The notes beneath the pieces are model-generated. The model made no database searches and was not told where the DNA came from. It saw only the letters and a list, made by a program, of their open reading frames with translations. Shown here piece by piece: positions 1 through 64,000 of a stretch of DNA of 64,000 nt. The DNA lies in contig JAHLKH010000042.1 in the NCBI GenBank assembly GCA_025526915.1, positions 1 through 64,000 of the forward strand, in the 5' to 3' direction. Both the position numbers and the translations under genes were made by a program. The number at the start of each line of letters is the position of its first letter. Positions within the stretch are counted from its first letter, which is position 1. The stretch comes from Entophlyctis helioformis. Lineage: Eukaryota; Chytridiomycota; Chytridiomycetes; Chytridiales; Chytriomycetaceae.

Positions 1-1941
1 CTCGTGGTCCACATGCACACAACTCACGCCATCTCGCATTGCAACCAACCGCAGTGCCCGCATACAAGTACATTATTGTGACAACCATCGTCATCAACAG
101 CGCGAGCCTGGGTCTCATCACACGCAAGTTGCCTCAACCTCATGGCTGTGCTGCCAATCCACACTCAGGCACTGACATAGTGCATCGCCAACGTCAACAG
201 AGTTCTGGTGGACCGTCGGCGAGCATTGGTTCATTTTCCAGGCAGTCTCCATTGTCAACCAGCTGTGTCTGATCATCTACTACCTGGACATCCTGCTCAA
301 GTGGATCGACGACTTTTCGGCATTCTGGAAAGAAGAGTGGAACATTGCCGATCTATGCATCGACATCATTGTGAGCACCACACACCCCGACGCCGGAAAC
401 GCACAGCGAGCATCAGACTAACATGGATTGCGATATCCTTTCCGGCCAGATCACGATCCCAGAAGTCGTGTCGTGGCTCAACATCTATCCGCACTTTTCG
501 GACCAGAATGCTGCTCTGACCGCCATGCGAGTGATTGCTGCCTTCAAGCTGGTCATGCAGTTTGAGACTTTCAAGATCATCATTGTCACCATCATCGAGG
601 CCATTAATGTTGGTCTCGCATTCGCAGCGTTGCGTGTCTGGAGCCAAGGCTGACATCCATCAATGCATGATCGTTTGCCATAGTCCATGGCGTTCCTCAT
701 GCTGTTTGTGTTCATGTTCACGGTGGCGTACGCCATCATTGGCACCACGCTCTACGAGGAATACTCGCGGTCAAGCATGAAGGGCCTCGTGTATCAAGAC
801 TATTTCAAGTAAGCCATCGCCATCCTTGTGCACCACCATATCCACAATGCACGCAGCATGCTTGTGCTTACCTGGCGTTGGTATGCAGCAATGTGAAGGC
901 GACGCTTGTCACACTCTTCCAGCTCATCACACTTGACCAGGTACCAATGCCGATTGGCATGTTGAGTGACGGAAGCGGCACGCTCACACACTTTGCTGGT
1001 TTGCAGTGGGATGTGATTGACAAGAACATGCTCAAGGCCGTCAATCCAGTGCTGAGCGAGATTTACATTATCCTCTGGGTCTTTCTGGGAGGTACGCGTC
1101 TTGGCAAGCCGGCCGCCATTGCTCACCGCCCCATGCCAGCCCGCATGCCAAGCTAACACGCCGCTTAGCATTCATCTTCAGAAACATCTTTGTGGGCGTG
1201 ATGGTGCACCACTTTGATCGTATCAGCGACACGCTCAAGACCGAAAAGGCAACACAGGTCAAGCAGAAGCGGCTGGAGCGTATGCGCAAACGTCTCAAGA
1301 ACGAGCTCGCTGTCCACGGCAACATCCAGGCTCTGTATGCATCTGCCAGCCTGTCTTGGGCCTGTGTACTTTGTGGGCTGATGTTGCTATTCGCAGGAGT
1401 GACCAAAAGGCGCTGAGCCGCGAGGAAGTTGCATCTATTCGCAGCAACCAGACGGGCCAGTTGAGTGCTCCGCTGACAAGTTGGAGATGGTGCGAACTCG
1501 AGCAAAACCGTCTGACTGTTAGCCCCCTCTGTCTAGTGACAATGACCGGCATCTGGAACTCCTCAAGAGCATGCAACGCCTCATGATTGCATCACATGAT
1601 GTTTCGCTTGGTAAAACGTCAACTCTTTGCAGCCGTTGATGGCCAGAGTCAGTCACTGACACGCCACGATCGAACTAGGCTGGGACATGACGGTGCAGGA
1701 GACGTTGGCATCGCTTGCGATTGATCAACGCGACGAGACGCTCTGGCCACGCGACCTGCTGTTCAAGTACCTCCAGCTCATGGAGACACTGATGGAAAAC
1801 ATGAAAGAGTACCAGGAGCTCAGCCAGCTCGCATGTGTGTATTGCATTTCTCGGCATCACATCTTGCTGCTCGTGCGATCCTCTGACGGCCACTAACACG
1901 ATGCTGCAGCAAAACAGCTCATGGAGATGTTTGACACGTGA
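1..1941 (+). CDS. CATSPER4: CatSper4-like cation channel subunit (5' truncated)
   Basis: Six-helix voltage-gated cation channel subunit of the sperm/flagellar calcium channel. The window starts inside or just before S1. Seen in order: S1 (YKYIIVTTIVINSASLGLIT, near 67-126), S2-S3 (LCLIIYYLDILLKW near 265-310), S4 (AMRVIAAFKLVMQFETFK near 520-575, few positive charges), S5 near 690-760, pore motif T-L-D-Q-W near 925-1012, S6 with FIFRNIFVGVMV near 1170-1210, and a C-terminal coiled segment with WPRDLLFKYLQLMETL near 1745-1795. T-x-D-x-W is the CatSper selectivity motif, and the WPRD..LF+Y tail is what I recall of CatSper4. At least seven exons; one intron splits the pore motif between Q and W. 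Ends with TGA at 1939-1941. CatSper in a fungus implies a flagellated stage. Family call is strong; the choice of subunit 4 over 2/3 is good but not certain. Confidence 0.85.
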
Positions 1942-2015
1942 CCGATGCCTTGGGCAATAAAGCGGGAGAGCACACGGTTCATTGAGACACCGTTCGTATC
2001 GAGAGTGGAAGGAAA

Positions 2016-3657
2016 TCATCCACAGGCAGGCTCGTCAAACTCGGCATGATCGGCCTCGGCCGAAGGAGAGCTAAAGTCTTGTCTATATGCAGCGTCGTTG
2101 TAGTCGTCTTGGAGACGCAACAACGCCTTGCGTGAGATGCTCTGCGTAGGCGTAGGACGGCTGCGACTCTGCTTCGCCGTCTTGCCATCGCCTGCTACAG
2201 GCTTTGCTGTCTCTTCAGGCTTCTTTCGCGGAACAAATGTCGGCTGCGACGACCGAAGCGTCAGGTTGCGGAAAGGTCGCGATTCGTCTGGGCCGAGCGA
2301 GGCTGACGTATCGTTGCCAGTACCGTCATCTACACGTCCAGCGGCTCCAAGCCTGTCGGCATCTGTGTTGCCACCTCCAGTCCCCCAGGATGGCTGCGCG
2401 TCTGGCCTTGGAGATGCTGTTGTCGCAGCGGCGGCAGACTTTGGCTTGAAGCGTGAATCCGGGTCCTTGTCCACAACCACGCGGCGGTTCTCGAGGTCGA
2501 TGGTGATGACACGCCGCTGCTTTTTCTGTTCTGCAAGCCGCTCCTCCTCCTGCATCTTCTTGACAGCCAGCGCGCGCTCTTCGGGAGTAAGCCACTTGTT
2601 TGCCGCATCGCTCGCCAGATCAAAGTCGCTGGCTGTGTCGTGCACATGTGTGCGGGCTGTGCTGTTGCGATCGTACTCAAGCAGTCGCGCCTTGCGTTCT
2701 TCTGCCTTGGCAAACGCCTTGGCCGTCTCGGGGTCGTCTGCTGCAGCAAGAGCAGCTGCAAAAGCAGCATCTGCGTCTGTTCCGTCGGCGCCGTTGGGAA
2801 CAAGCTGCTCTGCGGCACGCTGTGCAAGATAGCCAAGCTGCTGCTCGCGCGAGATGACCAGATTGCCACAGCACGAGCACGGCCCCTCTGCCTCAAACTC
2901 GCAGATGATCTTGCCGCACTTGAGGCAGTTGGTCAACAGTCCATGCACCTCCGCTGACGCATGCGTGCATTCGGTGTCAGTGCCGTGCATCGATCGTCGA
3001 TGCATGCACCAAGCGGGTCCTGCACCAACAGATCTTGCTCACCCATGCATTCGCACACTGGTCTGCCGCCAAAGCCCGGTGGTGCCTTGCCGACCTGCTC
3101 CATCGCAGATCGCTGCTTCGCCTTCTTCTTGGCTTGTCGCTGCGAGACCTGGGGCGAAGGCCGCTGCTGCTGCTGTTGCGCATTGCGACTGTCGACCAAT
3201 GGGCTCTCTGCAACATACCCAAACCCCTGGACTGCGTCCATTTGCTGCTGCTGCTGCTGTTGCTGTTGCTGAAGGGCTTGCTGGGCAGCCTGCTGCTGCT
3301 GCTGGCGACGAGTGGTCGTGGCCGTTTCGGTCCATGCACCCTTGGTCTGCAGAGGAGGGAACCGCTTCAGCAGAAACTGCTGGATAAAGTCCAACGCTTC
3401 GGGCGTCTGGCCGAGCAGATCCTGTCCGATAGCATGCCAGAAGGGCATCATGCCCACCGCTGTCAGCGTAAGCACGCTGTCAGCCACGTCATTGCGCTGC
3501 AATCGCTGCAGACCTGGAAGTAGCTGGCCGTCTCCTCCTTGGACTCCATCGAGGCTGCAAGAGCGACGAGCTGCACCACATCTTCTTTGCCGAGGCTTCC
3601 GCCCATCAGCACCACCACGCGGCCAACCGCCCAGCTTTCGAGCACTGAGAACGACAT
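2016..3657 (-). CDS. TRIP4: Rqt4 / TRIP4 (ASC-1) C2HC5 zinc-finger protein
   Basis: Component of the ribosome quality-control trigger (RQT) complex with the Ski2-like helicase; in animals the ASC-1 coactivator. Exons 3514-3657, 3043-3421 and 2016-2953 join in phase (introns of 92 and 89 nt) to give about 486 aa. The N-terminus (residues 20-75) is a CUE-like helical region matching human TRIP4. A poly-Q stretch follows near residues 105-135. The zf-C2HC5 starts at VCECM just before intron 2 and continues as NCLKCGKIICE..GPCSCCG after it. A TRIP4-type linker with LLEYDRNS and VITIDLENRRVV follows. The ASCH domain of animal TRIP4 is absent, as in yeast Rqt4. The start is the Met at 3657, chosen because the reading frame upstream lacks similarity. 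Converges with the channel gene (75 bp) and diverges from the cyclin (139 bp). Confidence 0.9.
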
Positions 3658-3796
3658 CACCAAGGAGGGGGGGGTAATTGATTTCGAGGCAACGGATTTT
3701 TGGCCGCAATTCGTAAAGAGGCGCGACGGCCTGGGAACAGAGACACGACACAAAGGCGACCACAAAAGCGACAACAGGGACCACAGCAGAGACAGC

Positions 3797-6700
3797 ATGG
3801 AGCTACGCAACCACCAGCGACGCCTACTGGAATACTTTTTCGAGCAGCGGGTCGATCCAGAGATGTTTGGTAGGTGGCTGACAGCTGGGCATCACTCGGC
3901 TGGAATGCGTCGCGTGAGGGCAGTGCCTACGTTTTGGAGTATGGTGTGCGCACAGCCGTGATGCACAGCCACCGTCGTGATCACTGCCCACGCTTGCCTC
4001 TTGCGTCTGGACGAGTGATCATTTGCCAGCGGCAATGTCCCCCAGACTGTCTTGCCCCGAACATCACTGCCTGCTAGCCAGCCTGCCTGCCAGCCAGCCA
4101 GCCAGCCAGCCATATTACTCGCCGCCTAGCTCTTTGCTGCGAGCATCGCCTTACTGATACTGTGTTGACACCCCCCTCTTCCTGAATTGGTCGCGACTCG
4201 ACATCATTCTCATGTTTGGATCTGCCAACACACAATGCCGCGCATGGATCACCACAACTTCACGACATCACACGCCCCAATCAACAAACACGCTGCAGAC
4301 ACCATCGCCAATGCGGTTTCCACTGTCATCCAATGCAGTGCTCCCGAGCCCGGCAGCATGCCCATCCCGCCACTTGCTGCATTCATTTCAACAGTCGCGC
4401 GCACAACCAAGATCAGCCCTGCAGTGATCTTGCTGCCGCTCGTCATTTTCGACCGTCTCAAGCAAGCTCTGCCGCCGTCTGCTCGCGGTATGTGCTTGCT
4501 CATCTGCGCTTGGAGAAAAACTTTGGGCTGACATGGAGCGAAATGCAACAGGTATGGCGTGCACGATCCATCGCATCGCGCTTTCCGCCATGATCATATC
4601 GGAAAAGTACTTGTGCGATGTCCCGATGAAGAACCGATCGTGGGCAGCACACTCTGTGCTGTTCTCGCTCGACGAAGTCAACCTCATGGAGCGGCAGCTG
4701 CTTCATCTTCTCGTGAGTCTGTGTTGGGCATGCTTTTCTCAGCTGGCTTGGCGGTCGTCTGCTGCTTGCTGATACACCTTTGCGTGATGCCGCAGGATTA
4801 CAAGCTCCACGTCACGCACACTCAGCTGTTTGACACGCTTGTCGCCACGTTTGGCATCAACCGACTCGCGCCACACAACCTGGTGCTTTCGCCACTGTCT
4901 CGCGTTGCGATGCCACGCCATGTGCAACTCCAAGAAAAGTCGCCCGCGTTTACGCCTAGCCAACCGCAGGTGCACGTCCAGCTAACCGCCCACGCCACCA
5001 AACCGATCATGCCGCCAGCATCGCCTCGCTCTGGCATGGCGCAATCATCAATCCATTCAGACAGAACTGCACTGGGAGCCATGCCGCCTGGCATACAACC
5101 ACAGCTGGCACGGCCAGCACCAGTCGCGTCTCTTGCTCACTACTCCATCGCACGATCTGGCGGCTATGGAGCAGTAGGCCAAGCCAGCACCTCTTACCAC
5201 GAAAGCCTCTCTGCGCACTGTTCGTATCAGCCCAACAGCCGAGCAGAACCAGTGTATCTCGATGCGTATCCAGGAGCATCAGCACACGCTCAAGTGGCGC
5301 ACCAGAGTGACGGTGGAAACTACAAGTGGGATCGGTTCCGAGATGGCGGCGAAAGTGCTGCTGTTCTGCAGAGCAATAGCACAAGCAACAGCAGTGTCAC
5401 CAGTGCCGTCAATGTCCGAAGCAAAAGCAGCAGTTGCAGCAACAGCAGCAACGACAACCACGGCTCGATGCAAACAAGAACTTCGCACTCGCCTCTCGCC
5501 TTGCACTTGCAGCAATCTTCGCTGGCAGGCTCGAATCCATCAGTAGCAGCAACGTCTTCCGACACAGTGACGCTCCAGCAGTACCACCACCGTCCTCAGT
5601 ATCTGCACCCTTACAATCACCAGGAGCAGCAGGTGGACGCTCACGACGAAACTCGCACACACGGCCGTGGACGCGCTTCTTCGACATCTCCAGCGCAGCA
5701 CGTCGCACATCCTCCTCCCGCAGCAACGACCGATCACCGGTCGCGCTTCTCTCTGCAGCGCAACGCGTCGTTTGAGTCGCATTTCCCATCGGCCCAAGCG
5801 GTGGCACCTGCAGTTGATCACACGGCAACTTTACCGACTCCATTTGCAAAGGCGTGCACCGACATCGATCGCCCCATCAACCGCCATGCAGGTGGCAGGC
5901 GGTTTCCGATGGAGCGAAGAGCAAACTATCAGGGCCATTCCAGCAACGATGGTGCCAACTTGGCCGGGGGTCATAGCGACGCGCCGCAGCTGGCCGATGG
6001 TTACGCACCGCCTGGCTCGCATGCCTCTGATCAGGACGCGTATGGCCGTGGCGCCAGTTCCCAAAGCTATTCATACAGTCAGCAGTATTCGCAACAGCTG
6101 CCGCGAGTGATATCGCCATCTGAATCCATGCAACAACAACAACAACAACAGCAGCAGCAAGAGCAAATGCCGCAGCACACTGCGTATGCCCACTATGCCC
6201 AGCGTGACCGCCCACATCGCTCGTTCTCTTTGCAATCTTACGGCCGCGCACAAGGGCAGCCGCCATGCGACGACCACGTCCAAGCCGGCAGCTTCGATGC
6301 ACCTGCCCACCATGTTCGCAGTGCTGGCTTGGCATCCGTCGACACCAACAGCCACGGCCATTACCAGCAGCAGCAGCAACAGCAGCAGCACCCCTTGCAC
6401 CAAGGGATCCATGCAAACCAGTACAGCAACTACACGCCATACAGCCACGACGGCAGCCAGCAGTATCCCTCTTACCTGCACAATCACCAACCGCAACAGC
6501 AACACCAGCAGCAGATGCACCACGTCGATGCACACCCTGATCAGCCAAGGTACGGCCACCACCTGCAGGTCACGCGGCCAGACACGGCCATGGACGCGCG
6601 ACTGGCCATCCAACGCGACTCGGCCATCTCGCTTGGCAACCCCGACGCCGCTTCACAGACGGACACTCTGATGCCGCAGATGGCCAAAGCACCCAACATG

Positions 6701-7081
6701 CACCCAAGCCGCACGCTCAAGTACGCTGCCAAGCACCCACACCTTCCGCTGCCCTTCCAACGGCCGCCTTGGCGCCACTCCATGTCGTCGGGATCGCTAA
6801 CCGAGCCGCCAACACCCATGTCGGCACCACCTGCTGCGGCCCATGGCGGCGGACAGGCTTACGGCCGAGGCGTGGCCGGACGATCGGCGTCTGTGCCTGG
6901 CGCGTACAAAACCCCTCTTCTACCCGAGTCCGAGTTTTCGGCGGCGGCCGTGTCGGGCCATGATGCTGCTGGATCGTCATGGGCGTGGCGGCGCTCGCAC
7001 GACCCGGCTGCAGGCGACCATCTGCAGGCACCACCCGCGATGGAGACGCACACGTCGCTGGCGCGGCCCTACTATGCATGA
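3797..7081 (+). CDS. Pho85-type (PCL) cyclin with long Gln/His-rich tail
   Basis: Regulatory subunit of a Pho85/Cdk5-type kinase. Exons 3797-3869, 4299-4487, 4552-4712 and 4796-7081 join in phase to 902 aa. The cyclin box occupies about residues 20-160: SPAVILLPLVIFDRLKQ, then IHRIALSAMIISEKYLCD, then WAAHSVLFSLDEVNLMERQ and LLHLLDYKLHVT, which is the usual order in the PCL/Clg1 family. The remaining ~740 residues are low complexity, rich in Gln, His, Ser and Ala, with CAA/CAG runs near 6128-6160, 6368-6395 and 6490-6515. Such long disordered tails are far beyond the usual 200-400 aa of PCL cyclins. Intron 1 (429 nt) is the longest here and holds a CAGC/CTGC repeat. Which PCL member it is cannot be told. 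Confidence 0.82.
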
Positions 7082-7217
7082 ATCTGCCGAACAGAGTCTC
7101 CAAGCCATTTGCTTCCGTTGTTCGCCTTGAGCCCATCTTGCCATTCGCCTGTTTGCCCATTTATTTGTCAGAACAACAGTCGCTCCTCATAAAGTACTAC
7201 TCGCACACTGGTGCATG

Positions 7218-10041
7218 TCATTTGACTGGCTTGCTGGCCAACCCTTGTCTAAGCGCGTCTACTGCTGCAACTACATCCATAGGCGGCGTGACAGTCTCTC
7301 CGTCAGGGCCGGCTGTCCTGGAGAGCATAGTCTCCGTGTCGTCGCCCTGCAGCGCGTGCTGGATCTCGTCCAGCGCCTCTTGAACATCTGTCCCAGATTG
7401 AACACTGTCACGCAGCGCAGCAATCATCGCCACCGAACTGTTGACGACAGACGACTCAATGACACTCGCCGAAAAGTCGTGGTTGAGCGTCTTGGGAAGA
7501 TTGGCGATCCAGTGCTTGGCGAGAATGTCGTACGATCCAGACGAGAGCGGCTGGGTGTTGGGCGGCCGGCAAGCAGCCAGCATCTCGCGCAGTGCTTCCG
7601 CAAGCTCTTGCTGTGAAATTTGCTCGCCACTGCTACTCCGGATCGTGTCGCTGATGAGCGTCTGGAACACGAGCCGCAGGTCTGTCGTCAGATCGCTCTT
7701 GGACCGGATGGAGCGGAGAAGCCAGACGGGAGATATCTGGCTGGCGTCCTTGGTGCTGTACAGAGCGCGCCAAATGAGCATGACGTCCTTGACGTTGATC
7801 TGGTCCTGCTGGCAGATGAGAAGCAACAGATCGCTCAATAGCTCGCGTTCGCGGGTGCCAAGCGTCGAATAAGACACTGCGCTCGATCCTGGTGCAGTGG
7901 TCTTGGTGTCCGACTCGGGCTTCGATCCACGGAACAGCTCGACTGCTTCCATGGCACCGCGGATGTCACCAACCCGTCCACGAGCGAGGGCAAAGGCAGC
8001 CAGAACGGCTGGCTGGGGGAGACTTGCCGGTGGTTGCACATCGGCTGGCGGGGCTTCTGGCCGTGCAGAGGATGCCATCCCACTCGTCAAGATCTGCCAC
8101 AATTCGTTGATCGACAGGTGCTCCGAGCCACGGCGAGCGTCACCGGGAACACTCTTGCCAAATGCATCGAGCAGAGCCATGACGGACGAATGGTGGAGGG
8201 CAAGACCGCTCTGATAAACATCTGCCCAAGCCCAGATCAGGCCGCGGTTCGGCAGACCCGCATGCGCGTATTGCCGCACAATTAGATTGGCAGCGTCCTC
8301 TGTCAACGGGATGTGGGACCGGTTGAGCCTGCGCAACCAAATCAGACACTCGTCCAATCGCTGTGCTTCAGGGGTGGGACGATCGAACGTGGCGGCTGCA
8401 CGAGGGTTTGACGCAGCTGGCTTGGGCTTGGATGGCAATGCGGTGGTCATTGCGAGTTCGGATGGCGATGCTGCTGCAGGCTGTGGCGACAAATGGTCTG
8501 CGACCGAAGCTGATGCAGCGTCTGGGATGCGCTCGGCAGATACTGCAAGTCGCATTGCTGACAGCAGAAGAGCAACTTGCGCCTTTGGAGTGTGCAGGAT
8601 GTTCCACGACATCAGGTTGTCTGCAAGAGAGGCTAGACCAGCCGGCGAGGCCGAGTGCTCGAGCAAAACAAGCGCTGTTGACAGTCTTGCTTCCTGCGGC
8701 GACTGGATGCTGGGATTGTTCAGCCGTTCCAAAAGAGTCGCAATGGTGGCATCAATGCGCTGCGCGTAGATACTATGGCTGACTGGGTCCCTCAGAAGAG
8801 ATCTGAGAAGATTGTTGAGATCGGTGATGCTTGCATGCGGCTGTGCAGTTGCAGGTTGCTGCATGGCGTCATAGACGGCCAGAGCGTGCTTTGCAACATC
8901 CTTGGAGGGTTGGCTGGGCAACAACGCCAAGATGGAGGAGTGGACACGGTAGTCGTTGCGAAGACCGCATGTTGCCACGAGCCGCAATACTACAGGCCAT
9001 GCTCGCGGCGTTAGACTGGACGACAGCAGGATCAAGACTGCCGCGAAAGGGGGCCAACTTACCAACCGAGTACTTTTTGTCCAGGCAGCGGGCAGCCGCA
9101 AAGGCACGGGATAGGGCAATGAGAACGACGACGGCGGACGTCAGGGCTTGTCCAGACGCTTGAACGATCTGCGAGGCGTCGCGAACAAAGCTGGTAGCCA
9201 GTGCGTCTGCGAGATCGATGTGAGGAGCAGCCTGAGGCGCAACGCACTTTGCAATGAGCGATGCACAAGTGGCAGCGAATGCGTTGGCCTGTCCCGGCTT
9301 GTCGGGCTGTGCTGCCGTGCGAAGAGATCCGAGGGCAGCCTCGTATGCAGCCCAGACAGCGTCTTGGAATGCGGGATCGGTGAGGTCGGGCAGTGCGAGT
9401 GCATCTGGAGCAGCAGCCGATTCAGCCGATGCAGACATATCGCTGACGTCGGCGGCCGTGCTGCTGGGCGGTGCAGACACAGACGGGCTGGCGAGGCGGG
9501 CTCCGAGGGCAGGCGCATGGCCGAGAGGGATGCGGACGAAGCGACTGCGGCCCTGCGCAGCGTCAGCCGAGTCTGTCGGGCTTGCCGAGTCTGCAGCGCT
9601 GTCGCCTGTGCGAGCACCAGCACCAGCGCCAGCAGCGACGACGCCCGAGGCCGGGCCCGAGGCAGCGACGATGCGCACGGGCTTTATGGTGTGGCGACCG
9701 ACCAGCGGGAACTGGGCCTTGGGCGAGGCGGGCGTCAGCCACTTCTGGTTGGCGGCGTGGAAGACGGGCATGTACGCCACGAGCGGAGCGACCGAGCTGA
9801 TCAGGCGACGCTGGCTGCTCGTGCTGCTGCTGCGTGTGCTGCTTGTGCTGCTGGTTGCATGTGCGGTTGCGCCAGAGAGCGCTGCGATGCCCCGCACGCC
9901 CGGTGCACCACCAATGCCGCTGCCGCCTGCAGCGCCTGCAGCGCCTGCTCGTGCCGTGGCAGCCACTCGCACAGTCACGCCCTTGGCACTCGCACTCGCA
10001 CTCGCACTGGCACTCGCACTCGCACTGGCACAAGCGTTCAT
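7218..10041 (-). CDS. Putative mitochondrial helical-repeat (PPR-like) protein
   Basis: Large protein of about 920 aa in two main coding blocks, 10041 to about 9060 and about 9100 to 7218. The N-terminus is MNAC followed by alternating Ser-Ala repeats encoded by an (ACTCGC)n-like tract, then Arg/Ser/Thr-rich sequence without acidic residues, typical of a mitochondrial presequence. The rest is Ala/Leu-rich helical, with segments such as LDECLIWLRRLNRSHIPLT, DAANLIVRQYAHAGLPNRGL and IWAWADVYQSGLALHHSSVM that resemble divergent PPR/helical-hairpin repeats of fungal mitochondrial RNA factors. I do not recognise the family. The junction near 9060-9100 is either a 58-nt intron (donor gtactc) or a 25-nt one (donor gtaagt); both keep the frame. 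The start codon lies 42 bp from that of GPHR on the other strand. Confidence 0.6.
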
Positions 10042-10083
10042 GGCTCGTCGGCGATCTTGCTTGCGACTCCGCAAACCGCAACA
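10042..10083. promoter_or_regulatory. 42-bp divergent start-codon spacer
   Basis: Separates the start codons of the PPR-like gene and GPHR. So short that 5' UTRs or core promoters must overlap the coding regions or each other. Confidence 0.55.
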
Positions 10084-12267
10084 ATGCAAGACCGGCCGAG
10101 CGCATGGCTGGTGGGGCTGCTGCTGGCGTGCCTGTGCGCATTCTTTGCCGTCGGCTGGAGCTTCGTGCTGGAGCGTCTGCTGCTGGTGTCGGCGGCCACC
10201 GTCGACGTGCCCACTCGGCTGCTGTTCGCCGCCGTGTTCGCAAACTCGTGTGCGCTGCTGCTGCTGGTCGTGCTCGAGGTCGACGACACAAACACGTTCC
10301 CGCCAAGGTGCGTCGTGGCTTGTGCGTGCGCATGTGCGTGCGCGTGTGCGTGCGCGTGTGCGTGCGCGTGTGTGTGTTCGTGTGCTGCGCATCTCTGGCT
10401 GACTGTCGGCGGCCACTCAAACGCCCTGCAGTGCACGCCTGTCCTTTTGGCGCCTCAACCTGAACCTGGGGCTTCTCAGCGTCATGCTGCTGCTGCCTCT
10501 CTACCAGATCTACACGCTCTGCGTGTCGTCTCGGTCTGGTGAGAGCCACTGCTCGGTGTGTGTCCGCATGCCCGCCACACTGACTCGCTTCTGGCAGCAC
10601 TGCTTCGGCGGAATGCTGGTCTTCTTACTCTCGTTGGATACGCGGCATTCGCGTATCTCCTATGGCGCATCGGCATCGACTTTCCCGTCTCAAAGTCACC
10701 AGAGTCCGTCTCAGGCACGTCCCATGCATGGCGTGCCATCCTATGCATGCTTGGCAGCGGCTGGCGGGCTTACTGATAGACATGCTCTGCATAGACTGGT
10801 TCGACATGCCGTCGCTCATTGGACGCGTTGGCGTCGTCGGCGTCACTCTCATGGCGCTCCTGTCAGGGTTCGGTGCTGTCTACAGCCCATACGATAATCT
10901 ATCGATTTTCCTCAGGTACGCAGTCATGGTGCACTGCACTGCACTGCATCTTGTGTCATGCTGAATGTGAACGCACTATCCAGAAAAGTGTCACAGGCCG
11001 ATCTTGTCCGTGCCGAAGAGCGAGTAGGCCACACGATGGAGACGATCTTGGAACGAAAGAGGCGGCTTCTTCAAATCAAGATGAAGCAGAGAGTATGTTC
11101 GTTTGCCATCTGTACAAACAGCAGCGGCGTCATCCGAGCAACCCGTGCACTAATTCAGTGTGCTTGCAGGACACCGCAGAAGATGCCGGCAATCGTGGAT
11201 TCTTTGGAAGCATGATCTCAAGCGTTGCCGGAAGGATCGGGCAGATGGGAGCGTCTGGTACATCTGCTTTGCTTGAAGCATCTTCCCACTTCTCTGCTGA
11301 TATCACCATTCTCCATCCCTTTAGAGATAACGAGACTCAAGCAGGACATTGATGCGCAGGAAACACTTCTGCAACAGCTGTTCTCTGACTTGGACGAGCT
11401 GCAAGTCGACATGGTAAATCCATGGATGCATGCTTTGCCATCGATGACGCTCACTCACACCGCGGTAACGCGTTTTGAAGCACAAAGCTGCAGATGCAAA
11501 GACTTGGCGCGGGTTGGCCAACAACTTCCTTGCCTACTTCTTTTCGGTCTACTGTATATACAAGATGGTGACGGTGAGCGTCTCGCCATCGCCACCACCA
11601 AATCCACGTCGTCAGCAACTCCACACTGACAAAGCCATCCAGGCTGCCATCAGCATCGTTTTCAACAAGCAGGGAGACAAGGACCCGGTAACGCGGTCGC
11701 TCGAGATCCTCGTGCACTACTTTGGAGTCGATATGGATCTTCGGGCCTACGCCAATGACTTGTCCATGGCGTTTCTGGGCATCCTTGTCTTTGTCTCTAT
11801 TCGCGGCCTCCTCCTGCAGTTTGCAAAGGTGCGTGCTCTCCATCGGACGGAACTCTGCCCGACGCATCGCTGTTTATGCCCATCTGTTGACATGCGTGAT
11901 TGTCGCGTGTCCCGATGCACAGGTGTCGGTCGCATTCTCGTCGTCGATATCCCAAAAGAGCATCACGCTGTTTCTGACCCACATGATGGGCTTTTACTTT
12001 CTGAGCGTTGTCCTCATGCTCCGCACCAACTTGCCGCCCAAGAACAGGTACGGCTGCTCAACCATGTCCCACTGCCAGAATGCCACTGACGATGACTGGC
12101 AAACACAATCCATCAGGGCGGTGATCACGGCTGCATTGGGGAATGTCGAGTTTAGTTTCTACCAACGATGGTTTGATGTCATTTTTCTTGTCTCTGCCAC
12201 GGTCTCTGCCATCGTCTTGTATGCGATTGTCCAACTCAAGCAGCAACAAAATGCCTTGCTCCATTGA
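10084..12267 (+). CDS. GPR89: Golgi pH regulator GPHR / GPR89 family membrane protein
   Basis: Multi-pass membrane protein that supports acidification of the Golgi (animals) and is the GTG1/2 family of plants. Begins [20 protein letters not shown] (TM1). Later exons carry [20 protein letters not shown], then the family signature [20 protein letters not shown] (near 10830-10890), a coiled middle, [20 protein letters not shown], the [19 protein letters not shown] block, [12 protein letters not shown], and [20 protein letters not shown] at the end. The order and residues follow human GPR89 over the whole length. About eleven exons; intron 1 (from 10308) holds a TGCGTG microsatellite. The stop at 12265-12267 is 66 bp from the convergent RalGAP end. 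Very sure of family; exon edges in the middle are approximate. Confidence 0.93.
10308..10382 (+). repeat. (TGCGTG)n microsatellite in GPHR intron 1
   Basis: Alternating TGCGTGCGCGTG units fill most of the first half of intron 1. Confidence 0.92.
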
Positions 12268-12333
12268 TCGATATCCCTTGTGTCTTGAACCTCGTGCTCG
12301 TCAATGGTGTACTTGCGTGCATCGCATTCCTTG

Positions 12334-15300
12334 TCACTCGGCGTTGATGGTGCCAGAAGATGTTTCAACAGGACCAGGACCGGCGGCAACAGCAGCAACA
12401 GCGGCAGCAGCAGCAGGTGCCGATCGCCCCTCGCGGCCATTGGTGAACAGCTGGTCAGAGAGACGCTCGTACGTCCATGCCGGCATTTTGTGTCGAGATG
12501 CAATAATGCCAATCGTTTCCTTGCGCGACGTGAACGGATGCGGCTCAACAAAGGTCCTGCCCTGGCCCGAGAAGAGTGCCGCACGATACGCGTTCATGGC
12601 TGTTGTGCGTACGAGCGGACCCAATGCTGCTTTGGACACCACGGCGCGGCTCTGCAATGGTCCAAATTGTCGCACCTTTGCATCCACACTTTCGTGTCAG
12701 TTTTCCGTTCCGTATCTTTCCAGACCACACATGACTGCTGTATATTGCCGGAGCAGCAACTTACAGTGTCGTCTCGGTACGTGTCCACGGCATACATGCC
12801 GTTTGAGAGTGGCGTGATGGCTATCTGCGCATTGCCAAAGTCACCGCCAATCGTGTCCCATCGGTAGTCGCGATAGTGCTCGTTCCAGATGATGTGCACA
12901 TGGTCGTTGCCAATATGGCGTTTCTGCAACCCAAAGCGCATTCCATTCGTCAGAGTCCATCGTGAGTCTGCTGCTCGTGATGCACAGAGATCACAAGGCA
13001 TGCGAACCTTTTTGAGCTGCTTTGGGTCAGCTGGATCTGTCGGCATCTTGGTCACGTCGTGATACATGATCTCGAGCGTCGATGTGCAGTAGTATGGCGC
13101 GACCCCGCCATTGACCATGCTTCGTTCCAGACCACCCAGGTAGCCAGGATGCTTGGCCAGATCGACCTGGCAAGGCATGCGCAAAGTGCCAATACTCACC
13201 ATCAGTCTACACACAATGGCATCTTGCCAGAGACAGCGAGCAGCATCGCACCTCCCATCCAAGACTCGACACAAACTCTTCGTACTCGACACTGCCGCAG
13301 CTGTTGCGGAATATCGAGTACTCTTCCTCCTGTCCAGGGGCGACGTAAATGACAGCAACCTTGGCTACCTCGCGTCTGCCATAAAACGAACATACATACA
13401 TACATGCATGCTTGCAAGATCAATACATGCTTTCTGTTTTCACACAGTCAAGACGGGCCAGTCTGCAAGACAACTCACGAATACTTTCGGTCCAGTCCCT
13501 TGATGTCGCGGATCAGACTGGGTGTTTTGGACAGCAAGTGGAAGTTGCCCGTCTTGAGCGCATCAAATGCAAGGAATCCCATCTGGCCGAGCAGAAGGCG
13601 TGCGCTTTGGAACAGCGCCGAAACGTCCTTTGGCGTGGGTGGCTCGGCACACATGTATCCACGACGACTCTCTGACGCCTTTTCCAGGAACGACTGCCGG
13701 AACGTGTATGTCGATATGCCCTCATCGTGAATCTGGTTCCTCATGGCTTGCGAAATGTCAGAGAGCCCTGGCCGCTCATTGATCAGCTTGAGCGACGGCG
13801 CGTTGAGCTTTCCTGTCTCTGTCTCCTTCAGGCAGTCGGGATGCTTGTCGCCAATACTGTTGGCCACGATCGGTTGCAGTGTCAGAGCATGCACAGACTA
13901 TGTGCAGCATTCACGCAACAGCACGCTTGCCTGACAAGCAGCTGCTCCAAAACGTCCGGTCCCTTGAACGATGAACGCGCATTGTCCTGGTCGTCGCCCT
14001 CCTCGGGCATATCCCTGCCAAGATCATCGCATGAGCACCTTGTACAATGAGCCTGTCAATCAAACATGCCTTTGAATGGTGAATGCGGGTCTTACCATGA
14101 CGATGTCACAGCCGTATGCTCGTTAAACTTGAAGCCGGCAGCAGTGCCAATCGGTTTCTGCGGTGTGGGGATCTGAGGCGGTGGTGCGCCTTCCATGTCT
14201 TCGACTTCGCTTAGGGATCGATAGAAGGGCCGCATATCCCACACATACTTTCCGGTCGGATCGCGCATTATGATGCGGCATCGCGATCCTTGGTTGGTGT
14301 CAGAAAACGAGAGGACGACATGGTCGCCGACTGTAAAGAACTGGTGCGAGTCGAATTCTTCGTCGTCAATCGGCGGCTCGGATATCAGCCTAGATGCAGA
14401 ATGCAGAGAGTCAGTGCCAAGACAAGTTGGTGTTGTTGGTGCTGCGATGAGCGAACATACGAATGCATCATTGCTGGTCCGTTGATGGGCGAAAAGTTGT
14501 CAATGTGATGCAGCAAATGGATAAGAGCATTCTCCGCACACGACTGCAGATCCAAGGTACGCGCGCAGTAAGTCCGGCAGGCTCTATGCTGAGCATGTTA
14601 TGATGGGATACAGAAAACTTACACGAATCGACTTGAGCAGGCTGCCAATCTCCTTCTCATCCAGCGCATTCTCGCCCCGCTGTTGGTGTCCAGCTCCAGC
14701 ATCCGAGTCTATCCGTTGAGGGTCGCTTGTAAGCGGCATGCCAGACGCTAGCATAACGTCCTGCACTTTGATGCAATCAACTTGCCACAGTCGGCCGATC
14801 CTGCTCGCTCAGGCCCTGCTCCGTTGCCACTCGCATCAGCGGTGTACTGGGACGCATTCACAGCATGGCAACGAGCAATCGTGATCAGTGTGTAGCTCGG
14901 CTGTTGTTAGCAGCAAAGCAGCCTTACAGTGGCGTGCATGGCCTCTTCGATGACCTCTGACACACGCAGCGCGATGTTGGGGTTGGACATGAGTGCATGT
15001 GGTACGGCGCTCAGCCAGTCCACAAGGCAGCGGAACAGAACCGAGACAATCATGGCTGATTGACCAAACCAGGCGTTGTCACGAGCAGGCGTACTGCGTG
15101 TCAGCCAATGGAAAGCATGCCACCTTCTTGCTTCGTCTGTCCCCACCTGATGCGCCGATATCTATCGACTGCTTGCGCGACCGGTCCTCAAACTGCAGGT
15201 TCTCGGAAATGGCAAAGATGATGCGGTCGATCACATGGTGGGCGATGTCCTGATACCAGCAAGGGATCGACAGGCGTGTTGTCAGACTTTTCCCATACAG

Positions 15301-18300
15301 GGTGGCAGGAGTTGGATCGGTCAGTCACACGACGCCTGCTTACATCTTCCAGCTTGAGCATAGCGTGGTGCTGAGCAAAGAGTGAAAGACAGTCGGCGGC
15401 TGCACGTGTTTCGCGTGGCTTTCGGAGCGAGATATGGTCCAGAAGCACGCCGATGCAATCCTGCACGAGTACAGCGTCTGGACTGCATTTGCGGAAAGTC
15501 AGTTATGGTTGCTGTCGGCCTGACACGGGGCAAACTCACATGGACACGTTGCGCGTCTCGTCAAAGGCCATGATGCCAATGTTCCACAGCAGAAGCTCGA
15601 CAAACGGCGTTTTGCAGTCTCGTGAAAGCGTCGAGAAGCTGGTAATGAGCTTCACAATCACCTGCAGGATCTTGGCCTTGAGCCCAACGAACACGGGAAG
15701 TCTTTCTGGGAGGGCGTTGGGCTCGTTCACCCGACCGCTGATGCTGCTCACGGTTGAATCGTTGGCAGCAGGTGTCTCGTCTGCATCCATGACAATCTCT
15801 GGAACTTGGGGCGTGGCATGCACTGCCCCTTGGGATCGCTGCACCTCGCTTGCACTCGTGCGAATCACCGATTCAATGCTTGAGAGCTGCTGCGGAGCTG
15901 ATCCTGCCTGCGAAGACTCGGCAGCAGCACTGGCTTCTGGCTGGTCACTAAGCTGCAGATGGTCGCCAAAGACAGGCTTGGAGATGTTTGGCGAGTTGGC
16001 TGCCGTGCTCCTGGCCGAAGGTACCAGCGACGGGATGTGGTACAGATGGCTGACGCGCGCGTTTCCGCTCATGCCCCCAACCTCGCCGGGCACGTCTCGG
16101 TTTGGCTGGACCGGATAGTAGTTGCTCTGCATGCAAGTGAGCGACGAGAGAATGTGGATGCCGGCGCTGGAAACATCATCAGAAACGTCTGGTTTGCCCG
16201 CCTTGAATCGGAAAGCATACGTTGATGTAAGGATCAGATCTGGCCGAGCAAGAGTTGCAAAATCAAACTCTGCGGTCGTTGCTACTTACCAGACCGCTGA
16301 TGCTATCAAGGATGGATGGGATCAGAATGTGCGATCCGGGCAGGCACAAGGTGAAGATGCGCTGCGCGTTTACGAGGATGGAGCTGACAATGGCCGTTGG
16401 TGCGTTTGGGAGCCACTTTTGCAGGATCCGGTAAAAGTGCGTGTAGTGCTCTTGCGAGACCGCCTGATCATGGCGGCGACACATGAGGCGGCAAACACAG
16501 CCCACGGCCACAATGATCGAGTCTATGAACTCAAGGGACATGCTGGCTCCTTCAAACAGAATCCCCGAAAAGTCGAACAGGTCCGGCATGCCCACGTTCT
16601 CAAACTTTTGGCTTTGTCGGATCTGTGATGTGGAATGGTGAGCGACAACAACCGACATGTGCAAGATGGACATGCCGGCAAAGAGCCGTCAAATGCACAT
16701 GCCCCACCTTCTCCAACGCATCCCAGACGTGCACGATGCATGCGGTGGCTTCGCAATTGATCGCCGGTGTCTAAAGTGCATAGCACGCTTGTTGCATCAG
16801 CACAGCACAGCACAGCGAGAATCGGCAATCATGCCTCCAGAGCAACTCGGATCTTACGCTAATGTCTCTGATCCGCCCAATGACACACAGTAGACTTTTC
16901 CAGATCCACAGCGAGTTTTCTGCGTTCCACCACTCAATGTCCTTGAGCGTTGCAAAAGTCTTGGACTGTCTATGAGCCATGTGGTGTTCGACACTGCAAT
17001 CGGAAACGCTGCAGATTGACAACCATCAGCCCAGTGTCCTGCGCATCCTGACCGCGCACATTCTTGCCAAGCTTACTCTTCGTCAGATGCCTGTTCTGCA
17101 GCCACAGTGCCCGTTCCGGCTGCGTTCTGGATTGCCTTGTCGTGCAGGTACTTGTGCTGCACGCAAGGTTAGTTGGAGTGCGCATCAGCCGTTTATGTTC
17201 CGGTGAATGCTGCGCACACCGCTATGCTACTGCCTGTCTTACCGTCGCTGCTGGATCGCGTTCCTTTGAGGGTGTGCACGAGCCGTCCTCCTCTGCTCCG
17301 CCATGGCTTTCCTTCTTGACGCGCTCAAGTGACGGCGAGGCTGTTGGCCCAGCTACTCCTGCGTGCGGCCCAAAACAGCCAACAGTCAGTCCATGAATGA
17401 AATGCATGTGTATCGCCCTCCAAAGAAGCCTTCTCACCGCGTGTAAAGTATCCATCACGACCACCGCCAGCTCCACTGCCTGCACTGCCTGGGACGAGCA
17501 GCGTCTCGCGTGTCTTGCCTGAATTGATCGTCTTTCGTTGTGCACGCGACTTGAGCGGCATATCGGCTGCAGTCTCGTTTGCGCCATTGCCACCTGCACC
17601 GGCTCCACTGGCATGGCCATGGCTGTGTCCAGCAATCCCAAAGGATCCATCAAAGTCGTACACCTTGTCCGCCATGATCTTTGTGAGCTTCAACATCAGA
17701 TCCTGAACGCGAGGCACAGAAGTGATTGTAAGTCAGCCCAGACATACTACATTGGCCGCGTACGCAGGTCTCGCATGCAGCAATCTCTTACAGCCCATGT
17801 GCGAATGTATTCTACCCAGGTCGTGCACGCCGTGACATCGGCACGAAGGCGCTTCCACAGAGACTCCTTTGTCAGTCTGCTCCGCAGCCATGTGATCAGC
17901 ACAGTCTCGGCTATCGACTGCACAAACGCCGGGCACGCCTTGGTTAGCTGGATCTGCGCTGGGTGGTGGAGAGCAAAAGCCTGGATGTCGAGCATCGTGA
18001 GCATCAGCTGCTCCCATGAATGCGTCTCGAGAACCACATGCTTCTCCATCGCAATGGCGCGCATCATGTCCAGCGCGTCTCGGAATACGACCAGCTGATG
18101 CAAGGAGCCCACATCAACACAGAGACAATGTTAGATTGCCACTATGCCGAGAGTGTCCTCTCACAACGATAGGCACAGCACAGCCACCTGGTGATCGTGC
18201 TCGTCCACGGAGATGTGCTTGTCGGTAAAGACAAGACGGAGATACAGCACATATCGCCGCAGATGCCTGTTGGTGGCAGCATCGGCCGGCTTGATGGCCG

Positions 18301-20512
18301 AGCGACCGTCGTGCTCGCTCAGGCTTGAGTCGAGCTTGTTGGGACCATCCTCGTCTTCATCGTCCTGATCCTGATGGTTGCTCAGCACCATACCGCCATT
18401 GGCTGGTGTGCCCGTCAGAAAGTCGTGGCGTTGATCCGGCTGTTGTGTATCATGGCTGATGATGAGTTTTCAAGCCGCTTGGCTTATAGCCAAACACGCC
18501 ATAGACATGATCGCAGGCAATGCCAAACACATACATCAACAAAGATCCACGACGAGAGCAAGAAGAGCGCATTGCGCGTTGTCTGGAAGTGCGCAGGGGG
18601 CAGCAGCAGAGCTTGGCGCACGACCTCGTGAGCCACTTCGCGGCTGGCTTCGTCCGACAGAATGACGTGGACAAGCGCGGCGGCAGCAAATTCGTGCGGC
18701 GGTGATTCTGGGCCAAGCGTGACCTTTGTAATCACGGTCCGCAGCAGGAAACGCAGAAGTAGAGCGAGGATCTGCGGGGGGCATGTCTCAAAGCCCTCGC
18801 CGTCTCCAACCCGCAGTCCGCACCGACGGCTTGGTCGCGGAAACAGGAGCCGAAGATAGGTTTGTCTGAACGAACTCCAGATCGATTTGAGACTCGTGCC
18901 GTATTCGCCAGCCAGAGCCGTGCACAAAGCCGTGCTTGAGTAGTCTGGGATATGAGAACATCGCCGCGTGCTTCAAGTTAGCCATCCCATCTGTTGCACC
19001 GACCCACGACGGAGGAGATGGATGCGCATACCTGACTCTGGCACATGCATTGCAAGTTGAATGGCAAGATCCGATATGTGGCGCAGGATCTCTTCAAACA
19101 GCTCGCATTGCTCATCGCGGGTGGCGGCTGTAGACGGATACAGGATGACCTTGTCCATGTTACCCAAGGACGCGGTTTCTATTGATGGTTTGGCAAGCAA
19201 GCACGGATGGTCAACCAAGGGCTGCATTTACAGACAATGAAGCCAGAAGCAGTAGACGTTGGCAGATGAATCGTACCTGAGCCAGTTCCTTGGTCCGGTG
19301 CGCTTGAGACGTGGATGGCGCGCTTTCCTGCCTGGATGGGTTTCTGTCCGAGTGTGCCACGGCCGTCGCCAATCCAATCGGGAAGTACGGCATGTTTCGA
19401 TCCCATGTCGCTCTCGCCCTCACTTTTGGTCGCAGCCTCTGCATTGAGAAACCCAGCACCGGCCAAAGTGCTTCCTGCAACACCAGCCATCCCAAGATTG
19501 CCGTTGGTTGTTGCGATGCTGTCTGATCCGCTGATGCAGGCCACACCCGCACCAACACCAATCCCGGCACTGGTAGACTGATTGCCATTGGTGGCACTGG
19601 CGCTTGCTGGAGAATGCGCCGAGAAGGCGACAAACTGGCGGCCATCGGCGTTGGCCAGATCGCGAGGCTCTGGAACCGGGAACGTGTCAAAGAGGCTGAG
19701 GTCGATGGCATCCGCAAAGAGATCCGTGTACTCTTTCTGCTCGGTGTCGCGACTGGCCAGATACTGCAGCAGCAGACGCAGACCCTCGACGCGCAAACGC
19801 TGGTGGTTGCCTGTTGCGAGCAGCAGCTCAAGCATCCCAACTGGAAAAAACGGTTCAATCAGAGGTGATGCGCAACCGCCAGCGAGCGACGCAGGCATGC
19901 AGGCAGGCAGGCAGGTTGTCGAGCATGCTTACTGATGCTTCGCGCTTGCCATCCCTGGCGAAGCTTGGACTTTGAGTGTTTGAGAACGCGTGCAAAAATG
20001 CCCAGCGTCTCCATCAGATCCGCCACGTCCTTGTTGGCTGCCGAGAAGGTACGCTCTGCTTTCTCTGATGATGCGAGCCAGCAGGGTTATGATTCGGTTT
20101 TACGTCAGCCACCGCTGGGGCAGTGTTTGTCTGCATCGCAGGGCAGGCTGAGAAGCAGCGATGCAGTGACGTGATGGAGGGGATGCAAACCTCGAATGCG
20201 CGAGACTCTGTAAGAGAAGCACTCGAACATGACAGTGTAGATGGTGTAGTCATGCTCCTGAAAGAACTTGACCTGGTCGGGCTCTGTAGACGACTCTGGA
20301 TATGCGAATGTTTGTTGTTAGCGGCAGTCGAGTTTGAGGGGCGTGAATGCGACAGATGGAGCAGACGGGACAGACGGGACAGACGAGACAGAGAAGACTG
20401 GCACACCGAGAAACGTGACAAGACTCTTGAGCCGCTGCTTGGGCTTGAGCTTCTCGTCCAGAAAGGGCTTGGCCTTCTTGAAGAGCCTCTCGGCTCGCTT
20501 GTCGTCGGCCAT
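12334..20512 (-). CDS. RALGAPA1: Ral GTPase-activating protein alpha subunit (RALGAPA/TSC2-like)
   Basis: Catalytic subunit of the RalGAP complex, a relative of tuberin. The gene spans about 8.2 kb and many exons. N-terminus [20 protein letters not shown] followed by [13 protein letters not shown] resembles the start of RALGAPA. Helical (HEAT/ARM) sequence follows, e.g. [20 protein letters not shown] with [10 protein letters not shown] near 19720-19840. The C-terminal Rap/Ran-GAP domain is in the last exons: [40 protein letters not shown] (near 12870-12930) and the downstream block with [18 protein letters not shown]. The Asn in [10 protein letters not shown] fits the catalytic Asn thumb of this GAP class. 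Stop at 12334. Internal exon edges were not all resolved. Alpha rather than TSC2 is preferred from the N-terminus and overall layout; a TSC2-like assignment is the alternative. Confidence 0.85.
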
Positions 20513-20573
20513 CTCGCGTCAAGCTTCTCGCGATCTGGCTGGTCGTTTTCGTCTTGCCCGCCAAGCAAGCGAC
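20513..20573. promoter_or_regulatory. 61-bp divergent start-codon spacer
   Basis: Between RalGAP alpha and Bet3. Contains ggctggtcgttttc, one of several GGTCG cores found in these spacers. Confidence 0.55.
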
Positions 20574-21457
20574 ATGATCCGAACGCAGCAGAAAGCAACG
20601 GGCGACGACATCTGGAAGTCCAGGGTTGAGAAGATTGTGCGTCTGCTGCCCACTTGCCTGGCTAGCTGCATTGCTGCAGCCTTGCAAGTGCCGGGCCATG
20701 GCTGGCGGCTCGCGGCTGACGGCTGACGGTCTGCATGAACGACATGCTGCATGCGCAGGGTGCCGAGCTGTTCACCATGACGTATGGATCGTTTGTGGCG
20801 CAACTCGTCAAGGACTACGAGGACTATGGCGAGGTCAACAAGCAGCTGGACAAGATGTAGGGGGCATATGCTGGCAGATCTGGCTGCATGCGGCAGGGTC
20901 CAGCCGCTGCGGTCCTGACAGGGCATGCCGGTCGATGTTGTGCGGCTAACGGCGGTTGAACAGGGGATACAACATGGGCATGCGACTCATTGACGACTAC
21001 TTGGCCAAGACGGGCACGGGCAAGTGCTCAGACTTTCGGGAGACGGCCGAGTCCATCTCCAAGGTACACCACGCCTATGCATGCATGTCTCGTGCGCATG
21101 AGCTCTGGCTGCCCAGCACACGCAACTGACTCTTTCATCGCCACTCAGTTTGGGTTCAAGATCTTCCTTGGAGTGTCGCCGACGGTCACCAACTGGTCGC
21201 AGGACGGCAAAGAGTTCAGTCTTATCCTCGACGACAACCCGCTCGCCGAGTTTGTGGAGCTGCCCGACGCGGCCATTGCCTCTGATCTGTGGTACTCGAA
21301 CATTCTGACGGGCGTGCTCCGCGGCGCGTTGGAGATGGTTCTCATGCAGGTGGACGTGTGGTTTGTGAGCGACGTGCTCCGCGGCGATGAAGTCACTGAG
21401 ATGCGCGTGCGGCTGGTCAAGTACCTGGAAGAGGAGGTGCCTGCAAGTGAGGACTGA
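20574..21457 (+). CDS. BET3: TRAPP complex core subunit Bet3 / TRAPPC3
   Basis: Small core subunit of the TRAPP tethering complexes (ER-Golgi and Golgi traffic, Ypt1/Rab1 exchange). Exons 20574-20636, 20759-20856, 20964-21063 and 21149-21457 join in phase to 189 aa, close to the usual 180-193. Full-length match: [91 protein letters not shown] and [20 protein letters not shown]. The Cys in [11 protein letters not shown] corresponds to the palmitoylated Cys68 of human TRAPPC3. The start Met is supported by similarity of the first exon to yeast Bet3. Its start codon is 61 bp from that of the divergent RalGAP gene. Confidence 0.97.
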
Positions 21458-21625
21458 AAGGCGATCCGTGCATCCGTGCATCCGTCCATTCTTCATTCGC
21501 CGTTTGCACGCCGGCTGCTCTGTCTGGTGCCTGGTCTGGTGCAAGTACATACACATTCTCGCTCACAGCTCTTCTTTGTTGGTCGTTGGAGGCCCTTTTA
21601 CAAGAGACGCGAGGATAGATGCTCG

Positions 21626-22448
21626 CTAGTTTGCATCAATGCTGACTTGGGGCTCTGGATCGGTCTCTGGAGGGCAGAAGCCGCACGCCGTGCAAAGTTT
21701 TGCGACTGCGGAATGGTCCTCTTTGCATTCCTGCATAGCCTTGTGGTAGATGAGCGGCAGATGGATGTCTGCCAGATGCAATGCACAGATGCAGCACACA
21801 GATGCACCGATCATCAGCACATGCTAGCCACACAGTGTGTCCGACGGCTGACTCACGTGTCGCATCGCAGTATGGCGGGTCCTTGGTGTATTTGCACGCA
21901 CATATCGAGTACATGTGCTGGTCGCCGCCGTCCTTGCGGGTGCCAGGCACGGTCCACTTGAGCGGCTTGAAGCCTGTGCCAATGTGCGAATCTGTCGAGG
22001 CGATGCGGCGTTGGCGGTGGCCCGCACACGTGAGCGATCTGGTGGGCATGCCCTTGGTGCCGTGCTGCTGCCCATCACTTACTGTCGCACCACGGCTGGC
22101 TCTTGCTCAGACTGTCATTGGGAGCAGGCTGGTAACCGTGCGTGTGCAGGGCGCCGGTGCGCCAGAACAGATGCAGCTTGGCCACCTCGACTCACCCACA
22201 AGTGCACCAGCGCAGAACCCTACCGGTTTCCAGACCGCGCAGGTTGGACGGACCGTACTGGCAGTGTGGCGGCATCAGTCGGCGGGCCGCACGCTGAATG
22301 GCAGCCGCAAGCACAGCAGCATCGCAGGCATCTCGCTGCACGCAGGGGTGGGAGCACTTGCCATGGGCACGCACGGCTTCAGGCACGGCGCCGGTACGTT
22401 GCAGTCTTCGACATCGACGATATTCGCAGCAATTTCGCTTGCCGCCAT
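21626..22448 (-). CDS. CISD3: Double-CDGSH iron-sulfur protein (CISD3-like) with Cys-rich tail
   Basis: Mitochondrial-type [2Fe-2S] protein with two CDGSH motifs. Exons 22398-22448, 22196-22293, 22083-22111, 21857-21991 and 21626-21768 all join in phase to 151 aa. Motif 1 is CTCGLSKSQPWCDNSH (split by two introns) and motif 2 is CACKYTKDPPYCDATH. Both keep the C-x-C-x2-(S/T)-x3-P-x-C-D-x2-H pattern but replace the Gly of CDGSH by Asn and Ala. The GFKPLKWTV linker between them is typical of CISD3/MiNT. After motif 2 there is an unusual ~45-residue tail, IHLPLIYHKAMQECK.. then LCTACGFCPPETD, with four more Cys that CISD3 lacks. The N-terminal exon is only 17 residues. Converges with Bet3 (168 bp). 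Confidence 0.88.
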
Positions 22449-22760
22449 ATTGGAATGGCAAATTCCGTTGGTAAGTTTTGGCCCCGGCCTGCTGCTGCCG
22501 AGTTGGCTTGCTGCCGAGTTGGCTTGCTGGCGGTCGGACGGACAGGCGGACGGGCACGCAGATGGTCTGGCTGGAAGACGGGCAGAATAGAGGGCTGTCC
22601 TGCCTCGACTGGCCTTCGCCGTCTCCTGTGCTGCGGCCGCCTGCCGTTGGCCTGCGATGCCAACCTGTGTGCTTGCTTGCTGACCAACACATGAACGGCC
22701 GCGGCGACAGACCCAAACAAGACGCCCCATCCTAAACAACAGCAACAGCAACAGCAGCCC
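22449..22760. promoter_or_regulatory. Divergent intergenic region, CISD3-like / CDC50
   Basis: Between two start codons facing away from each other. It contains an imperfect direct duplication of the unit gagttggcttgctgcc near 22500-22535 and CTGC/GGAC-rich sequence. No frame on either strand continues the neighbouring genes. An additional 5' exon for CDC50 cannot be excluded, since the first in-frame Met of that gene lies inside a poly-Q tract. Confidence 0.4.
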
Positions 22761-24382
22761 ATGCAGCAGCAACAGCAACAGCAGCAACAGCAGCAGCTGG
22801 TTGAGCAGGCGCCTCCTGCCAAGCGCCAGAGCATGTTCAACCCCGACAATATGCGCTCGTGGAAGCTCGTCTTCACACCCATCACCGTCATGACCATTTG
22901 CGGCGCTTTCGCCATCGTGCTGCTGCCCATCGGCGCCATTCTGTTCTCGGCCAACTCGCAGGTGTGTGTGTGGAGTGGATGCTGTGGCTGCTGCTGCTTG
23001 CAAGAGGCCCTGCGAACAGCGGGCTGATATCTTGCGTCGATCGTCCTGTCTGACCGCCATATCCTCCTCCATCCTCTGGCCGGCCAGCTCAACGAGGTGT
23101 CGATGGACTACACTGAATGCGCCACAACTGCCGGCCCAACCTTTGCGGCGCCGGCATCGACAGTGTCGGGCGTCAGCTCAGTGTCGCAGTGGAAGTACGA
23201 CACGGCGTCCAAGACCTGCACGATGCGCTTCAAGGTGCCCACGACGCTGCGCAGCAAGGTGTTCATGTACGTGCGCATCGGCAACATGTACCAGAACCAC
23301 CGGCTGTACGTCAAGTCGCTGGACTCGGATCAGCTCGCCGGCAAGGTTTATCCGTCGGCGCAGGACTTCCCAACCAGTCTGCAGACGTCGTGCGCGTTTC
23401 TGCAGTACGGCAACTGCGATGTCGCTGCAGGCGTGTCGTGGGCGGGCAACTCGCTGTCGCACGCGGCCAGCAACCCAGACTGCATGGCCAACCCGCGCGC
23501 GATCGTTATCCAGAACGCCAACTCCAAGGCACAGTACTATCCTTGCGGCCTGATCGCCAACTCCATGTTTACAGGTACAGCGTCATACGGCAGACTCGCA
23601 GCGGCAGCTGACCGGCTCATGTGGACTCACCCGTCGGATGGATGCTTGGACAGACTCAATCTCGTCGCTCTCGTGCGTCGGCGCATCATGTCGCATCCCC
23701 ACTTATACATTCTCAGAGTCTGGCATTGCTTGGCCAGAGGACAAGTCCCTGTACAAAGTCTCAGGCTGGGCCTCTGACCCGTCGCTCCAGTCGCAGATCC
23801 CAACGATGCTCATTCCTCCGCCGCAGTGGCGCCAGGCATGGCCGGAGCTGTGGGGCAACGGATACAACGCGACCAATCTGCCTGACCTTGCACGGTGGGA
23901 GAGATTCCAGGTGTGGATGCGCAAGGCTGGTTTGCCCCAGTTTAGAAAGCTGTGGGGCCGCAATGACAACGAATCACTCGACGCGGGCGAGTGGGAAGTC
24001 AGCGTCATTGATGGTAAGCGTGTCGCGTCTTTTTGCGGCTGGCGGCTCATGTCCCCACACTTACACACACCTCGATGGTGGCCATGGCCATGGCGGGCTC
24101 TGACAGTGTGGGACTGCCGTCGCTTTGATGGCACCAAGGCCCTCGTGTTCAGCGAGGTTGGCTTGATGGGTCCCAAGAACTCGTTCATTGGCATTGCATT
24201 CCTGACAGTCGGCGGCTGCAGTGCGCTCTTTGTGTTCCTTGTCGGCTTCTACAGACCACGGTAAGATGATGAACGCTGCTGTGCGTGCGATGGACCGCTT
24301 TTGCTGATCCTCTCTCCTGCCGATCTGCAGCAAACTCGGGGACCATGCACAGCTGTCTTGGAACAAGCAGAAGGTCGAATGA
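22761..24382 (+). CDS. CDC50: CDC50/Lem3/TMEM30 P4-ATPase chaperone subunit
   Basis: Beta subunit needed for exit and activity of P4-ATPase phospholipid flippases. Exons 22761-22961, 23088-23574, 23717-24013, 24107-24260 and 24331-24382 join in phase to 396 aa. Poly-Gln N-terminus, then SWKLVFTPITVMTICGAFAI (TM1), a large exoplasmic domain with YTEC.., MRFKVPTTLRSKVFMYVRIG, NMYQNHRLYVKSLDSDQLAG, YYPCGLIANSMFT, IAWPEDKSLYK and WMRKAGLPQFRKLWGR, then NSFIGIAFLTVGGCSALFVF (TM2). This is the complete family layout. The start is the first in-frame Met; a missing short upstream exon is possible because the frame is open for 14 codons before it. Confidence 0.95.
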
Positions 24383-24705
24383 GTTGCCGAATAAAGTCTT
24401 GTCAGCGATCGCATGCACTTGATGCGCTCGCCAGACAGCCACGATCCAGCCACACAACCGCACCCTGCAGGCATCATGGCTCTGTGTTTGATGCCATCCA
24501 GTCACGTGCCATTCACGTGACACTGTTTCCATCTGGTGTGTTCCGACAACGACTATTCCTCCCGATCGACCTCGACAGTCACAATCCTGTAGGTGGCATG
24601 CCCGCAGATGTGCAGCGTCCGCTGGCGGTGCATGCATGCTGCTGACTGCTAGCTACTGGCATGATATGATGCACTGACCCGAATGTTGATGAACGGGGCT
24701 CGCAG
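24383..24705. other. Intergenic region between CDC50 and mS37
   Basis: About 320 bp between two same-strand genes. It should hold the CDC50 3' UTR (an aataaa at 24390-24395 lies just after the stop) and the mS37 promoter. No coding sequence was recognised. Confidence 0.4.
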
Positions 24706-25002
24706 ATGCGTGCGATTGAGAAGCTCAAGCGACCGTTGCAGCTCAAGCCGCCCAAGGTGACGCAGGCCACGCCGTGCGCACTGGAGCTGTCGACCATGTT
24801 CAACTGCTGGCGAGCGCTCTCTGTGGACGCCAGCGAGTGTGCGTCTTCCGCCAAGGCGCTGTCGCAGTGCATGGCCTCCAAGGTGCGTTGTCGTCTGGCG
24901 TTGCCAGTCGGCCGGCGATCACTTTCTGTCTGCTGGCCGCACTCTGCAATCACTCTATGCAGCGTGTGCCGCGTGTGCATGGCAAGCGAGGACAGGGCGG
25001 CC

Positions 25003-25056
<54 letters not shown>

Positions 25057-25175
25057 CTAGCTGGCAGACTGACTGACTGACTGGCTGGCAACAGGGACGA
25101 ACCACAGCGCAGAGCAGCAGCGTTGACGAAATCAACAAGTGGCTGCTCAAGGTCAAGAACCACAAGCACCTGTGA
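24706..25175 (+). CDS. MRP10: Mitochondrial small-subunit ribosomal protein mS37 (Mrp10/CHCHD1)
   Basis: Twin CX9C protein of the mitochondrial ribosome small subunit, imported by the Mia40 pathway. Exons 24706-24882 and 25095-25175 join in phase to 85 aa. The two helices carry CALELSTMFNC and CASSAKALSQC, each exactly C-x9-C, and the basic N-terminus (EKLKRPLQLKPPKV) and C-terminal INKWLLKVKNHKHL fit Mrp10. The 212-nt intron contains a (GGCT)12 microsatellite. mS37 is preferred over other CX9C proteins from the flanks; the assignment rests on little sequence. Confidence 0.78.
25003..25090. repeat. (GGCT)n microsatellite in mS37 intron
   Basis: About twelve perfect GGCT units at 25003-25052 followed by decayed units to about 25090, directly upstream of the intron's 3' splice site (acag at 25091-25094). 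Confidence 0.95.
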
Positions 25176-25354
25176 GAGGTGTTGTCGGCGGATCGACGGC
25201 GGATCGTGGAAGGGCAGCGCCTGGGCTGGGCTGGGCGATCGGGCTGGATATCTCTGGATCGCTATCGGAATGGACATACACATGAAGGCCATTCAAGACG
25301 CAAATGCATTTCTTCATCGAGGCTCCTATTTCCTGCGGTGGACAGGGCAGTGTG

Positions 25355-28300
25355 TCATGCGGGCGGCAGCTCGGCGCGACAGACCGGACACTGGGCATGT
25401 GCAGGTGCCAGAGTGGGTCAGCATCAACCGTCGACAACGTTGTCCTCGCAGGCAGGCAGGCAGGCAGGCAGGCAGGAGGGCAGGCAGGAGGGCAGGCAGG
25501 AGGGCATGGATGCGCACCTCGAGTTTGATCTCCATCCACCGCTCCAGGCATTCGGTGTGGAAAATGTGGTGGCACGGCGTGACCATGTAGTTGAGACGGT
25601 CGGTGGCCAGCAACAGATCTGCAGACGACGCCAGTGCGGACGATGCCGACGAAAGTCCGGGTGCTTGTCTGCCTGCCGTTCTGGAGGGCTGTCCGGGTAT
25701 AGATACAGAGGGCGATGCAGAAACTGCGGTGTGCGGTGTTGGCGGTCTGGCTGGTCGCACAGGCATGAAGCAGATGGCACACTCGTTGTTGCTGGGCCGA
25801 GATGCCGATATCAGCGATCCTCGCCCAGCCAGCCGTTGCCGTGCTGTTTGAGATGGCCCTGGTGTGGCCGATGTCACTGCCGATCCAGCCACGCGCGTGC
25901 TGCCAGACGCGTCTCCAGCCCCAGCTCCAGATGCAGCCTCGCTGTTCAAGTGGCTTCCGCCCGAGACCGAATGCTGAGGCGGCGGATACAACACCTCTGC
26001 CGTCTCTGCCGTCTCGCCCTGTGCTGCCATGGACTCCTCATCAGGCGAAAGCAGGACTGGATGGTAGTCGTACGACGGCGGGATCCACTACCATGCGTAT
26101 TGCCATTGCCAATCGTGCTGTCAATACCTTGCAGGAAAAGGCACGATGCAGCGGCAAATACAGACCTGCGGTGGCACGAATCGTCGTGGTCCAAGTGTTT
26201 CCTGCAGCATCAACACTATCGCCTGCAACGCAACATAGACAGTGAGAGCGATGGCTGTTCCTGTCCGTGGCGGGTCGTTCAGGTCGAGAATGCTGACTGG
26301 GCATGCCAGCACGTAAAGCGGCACGAGCAGACGCGTGACGGACATTCCAATAATGTACGATCTGTGCCAGCCACAAAGTCTCAGCATGAGTGCGCCACAT
26401 GTCCTTTGCACAAATGCCGCACGTACCTGTCAAACACGCGTCGAGTATTGCGCTGAATGTTGCTGATGATCTGCGGGATCCAGAACGAGTGCAGAACAAA
26501 CGTGCCAAGCACGATCATGGTCGGCGATCTCGACGCAAAACGGTAAAAGACGCCAAGGCCAATCAGCAAGCCCGCATCTGTTTACGTGGCACGCGTTCGA
26601 CGCGCTGTTAGCAGCAGGCATATGTAGCCCAAAAAGAGCGCCAATCGGCCAAGGCAGCAGCCACATACAAAGGCGGAACCGCAGGATCGTCTCGCTGTTG
26701 AATGTGCTCCGTCGTCTAGCCATGATGACATTGAACAGCTGTCGGATCCCAAACACTGAGAACAGCGAAAACTTGAGAAACGCTGCTGTCGCGTAGGGCA
26801 GAAACAGCGCCGCTATTGCCACATGGATAGACAGTGGTCAGCAACAGCGTGTGCCCGCAATCCAGGCAATCTAGACGCGACAGTGTAACTCACGCTTCAT
26901 GATGGCAGAAATCAGCAACACCATGCACATGTACATGTCGAGCATACACGACAACGCAATGGTTATGTAGGATATCTTGGTGAGGGCCTGCCCGCATGGC
27001 AATGGGATCAACCAGTGTGTAAGCCGCCGATCGTACGGGATGCACATCAGAAGCGAAACGGAGATATGCATTGCGTACGGATTGTGAAATGGCACGCTGC
27101 ATCTGCTTGGCAGTCAGAAATAGCTCGACGAGCGTCACAAGCGCCAGACACGCCCCCATGTTGCGGCTCTTGTTAAGGAACAGATCCAGCTTGCGTCCTT
27201 GAATGCGCCCCGTGTAAAGCAGTGCTTGGCAGTTTGGCGACACAAGAGACATGTTGGCAAACTGCTTTGGAGGAAAGATGGTCGACTGCCCTTCTTTCAG
27301 CAGCAGCTCTGTTCCTCGACCAAGCAAGGCAGCGGTCATGTCAATGCCACGGACGCGTCGAGCGGCAACTGTGCATGCTACCAAACTAGCCAATAAGCCA
27401 ACCAACCTCGTTCGAGACTCCGCAGCTGTTCCCGCGTGGCTTTTAGCGGATGCAGCTGCATGTAGATCCAAAACTTGCACTTCACTTTGGATGTCGATGG
27501 CTCCACTACACGCAGTTGAAGTGTCTGCAGTCAGTGGCTTGTTTAGGGGGGATTAGCACGACTCATAGCGATGGCAGACACCTTCTTGGCTTGATTTGCC
27601 GTTCTCCTGTAGCTGAATGCGCAGCCGCTCGATGTAGTCTTGGTTGGCCTGCCACAGTGTCTTGACCGCGCTGTCAAACTTGTCCTGCTCGAGCATCATC
27701 TTTGGGAGATCGTAAAGATACAGATCGCTGCGGATCCAGAAACGTCAGAATGCCACTCATCCACGCATCCGGAAAGAACCAGTGGCATAGCCCGATGACG
27801 CTCACGTTTCATCTGGACTGCTCTGTAGAAATAGCATGCCCTCGCTGATAAAATGCAGGCCGTGCACAAGCGACTCAAACGAGCTGCTGCCGTCCTCCAG
27901 ATCCAGTCTGCCTTCCATGTACGAGATGTTGGGCGACGATGTCGCATTGGCAAGCAGCCGCAGTCTAAACGATCCGTCTTTGGCAAGGTTCATGCCGCCA
28001 AGCATGCTGGCAACGCTCGTCGCCGATTCTACAGCCTTTGTGGGCAGCTGTGCTTGTGGTGGTGTTGACGATGGAGATGGCGATGGCGATGCTGGAGAAT
28101 GCGGCTGCTGCCCCAGCAGGACCGATATGTTCTCTGCAAGCGTCACCGACTTCCAGCGGCCTGTCGAGCACCGATCGCATGTGGGCAGTGGTCAGCAACG
28201 GGCAGTGGTCAGCAAGCATATCGCCACAGCCAATCGAGTCGAACGGCTCCAACCTTGAAAGCGGCCGGTGACGTTGGAGTAGAACACTGGCTGCGAGGCT

Positions 28301-28656
28301 GGAGAGGGCGGCAGTGCATAGACATGTGTGTCCAGCCACTGCGTGAATGTCGGCGACATGCTTGTCTGCAACGGAAAGGGGCATGCACCAGGCCAGCCGA
28401 AGCCAAGGTCAGTTGAAGCCAGGTCAGTTGAAGCCACCAACAATGACAACGCCGCGGATGAACATCTGGCAGCGGCGACAGACCGACGGACCTTGTTGAG
28501 AGCAAACGTCATGTTGGCCAGCACCATGGCCTCGTGCTCGTGGACCTCGAGCTGCCTCTCGACCGGCAGCTCATTCTTCTTGCCGGTCGGGTCGAAGAAG
28601 TACAGCACAAAGAAGCACACCCACAGGAACACCAGCAGGCGGCTTGTCGTCGACAT
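25355..28656 (-). CDS. TUL1: Dsc1/Tul1 Golgi RING-H2 E3 ubiquitin ligase
   Basis: Transmembrane ubiquitin ligase of the Golgi/endosome Dsc complex. Starts at 28656 with MSTTSRLLVFLWVCFFVLYF, a signal-anchor, followed by a lumenal region (LLANATSSPNISYMEGRLDL near 27910-27960). Several hydrophobic helices lie between 27100 and 26130, e.g. MLIGLGVFYRFASRSPTMIV and FVLHSFWIPQIISNIQRNTR. The C-terminal RING starts CAICF (near 25770), has a long Ser/Ala/Pro insertion, and continues MVTPCHHIFHTECLERWMEI (near 25525-25590). The last exon (from about 25392) encodes CPVCRAELPPA and ends at 25355. The RING insertion of about 60 residues between the second and third zinc ligands is longer than usual. 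The intron between KLE and CPVC holds a (GGCA)n repeat. Middle exon edges are approximate. Confidence 0.88.
25448..25505. repeat. (GGCA)n / (GGAGGGCA)n repeat in TUL1 intron
   Basis: Tandem GGCA units that change into GGAGGGCA units, inside the last intron of the Dsc1/Tul1 gene on the minus strand. Confidence 0.93.
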
Positions 28657-28753
28657 CCTGATCGTATTGTGCGATCTGAATCCCGCAGCAAAGTTGGTGA
28701 CGAGAGCGTCAATGTCAAGAAGGCTGTGAGAGACTCGAGCAGGCATCAGAGGT

Positions 28754-30255
28754 TCATTGGCGCAGAGACATGTACGATCCCAGCACACGCACATCGATGC
28801 AGAAGTTGTTGAGATCGCCAATGGCGTCTTTCAGCGGCGTGTCCTGCGGATGGCCCTCGCACTCGACAAAGAACACATAGTGCCACATGCGCTGGCCAGA
28901 CGGCCGCGAGTCGATCTTGGTCAGATTGATCTCGCGCTGCTTCATGACGTTGAGCGCATCGCAGAGTGCGCCTGGCTGCCGGTGATCGACCGTGAACTGG
29001 ATGAGCGTGCGGTCCCTTCCAGTCGGTGCATCCATAACATGGCCAATGATGAAGAAACGAGTCGTGTTGTCTGCCATGGCGTTTGTTGCAGGTTCGGTCA
29101 GAGGATGAGTGGCATGCCTTGCAGATCGCCCGAGTGCCGGGCTGCGATTAAAGGCACCACAGGCATGCACAGCACTTACTCTTGAGATCTTCAATGTTCT
29201 CGTCAAGAACGTTCAGGCTGTACAGGTCCGCACAGACCGCGCTGCAGATGGCAGCGGCGCCTGCCTCGTTGGCTGCAATATCTGCAGCCTTGGATGTCGA
29301 TGGCGCATTGACACGCTCGACATAGGGCAGGTTGGCATCGAGCCACTTGGAACACTGTCCAAGTGCCTCTGGATGGCTGTACACGCGCTTGATCTTGTCC
29401 TTGCTAGTGTTGGACAGCAGGCAATGATGCACGGCCAGATACGTCTCGCCGCGCACCATGACACGAGTCTCGGGTGCGGCAGCCACAAACCAGTCGAGCG
29501 TCTGCTGCACTGTGCCAAACGTGGAGTTTTCAAACGGCACCAGACCGTATGTCACGCTGCCTGACTCGACTGCCTCGAACACGGCGCGGATCGTCGACTT
29601 TTCAATGTACGACAGCGAGTCGCCAAACTTTTCGTATGCGCTCTGGTACGAGTATGAGCCGCGCGGGCCGAGAAAGGCAATGGTCGTGTCTTTCTGAAGG
29701 GCGATCGACGCTGACATGATCTCGCGGTAGATAGCCTGGATGGCGCTGTTGGGCAGCGGGCCATGGTTGAGACGCTCGGCCTGGAGAGTTGCGAGCAGTG
29801 GGCCGCACAAGCGTGTCAGCCACGACATGCACGGACGGGCTGTGTCTGTGCACACAGATCCATCGATCCGCATCCATCCGGCAAGCACGTGCCTGGGCAA
29901 AGACCTCCTGCTCGCGCTTTGGGATGTGCGGCTGCGAGATGATACTGCAGCGGCCAGACATGCACGGACACGCAGCGTCGTCAGCAGCCGTCAAGCGTCA
30001 CCAAGAGAGCGTAGCACGGCACAAGAGCTAAGGCGGCGATGTGCCGAGCAGAATAGTGCAGTGCAGTGCAGTGCAGTGCAGAGGCGAGCAAGGCAGCAGG
30101 TTCATGTGGTTCACCGCCGCTGCAAAGACGCACCCCAGGTCTTTCTTGGCCGAGCCAATGCTGATGCTCACAGACGCACGCTCGTTGAGCAACTGCACGA
30201 GGCGGGTGTCAATGTCGTCGATGCGGCTGCGAAGCTGCGGCAGGCCGTCTGTCAT
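28754..30255 (-). CDS. pheA: Bifunctional chorismate mutase-prephenate dehydratase (P-protein)
   Basis: Converts chorismate to prephenate and then to phenylpyruvate in phenylalanine synthesis. Exons 30134-30255, 29893-29944, 29180-29780 and 28754-29070 join in phase to 363 aa. Residues 1-85 are an AroQ chorismate mutase: LPQLRSRIDDIDTRLVQLLN, ERASVSISIGSAKK, KREQEVFAQ and LPNSAIQAIYREIMSASIAL. Then the dehydratase: IAFLGPRGSYSYQSAYEKFG, YGLVPFENSTFGTVQQTLDW and the catalytic TRF at residue ~260 (NTTRFFIIGH). Last is an ACT domain with TVDHRQPGALCDALNVMKQ and IDSRPSG, the Phe-binding ESRP-type motif. The fusion order is that of bacterial P-proteins; most fungi have separate Aro7 and Pha2. Intron 2 has a gc..ag border. 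The acidic residue usual before the KRE helix (YDPERE) is replaced by Ile. Start 49 bp from RIM15. Confidence 0.92.
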
Positions 30256-30304
30256 GCTGGTCGGCTGGCTGGTCCTTGGTTGCGTTGGCGAAGAGTCGGA
30301 GAAG
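30256..30304. promoter_or_regulatory. 49-bp divergent start-codon spacer
   Basis: Between pheA and RIM15. Contains gctggtcggctggctggtcc. Confidence 0.55.
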
Positions 30305-33300
30305 ATGGCCAATCGCGATGAGCTTGATCCAAACCAGATCGTATTGGCCACTCCTTGGCCAATCATGGAACACATTGAGCAGCCTCGGCCATTGTCAGGT
30401 GCAGCAGATCCAGCAGCAACAGCAGCAGCAGCACAGCCCGATGATCGGCCGGCTGTGGTCTCCGGCATAGAGGACGACGGCGGCGCGCAGAATAGGGCAT
30501 CTGCTGGTGCTGGAAACCAGTTGCTGGATGACTGTCCGCTCGACTGGTCGGCCGATGATGTAGACGACTTTAGTCTGGCAAGCGTGACGGTCGCGCTGTG
30601 CAGCCCTCGGAAGAGCACAAGCAGCGCATCGAGCGATCGCAGACAGCGGCTGCCGCCACCTCTTGACCTCACCTCCAGCTTCGGGCCGCCCTTTCCCCAG
30701 CCTCTGGCCCGCGTGTACGAGGAAGTCGACACGTCCAGAGACGGCGGCGATGTTGCGGCACACCGCGCGGCTTCGTTTGCAAAGACACGCTCGGCTTCTG
30801 TCTCGGCCACTGCTGCAGCACAGCAAGCATCGCTGTCGGCATCCACATCGGCTTCGGGGTCGCCGTCGGCATCAGTACTCCTTCTCAAGCAAGCAGAGTA
30901 CACTGACACGCCGCACTCTGATGCTGCTGCTGCGCCAGTGTCGGCTGCTTCGGGGACAGCATATGCTGCGCCACCTGACGACCATGATTCCCAAACATCG
31001 TCGTTTCCGCCGCATCCAGCCTCGGGCAGCGACAAACCATCCTCATTGGGTTTGTATCTCAGCAATATCCAGCAGCAACCACCGCCGCCACCACATGCCC
31101 GATCGTCGCGAGCATCCAGCGCAAGCAAGTCTTTCCACGAACGCAGCATATCTGGCCCGCCTGCAAGCCCGCTCCGAAACCTGAGCATCCCAAGATCCGT
31201 GTCATTTCGTGGCCCAAAGAGCGCCGACATTGGCGGTGGCCGCAGAGACATGTCCGCATCGCCTGTTGGATCGTTCCCGACCGCATCAACGCAGGGCATT
31301 CCGCGCAGCGCAGTCAGCAGCAGCGTCTCAAACGTCAGGGTCGACGCCCGCCAGTCGAGCACCAGTATGCGATCGTCCCAGATCATCGACGACCGGCTTG
31401 CAACGGACGCGTCCATGTACTCGCCATTCCATGGCCAGATGCACATCCCTCAGTCGCAGTTGACTACGCAGTTCCATCAGCAGCATCAGCAACAGCGGTC
31501 ACAAGCTTGGTCCACAGCCAACTCATTCTCGCAACTGCACGACGGCTCAGGTTCATCACGGCCCGTGCACGGATCCAATCCAGCATCATCAGTCGCCATC
31601 CCAGGATTGTCGGCAAATGGCACTGGATGTGCAACGACGCCCTCGTCGTCATCTGCAGGGACCCCAACAAAGTATGCACCGCGTAGGCGGCGACATTCGC
31701 TGCAAGAGAAGCGAGGCTCGGTCTCCTCTCAGGCGTCCACGCCCCTGTACGGCATCTACTTTCCGCCCCAGCCGCAACAGCACTCAATCACAGCAGTCGC
31801 AGTCACAGCAGTCACAGTCGCAGTCGCAGCACCACCAGAACCAGCTTGGCGTGTATGGCTACTACCCGTACCGATCATCACGTGCAGCATCGGTCTCGTC
31901 AGAAGCATCCTCGATCATGCCGAGCTTCATGTCAATCCGTGTTGTTCCAGATCCGTCAGACACTAACATCTACACGTCTGTTGGCGGCATCACGCACCGA
32001 TCGCCAAGCATAGCACCGAGTATGCGCGAAGGGATGGGGTCTTTTCCAGTGACACCGTTGTCGCCCATGTTCCCCGGCGGCATGTTCTCGTTTCCTGTTC
32101 CGACGCCGCAACAGCCGCAACAGCCGCTTGATCAGCTGTCCGTCTCGTTCAATAGCAGCCATACGCCAACCCGCCATCGCCGCATCACCAGCCCAAGCAT
32201 CCCTGTTACCTCGCTGGCCGCAGTAGGAATGTTTGCGGGTACGGCAGAGCTGCTGCTTTGGGATACCCAGGGACTGGCACTGGCACCGGCACAGATCAGC
32301 TGGGATCAAGATCGGCACCCTTCAAGCGCGACCAGTCCCAATCGCAGCGGCCGTTCTCGGGAGGTGCTCTTCCGTGGCGCATTCCAGAAAACCAAATGAG
32401 CTTTGCAAGCTCCATGACCGACGACTCGCTGTGGGCCATGGGTCCGTCGGCCTTTGCCATGGCGATGGCAGACGACACTGCATCGGCGCAGGCTGAATCA
32501 GAGTTCTGCGCGGATCGAGTGTGCACGCGTCTCAGTCTGTGGCATGGCTTCCACAAGTGCGGAACAGCATCGATATGCACGGCATGCCGGTCGGAGTCAC
32601 ATGGGGCGGCATCCAGATCGAGTCTGCGCCGACTGCGTTTGAGTTTCTGGATCCGTCCGTGTCGTCAGACCAGTTTGACGTGTCGCGTCTGCTGCTGCAG
32701 GAGCTCATTGCAGCCAAAACGACTGCCGATCATGCCATCCGAATGCTCCTTGGCCTGCCCAGTGAGATGGTTAACAGCGACACGTCCATCAACGAGAATG
32801 CGGTTGGGACCACGGGCACTGTGTCAGGTGGTGCTGCGGCTGGCAGTGCTCAAGTCATGGATCGCGACCCAGGCCTGTCTCGTGACACGCGGTGGCTCAA
32901 CAGTCAGGTGCAAGATGACAGAGCAGGGCGGGTCACCGATACGCAATCTGCAATCGACCCAACACCAGAGAACCGACCTGTAGCGTTGGAGTCCGCAGGC
33001 AACATTGGTGCAGGCTCGTCCTCTTCTCGCAAGCAGTCTGCCCCGCATGCCAGCACCATACCGCAAGATCAGTCCATTGGCAGCCCTCTGCGCAAGTCAC
33101 ACGACGGCCTCGCCAGAAAGCAAGCCTTGTCCATTCCAAGAGTTGGCCGCAGTCTGTCATTGGTGAGCCACCAATGCGCAATGCTTTTCGCTTGCATCTG
33201 TCACACCACTTACATCTGCCATTCATCCGCCAGCCTCGTCGCACGACGTGTTCCTTGAACGCGTTCAGACAATGGCTCGCCTGATTCTGCAGACGCCGTA

Positions 33301-36300
33301 CCAGGTGTATGTCAACACTCCATTGCGCTCGATTTCATGTCCAACTTGCAGGACCTCATGGCGGAGCAGAGACAGCTGATAGTGGGATCGATTGATGCCG
33401 AGGATCTCATCACCAAGCTGCTGTTTGTCTTTGCACCCGTCTCGCGTGTCGCCGAGTCGTTGGTAGGCTGGATCTGCACCATTGCCTTGGCATGCGATTG
33501 ATGGAAATCCTACTCTAACGCCGTCGCGTGATGGTTAACCAGAACAACTACGAGGCGAGCGTCCGGTCGGCCAAACTCAAGGTCATCACCGAGGATGATC
33601 ACGACTGCCTGAATGACGACGCTGGCTACGCAATGGACGACTACTATCGACGCGGAAGCCAGCAAATCACGACCCCGCTGTCGACGCCTGTGCTAGACTA
33701 CATGATGTCAAAGCCAGCATCGCCGCGCAAGCCTGGCGTGACAAAGCCGGCGTCTGGCGACGAGTACACGGCAATCCGTGGGGCGGTTGCAACAAGCGCT
33801 TTGGCTGCCCAAGACGCGCAGGCATTCACGGCTCAGGACAAGCGTGCTTTAACTCACGATGATCAATCAACTAGCTCGTCACCTTTGATACTGACAGCCG
33901 AAGCGGCATCCACCTCAAACGCTGTCAAGGATGCCCTGTCCAAGTCGCCACGCTCACCAGCACCAGCCTCGTCGGCCATCTCAAGCGGTGGGGTTTCGGC
34001 AGCCGCTTCATCCACTTTCCAAGCGCCTGCGTCAGCCACCTCATCGTCGCTGTCTCCTGTGTCCGTCCAAAGTGCACATCAAGACACGAGCAGCGTCATT
34101 TTCATCACAGAAGCAAGCCCAGTCCGCCTGTCAGACAAGGCAATGTCTGAAGAGCCCCATGATGGCACAGCACGCGCGACTGTGGCTGCTTCAATAGACC
34201 TGACTGACCAGCCAGGATCTGTGCCAGGCGTCGCAGCACCGCGTCTCAAGACATCCATATCGCTGCGTGCAGCCCCTCTCTCTATCAAGGCCAGCGATCT
34301 GCAACCCAAGCGGCACTCTGAGACGACTCCAAAATCGCCCATCATCGCCAAACTCGTTCTTGAAAACCAGTTCACGGCCAAGTCCATGTCGGAATCGAAG
34401 CTCGAGCAGCCAGGCGGTGCAACATCGCTCCCGACATCGCCCACTGTTCATTCGGGCGAGTTAAAGTCAGATTCGCCCAAGCCTGCGTGGTGGACAAAGA
34501 TCAAGCGCTCGGACTCGACTGGGTCGCGACCTCAAAGCGCGCCATCCAGTCCGCCTGCCAAGCCCACCAAACGGGTATGTGCTGTTCACCTCAAGCCATG
34601 ATCGATCATTTGTGCAGTCATTGCCTGACACTCATACGTCCTCCCAACCAACCAACCAACCAACCAACCAACCAACCAACCAACCAACCAACCAACCAAC
34701 CAACCAACCAACCAACGAACCAACCAGATGAAGCCAGTCTCGGCGCTCTTGAAATCCATCCGACATGCGTTTCAAGGCAGCACCACATCGACATCTTCGT
34801 CGCCGCAGACATCTGCCGTGGCATCGACAGAGAGCATCAGCCGGCAGGGCAGCATTGGCGACTCTGGACGACACTCGCTTGGATTGCGCGAGCCCATTTC
34901 CCCATCTCCGCTGCACCAGCAACAGACGGCAGACGAAGCACGCGACTTGAGTTCATCCGACACGAGCTGGATCCGCACTGCCTCGGCGAAAGAGTCGGAC
35001 GAAATGACCAATAGCGGCGTGCGTGCAAGCATGTCGAGCGTGAATGGCAGCGGGCATGTCAGTATGCGTGGCAGTGGAAATGCAAGTGCAACCGGTGCTG
35101 TTCTGGCGGCCAGTCTGGGTCGGCACGAGGCCAGTGCAACTGGACACAAGCCTTTGCCTTCTGGGCCACTCAAGCAGCAGCATACTTCGACGCCGCCTGC
35201 AATCCCGTCAGGAGGATCGTCCCCAATAGCTGCAACAGCGACCGACCACACGAGACGTCGTCAGCAGCCGAGGCATCGGTCAAAAACCACGCCTTCCAGA
35301 TGCCAGCCGGATCCGCAACAGCAGCAGGCGAGAACGGGAGCGGCATAAAGACCGTCATGTGCCGTATCTGCGAAGTGCGGTATCCATTGCAGGCAATCGG
35401 AGGGCATTCGCGGATCTGTGCAATCCAGCAAGAGTTCCATGCAAAGAACTGGACATTCAACGGCAAGCTGCGAAAGTACGCGTCGGTGCTCAAGGCGCGC
35501 AAGGAGCTGCTCAAGGTGCAAGAGTATGAAGACTGGGGCGAGTGGCAGCGTGTGCGTCGGCTGTGTGAGTACATTGAGAGCAAGACAATCAAGTGAGTGG
35601 ACTGCGGCTGGATGTGCACTTGCTCGCTGTCTATGACCTGCTGTGTTTGGAGATGCCATGCTAACGTTTGCATTGGGATGGGTTGGGCCTGAAATGGCAA
35701 TGCCAGAGCTGCTGAGCTCAATGACGAGTCTCCAAAAAAGGTCCTGTCCGGCATTGCAGCCATTGAGCGGTACATTGTCAAGATCCAACGATGCACCGAA
35801 GAGAGCAATGCTGGAACCGAGACGCAGGTCCTCACCATTGTCAAGCACGTTCTCCGAGTGGTGAGTCTATGTGGCTTTGCCAAGCGAACACGCTGCATGA
35901 TGAACCCCCTTGCATGTTTGTGCAGCTCGCAAACTGATGGAAATGGCTGGCAATCCGGCAGCTTGACGAGAAGAGGCGGCTGTACAACACGTGCTACGAG
36001 CAACTAAAGGCATCGGCGCGGCAGCGCAGCGTGACGCCCGACCAAGCATATGCAGAGGACCGCAAAGCATCTGCCGGTGACGCGCATACGGGCAAGGCAG
36101 GCAAAAGCAGATCCAGCTCATGGAACATGCTTGAAAGCAGTAGCAACAGCGGGTCCTTTGGAAACTCTCTTTCCCATTCGATCGGAACGCATGGAGCACC
36201 ACCGCCGGCAGCATCAGGAACAGCATCAAGCGCATCAGCTGGCACGAGCAACGTGTCAGCGTCGACTGGTACGGGGCACCGGTCGGATGAGAGTCGCGGC

Positions 36301-39300
36301 GGCAAGTTTGTGTCGCTCTTCACTGCGCTGCTGCGCGGAGGGGAGGCGGATCGTCCGCTGCTGGAAACACCGCCAAGACGCCGGTTGCACCGACTGCAAC
36401 CGCGACGCTTGAAACAGCCGAACGAGCCGAGCCCAAGCACAAGATACCCACGATTGACGATTTTGAGATCATCAAGCCCATCAGTCGCGGTGCATTTGGG
36501 TACATCCAAGCTTCTGCTCCCGCTTGTATGTCTGCACGCTTGTAAGCCATGAGTCAACTTACGCTACTCTGTCTGGTGGGGATGATCAGCAAGGTGTACT
36601 TGGCCAAGAAACGCACGACTCAAGATGCTTACGCCATCAAGGTGATCCGCAAAGACGACATGATTCGCAAGAACATGGTGTCGCAGGTTCTGGCAGAGCG
36701 GCATGTGCTGTCGCTCTCAAACAATCCGTTTGTCGTCCGGCTGTTTTATGCTTTCCACACCAAGGAGTATTTGTATCTTGTCATGGAGTATCTCTTGGAG
36801 GTATGGCATCTTCCAGAGGCTCCGAATCATTGCAGACTGCGCGGCTGACACCTGAAGGAATGCCGGCTTTGCGTCAATGCAGGTGATTTGAGCAGCTTAC
36901 TCTCGGCTTGGGGCGTGTTTCCCGAGTCCATGTGTGCCATCTACGGCGCCGAGGTCGCACTTGCCCTGTCATACCTGCACGCCAACGGAATCACGCACCG
37001 TGATCTCAAGCCTGACAGTGAGTGGCGGTGCCGGTGGTTGTCGTAGGGTTGGCAGCACGCGATACTCATATGTTGCTGATGATTTGGGCAGACATGCTCA
37101 TCACGAGTGAGGGGCATATCAAGCTGACGGTAAGGCCATTGAGCTCTGCGCGGCTTTGCATAGAATGGCATGGGGTGGCATCGGACTGATGAGTCTTGTG
37201 TGTGCACAGGACTTTGGACTTTCGCGGATCACAGTTGCAGAGCAGGAGTCAGTGCTACAAGTCACGTCGCCCAATTCTGCCTTGTCGGTGAGTGGGGGAG
37301 TATTGCTGGCCGAGCTGCCGTTTGGCTGACGCCACGCGCGAGACAGAACCTCAACACGCTTGTACGACGCAGACGCACCATGCAAACCAAGACCGTCGCC
37401 TCGACCAAGAGCCGGCCAGATCAGACCTCGCCGCATGGGAGCGAGCTGGATGACCTATCTGTGCCGCCGTCCATCTCCACCATCAGCGACTCGCCTATGC
37501 TGGTGTCCAAAGACGGGTCCCGCAACAACAGCAGCCTCCCGCGCAAAGTCAGCCGCAAGGAACAGCAGCAAGCGCGTGCTGCATCCAACAAGGCTGTCCT
37601 TGGCACGCCAGACTATCTTGCGCCGGAGCTGCTGCTGGGACTTGGACATGGCCCAGAGGTCGACTGGTGGTCGTTTGGCGTGTGCTTGTACGAATGGGTT
37701 GTTGGGTGTCCGCCGTTCATGGACGAGTCGATTGAGGGCATCTTTCGCAACATCCTTGACTACAGCCGATGCAGCCAGGATTTTGGTAAGCTGGCCGAAT
37801 GCGCATCTCCAAAAGCGATCGTATGGATTGCTGGCTGTCAGCGCTGCTCACATTGCATGGTTCTTGGCAGACATTGAGTGGCCAGACGAGGATGGCATGA
37901 CTAGTGCCTGCAAAGATCTCATCAAGCGGCTGTTGGATCCTGACGTCAAGACGCGCATGCGGTCCATGGGCATCAAAACGCACGAGTTCTTCATGCAGAT
38001 TGACTGGGAGCATGTGCGAGACCAGGCACCTCCCTTTGTGCCGCGTCCCGTTGATCTGACAGACACGAGCTACTTTGACAGTAAGTGCCGGGCTCTGCTG
38101 TTGTGCATGCGCGTGTTCAACTAACACGCGGTGGTGGCGATGGGCGACCGATGTAAACAGGCCGCAACATGAGGCCGGACATCCAGCGTTTGTCTGGCAT
38201 GAATCTGTCATTCCATGACTCGAGCGCACGGGACGGACACCGCAGCAGCGTCAACAAGAGCAGGTCTCTTGGCGATCTCAGCGCATCCAACGCAAGCGAG
38301 TCCATGAGCGGGGCCAAGGACAGCGTCTCGGATGGGTCGCAGATGGACCGTTCACAGAACCAGTCAATCGCATCCGGTGTCAGCGGATCGCTTCTGCGCG
38401 ACTCAAAGGAGCAGCTGCAGTCGACAGATGGATTGTCAATACCGAATGCGGCCACGCCACAGCAGCAGCCTGTCGCACATGACTCGTCATTGCAGCAGCC
38501 TCTGAAGCTGGATCGGGCCAACAGCGCGACAAAGGAAAGGAAGCAACACCTGCCCGGGGCCGTTCTAGGGACTGTGCTGGCAAACGAGACCATGAATGCG
38601 TCGCCTCGGCCCACTGTTTCTGCCGAGGGAAATGCAACCGGCGATGGTGCATCTGCATCTATCGGCGCAGCAAGTGTGGTCAGACGGAGTTCAAGCGTCA
38701 AAGGGCATGCCAAGAAGCGCGACGAGCCCGACCATTGTCTTTACAAGGACTCTGTCGTATGCTCAGACTCCAACATGGCCGCTGATGCGCACGACACGAC
38801 GCATACAGGGGCTGAGGATCTCCAACCCGGTGCCGACTCCAGTGCTCATCCACGAAGCAGCGCACCGAATGGCGCTGGCAACAATAGCAGCAGTCATGGC
38901 CGTCGAAAGCATCGCGACAAGGCACTGTCACAATCCAAGGATTCGCTTGGAGACGGAGGCAGCTCACGAGACTCGCTGTCCATGAGTGCCCTGAATACTG
39001 GAAACACCGGATTTGCATCTGCCGACGGGAGTGGTGGCGATGGCAGCGGTAGTGGCGGTGGCGGTGGCGGTGGCCCGACGGCACTGCCCAGCCTGCCTCC
39101 GCTGCCAAGGCAATCGTCGTCCAAAGCACGCAGGATGCCCGGGAAGCACAGCAAGCTAAGCAAGCCACTCATGGGCAGCGACACCAGTCTCGACCGACAC
39201 TTTCAAGAGTTCACATACACCAACTATCAAGTGCTCGGCGAGTACAATCGCGACGTGAGCGCAATGATGGGCGACAAGCCACCGCCGCTGCAACTGGACG

Positions 39301-39635
39301 AGGTGCCGAGCAGAAGCGCCGGAGCAAAAAGTGCGGCTCCTCTGGGAATACTGACAGCGTCTGCAGTGTCTGGCTCGTCTGCAGCGCTGCAGTCGACCAC
39401 ATCTGTATCAAGACAGTCCTCTGCTCGATCGCCTGTTCGCAAAGGATTCTTTGCAGGGCTGGGCTTCTCCAAGGAACATGGGCCGGCATCACTGTCGTCG
39501 TCATCGTCGTCATCGTCTGCATCTGGCATGACTGTGTCGCTGACTGCAGTGCCGACATCTGCAGCACCACCCGCAGCAGCAGCAGCAGGTCGCGTCGAAG
39601 TCGAAGCCAACATACCAGACGCGTCAAATGGATAG
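30305..39635 (+). CDS. RIM15: Rim15/Cek1/Greatwall-type AGC protein kinase
   Basis: Nutrient-responsive kinase downstream of TORC1/PKA; acts on the endosulfine-PP2A(B55) switch. About 2,700 residues over many exons. Long Ser-rich N-terminus from [11 protein letters not shown]; zinc-finger [20 protein letters not shown] near 35360-35420 (C-x2-C-x11-H-x3-C, diagnostic for Rim15/Cek1). Kinase domain about 36430-38090: [40 protein letters not shown] (HRD), [18 protein letters not shown] (DFG), then about 110 inserted residues before [13 protein letters not shown], as in Greatwall-class kinases, and [20 protein letters not shown]. The disordered tail ends at 39635. No PAS domain was seen. Frame changes near 31760, 32240, 32515 and 36330 have no convincing introns and look like single-base indels. 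The start is 49 bp from pheA. Confidence 0.9.
34644..34726. repeat. (CCAA)n microsatellite in a RIM15 intron
   Basis: About twenty CCAA units with one CGAA interruption near 34716, placed just before the exon that begins with [15 protein letters not shown]. Confidence 0.96.
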
Positions 39636-39692
39636 ATCCGAGACAAAGCAATGAAGCACGATGTGCTGCGTAACTTATTGCATTGTGCGTTT

Positions 39693-41011
39693 TTACTTGG
39701 CGTCTTTGGAAGGCAGCACAGACGCAGTGACAGACAAGACCTTTGTTTTGCGGTCAAACTGAGCACCGGCCTCGTCAATGTCGATTGAAAAGGGCAGCGC
39801 CAGGTCCAGCAAGTAATGACCATGGTCGTTGAAGATGAGACGGTCGGCCTCAATGTCCAGCTCGGCACCCGACGTTGTTTCGGCATACGGCAGCGAGATG
39901 GTCACGATGATATGCTCGGGCCAGCCCTTGGCGGGCTCTTGGATGATTGCGTATTTTGGAGTCGCTGTCTGCTTGCCCCGAGGTTGAGCGGGCGAGCTGT
40001 CTGGTTGGCTCTGGCTGGGCTTCTTTGTCAATGGGACAGTGGCGGATGCGGATGTGGATGTCGTTACTGGCGCAGCAGATCCAAAGGAGACTGCCTTCTT
40101 TGGTGCATCTGCTTTGGCCAAAGAGCTCGATGATGGTGCTGGTGCAGACTGCTTGCCCACTTCTGCAATGATCGGCCTGCGATACTTGCGGACAGTGTGC
40201 TGGACAAGCGTTCCCTTTGCGCGCATCTTGGGCAGCGAGTAGTCTGTCGTTTGCATCGTGCCAGCCAAGGTCAGGCCCACAGGCATTCAAGACACTCGCC
40301 AGACAGGTCGCATCGGCATACCCTCTGACAGCGGCAGCTTGTACTTTTCAGAGATCCATGCAGCAGCCAGCTTGATAAGGAAGCTGCCATAGCTTTGGCT
40401 GTTGAGCGCACGGTCGAGCGGCTCGCTGTGGACGCAGACATCGAATACGACGCAGACCTGTCCGGCTGTGGGCAGACGGGCGATCGGCCAGTCAGCGGTC
40501 AGTCAGCGGCCAGTCAGCGAGCTGAAGCAGCAGCATTCAACGACCCACTCTTGTCCATGTCGGATCTGGGCGGCGACAGGCTCAGCGGCACTCGGTAGGC
40601 GGCGCTGTTGTCGGTGCGGAAGGCCTCTTCCAGCTCGGCGTCGGTCGCAGGCGGCGGCGGCGGCAGGTCGGGGCTGTGGCACATGTTGACAAACACCTTC
40701 ATGCCGGCCGGGTAGTCGCCGGCCTGCTCGGTGGTCTTGGTCTTGACCACAAAGCCCGGCTGCGGCGTGACCTGCACGTAGTCGGACGCTCGGGCCTGCG
40801 CCTGCCCGTGCGCCTGCGTCTGCTGGCCAGGCAGCACAAACGGCTGCTTCTGTGCCTGCTGCGCCTGCTGGGCCTGCTGCGCCATGCGCTCGGCAAACTC
40901 CTGCACGAGGCCCTCGAGGCCGGGGTCCTGCGCATACACGCCGTCTGCTGCGTCTCGGCCGCCGTCCAGCCCGTCTGCACGCCGCACGCTGAGCAGCTCG
41001 TTGAGCGACAT
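39693..41011 (-). CDS. PIH1D1: PIH1 domain protein (PIH1D1-like, R2TP / dynein assembly)
   Basis: Co-chaperone of the R2TP complex or axonemal dynein preassembly factor. Exons 40549-41011, 40296-40465 and 39693-40226 join in phase to 388 aa. The PIH domain spans exon 1 and 2: TPQPGFVVKTKTTEQAGDYP, MKVFVNMCHSPDLPPPP, FDVCVHSEPLDRALNSQSYG and FLIKLAAAWISEKYKLPLSE. A Ser/Thr/Ala linker follows. The C-terminal CS-like (Alba/p23) beta domain is WPEHIIVTISLPYAE, GAELDIEADRLIFND and GHYLLDLALPFSIDIDEAGA. This is the PIH1D1 layout; PIH1D2 or a related ciliary PIH is possible. Converges with RIM15 (57 bp). Confidence 0.88.
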
Positions 41012-41188
41012 GTCGTAGTTGCTTGCTGCCTAGTTGCCTGTCGTTCTACTTGTGCTAGTTGCCTGTCGTACTTGCTGGCAGTCCGACTTGTCGTAGTTGT
41101 CGTAGTTACCGACTTGCCCGTAAAGTGGCCCGCCGTCGGCACCTGCTCCCACCGCGCGCCTGCCGCCTCCCGGCCGCCTCCCGGCTGC
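41012..41188. promoter_or_regulatory. Divergent promoter with direct repeats, PIH1D1-like / hydrolase
   Basis: Between opposed start codons. It contains two copies of ctagttgcctgtcgt (near 41030 and 41056) and three copies of gtcgtagttg (one overlapping 41010, two near 41090-41107). Repeated short units in a spacer this small suggest either factor-binding sites or a small tandem duplication. Confidence 0.5.
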
Positions 41189-43729
41189 ATGCTGACACTC
41201 GGTCTGCGCACGCTCCCGCCCCGCCCGAGGCCCCTCGCTGCCCTCTCTTCCCTCGCCGCCCTCGCCGCCCGCAACCTCTCGCATCGGCCGTCGGCCCACC
41301 GCCTGCCGCTCTCGGCACCATCTGCGCCTTCACCGGCCATGCGCATCCCCGCCATCCCTGCCATTCCCTCCATCGGCAACATCCTCGGCTCGTCTGCTCC
41401 GGCCATGTCCTTCTGGTCAAAGCCGCCACCGCCGCCTGCTCCGTCCGCAGATGCCGCCCCATCTAGCCCGCCCGCCCCGTCTGGCCCGCCTGGTCCGCCC
41501 CCTGCTGCTGCCGACAGCAACCAGCAGCATCACAAGGACGCAGACGCTGCACCGTCACCTGACGTCCCGTCGACGCGTCCAACCTCGTCTGGCCAACCAC
41601 AAGGCTCTTCGACCTCAACCTCTCCTTCGACGGCCGCCTCTCATTCACTTCCTCATGCAGCAGACTCGGATGCTTCTGTCCCTCCACAAGCCACATCAGC
41701 AACACCAAACGGATCTCATCCAACCGCGGCTCCCTCAAGTTCATCTGCTAGCCGCTCGCAATCCTCACGACCTCTTCCTTCCATACCAGACCACCAGCAT
41801 CAACGGCTCATTGACGATCTCAACAACAGCCAGCCGACCGACGACCACTGGCCGTCTCAGCAGCAAGTCCTGCAGCAACAGCAGCAACAGCAGCAGAAAC
41901 AACAGTCTGCTTCTTCGCCGCTTCAGCTCATTCGCAAACCGCGACCTCCCCGCCCTCTCGTAAAGTCGCGCAACCGTGTCTTACCATCGTACGAAGAGGA
42001 GCTGCAGGCTGACAACTCTGTCGTGCGCGAGAGCCGGCCTCGCCGCTTCCTCACACGCGCTCTCCACAACGTCAACTACTGGTACCACTACATGATGGGC
42101 CATCAGAACGAGGAGCACCCGGCAGGCCCGCTTTCCACAGCCGTCGACCGGCTGACTCGCACGCCTTACGATATTGAGCGTGTCGCCATCATCGGTACGT
42201 GACCGCTATGCCGGGATTCACAGGCAACGCTCTCGTTTTGCCAGTACTGTCTTAATTGTGCATTCTCTTCGTCGTCACACGCAACAGGCGTTCATGGCTG
42301 GTTTCCCAGCAGGCTCATCCAGCGGGTCGTGGGTGAGCCAACAGGAACATCATCTCATTTTGCACGGAAAATGGCCATTGCCTGCCAGCACTTTTTCTAC
42401 GATCGCTATGGCATCAATCTGCCCATGGGTGCCATGACCATCATCCCGCTCGAGGGCGAGGGCAAGGTCGAGGATCGCGTCGAGCTGCTGTACAGCCAGC
42501 TGATCGAGCCCAGCAAAAAGTGGACCGATGCTGTGCGGAATGCCGATCTGGTCCTTATTGCTGCACACAGTCAGGGCACGCCTGTCGCCACCATGCTTGT
42601 GGCGCGTCTCATCGAGCGAGGCATCCTTGACCCAAGTCGCCAAAAGACGGGCATTCTTGCCATGGCTGGCATCAGCCACGGTGAGTCGTGCCGTGTCGGC
42701 ATGCATCCTTTCGTTCTCACATGATGGCTCACGCCTGCTGTTCTTAGGGCCATACCCGCAGCTCAAGTCGAGCGTCATTGTCAAGTATGTCGAGTCGGAT
42801 CCGGCTCGCCAGCTGTTCGACTACAACGATCCCACATCCCCCACTGCCCTTGCATACTACTCCGCCATGCACAAGGTTCTCGACGCAGGCGCTCGCTTCA
42901 TAGCGGTTGGCAGCTGGTACGACCAAGCCGTGCCTGTAAGTGCTTTGGCGTCCATTCTCAAGGAAACTCAATGTGACATGCATGCGACTGTGACTGACGG
43001 ACAGCCGCTTGCTCATGCCTTGCACAGCTCTACTCTGCCACGCTGCACGGTATCAACCATCCCAACATCTACCGCGCTCTGTACATCGATGCGGCCGACT
43101 ACCAGCCAGACTTTCTGAGCCACCTGGTCGTCTTTGCGCTCAAACTGCGCAACGCCGGCCTGTCTGATCACGGTCTTGTTGTCCATCTCTCCGACGTGCT
43201 TGCTGGCAACATCTACGGCTTTGGCACACAGGGCCATTACGCCATCTACGAAGAAGAGAACACATACACGGTTGCCGTTGCATGGACCATGGGGTCACGT
43301 CGCATCTGGTCGCAGCGTCCATCCGATCCTCTACAGGTCCCCGTTCAACGCTATGGCGTCACTCCAACACATCACTTCGCTGCACCTGGTGCCGACGGTA
43401 GAGCAAATGCATCTCCGCGGTCCCAAGACATTCAACCGGGAAGCGTGACTGCTGCTGCCTATGCATCGTCGGCTCCAGGCTACGAAAACAAGCCTGCCTT
43501 CCACTCGATCCTCAACGACCCGCCGTTCCAAGCTCCCCAGAGGCTCAATCCATACCATCTGCCCTGGATCATGGCCAAGATCACGTCGGATCCCAGCATT
43601 TCGGGCCATCCCAAGCTCAGCGCAGACCTCCGTGCCATCGAGCGGTTGTTTGAGAGCTGGGAAGTTGGAAGCAGTCGGACTCTCAAGGACATCAAATACC
43701 GCCTTGAGCCGCTTCGAGCCAAGCTGTAG
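41189..43729 (+). CDS. YML020W-like putative alpha/beta hydrolase
   Basis: Fungal protein family of unknown substrate resembling S. cerevisiae YML020W. N-terminus MLTLGLRTLPPRPRPLAALS with many Arg and no acidic residues looks like a mitochondrial presequence; a second possible start is the Met at 41339. A Pro/Ser/Gln-rich linker (to about 41950) precedes VLPSYEEELQ, FLTRALHNVNYWYHYMMGHQ and the hydrolase core: IGVHGWFPSRLIQRVVGEPT, FARKMAIACQHFFYD, ADLVLIAAHSQGTPVATMLV (nucleophile elbow A-H-S-Q-G), GSWYDQAVP and LYSATLHGINHPNIYRALYI. At least five exons; the first junction restores IGVHGWFP exactly. The Ser in HSQGT is the likely nucleophile. An even longer upstream reading frame overlaps PIH1D1 and is not used. 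Confidence 0.8.
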
Positions 43730-43983
43730 TATGCGACATGGACAGTCAAGTAACAAATAAACTATTGGTCCGTGGTACGATGTGTGGAAGCGATGCGCGA
43801 TCAGGACACTGGCCTCTGCGCCATCGTGCGGTGATGTGTGCGCGACTGCACAGAGCAACAAGGCGGTCGCAGAGATCCAGACTGTACACGCTCTTTATTA
43901 CATGTCCAATGCTGCACTGGCCGAGCTGCCCATCCACCGCTCTGCAGATCTGCCCGTCAAAGCGTGGCAGCCGGCAGACTCAC
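43730..43983. other. Convergent 3' region, hydrolase / DLT1
   Basis: Holds both 3' ends. An aataaa at 43754-43759 lies 25 bp after the hydrolase stop and is a likely poly(A) signal. No gene seen. Confidence 0.35.
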
Positions 43984-44752
43984 TCACAGCTTGACGCTCC
44001 TGAGCAGCGCCGTGTACAGCTGCATAAACTCGCGAAACTCTGTCTCGCTCAGCTCGCTCGGCCCAAACCGCACTGTCTCGTACTTGTCAATGAAGAAGCG
44101 GCCCACGTCCTCGGCAACCACCTTGCGCTCGGCCAGGAAGCGCATGTATCCACGGCCCGTCATGCGCGGATCGCGTCGCAAGTGCTCAGAGATCCTGCAC
44201 AGCTCCGTCTCTGTCAACCGCATCACAGCGTGGCAGTCAGTCGAGTGTGCCTGTCCAGTCTCTGTCCAGTCTCTGTCCAGCGTGTTGGAGACCACAGCGA
44301 CACCACAGACGCCTGCCTACCAAGATTGGTCAGGGATCGCATGGCGGCCGCCTTGAACCGCACGCCCTCAAAGCGCGATCCGGGCTTGCCCCATCCGACG
44401 CTCTCGGGCAGCAGCTCGACCTGTGGCTTGGCATTGCCGCGAATGGCTGCCACGCGGGACAGCTCTGTCTGTATCATCTCGTGCACAGGCTGCAGGTGCC
44501 GTCAGCCGATCCATCCCATTGATCCATCCATCCATCGATCCAGTCGATCCAAGGTGCCCAACAGATGTCGATGCCGCTGACGCTGTCCATCAAGGCTCAC
44601 CTTGGGCACATCGGAGCTGTTGATGGGCATGTACAGCTTGGGGATGTCGGAAAAGGCCGTGTTGGAGGCGATCTTGCGGGACGAGATGAGCAGCAGCGAT
44701 CCCAGGATCTGGCAGCACAAGCACAGCCGTCAGTCTGTCTGTCCATCTGGGC

Positions 44753-44787
<35 letters not shown>

Positions 44788-45002
44788 GTGGGCTGCCACA
44801 GACGAGCGCAGCCATCGCCACGAACCAGCGTCGCAAACGAAACGGCCACGGAGAGCAGCGCAGGCAGGTCCGCTCGAATCCAGAGCAGCAGGTCGATGGT
44901 GTTGAGGGCCAAGAGCACGCCCACGATGCCGACGACGATGACGAGCGACGAGACGTTGAGCACGACCTCGAGGATGCGTCTGAGCCGCAGCCTGAGACCC
45001 AT
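43984..45002 (-). CDS. DLT1: DLT1 (defect at low temperature) family membrane protein
   Basis: Fungal-specific protein of unknown biochemistry. Exons 44826-45002, 44601-44708, 44321-44489 and 43984-44261 join in phase to 243 aa. Two N-terminal membrane helices: LNVSSLVIVVGIVGVLLALN and ALLSVAVSFATL continuing into ILGSLLLISSRK. The cytosolic part has DIPKLYMPINSSDVPK, then VHEMIQTELSRVAAIRG, and a C-terminal RLTETELCRISEHLRRDPRM block with REFMQLYTALLRSV. The 'y(v/m)P...DVPK..h.lI..E' arrangement is what I know of DLT1. The start codon is 53 bp from that of DNAJC17. Moderately sure, since the family is recalled from pattern only. Confidence 0.68.
44752..44786. repeat. (CTGT)n microsatellite in DLT1 intron 1
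   Basis: About eight CTGT units in the 117-nt intron between exons 1 and 2 of DLT1. Confidence 0.95.
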
Positions 45003-45055
45003 TCTGAGCTGGCTTGCTTGTCGGTCGCTTGTTTGTCAAACGCTCGGAAAGCGCC
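45003..45055. promoter_or_regulatory. 53-bp divergent start-codon spacer
   Basis: Between DLT1 and DNAJC17. Contains tgtcggtcgcttgtttgtc. Confidence 0.55.
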
Positions 45056-46423
45056 ATGGCAACCAGCGCAGACGTCGACTACTACGAGCTGCTGGGTCTG
45101 GAGCCGACGGCCACGGCCGCAGAGATAAAGCGTGCGTACAGGTGGGTGCAGGTGCAGGTGCGACTGAGAGTGCAGGTGCGGGTGCAGGTGCAGGTGCCAT
45201 TGTACGGGGCTGACGGCCGCTGCAGAAAGAAGGCGCTGCTGTGCCATCCCGACAAGGTTGGCCCCGACGACCTCAAGGCCGGTAAGCAAGCCTTTCATGC
45301 CTGTGTGTGCATGCCTGTGCCTGTGTGTGCATGCATCTGCCTGCCGACGCACCCGCTGACGCACCTGTTGATGCAGCCAGCCTCTTCCACCAGCTCACCG
45401 AGGCCTCGCAGACGCTCTCCAACGAAGCGTCGCGCAGGGCATACGATGACCTGCACAAGGCACGGCGCCAGCAGCAGGCACGCTTCAAGGAGATGGATGC
45501 CCAGCGCCAAAAGACCAAGCGGGATCTGGACGAAAGCGAGGCGGCGTGGAAGCGCCAGCGCACAGGTGCAGCCTCTGCCGAGCTGCAGCGCAAGATGGAC
45601 ATGGAGCGGCTGCGCGAAGAGGGGTTTGCCAGCCGACAGGCGCTGGAGCAGCAGCGCAGGCAGGCGGCCGCGGCTTCGGTGGCGGTGGCACAGTCGGTCC
45701 AAGAGGCGAGAGCTGCCGTGGCAGCCGCAGATCTCATGGACTGCACCGTCAGGATCAAGTGGAAGAGGGGTCTGGCGTGGGAGGCGACCGAGGACAGTCT
45801 GCGCACGCGCATCAAGAGCCTGGGCGGCGTGGCTGCATCGTCGCTGGACAGGATCCTCGTGGCCAAGAGCGGCAAGCGCGTGGCGACGGTCGTGTTCAGA
45901 GATCTGTACGGGGCCGTAAGTGGGCCGGCTGGACGCGCTCGCCCTGGCTGCATTGTCTGCTGGTCGAGGTGCCCGACTGACACGGTGCACTGGCTGCCGG
46001 TGTCTGCAGTACGCAGTCATGCAGGCAAAGCAGCAGGGGACGTTTGACATGCTCCGCGATCTGACAGTCGAGTGGGCAGCCGCGTCGCCGCCCAAAGCAC
46101 TGGCGTTCATGGCAACGGCCCTGTTGAGCAGCGATGCACCGGCCATGCCCTCGACAGCGGCGTCTGGAACGGCAACACCACCAGCCGCAGCTGCAGCCAT
46201 GCCCTTTCCTCGGTTCATGCCCACCACTGCATCGCGGTCGTTCATGCCCGCCAGCTTTCCCATGGCGAATTCATCTGCAGCTGCATCCACAGACGAGTAC
46301 GAGGAGTTGACCCTGCGGCGCATGCGACAAACAGAACGGGAGACGCTTGAGCGCGAGATTCTGGAAGCAGAAGCAAGAGAAGAACAGGAACAGGAACAGG
46401 AACAGCGGCAGCGGCAGCAATGA
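45056..46423 (+). CDS. DNAJC17: DNAJC17/Cwf23-like J-domain splicing factor
   Basis: Spliceosome-associated J-protein. Exons 45056-45141, 45226-45281, 45377-45915 and 46010-46423 join in phase to 364 aa. J domain: DYYELLGLEPTATAAEIKRA, KKALLCHPDKVGPDDLKA (HPD present) and FHQLTEASQTLSNEASRRAY. Then a charged coiled region (KEMDAQRQKTKRDLDESE), an RRM-like domain (CTVRIKWKRGLA.., VATVVFRDLYGA) and a Gln/Glu-rich end. J plus RRM in this order defines DNAJC17. Intron 1 is made mostly of GTGCAG units. Confidence 0.92.
45142..45225 (+). repeat. GTGCAG-rich intron 1 of DNAJC17
   Basis: The 84-nt intron consists largely of imperfect GTGCAG hexamers, so it offers many cryptic gt and ag sites; the real borders are fixed by the in-phase joining to KKALLCHPDK. 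Confidence 0.85.
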
Positions 46424-46682
46424 GCAGACTCGTGACCGTTGTGCAAACACTATATAATATACTGCAGCTATGCTGCAAGGCTCTCCGAGAATAGCCGTTG
46501 GCTGTGGTTTGTCCAGCTTAGAAATGGATGCGATCCAGCAGAGTGAGGTCAAGCTGGCTAGTCCTGCTGTCTGGTGGCATTCACGGGCAGCTTCATTCAC
46601 AGGTCGTGGCGGCATGGGCGGACAAGAGACAGCTGCTTGGTCCATTAGTGTCATATTACAAAGTGTCATGTGCCACTTGGAT

Positions 46683-46783
46683 GTGATATGACCCGATGCG
46701 GTGCACAACAGAGTGATATGACAATCCGTGATATGACATGATGCCGTGCACAACCGCGTGGTATGACAATCCGTCATATGACC
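46683..46783. repeat. Tandem 45-bp promoter repeat (2.2 copies)
   Basis: Unit 1 is 46683-46727 and unit 2 is 46728-46772, each starting gtgatatgac, containing gtgcacaac and ending tatgacaatcc; a third partial unit (gtcatatgacc) starts at 46773. The units differ at only about seven positions. Palindromic catatg and gtgcac cores lie inside. Confidence 0.93.
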
Positions 46784-46792
46784 ATCCCCAAG

Positions 46793-46800
46793 TATAAATA
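46793..46800 (+). promoter_or_regulatory. TATA box (tataaata)
   Basis: Perfect TATA element 73 bp upstream of the ATG at 46873 and directly after the tandem repeat. I noticed no equally strong element so placed at the other genes. Confidence 0.75.
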
Positions 46801-46872
46801 GACCCCCGCAGCTGCCCGTCTTTCAGCTCCACATCCAGCAACCATCCAAGCAACCATCCAAGCAGCCCAATC

Positions 46873-49012
46873 ATGACCATTCCGACATTCAACGTCCTCC
46901 TTGTCGGCGAAACCGGTGCTGGCAAGAGCACCCTGATCAAGGCAATTCATGACTAGCCGGGTTGAAGTCTCGCCAACCTCGCTCAAGATCGGCGATGGCA
47001 ACACCTCAACCACCAAGGCGTGCACCCAGTACTCGGTCCTCATCCACCCAAAGACTGCTCTCCTCGGCAACAACAACGAGAGGATGGACGTTGACTCGCT
47101 GCTCGGCAAGCTCCTGAAGGACACCATGGGAGACATCGAAGCCTTCAACTTGAAGGTTAACAAGTATGCCAAGAAGGACATTGAAGATCTCCCTTTCAAC
47201 CTCGTTGGCACGGCTGGCAAGCAGCCGTTCACCCTCAACATGCAAGTGACATCCTGCCATGTCGTGATAGCACACTGTGGAGCATCTTGCTGACATTCGC
47301 ATGCAACCATGCTATCCCACATCCATGCAACCATGCACAGTATCGACACGCCTGGCTGCAATGATGGCGAGACAAAGGACAAGCCCATGATTGACGCCAA
47401 GCATCTCTCGGCATGCGCGCGCTCTGAACAACGCTGTCACCATCCATGCGGTCGTATTCGTCATGCGGTCGACAGGCGTGCTGAACGCTGGCATGCAGGC
47501 TTCGATCGGCAGCTTCCTCGACAACTTTGCTGGCGTCACCGACAATGTCATTGTCATGCACACCGGCTTTGACGCTGCCAATCACATCACGGAGTGCTAT
47601 AAAGCAAAGCGCCCCGTCTCGTTCAGGGCCAGCGAAGCACTCTCGGATCGCATTGATGCTGTCAACAGAGAGCTGCTGCAGTATGGCAACCGCAAGATCA
47701 GCGCGACGCATATCGCCATTGACAGTACCAAGGTGCGCATCCCAGCCAAGATCGACTCCCTCTGGTCCACGCCGTGGCATTTGATGCTGTCAACTCGCTG
47801 CTCAAGCAGATCACTGCGTTTGGCAACAACGGCAGGGCTGTCAGCCAGATCACCGTCATCAAGCCAAAGGTCGTGACGGATGTGGACGAGACTGTCAAGG
47901 CCAAGCTCGAGTCAAAGGTCGCCTCGCTCGATCTACAGGTTGGCGAGGCTGCTGCAAAGCTCAACATCGACAAAGGCGAGCTCAATGCGGCCACCGATCA
48001 TATTTCAGCCCTCAACAACAAGATCAAGAATGGCATGGCCGAGCTTGCTCGTCTCGACACGAACGACCTGATCGAGGTTGGCGCGATTCGCTGGGATGAG
48101 TCGTGGTTCCCTTTTCCCGCCGCCAGCACCAAGACCATCCACTCGGACCACCAGATTGACGAGATCAAGAAGGACATTTACGAGCACAACTGGACCGAAG
48201 GTGAACGCCGCACGAAGCACTCGTACAGCTTGACAGTGGGACCCAACCTTTTCCGAGGCATTTATTCGTCTGTCAAGGCGTACTCGTACTCCAAGACGTT
48301 CCACAAGGACACGATCGCGGTATCCGCAAGGACATTGACGCTGGAAGGCGAGCTCGGCTGCCAACAAGCTCAAGGAGAGTCTCACCAAGGGCAACACAAG
48401 TGCCCAAGAGACCGTTGGCCACCTCACAAAGGAGAAGGAGGCCATCCTGCACGCCAAGAAGCTCATCTCCGAAAAGGCGATCCACCTCGACATCCTCGAG
48501 CTCGTCATTGACAAGTACGAGGAGATTGCCAGGGACCGCTCCCTGCCGAAGCCCGTTGATGATCTCGTCGACATCTACCTGGCCTGCGACCAGGGCTACT
48601 TTGTGATCAAGCATGCCGTCGATACCACCAACGATGGCATGGACCAGTCCGACTACAACAACGGCGTGTCCATCACAGCGTTCCGCGACAAGAGCGAGGC
48701 CGAGGCGTACTACAGGGAGCTTCCTGGCTCGTGCCCCAGGATCCTGACTGATCGCCGCACCATCCTGCAGTCTCATCTCCCAGACGACGGCGGCGCGACT
48801 TCCAAGCGCAGCGAGGCTGTTAGAATCCGTGCTGAGGCTGTCTCTGCCAAGAGCGAAGAGTCGTAGCTGCCATCTGTCTATTGTGTGCACGGGATTGAAT
48901 GAACCACTCTTGGACTGTGGATGTAAGCTCTGGTGTCGAGATCACAGGCTCCAAGGGCGTTAAGGACCATGACACGATCCGCTACTTCATTGCACAAGCC
49001 AAGTCCATCTGA
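46873..49012 (+). CDS. P-loop GTPase-like protein, reading frame broken
   Basis: Starts MTIPTFNVLLVGETGAGKST (P-loop G-x4-GKS/T), later SIDTPGCNDGETKDKP (G3-like DTPG near 47340-47395), RSTGVLNAGMQASIGSF, HTGFDAANHITECYKAKRPV, and a coiled-coil half (KLESKVASLDLQVGEAAAKL, ISALNNKIKNGMAELARL). The C-terminal exon is joined by a 65-nt intron (48863-48927) that fits in phase, giving SGVEITGSKGVKDHDTIRYF and a stop at 49010-49012. The frame changes near 46940, 47400, 47775 and 48350, and a stop lies between the P-loop block and DTPG (near 47293; intron or defect). It resembles AIG1-like/dynamin-like small fungal GTPase families but I cannot name it. Either a decaying family member or assembly indels; the intact C-terminal splice and strong promoter argue for the latter. 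Confidence 0.55.
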
Positions 49013-49382
49013 CCCGATCTTCTCTCTCTTTTACAGGGCATGCTGCCTCCACAGCAACTGGAAATGAGTTCATCGTGATGCATTTGAAAGAACAGGATGA
49101 ACGCTATGAGCCAGGGGTTGTGTGGAAGACGGCATTGGATCCAGTGAGCGCCGATCGGAAGGGTAGAACGAGAGAAAGGACCGACACGACACACTCTCCA
49201 ACAACGAGAAGCTCCTGTCCCGCCGCAATGTCTCGCCTCGACCTCATGCATCCGCCCAACTTCCAAACAATGCTCACGGTCCAATGTGTGCACAGCCACC
49301 ACTCAACGCCATGCCATTCTTCCAGAAGACAACCGCGCAACAATCATCCAACCGCATGCAACTGGTTGAAGACACGAGTCTA
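49013..49382. other. Convergent intergenic region, GTPase-like / eIF4G
   Basis: 370 bp with both 3' ends. No coding similarity, RNA gene or repeat recognised. Confidence 0.4.
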
Positions 49383-52300
49383 GTTCTGGCTTTCGAGGTA
49401 TGAGAACCACCCCTTGAGCGCCTTTGCGGCCTCGTCCGACGCGCTCTTCTTGTAAGTCATGTATGCGGCCTCGTAGTACTGGCGGAAAAGATCAACAAAC
49501 AAGTCTGCCATGGCGCAGAGTGTCAGCCATTGGAATGCCATGCAACGGTCACGGGTCGCTTAGTCCACACCAGCTTACCCTTGTGAGTCTTCGTGCTCTC
49601 CTCTGTCGCTACAAGGATAGCAACCTTGTCTGCGCTTGTTTTGATGTGCGGTTTCATGAACCCTGAGAGGACTGCAAGACGGTCCTTGACCTCGGTGTAC
49701 AACTCTGGAGAGTTGGGACGAGCCTTGCCGTTCTCGTCAGTGACGACGCGGGTGTAGAGGAAGGTCGCGATGGCCTTGGCGGTGGCTGGCACAAACGCCG
49801 GAGAGGCAACCAGGTCGGCATCATCCTGGTCATTGATCCACCGGTAGAGAGCGTCGGGGTTGCGCACTGCCATCTCGTTGCGCACTGCCGTCACAACAAA
49901 GGAAAGGGCATCGACAGTCGGCTGCTTGCGACGGCTTTGGAACTTTGCAATGGCTGCATCCGAGTTGTTGTCTGCGGGCCAGATCGAGCGCAAGTCAGTC
50001 TGCTCGGCGACGAGCAGTTGAACAAACAGCTTGGGGTCGAGCTTGTCGAGCGTGTCGAAAGCCGCCACGGGGCCAACGGGGATCACGGACTGATAACCGT
50101 TGGTGCCGCTGATGATGCGGATGAAGGATGCGAGAGACAGCAAGCTGGACTCGATCAGCGGCACAAAGATGGCCGAGAGAACCTTCCATGCGTTGGGGAA
50201 GTCGGCCAGATCGTCCTCGATTCCAGCAACAAAGGCTGTGAGAGCCGTCCAGAGGCGTTCAAGAGGCAGGCGGCTGTCGTTGAAGACGGCTTTGATGACA
50301 GCGAGAATGGACTCGGCGTTCTTGCCGTTACGGTCGAGGAGGAACAGCATGAGTTCCTTGACAACAAAGTCGATGGCGTCCTGCTCGGTGATGTCTTGGA
50401 CGTCTTGCTCAAACGTCTGTTGAAAGTCCACAGTGGAAGCAGCACTGTCAGCACAACAGCACCGGCGGCAGGACTAGTGCACTGGCATTGAGAGCATGCT
50501 GCCACAGGAACATACCTTCAGTTCCATTGCCTCCTTGAAAGTATCGATCGCATCCTTGGCCAGAGCAAGTTGCTGCTCAAGGGGCAGCGATTGGCGAGCG
50601 GTCGTTGCCGCCGAATCTTCTTCAGGCTCGTCGCCATTGCCCTCGCCGTCGGCAAGACTGAACAAGGATGCACAGAGAGCCGCATGGCATGGCTGTCAGC
50701 AGGCTGCCAGACAGAGAGAAGACAGGCATCTCACAAAGCCAATGAGTGCAGGGTGCACGCAAAGACCAACTCACGCGTCAAAGATGTTGGCAGTTTTGGT
50801 CGGCGCGTGTGCGTTGGTGTTGCTCTGGCTCCACTTTCCAAGTCTTCCGCCGGGGCCAAGAGTAACAGCGTTGCTGTTTACGCTGTTGATGCGGCCAAAC
50901 TTCTGCAGATCGTCGTTGCTGACTTGGCGGGTTTTGCGCGAGCCTGTGCCTCGGACTTGCCAGCCGTCGCCACCGCCACAGCCATGGCCTGATCTGGTGC
51001 CGCCGCCACGGTTGTCGCGACCATCTCGGGCATCACGGGCATACCGAGGATCACGGGCATCACGGACACTGCGGTTGTCCCGGTTGTCCAACCGATCACC
51101 GCCATGGCTGCTGCGGCCACTGGCTGACTGCTGGGCACGCAAAGGCATACCGCCGCCGCGGGATGAGCGTGTGCTGCGCAGTGCCTCCTTACGCTCTTCT
51201 TCGAGACGGAGCTTCTCATTCTCAGCACGGATCTCGTCAATCGTCTTGGGGTTGGAGAAGGGATCGCCAGTGCGAGGAACCCAGTTATCTCTGCGAAGGT
51301 CGATGATGCCCTCGAGAAGGAACTGCACACGCTGGATGAGGGCTGGATGCTTTGCGAGCGACTTGATAACATCAAAGTAGACGGGCAGGTCAAACTCCCA
51401 GTGCTTCTGGGACAGAGACTTGTCCTTGAGCTTCCTCAGAGCCTCATTCTTGTGCTTGGTCTTGTCGCGGGTCTCCTTGATTTCCAACGCCTTGACTGTG
51501 CCGTACTTCTTGATGTCCTCACAAAGAGCTTTGGCATCTGCTTCGTCCTCGCGAGCAGCTTGCTGGCGGAGCTTGTTGGCTGCCTTTTGGCCAATCTGCG
51601 AGGCAAGAGCCTTGACACTCTCATCCATCCTGGCCTTGATCTGTTCGCGACGGTCCCTGCGTCTTGCAGTGTGTTCGGGCTCAAACTTGCGGCCAACACG
51701 TTCCATAAGAGTGCACAAGAGTTCCATCTTCTCCTCGCTTGGCGGGTCGAGGTTGCGGATAAAGGACACGAAGCATCCCTCAATGGCACCGATCGTCATG
51801 AACCTTGCATGTAGAGGCAACCGATGAACGAGACATTGTTCAACGCAGTCATCTTGAGCTTGAGGCGAGCTCCCTGCTCTTCGGCGTACTTGATCTTGTC
51901 TTCAGTGGGCATCATCTCAAGCCGCTGACGGTTGGCATCACGTTCAGCCTTGGACTCAAACTCGTCAACAGCCCACTTGTGTTCTGTTTCAAACATGGTT
52001 TGGCACTTCTGCAGAAGGAGGCGGCGGAACTGGTTGTTCGCCTGCTCGGTGCTGATCCACTCTTGAGTTTCGGCGAGACGGTAGGCGAGCAATGACGAAA
52101 ACTCCGAGTACATGTTGCCGTACTTGACCTCATTGCAAGCCTTGTCAAAGAGCACATCGACAAGGACGTTCAGGCGTTCCATGGTGCTGAACTCCAGAAC
52201 GACGATCTTTTCGGTGATCGCGCTCATGTTGGTGAGAGTAAGCTTGTTGAGCTGGCCGGTGACCTTGGCCTTGATGGCGGCGACCTCGGAGAGCTCCAGC

Positions 52301-54672
52301 TTGGAGCGCTGGCTTGCCCAACTGTCCTTGGGCAGCTTAAGCGGCTCAAAGTGAACGGGCTCGGTCGGCACAGGGCCAGAGAAGCCGTGGCCGCCGTGGT
52401 AAGACGAGCGGTTGCCACGCGACCACCGCCACCGCGACCGCCACCGCGACCAGAGCGCGTCTGCTGCATGTTGCGACCAGCCGAGGCTTGGCGGCTCATC
52501 GAGGGAACGCCGCCTGATCCTTGGCGGCTCATGCTGAACGGGGCCGGGGTAAACAGGCTGCCGCGGTTGGGGCCAGCCGAGGGGCCACCGATCGAGCCGT
52601 CGCCGATGCTGTTGCGGACGTCAGAGCCAGAAGCCTGGCGTTGCATGCCGATGGTGCTGCTGAGGGACGCCGGCTTGGCAGCAGCAGTGCGATGAGAGGC
52701 GGTGTCGCGTAGGATTTCGGCGGCGGCTGGGCAGACATCGGCCGGCATCACCTTCACGCAACTGAGGGCCAACATAAACTGCATATCGTATCGAATGGTG
52801 CTGGCCGACAGATCGGGCAGCAGAGAAGCCAGCTCGGTCGGGTAGTTGACGCCTTCGGTGCTGGTCAGCGTGCTAGTTGCAGGGCGAGGAAGTGCCGCTT
52901 TGTTGGTGGCAGGCGAGACATTGGGCTCCTGTTGAATCTCGCCCTCCTCGAGCTGCTCGTGCACTGCGGCGTTGGTGGGTTCCACCGCGACGGCGACAGT
53001 CGCCTTGGCAACCTGCTTCAGTGGAGAGCGAGGGCGAGAAGGCGACGGCATGAGCGGGGGTTTCGCGTCCGTGGTTGCCGTTGAAGCCACCTCTTGCTGC
53101 TTGGCAGCGGTCTCTCGTGCGGGCGAAGCATCGACGGCGGCTGTGGACTCCTCTGCTTGGATGGGCGATTTCCTCTGGTGCAGGCGATCGTCCACGCTCG
53201 CTGCGAGATGGCGACGCGGAGCGCTCGCGTTTTGGCATTGGAAACCTCTGCTTCATCGACCGCAGGCTGCTCGGCATCGACGACAGCTGCAGACTCCTCT
53301 GCCTGGACGGGCGACTCCGGACGAGCCGGCAGATCCTCGACAGGGGAAGTCGGGCGATCCTGTGCGGGAACGGCACTGTCCACTTGCGGCGAAGCGGGCA
53401 GGTCGGTCGAGAAAGCCTCGTCCGAAACATCGACGACGGGTGCTTCCACCACAGGAGTGCTGGAAGAAGGGTCCGAAGAAGGATCCATGGGAGGGTCCGT
53501 GATCCCGTCAGCCGGCGAGTTGGACACCAGAGTCTCATCCGTCGCGGGGTCCTCAAGAACGGCGGGCATGGACTCGGGATCCGTGATGGGGATTGTGGCC
53601 GAGCCAGGCGTGGGAAGCTCGAAGGCTGTCACGCCACTTGTTACAAGGACATCCACAGACGCGGGCTGGGGCGAGGCAGCCGTCACGGTAACCTCTGACG
53701 ATGGTGAGTCTTCGGGACGCGAGGCGACAGTGGCTGCGTCAGCAGACAGAGGCGTCGTGGCAGCAGAGAGCAGGGGCCAAGTGCCCGTGATCTTGACCTC
53801 CTCGTGCGTGACAGGGTTCACGATCTTCAGAGCACTTGACTTGCGTGGGATGGACAACACGAACGCGCCGGCAGTTGGGGGCTGCTCAAACTGCTGACCG
53901 CCAGGAACAGGCATCACCACGGGTCCGCTGGGAATGGGATGCTGCATGTGCATCGGCGCTGGGATGGGCTGCGTGGAAGAATGCCCCATGAGCCATCCGT
54001 GCTGAAGCTGGTAGCCAGGATGCGTAGTGTAGTATGTTGGTGGCGGATAAAAGGCAACGGCAGGGCCGTGCGGCGGCGGCTGCTGGTACTGCTGCGCGTT
54101 CCAGTAAACCTGCTGGCCAGGGACATCTGCATCATCGGATGCGCGCCAGGACGTGCGGGGATCGGCCCTTGTGCGTGGTGGAAAGGCACCGGACCAGTGG
54201 GAGGACGGAACTGAGAAGCATTCGGAGGCGGGTCCTGCTGGTTGTGAGGGGGAAGCATAGGGCCGTTGTTTGGATTGTGGTGGTACGACTGCTGGTGGTG
54301 GTGGCCGCCGCGTTGCTGTGCGCGAGGCTGGAAACCGCCTTGGGGACGCTGGGGACGATGGGGATGAGCGTTGGCATAGTACTGAACGCCAGTGTACGAT
54401 CCGGGGATGGCGGCCGTCGCGGCAGCAGCTGCAACGACCGACGCGTTTGGGCCGGGATGCGGGGGCAGATCCGTGTGGCTTGCGTGCGGTTCTGTCATGC
54501 CAAACGCGGGGATGTGGGGCTGGCCATTTGCGGATGCGGCATGCGAGGCATCGGCGGGAGCAGCGACGCTGGGGGCAGAGTCAGATGCCGCAGTAGAGGC
54601 CGAACCAGAAGAGCCTGCGGTGGATGGAGCGACGGGCTGTGTGTCGGGCTCCGTGGCGGCAGGAGTGGACAC
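49383..54672 (-). CDS. TIF4631: Translation initiation factor eIF4G
   Basis: Scaffold of the cap-binding complex. N-terminus MSTPAATEPDTQPV followed by a Pro/Gln/His-rich region and IPRKSSALKIVNPVTHEEVK. The eIF4E-binding site is IRYDMQFMLALS (near 52765-52800; Y-x4-M-L instead of Y-x4-L-phi). RGG-rich and Ser/Arg stretches precede the MIF4G domain (about 52370-51290): LNKLTLTNMSAITEKIVVLE, VLVDVLFDKACNEVKYGNMY, NNVSFIGCLYMQ, DLPVYFDVIKSLAKHPALIQ and FLLEGIIDLRRDNWVPR. A C-terminal helical region (50660-49530) ends KALKGWFSYLESQN. Real introns lie near 50665-50770, 50430-50510 and 49515-49565. The frame slips by one base near 54135, 53200, 52410 and 51810 without intron signals; each is explained by one missing base next to a G or similar run. 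The two middle regions repeat the phrase SP(V/I)QAEES. Confidence 0.9.
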
Positions 54673-55945
54673 GCTGCGTGCCGTTGTGGGGGCAGTGATA
54701 GGAAGCGACGCCTGCCAAGCGGCGAATGGACGCGTGTCAGCTCTGGACGCGGCGAGCGCTCAAAGAACAACGGGGGCGATGGCGCGAGAGGACGCAAGAA
54801 GACACAAGAAGACACCAACCTGGACACGGATGCCTGTGACAGACGAGGCAGGCTCGGACTGGTCGGTGGCGGGGGCAAACGAGCCGAGCGTGGGCAGGAA
54901 TCTGCGCGCATGGCATCTTGGCGGGCTTGGCGCCGTCGCTGTCGTCGCCGTCTTGATGCGGAGTGGTTCGGCATTATTGACAAGAATATCGTGTCGATGG
55001 GAACAGATGCAATCGCAAGGTGAGAGGATCGTGTCGATGCGCGCAGAGACAATCAGGATTGTGGATTGGTGGGAAACGCTGTGCTTTTAGAGGGATGCTC
55101 GGCAAACAGCGGCAAACGAGCACGGTTGGCAAAGCACCCACTTGGCATCTGATTGAACCGGACCGGCCTGCCAGTCAGAAGAGCGCGGCGGGTTGATGTC
55201 ATGCAGTGACGCAACAGGTGTGCGAGCAAACGCACGAGCGAGTGTTGGCCGTCCAGCGGCACATGTCGATGACGCAAGCGTGTTTTCATGCAGGCACAGG
55301 TCAGCAACGTCCATATGCATGCATGTCCAGGCAAGGCTGGCGGAAAGGCGGAAAGGCGGAAAGGCACGTACTTTGCAGAAGCCGACTGGCCTTGCTGGGC
55401 ATGCTTTCCAGCAGAGACGCTGCCAGCCGTGGTGCTTGGAGATCCACCCATCGAGGCGGGACGTGTTGGATTGGGCAGCAGCCGATGAATGCCAAGTTCA
55501 TTCGATGGTCCATTGCCGGGACACAGCATGGGCAGCTGCGCAGGAGTCGTGGCAAGCAGCGCTGGCGCAGAGAGCGCGACGACGGCCGGAGATGGAGGAT
55601 CGACCCAGGTGATCTCGTCGTCCTTCAGGTGGAGGTAGATGGCGGCGTGTGAGGTCATATCCAGCCCGATGGGGCTGGAACCAAGTGCATGCAACTCTTC
55701 TCGTCTCCCTCTTCGCATCGCACTTGCCCGAATGCAACACAGACGCCGACACACGAGTCGAGCATCGCCCATGTAAGACATCACATCAGGCTGAGAGAGG
55801 CACCTCCTTGATTGCAGGTCTCCCATGATGCGGATGCCACATTGAGCAGTGCTTTGGACTGCCTTCAGCCTCAGCTCGCAATCATGTACCACGGCAACAT
55901 CCCGTTCATTCCGCTCTCTGGTGTCCATGATCGGTGTGGCCACTG
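54673..55945. other. 1.3-kb region upstream of eIF4G
   Basis: Should contain the eIF4G promoter/5' UTR and the MESH1 3' end. A minus-strand reading frame of 296 codons (55053-55943) runs through most of it, with MTSHAAIYLHLKDDEITWVD inside, but its composition is like that of shadow frames elsewhere, it has no recognisable domain, and I see no splice logic. A triplicated cggaaagg unit lies near 55340-55362. A small unrecognised gene cannot be excluded. Confidence 0.3.
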
Positions 55946-56884
55946 TCAGTGCTTGTCAGCATTGCCAAACGGACCCTGCGCGTAGATGCCGTCCAGGATG
56001 CCTTCCAGTTTGGCGTTTGTGCCCTTGCATCCTGCCATCCAGCGGACGAGTGTCAGCCCACACGCAGTCGAGAGCAGGAGAGAGAAGGAGAGAGCAGGAT
56101 GAAGCGGCTCGAGTGGCACGCACCGTCCGTCACTTTCTGGCCCCAAGCAAAGTACTCGATGCAGCGCTCGCGAGTCCAGTCGACGGGCGGGTTGGTCTGC
56201 ATGTCGCGCATGTTGTAGATCTTGTCGGCCAGCTTGACGAGCTTGGCCTGTCCGTGCATGCCGTGCATGCCGTGCATGCAACACGGCACAGCAGCACAGC
56301 ACAGATCGCCCATGCATGTGTGAGTGGATCAGAGCAGCGGCAGACCGTCCACGTAATCCAGCACAGCCCACCTTGTGCGACTTGTGAGGGGCCGTCTCGA
56401 TCTGCAGACGCTTGCGCTCCATCTTGGGCAGCGTCTTGTCGTCGGTGCATTCCTTGACGATGCGGCACACTTCCGGCCCGAACCGCTCCTCAATCTGCAG
56501 GCAGCTGGCACAGTCAGCATCCGCAGCAGCCGGTCTGTGCACAGACAGGCAGGCAGGCAGGCAGGCGGACGACGCACTTCTGCCAGGGATGTGTCCGTGT
56601 CCTCGACAGTGTCGTGCAGAATGGCACCCATGAGTGTGGCTGCGTCGTCCACTCCGCCCTCGTGGAGCAGGATGTGCGCTCTGTTTGCAGTCAGCCGCAG
56701 CCAGCCGCAGTCAGCCACAACTAGCACCACAGTCCAAACAAGAGCGCAAAGAGACTTGCACGCCGATGGGATGGTTGATGTACGGCGTCTTGGCTGCGTC
56801 CATGCGAGTCTGTGCCCGGTGCTTGAACGCCGCAAAGTGGATGGCGTCCAGCAGCTGGCCCAGCGGCATCGTCGACGCGCTCAT
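55946..56884 (-). CDS. HDDC3: MESH1/HDDC3 metazoan-SpoT-like hydrolase
   Basis: HD-domain hydrolase of the MESH1 family, which removes the 3' pyrophosphate of ppGpp in vitro and acts as an NADPH phosphatase in animals. Exons 56760-56884, 56578-56680, 56372-56494, 56124-56247 and 55946-56031 join in phase to 186 aa (human 179). Motifs: [22 protein letters not shown] with V-A-H-I restored across intron 1, [15 protein letters not shown] (catalytic HD), [35 protein letters not shown] and [16 protein letters not shown]. Intron 1 is gc..ag (gcaagt). Small-alarmone hydrolase with no synthetase domain. Follows APEX2 on the same strand by 46 bp. A second possible Met lies at 56911. Confidence 0.95.
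56545..56566. repeat. (GGCA)n repeat in MESH1 intron 2
   Basis: About five CAGG/GGCA units within the 83-nt intron between LAE and IEERFG. Confidence 0.85.
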
Positions 56885-56930
56885 CTGGGCAGGTCGCGAG
56901 ATCCCAGCCAAAAGTCCGACAGCACTGGCT

Positions 56931-58970
56931 CTACTTTTTATTGGAGATGGCCGTCTTCCACTGGAAAAAGTCGCACCGGAACTCGTTCACGGCTTGGCTG
57001 GCCTTGGCTTGATGGCGACTGCCTGCGCCACTTGCATTGGACTTGCTCGATGCTGCATATGCCGGTACATCCGTTTCTGTGTCTTGATCGTCACTTCCGG
57101 TCGTACCACCAGATTTGGCAGACCCTACAGACCCTGATGCAGGCTTAGTGCGCATGCCATCAAAGTTGACTGCACTCGACACGCCAACAGGCCGCTGACA
57201 GAGATAAAAATGACGTCCTTTTGTTGGGCCAGACTTCTTGACGGTCCATTCCTTGCACGGCTCGCCGTGGTGGCAAACAGGAATGGCCGGCGGCTGGAAC
57301 AGCTGTTTCCATGCACTTGCTGCCTGTGAGCCGCTTTGAGTAGCTGGTGATGCACCTGTTGCCATCTTGGCAGCCGCCGAGTCAGCTGGACGCTGTGCTT
57401 GCAGATCAAGGCTCGAATCTGACTTGCTAGGTGTTTGAGGTGCCTCGGAATCAGGGCTTTGCGTGGATGCCTGCCGGGCCTCCAAAGGCGTTGTTGGAGT
57501 GGACGGCCGCACAAGAAATGCGGAGAGTTTCATCTGGCCTTTGTTGGCTGTGGCAGCCACCTTTCCGCGTTTTGGTGCGCTTGCCACAGCGATGCTGCTT
57601 GAAGGCGCACTGCGTTTTCCCAGAGTCGAATCGGCGTTTGTTGGCAAAGACAACTGCTGCTGCGGCTGCTGCGGCTGCTCTGCCGCTTCCGAGACCGAGT
57701 CTGCCTGAGATGGCTTGGCAAAGAACGCGTGCAGCTTGGTTATCCGAAACTCGCTCCAGTAGCAGCTGCACAGTCGTGGCGGGTGATATTGATCCTTGTC
57801 ATCACTGCCGGCACTGGCCGTTTCAGCAAAGATCTCGCATGCACTATCGAGCTGGAACTCGGCCATGACAGGTGCATGATCGCTGCCCATGACGTCTGCA
57901 AGGATGCCTGCTTCTGTGAGCGAACCGACGAGGCCAGAAGACACAAGCACAAAGTCGAGTCGAGTGCCAAAGTTGGACTCGCGCGCATTGATTAACGTGT
58001 TCCAGCACGAAAACGCCTTTTCAGCGGTTGGGTGCCTGTGTCGAAACGTGTCTGTCAAGGGCCCACGCGGCGCAAGCAGCGCATCAAGCCACTGGCGTGC
58101 TGGCGTCGCCTGAAAGTCGGCAATTCCGAGATCGCGCATGGAGCGAGCAGGATCGCAGTGGTCGATGGGCCTGTGGATGACATTCAGGTCACCCACAAGA
58201 ACAACTTGACGGCCTTGATTGAGCAGCGCGTCAATCCGCAACCGGACGGCTTTGTGGAAGCGCATCTTGAATGCCAGCCGCTCTTCGGAAGCGTCATTTG
58301 GAAAGTATGCGTTGATGAGCACAAACTGCCCGTGATCTGTCACCACAAGTCGTCCTTCGGAATCCAGATCCTGCATCTCTGACAGAGAAAAGTGATCGCG
58401 CAGGCACTCGTGGATGGTGTCGCTGCTGTTGTTGGTGCTGCTGGTGCTGCCGTTGATGGCGGTGGATGGTGATGGGATGCGCCATAGGCCAGAGAATCCC
58501 TCTTCGGCGTCGACAACAGCCAGATGGGATCGCACATAGGTCACGACACCCGAGTATCCCTGCCGTTTCTGGCATTCAACGGCACATTCAGCATTCACAG
58601 TGTTCGCCAAGGAGTGCGCACAACACGGCGGCGCCAACCTTGCTGAACGAGAAGAAGGCGTGGAAGCCCGGCACGTTGGCCATGTCGGCGTCGATCTGCC
58701 TGCGCGCGACCTTGAACTCTTGAAGGCACACAATGTCTGCGTTCAGCGAGTCGATGATTCCGCCAAACGAGCGGTGGGCTGCCCACGCCGGATACGACTT
58801 GAGTGTCTTGGCACCCTGCAGCATTGCATTGCATTGCATCCCATCCCATCATATGTGAGCGAGCGAGCGGGCAAACGAGTGACGCAGCGCATAGGGTGGC
58901 TCGCAGGCAGGCTGACGTTAACATTCCACGACAGGATGCGCAGACGGCGTTTCGTCAGTTTGTCGTTCAT
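56931..58970 (-). CDS. APN2: AP endonuclease 2 (APEX2/Apn2)
   Basis: Class II abasic-site endonuclease/3' phosphodiesterase. Exons 58917-58970, 58627-58815 and 56931-58568 join in phase to 626 aa. Exonuclease-endonuclease-phosphatase fold: RILSWNVNGAKTL, NADIVCLQEFK (catalytic Glu), RQGYSGVVTYVR, LINAYFPND, VVLVGDLNVIHRPIDHCD (Asp/Asn), SNFGTRLDFVLVSSGLV and VMGSDHAPVMAEF (Asp-His). A linker with GQMKLSAFLVRPS resembles the PCNA-interacting (PIP-like) box Q-x2-L-x2-F. The C-terminal GRF zinc finger is CHHGEPCKEWTVKKSGPTKG, RHFYLCQRP and CDFFQW. Start codon 52 bp from CSTF1 on the other strand. Confidence 0.96.
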
Positions 58971-59022
58971 TGCAAACGAGCACGATATCGGTCGATTTGC
59001 CCTTTAGTGTCGGAATCGCAGC
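58971..59022. promoter_or_regulatory. 52-bp divergent start-codon spacer
   Basis: Between APEX2 and CSTF1. Contains tatcggtcgatttgc. Confidence 0.55.
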
Positions 59023-60849
59023 AATGGACGGCGACGACTATGACGACCCGTTTGACAGACAGCAGATGCCGCAGAGCCAGCTGCTGCCGCTCATTGTCAG
59101 GTAGGCGCGGCCAGTATCTGCCTGCTAATGAGATGCGTGCCCTGCGAGCACGGCTGACACTCTGCGCGGGCATCATCAACAGCCAGTTGAAGCACTATGG
59201 GTTCATGGCTGCTGCCAAGGCCGTCGCCGAGACAGCCGAGGTTGCAGTCGGCAGCATCGAGCAGTCGTCTCGGCTGGCGCATCTGTGCTATGCGGGCAGG
59301 CAGGCCAAGGAGCTGCAGGGCGAGGCCGACGACGACCTACTGGACGTCATGGACGGCGCAGGCGCAGGCAGCGCGGCTGCTCTTGGTGCATCTGGCGCCG
59401 GGCTCGGTGCTCTTGCTGGTGCCGGAGCACCAGGTGCAGCAGCCCCAGCCACGGCAGGTCTCGGCGACGAGGTGCTGGCGATTGCAGAAGGCACCATGCG
59501 AGCCGGTCAGTCGGTGCTGTGGATCTGCCTGCATGTGGCATGCACGATCGGCTGACGGCCCTGCTTGTCCGCCACCCGGCCGCAACCCGTGCGTGCCACC
59601 ACAGAACCGCGGCCAGTGCCCGACTACAAGTCGTGGTTTACAACACAGCACCGCTACGAGTGCCGAACAGCTGCATTCAGCGGCGACGGCAAGCTGATTG
59701 CGACAGGATCCATGGACTCGACCATCAAGCTGCTGGACGCCAAGATCATTGTGGACCAGCACACCAACAGCAAGTCGGAGGAGAAAAAGGTCATCAAGAC
59801 GCTGTACGACCACACGGCGGCTGTCAACGAGGTGCAGTTCCATCCCAACGGATACGTGCTCGCGTCGTGCTCGGACGACTGCAACATCAAGCTGTTTGAC
59901 CTGCAAAAGTCGGTCACCAAGCGCGCCTTCCGATACCTGCCTGTAAGTGTCCAGCCACGCCGCACCTTGTCCGTTTCCATCCGCGTACTGACGAGTCGAA
60001 CACCGCCGATGATGTCTGGCCGGCTGCTTGATGCGCTGCCGTGCACACACTTGCAGGACGCCTATCCGGTCAGATCCATCAGTTTCCATCCGAGCGGCGA
60101 CTACCTCATCTCGGGCACAGACCACCACGCTGTGCGCACATTTGATATCCACAACATGCGCTGCTACATCCCGCCGAACCCGCAGGACCACCACGATGGC
60201 CCGATCCTGCAGGTGCGGTACTCGCCCACAGGCACCATTTACGCGTCGGCGAGCGTCGACGGGTGCATCAAGCTCTACGACACCGTGTCGGGCCGATGCA
60301 TCAACACGATCGCCAAGGCGCACGGCGGCATGCCTGTCACGAGCCTCGCGTTCTCAAGAGCTCGCGGTTCTTGCTGTCGACGGGCATGGACTCGATCGGC
60401 AGGCTGTGGGACCTGAATTCAGGCAAAGTCATCATCACATATGAAGGCGCCAAGCAGACGGTACGCTCTCGCTTGGCCCAGCATGCATGGATGGTACCGC
60501 ACGGCATGGTGCTGACACGCAGGCGGGGTTGGCACGACGTTGCTGGCGTCTACCAGACGGACAAGGCGAGCATCGTGTTTACACACACTGAAGACTATGT
60601 CATCAGCACCGACGAAGAGACGAACGGGTTTGTCATTTGGAATGCACGGACCGGCGCGTTCCTCAGACGCGTCAGCGGACACAACCGGCGGCTGCATGCC
60701 ATTGCGGCCAGCCCCGTCGATCCCGGTTTCGTGACGTGCAGGTGCGCTCCCTTGTCCATGAATGCCCATCGCTGATGTTTCCGAAACCTCGCTGGACTAA
60801 CACCCCATGCAGTGAGGATGCACGTGCCAAATACTGGGGCGTGGAATAA
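59023..60849 (+). CDS. CSTF1: Cleavage stimulation factor subunit 1 (CstF-50)
   Basis: WD40 subunit of the mRNA 3'-end cleavage complex. N-terminal dimerisation region: SQLLPLIV, then LTLCAGIINSQLKHYGFMAA. WD repeats: YECRTAAFSGDGKLIATGSM, HTAAVNEVQFHPNGYVLASC, VRSISFHPSGDYLISGTDHH, ILQVRYSPTGTIYASASVDG, CIKLYDTVSGRCINTIAKAH, FLLSTGMDSIGRLWDLNSG and SIVFTHTEDYVISTDEETNG, ending DARAKYWGVE. This follows human CSTF1 closely. The junction near 59100 is unclear (the frame moves by one base; a 37-nt intron is possible). Near 60352 one A is missing in TTCTCAAGAGC, which breaks the frame. The stop TAA at 60847-60849 is part of an AATAAA. Confidence 0.93.
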
Positions 60850-60850
60850 A
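60845..60850 (+). terminator. AATAAA poly(A) signal overlapping the CSTF1 stop codon
   Basis: The last codons gtg gaa taa run into aataaa at 60845-60850. The convergent SAC3 stop lies at 60894, 44 bp on. Confidence 0.6.
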
Positions 60851-60893
60851 GCAGTCGCATAGCTCAGCATGTATTCTCTGGAGCGACGCTCGC

Positions 60894-63800
60894 TTAGGGC
60901 CGATTGGCAAGATCAAGCAGGCGACGCGACGCTTCAAGGTCCTTCTGGGCAGACGCCAGCACAGACTTGATCCGGTCGCTCATGGCGGCAGAAGCAACAG
61001 GCGTCGGCGGAATCGACGTTGGCATATTGACCCTGTTTTCGTCCATCCGGCGTTGTTTCCTGTAATGCGCACGTGCTGTCAGTCAGAATGTCGTGCAACG
61101 GCAACAGTCAAGCAAGCGTTGCGAGAGCCAATCTACCTTGACGGAGACGTGGACGCGATCGCCGATCCTTGCCGTTTGCGGTTGTCTGGAGGCGGCGACG
61201 CAGCCGGCTGGCCAGCCTGGCTCATTCTAGCCAACATCGGCTGCTTCGGTGGAGCGGTTGCCTTGGCCGGCGGTTGGGGCGGCGGGACCTGGATCGACTC
61301 GAGCTGCGCCAGCCACGCATGGAACAAGTCGCGACTCTGGCGCACAAAGCTGTCAACAGCCTGATCGGCCGCCTCTGGAATGTACGGTGGCCGTGTCTCT
61401 TCCAAAACGGTAGCAAGGGGCGAGAATGCTGCCGTGGCAACGAGCAGCAGTGTCTGAGACAGAGGGAAATCTGTTGATCGGCATCATAGCGCTGCAGGTG
61501 TCAGCAGAGGGAGCTAAAGAGCTGCCTGTGTATCAGATGCATTCATGCAATCATACCTGTGGACACAGATGGCTCGGTCTGCAGGCTTGAAAGCTGTGCG
61601 ACAAGGCTCTGTGCTGCAGCAATGCCATCAAGAAGTCCGCGTATCTTGAAAAGCGGTGTCGTTTGGGCATACTGCTGCTCGATATGTTGCTTGGCAGCGC
61701 TGGCAAAGTACTCAAAAGCATTGCTCCGTGTCGCCTCGGCAAGTCGGTATGGCGGATCGCTTGGCGAGAGAAGCGAGGTTTTTGCCAGATGCGCCAGATC
61801 CTGAAGCGTCTGTGGTCCGTTCCACGAGACAAGGGGGAGTCCATGCCTGCCGCCAAACTCTTGTGCAGGGAATGGAACGGCAGCCAGTTGATCGTCGGTG
61901 ATGAGGCCAGCCACTGTCGTGACAAACAAGTTGTAGATTCCCGCAAACATCTTGAACGTCGGGCCGTAGACAGCCGGGTATAATCTCGTGTGTGGCCGCA
62001 GTGCTTCTTCGACGCGGTTGGCTGCGAGCTGGATGTACGGCGACAGTTTGGCCGTAACCACGTCGCGGAGAACGTTTGTGGCGAGTCGCGGCGGCAGCGA
62101 CGATTCCATCACAAGGCTGGCCAAAGACGCTTTCAGCAGCGATGCGGCTGTATCATGGTCAAAGCGCGTGACGGACGCGCTCAGACCCAGCAGATGCACC
62201 GGCCCAAGTGTGCCAATGTGGATGTGGCGGTCAATGCCAAGTGCTCTGTGCGCGTTTGTCTCGAATGTCTTGGCGTCGAGAGAGTCGTTTGGCCAAAACA
62301 CAACCAGCAGTGGGACTGCCGATCTGTGAGGCATGGATCCAGCAAACTCGCAGAAGCGCGCATGCTGGCGCGACCAGTAACGATCCAAAGGCACATCGCC
62401 CTTGAAGTAGTCGACCTGGAAAACGGCAGCATTCAGTCCCGACAAAGTCGCCTCAGAATTGTGCTGCGGCTCTGCAAACGCAGAGCCTGTGGCCGAACAC
62501 GAGTAATGCTGCACAAGCAGCTCGGCTTGGACAGAGGGAGTACCGGGACCAGAGGTACCCGCAGGCAGTGAAGCGTTGCACTCGGCCAGCACCTCAACAC
62601 GGGCTTCGGCGGGCGGTCCGGAATCACTGCTGCTCTCGCTGTCAGAGTCGCTGCCAGAGTCACTCGTGTCGTCCTTGGCGTTCCCAGCCTCAAACTTGGT
62701 CTTGAGCCATCGCGTTGTGAACCAAGGGATCTGGCCAGAGGCAGCTCGATCGCCGGCGCAAGGTGTTGAAACAACAAGCTTAAAGTGGATATGGCGCTCG
62801 GACCGTGCGTCTTGGCGTGAGAGCAGCGGCACCAGCAGCGTCTGGCGCAGATCAAACGGCTGCAGCCAGCTGCTCTTTTGCGCATCGGCCTGTACATAAA
62901 TGGCAATGCCATCAGTCTGTGCTGTCAACCAGTGTCTGCTTGTGGAGCCCCAACTCAGAGCATCAGCCTTACCTTTGATGCAATGTGAAGCAGTTGCTGC
63001 TGAAAGGCAGCCTCGGTCATGCGGGTATCAGAGGCAATCCCCACAGCCTTGTCACGTCCAGCAAGCCCAGCTGGAGCCAGCGACACCCGCATGAACCCAG
63101 GTGCCAGCGCAGATGCAGCCAGATTCGCTCTAAAGTGCCGAGCGCGTTCGGCAATCTGGCGCCGCTCTTCGCGCCGAGTCAGAACCAGCGACCGCCACTG
63201 CTTCCATGCAAGCCCCATCAACCGCCTCTCGCGTCGCTCGTCATCCACCATCTCCAGCACAACATCGTCGCCAATCTCCTGGATGACGGATTCGACAAGC
63301 TCGGCGTAGATGCCGTGGATGCCGGCCTGGAACGCAGCCACGTCACGCTCGATGCCAAGCCGCTCGAAAGCCGTATCTGAAATGAGCGAGTCGAGTAATT
63401 CGGCCAAAATGTCAGAGGATAGGCCGTCGATGAGCTTGGGCATCAGCTGCATGCCCTTCAACGTCTCGGATGCAACTGTAGACGACACTTGATCGATCAA
63501 GCCGCCCAGCACATCATCCTTGACGCTCTCGAATCCCTGGGCCAGCGAGACTGGTTTCGGTGGAGGCGCAGGTTGTGGCTTAGCAGCGGGGGCAGGGGCA
63601 GCGGCTTGCGTGGGGAGAGAGAATGACAATGGTGGCGGTGGCACTGGTGCAATCAGAGTTGGAGCCGGTGCAAACGTGGGCATGCCAGCGAGTGTTGAAG
63701 CCGTGCTGGTCTTGAGCGGAAGCCGAACATCTGCCGGCTTGCCGGTCTGCAATGCAGAGGAACCCATGGTTGACCGAAGATCTGGCAACGCGGCTGTCGT

Positions 63801-64000
63801 GGCTGTCGTGGCTTCCGAAAGGGCCGAAAGCTGTGGTGCCGGCATGGGTTGCTTTGCAGTTGAGCCAATGCCGAATAATCGCGGCTGGGACTCGAACGAC
63901 GGCAGCGTGGCTGGACTCTGGACTGCCAGAGGCGTCTGCTGCGCTGAAGTAGAAGGAGGCAAGCCGAAGCTGGGCATCTTTCCAAAAAGCTGCGTCTGGG
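60894..64000 (-). CDS. SAC3: SAC3/GANP-type mRNA export factor, C-terminal part (5' end outside window)
   Basis: Scaffold of the TREX-2 complex that couples transcription to mRNA export. The minus-strand frame is open to the right edge (TQLFGKMPSFGLPPSTSAQQ). Seen: Pro/Ala-rich FG-poor linker, a helical block (ELVESVIQEIGDDVVLEMVD, RRLMGLAWKQWRSLVLTRRE), then LVPLLSRQDARSERHIHFKL, IPWFTTRWLKTKFE, an acidic Asp/Ser run, AVPLLVVFWPNDSLDA and a C-terminal helical region. An intron at about 61455-61560 joins to LEETRPPYIPEAADQAVDSF, and a last intron near 61055-61135 to RKQRRMDENRVN. The final helix KSVLASAQKDLEASRRLLDL fits the end of MCM3AP/Sac3. The conserved SAC3/GANP domain itself must lie beyond 64000. 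Assignment rests on the C-terminal architecture only. Confidence 0.68.

Follow-up and report, generated by a model that had tools for sequence, protein, structure and literature searches.

The P-protein of the chytrid Entophlyctis helioformis, a member of an early-diverging fungal family with probable bacterial ancestry

Introduction

How did a chytrid fungus come to possess a single gene that joins an AroQ chorismate mutase, a prephenate dehydratase and an ACT domain in the order of the bacterial P-proteins? Such a gene occurs in a 64,000-nt stretch of Entophlyctis helioformis DNA (hereafter, the window). An initial annotation set it against the separate Aro7 and Pha2 of most fungi, and offered two alternative origins: horizontal transfer followed by intron gain, or an ancestral fusion lost in Dikarya. 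PMC5982333 describes a Rhizophagus irregularis protein, ESA16252.1 (CM_2, PDT, ACT), as bacterial in origin and present in further fungi, the gene having been acquired from bacteria by fungal progenitors; that non-Dikarya fungi possess the fusion, and that it is of bacterial origin, is therefore already known. In the present study, the E. helioformis gene is placed within this family, and its relationship to the Pha2 of Dikarya and to a second, stand-alone dehydratase of chytrids is addressed.

Gene structure and genomic context

The P-protein gene occupies positions 30255-28754 on the minus strand and consists of four exons (Table 1), whose in-frame splicing yields a chain of 363 residues. 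The deposited E. helioformis protein P0001, the top database match, contains this chain without any difference as its residues 41-403; the public annotation therefore likewise assigns the mutase exons and the dehydratase to one gene. The deposited model is 40 residues longer at the N-terminus. This extension is predicted with a pLDDT below 50 and lacks a counterpart in Polyrhizophydium stewartii P0002 (362 residues, 74% identical over the full length), which starts at about the same point as the 363-residue chain; the start at 30255 is therefore likelier. The additional upstream stretch of the deposited model (30256-30375, minus strand) overlaps a 644-residue open frame on the plus strand (30032-31963), for which no Pfam match was found.

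Table 1. Exons and introns of the P-protein gene and neighbouring frames in the window
Feature	Position	Strand	Description	Basis
Exon 1	30134..30255	-	Start codon; beginning of the AroQ mutase domain	Splice model; CM_2 exon match 30130-30234; same chain as deposited P0001
Intron 1	29945..30133	-	189 nt, GT-AG	Splice model
Exon 2	29893..29944	-	Central segment of the AroQ mutase, 17 codons plus a split codon; GC donor at its end	Splice model; P0001 chain
Intron 2	29781..29892	-	112 nt, GC-AG	Splice model; join as in deposited P0001
Exon 3	29180..29780	-	Remainder of the mutase domain; larger part of the dehydratase domain	Splice model; Pfam
Intron 3	29071..29179	-	109 nt, GT-AG	Splice model
Exon 4	28754..29070	-	Remainder of the dehydratase domain, then ACT domain and stop codon	Splice model; Pfam
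Neighbour frame	56934-58742	-		Pfam match
Neighbour frame	23028-23774	+		Pfam match
Neighbour frame	12597-13364	-		Pfam match
Neighbour frame	59556-60413	+		Pfam match
Neighbour frame	2019-3038	-		Pfam match
Neighbour frame	45008-45916	+		Pfam match

Elsewhere in the window, 6 of the 20 long frames tested have a Pfam match, and all six are eukaryotic neighbour frames (endonuclease/phosphatase with a GRF zinc finger, CDC50, Rap/ran-GAP, WD40, TRIP4-type zinc finger and DnaJ); Rfam and tRNA scans of the 64,000 nt returned nothing. Given the strong similarity to bacterial P-proteins (48% identity to P0119), one might suspect that bacterial DNA has contaminated the assembly or that the gene model is a chimera. 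The three introns, the 171,654-base contig with its eukaryotic neighbour genes, and the existence of chytrid proteins with this architecture at 74% identity all speak against such an explanation, whose probability we regard as negligible.

Domain architecture and active-site residues

Pfam matches on the 363-residue chain, all above the cut-off, are CM_2 at 8-88 (72.8 bits), PDT at 92-269 (202.2 bits) and ACT at 289-345 (32.4 bits). The predicted structure of P0001 (13-row alignment, mean pLDDT 81.0) shows three mutase helices (45-80, 89-102 and 109-127, P0001 numbering) followed by a dehydratase fold and then an ACT fold. Pfam and structure thus agree on an AroQ mutase, a dehydratase and an ACT domain in that order on a single chain; together with the four exons and the identical deposited chain, this bears out the bacterial P-protein order within one spliced gene that the initial annotation had described.

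Among the mutase models listed, P0001 scores best with CM_P2 (NCBIfam TIGR01807); its 61.2 bits lie below the cut-off of 69.55, so it is called ‘nearest CM_P2’ and is not filed as a member. The planctomycete P-protein P0119 of Poriferisphaera corsica, a bacterial non-enteric protein (CM_P2-PDT-ACT) with the same domain order, scores 90.8 bits with the same model and, unlike it, the chytrid gene contains introns. P0001 also falls short of the enteric PheA model NF007910 (154.9 bits against a cut-off of 577), and the ARO7-type model TIGR01802 does not match the P-protein gene and is absent from the 21 NCBIfam families listed for P0001.

Domain order and most catalytic letters are shared with Escherichia coli PheA. 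The mutase catalytic positions of the E. coli K-12 enzyme, which we take to be R11, R28, K39, D48, R51, E52 and Q88, are conserved in the alignment except for D48, replaced by I. Of the dehydratase letters, S208 and the catalytic T278 (TRF motif) are preserved and E232 is replaced by P. The two ACT motifs presumed to bind phenylalanine, GALV and ESRP, appear as GALC and DSRP, and the D at the first letter of the latter is found in 26/31 fungal rows; feedback by phenylalanine through the ACT domain is therefore likely. The N-terminal helical domain would convert chorismate to prephenate, the dehydratase domain would convert prephenate to phenylpyruvate, and L-phenylalanine binding at the ACT domain would exert the predicted feedback.

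The last mutase position (E. coli Q88) separates the fungal proteins from most bacterial non-enteric ones: all 31 fungal rows have Gln, whereas the bacterial rows have Glu in 47/53 and Gln in 3/53. This is a fixed active-site change in the fungal clade and, by analogy with work on the E. coli and yeast mutases, may widen its pH range.

Distribution among fungi

The P-protein search matched 2807 proteins. The best 120 comprise 107 with early-diverging fungal names (one counted only through the genome code Hompol1, which we take to be Homolaphlyctis), 12 without an organism, and a single bacterium, P. corsica (P0119). We assign the named fungi to Chytridiomycota, Blastocladiomycota, Mucoromycota, Mortierellomycota, Glomeromycota and Zoopagomycota. 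No Dikarya name was seen among these 120 best matches, and no non-fungal eukaryote among their named rows; the database includes EukProt entries. In UniRef, several of the 120 already go under the name bifunctional chorismate mutase/prephenate dehydratase.

The mutase domain is present in 118 of the best 120 matches. The two others, P0109 and P0111, begin in the last part of the mutase and therefore look like truncated gene models. In Absidia glauca, a loss of the mutase was considered and set aside: P0109 starts (MSASIALQKD) inside the conserved mutase end, which makes a truncated gene model likelier.

The E. helioformis gene is thus an ordinary member of a known P-protein family of early-diverging fungi. 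R. irregularis ESA16252.1 (PMC5982333) and P. stewartii P0002 have the same CM_2, PDT and ACT single chain, and apart from the unconserved N-terminal extension of the deposited Entophlyctis model there is no notable difference. Of the early-diverging fungi, which the initial annotation had suggested surveying, the best 120 matches thus include many with the fusion, and any impression that it is isolated or surprising gives way to this distribution and to the bacterial transfer reported in PMC5982333. The statement that most fungi use separate Aro7 and Pha2 applies to Dikarya and fails for the early-diverging fungi among the best 120 matches. The yeast-based picture is adjusted in consequence: separate Aro7 and Pha2 look derived, and the bacterial-type fused enzyme has been kept by named members of six early-diverging fungal groups (best 120 of 2807).

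Origin of the fungal P-protein

In a full-length tree of 31 fungal and 53 bacterial P-proteins, all 31 fungal rows form one clade (SH-aLRT 100), the inner branches of which mostly match the fungal phyla. A careful full-length tree of 71 rows, obtained by removing 13 rows from the 84-row set, again unites its 27 fungi (100/100). ESA16252.1 itself is not among the tree rows. The separate domain trees recommended by the initial annotation agree: the fungal rows form one clade in the mutase-only tree (31 rows, SH-aLRT 95, from only 100 columns) and in the dehydratase-ACT tree (16 P-protein rows, 100/99). The mutase and dehydratase halves thus have a common history, consistent with a gene that arrived already fused.

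In the rooted full-length trees, the fungal clade sits among bacterial P-proteins, a nesting that depends on a root of our choosing and that is in line with the bacterial ancestry proposed initially. The root consists of nine rows from a Pseudomonadota-centred search. They represent the same phylum as L024/G005, a genome that carries the label Gammaproteobacteria and has a P-protein that groups with an Opitutaceae row.

The identity of the donor is less sharply defined. Fungi group with Planctomycetota at 89/65 in the 71-row tree; a grouping with Kiritimatiellae/Lentisphaerae is not rejected on the same set (p-AU 0.177); fungi, Pha2 and Planctomycetota unite at 45/0.9 in the dehydratase set; and the 100-column mutase-only tree gave no donor placement. 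Bacterial rows are the best matches from 294 genomes around one of Phycisphaeraceae, 288 around one of Kiritimatiellae and 60 around the labelled-Gammaproteobacteria genome (162/294, 276/288 and 42/60 of which, respectively, matched at the cut-offs), plus 80 loci retained from among the matches listed in a further scan; since they were drawn from sets centred on these three groups, other donors are little sampled. From these sources 142 bacterial P-proteins were extracted in addition to P0119, and the 53 used in the full-length tree are mainly the top-scoring ones.

The data fit one ancient acquisition of an already fused bacterial gene followed by vertical descent. According to this explanation, which we consider very probable, an early fungal ancestor would have taken up a bacterial gene that already joined AroQ mutase, dehydratase and ACT and was of the non-enteric type found in Planctomycetota, Kiritimatiellae, Lentisphaerae and similar groups; the fused gene would then have been inherited vertically while gaining introns. 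Transfer and ancestral fusion, presented initially as an either/or, would each be correct in part: transfer into an early fungal ancestor and subsequent vertical descent fits the data, and the opposition between the two falls away.

A recent transfer from bacteria to this chytrid or its close relatives only would account for the bacterial domain order and linker. However, rows from chytrids to Zoopagomycota and Mucoromycota fall in one clade, and among the best 120 of 2807 matches it is further chytrids that come nearest, at 74%, against 48% for the first named bacterium. The single fungal clade thus disfavours a chytrid-only transfer, and we judge a recent origin highly improbable. Somewhat less remote, though still unlikely, is a eukaryotic gene older than fungi that was lost in other opisthokonts, with no transfer into the fungal stem. 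It would equally produce the vertical pattern within fungi, and the trees sampled fungi and bacteria; against it, the named organisms among the best 120 matches are fungi and one planctomycete only, in a database with EukProt entries.

Relationship to the Pha2 of Dikarya

The fused enzyme of early-diverging fungi opens the history of this core pathway to testing: was Pha2 formed through loss of the mutase domain? Saccharomycotina Pha2, unlike the chytrid P-protein, lacks a mutase domain and begins shortly before the LGP motif. In the careful dehydratase-ACT tree, the 12 Pha2 rows form the sister group of the fungal P-protein dehydratase (99/97; 98/97 without four long-stemmed Pha2 rows), and a 100/100 branch separates the pair, on the P-protein side, from the stand-alone type. 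The initial annotation had set its reading against a dehydratase placed firmly within fungal Pha2; the fungal P-protein clade instead excludes Pha2 (100/99), the chytrid dehydratase being sister to the Pha2 clade and not inside it. This position suggests that Pha2 is a P-protein without its mutase, and such a loss is, from these sequence comparisons, probable.

Pha2 may alternatively be of separate origin, the fusion having been lost whole in Dikarya. Approximately unbiased tests leave room for this: trees holding Pha2 with the stand-alone dehydratases are not rejected (p-AU 0.141; 0.225 without the four long-stemmed rows), nor are trees uniting fungal and bacterial P-proteins without Pha2 (p-AU 0.142), and in a quick 85-row tree the branch joining Pha2 and fungal P-proteins reaches an SH-aLRT of only 90. 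Against it stand the sister-group support cited above, the rejection of fungal and Planctomycetota P-proteins united without Pha2 (p-AU 0.0105), and the rejection of Pha2 with the second chytrid dehydratase (p-AU 0.0002). On balance, a separate origin appears doubtful, though a substantial possibility.

The Pha2 rows comprise 11 named Saccharomycotina and one without a name (P0351), so that Dikarya are sampled through Saccharomycotina-type rows only; we place all names in the 120 listed rows of the Pha2 search in Saccharomycotina, the remaining rows having no name. Three rows (F_P0007, L124 and L144) were skipped in the dehydratase set, their motif having been missed by the cutting pattern. 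Of the 85 rows, 17 are absent from the careful tree: 12 are bacterial dehydratases, 10 of which sit on long branches or belong to a group with a long stem, and the other 5 come from the 12-row Chloroflexota set, 3 of them lacking an organism name.

A second dehydratase and the wider pathway in chytrids

The E. helioformis assembly (29,569,594 bases, 482 contigs) was searched for ARO7 and PHA2, as the initial annotation had advised, and the former was found. An ARO7-type chorismate mutase gene with several exons lies on contig C47 at about 100.5-101.8 kb (L012). The four exon matches of TIGR01802 in the genome are all on this contig; each alone is below the cut-off, and the joined C-terminal part reaches 206.5 bits against 170.9. 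Its PDB matches are yeast and plant enzymes. CM_2 matches in the genome at E ≤10 are confined to two exons of the P-protein gene, and prephenate dehydrogenase gives one weak stretch on C120 (25.2 bits, cut-off 26.5).

In place of PHA2, the only other dehydratase found in the genome is a stand-alone, Chloroflexota-like one. This 308-residue protein is encoded with introns on contig C206 at about 22822-24105 on the plus strand (L011, 3323-4606); splicing gives exactly the deposited P0121 chain (100% identity). Like the Chloroflexota dehydratases, P0121 has a PDT domain, with the same predicted reaction as the P-protein dehydratase; unlike the P-protein, these enzymes have no mutase and lie on another dehydratase branch (100/100). 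Among the matches listed, P0121 itself is followed by nine further chytrids with names, two rows without one, and then 108 rows; the 10 of these 108 that name an organism are all Chloroflexota (Anaerolineales, Villigracilaceae, or simply Chloroflexota/Chloroflexi). The second chytrid dehydratase groups with seven named Chloroflexota rows in the careful dehydratase tree (95/77), and with the Chloroflexota set in the quick tree (84). No paper on this enzyme was found among open-licence papers.

Since an ARO7-type mutase and a stand-alone dehydratase accompany the P-protein, two routes to phenylpyruvate seem, from gene content, to coexist in E. helioformis. The P-protein would act beside the second dehydratase and an ARO7-type mutase that would also feed tyrosine synthesis. 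A P-protein accompanies the P0121-type enzyme in 6 of 10 chytrids (Entophlyctis, Polyrhizophydium, Homolaphlyctis, Borealophlyctis, Phlyctochytrium arcticum and Powellomyces hirtus). The other four, Batrachochytrium salamandrivorans, Boothiomyces, Blyttiomyces and Nowakowskiella, have the P0121-type dehydratase and no P-protein among the best 120 of 2807 matches, and its replacement by the Chloroflexota-like enzyme is possible in them. Batrachochytrium groups with Entophlyctis in the second-dehydratase tree (100/94), so a Batrachochytrium P-protein would be expected near the top of the ranking; its true absence there is plausible, judged from the best 120 matches, among which gene models may be missing.

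Taken further, the dehydratase step of phenylalanine synthesis in fungi may have been remade from bacterial components on two or more occasions: once through a P-protein that reached an early fungal ancestor and subsequently shed its mutase to become the Pha2 of Dikarya, and separately through entry of a Chloroflexota-type dehydratase into chytrids, of which at least six species now have both enzymes and where it perhaps displaced the P-protein in Batrachochytrium. We give this combined scenario somewhat less than an even chance. The origin of Pha2 and the Chloroflexota-like chytrid dehydratase are the subjects most worth further study.

Two minor observations concern the host. A GC-AG intron occurs in both E. 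helioformis dehydratase genes (intron 2 of the P-protein gene, 29781-29892, and the intron before about 4452 of L011), and the deposited P0001 and P0121 use the same joins at these introns. NCBI files the species under Chytridiales; among the matches listed, its two dehydratases have their nearest counterparts in Polyrhizophydium and Homolaphlyctis, which we take to be Rhizophydiales-like, and its placement in Chytridiales may need revision.
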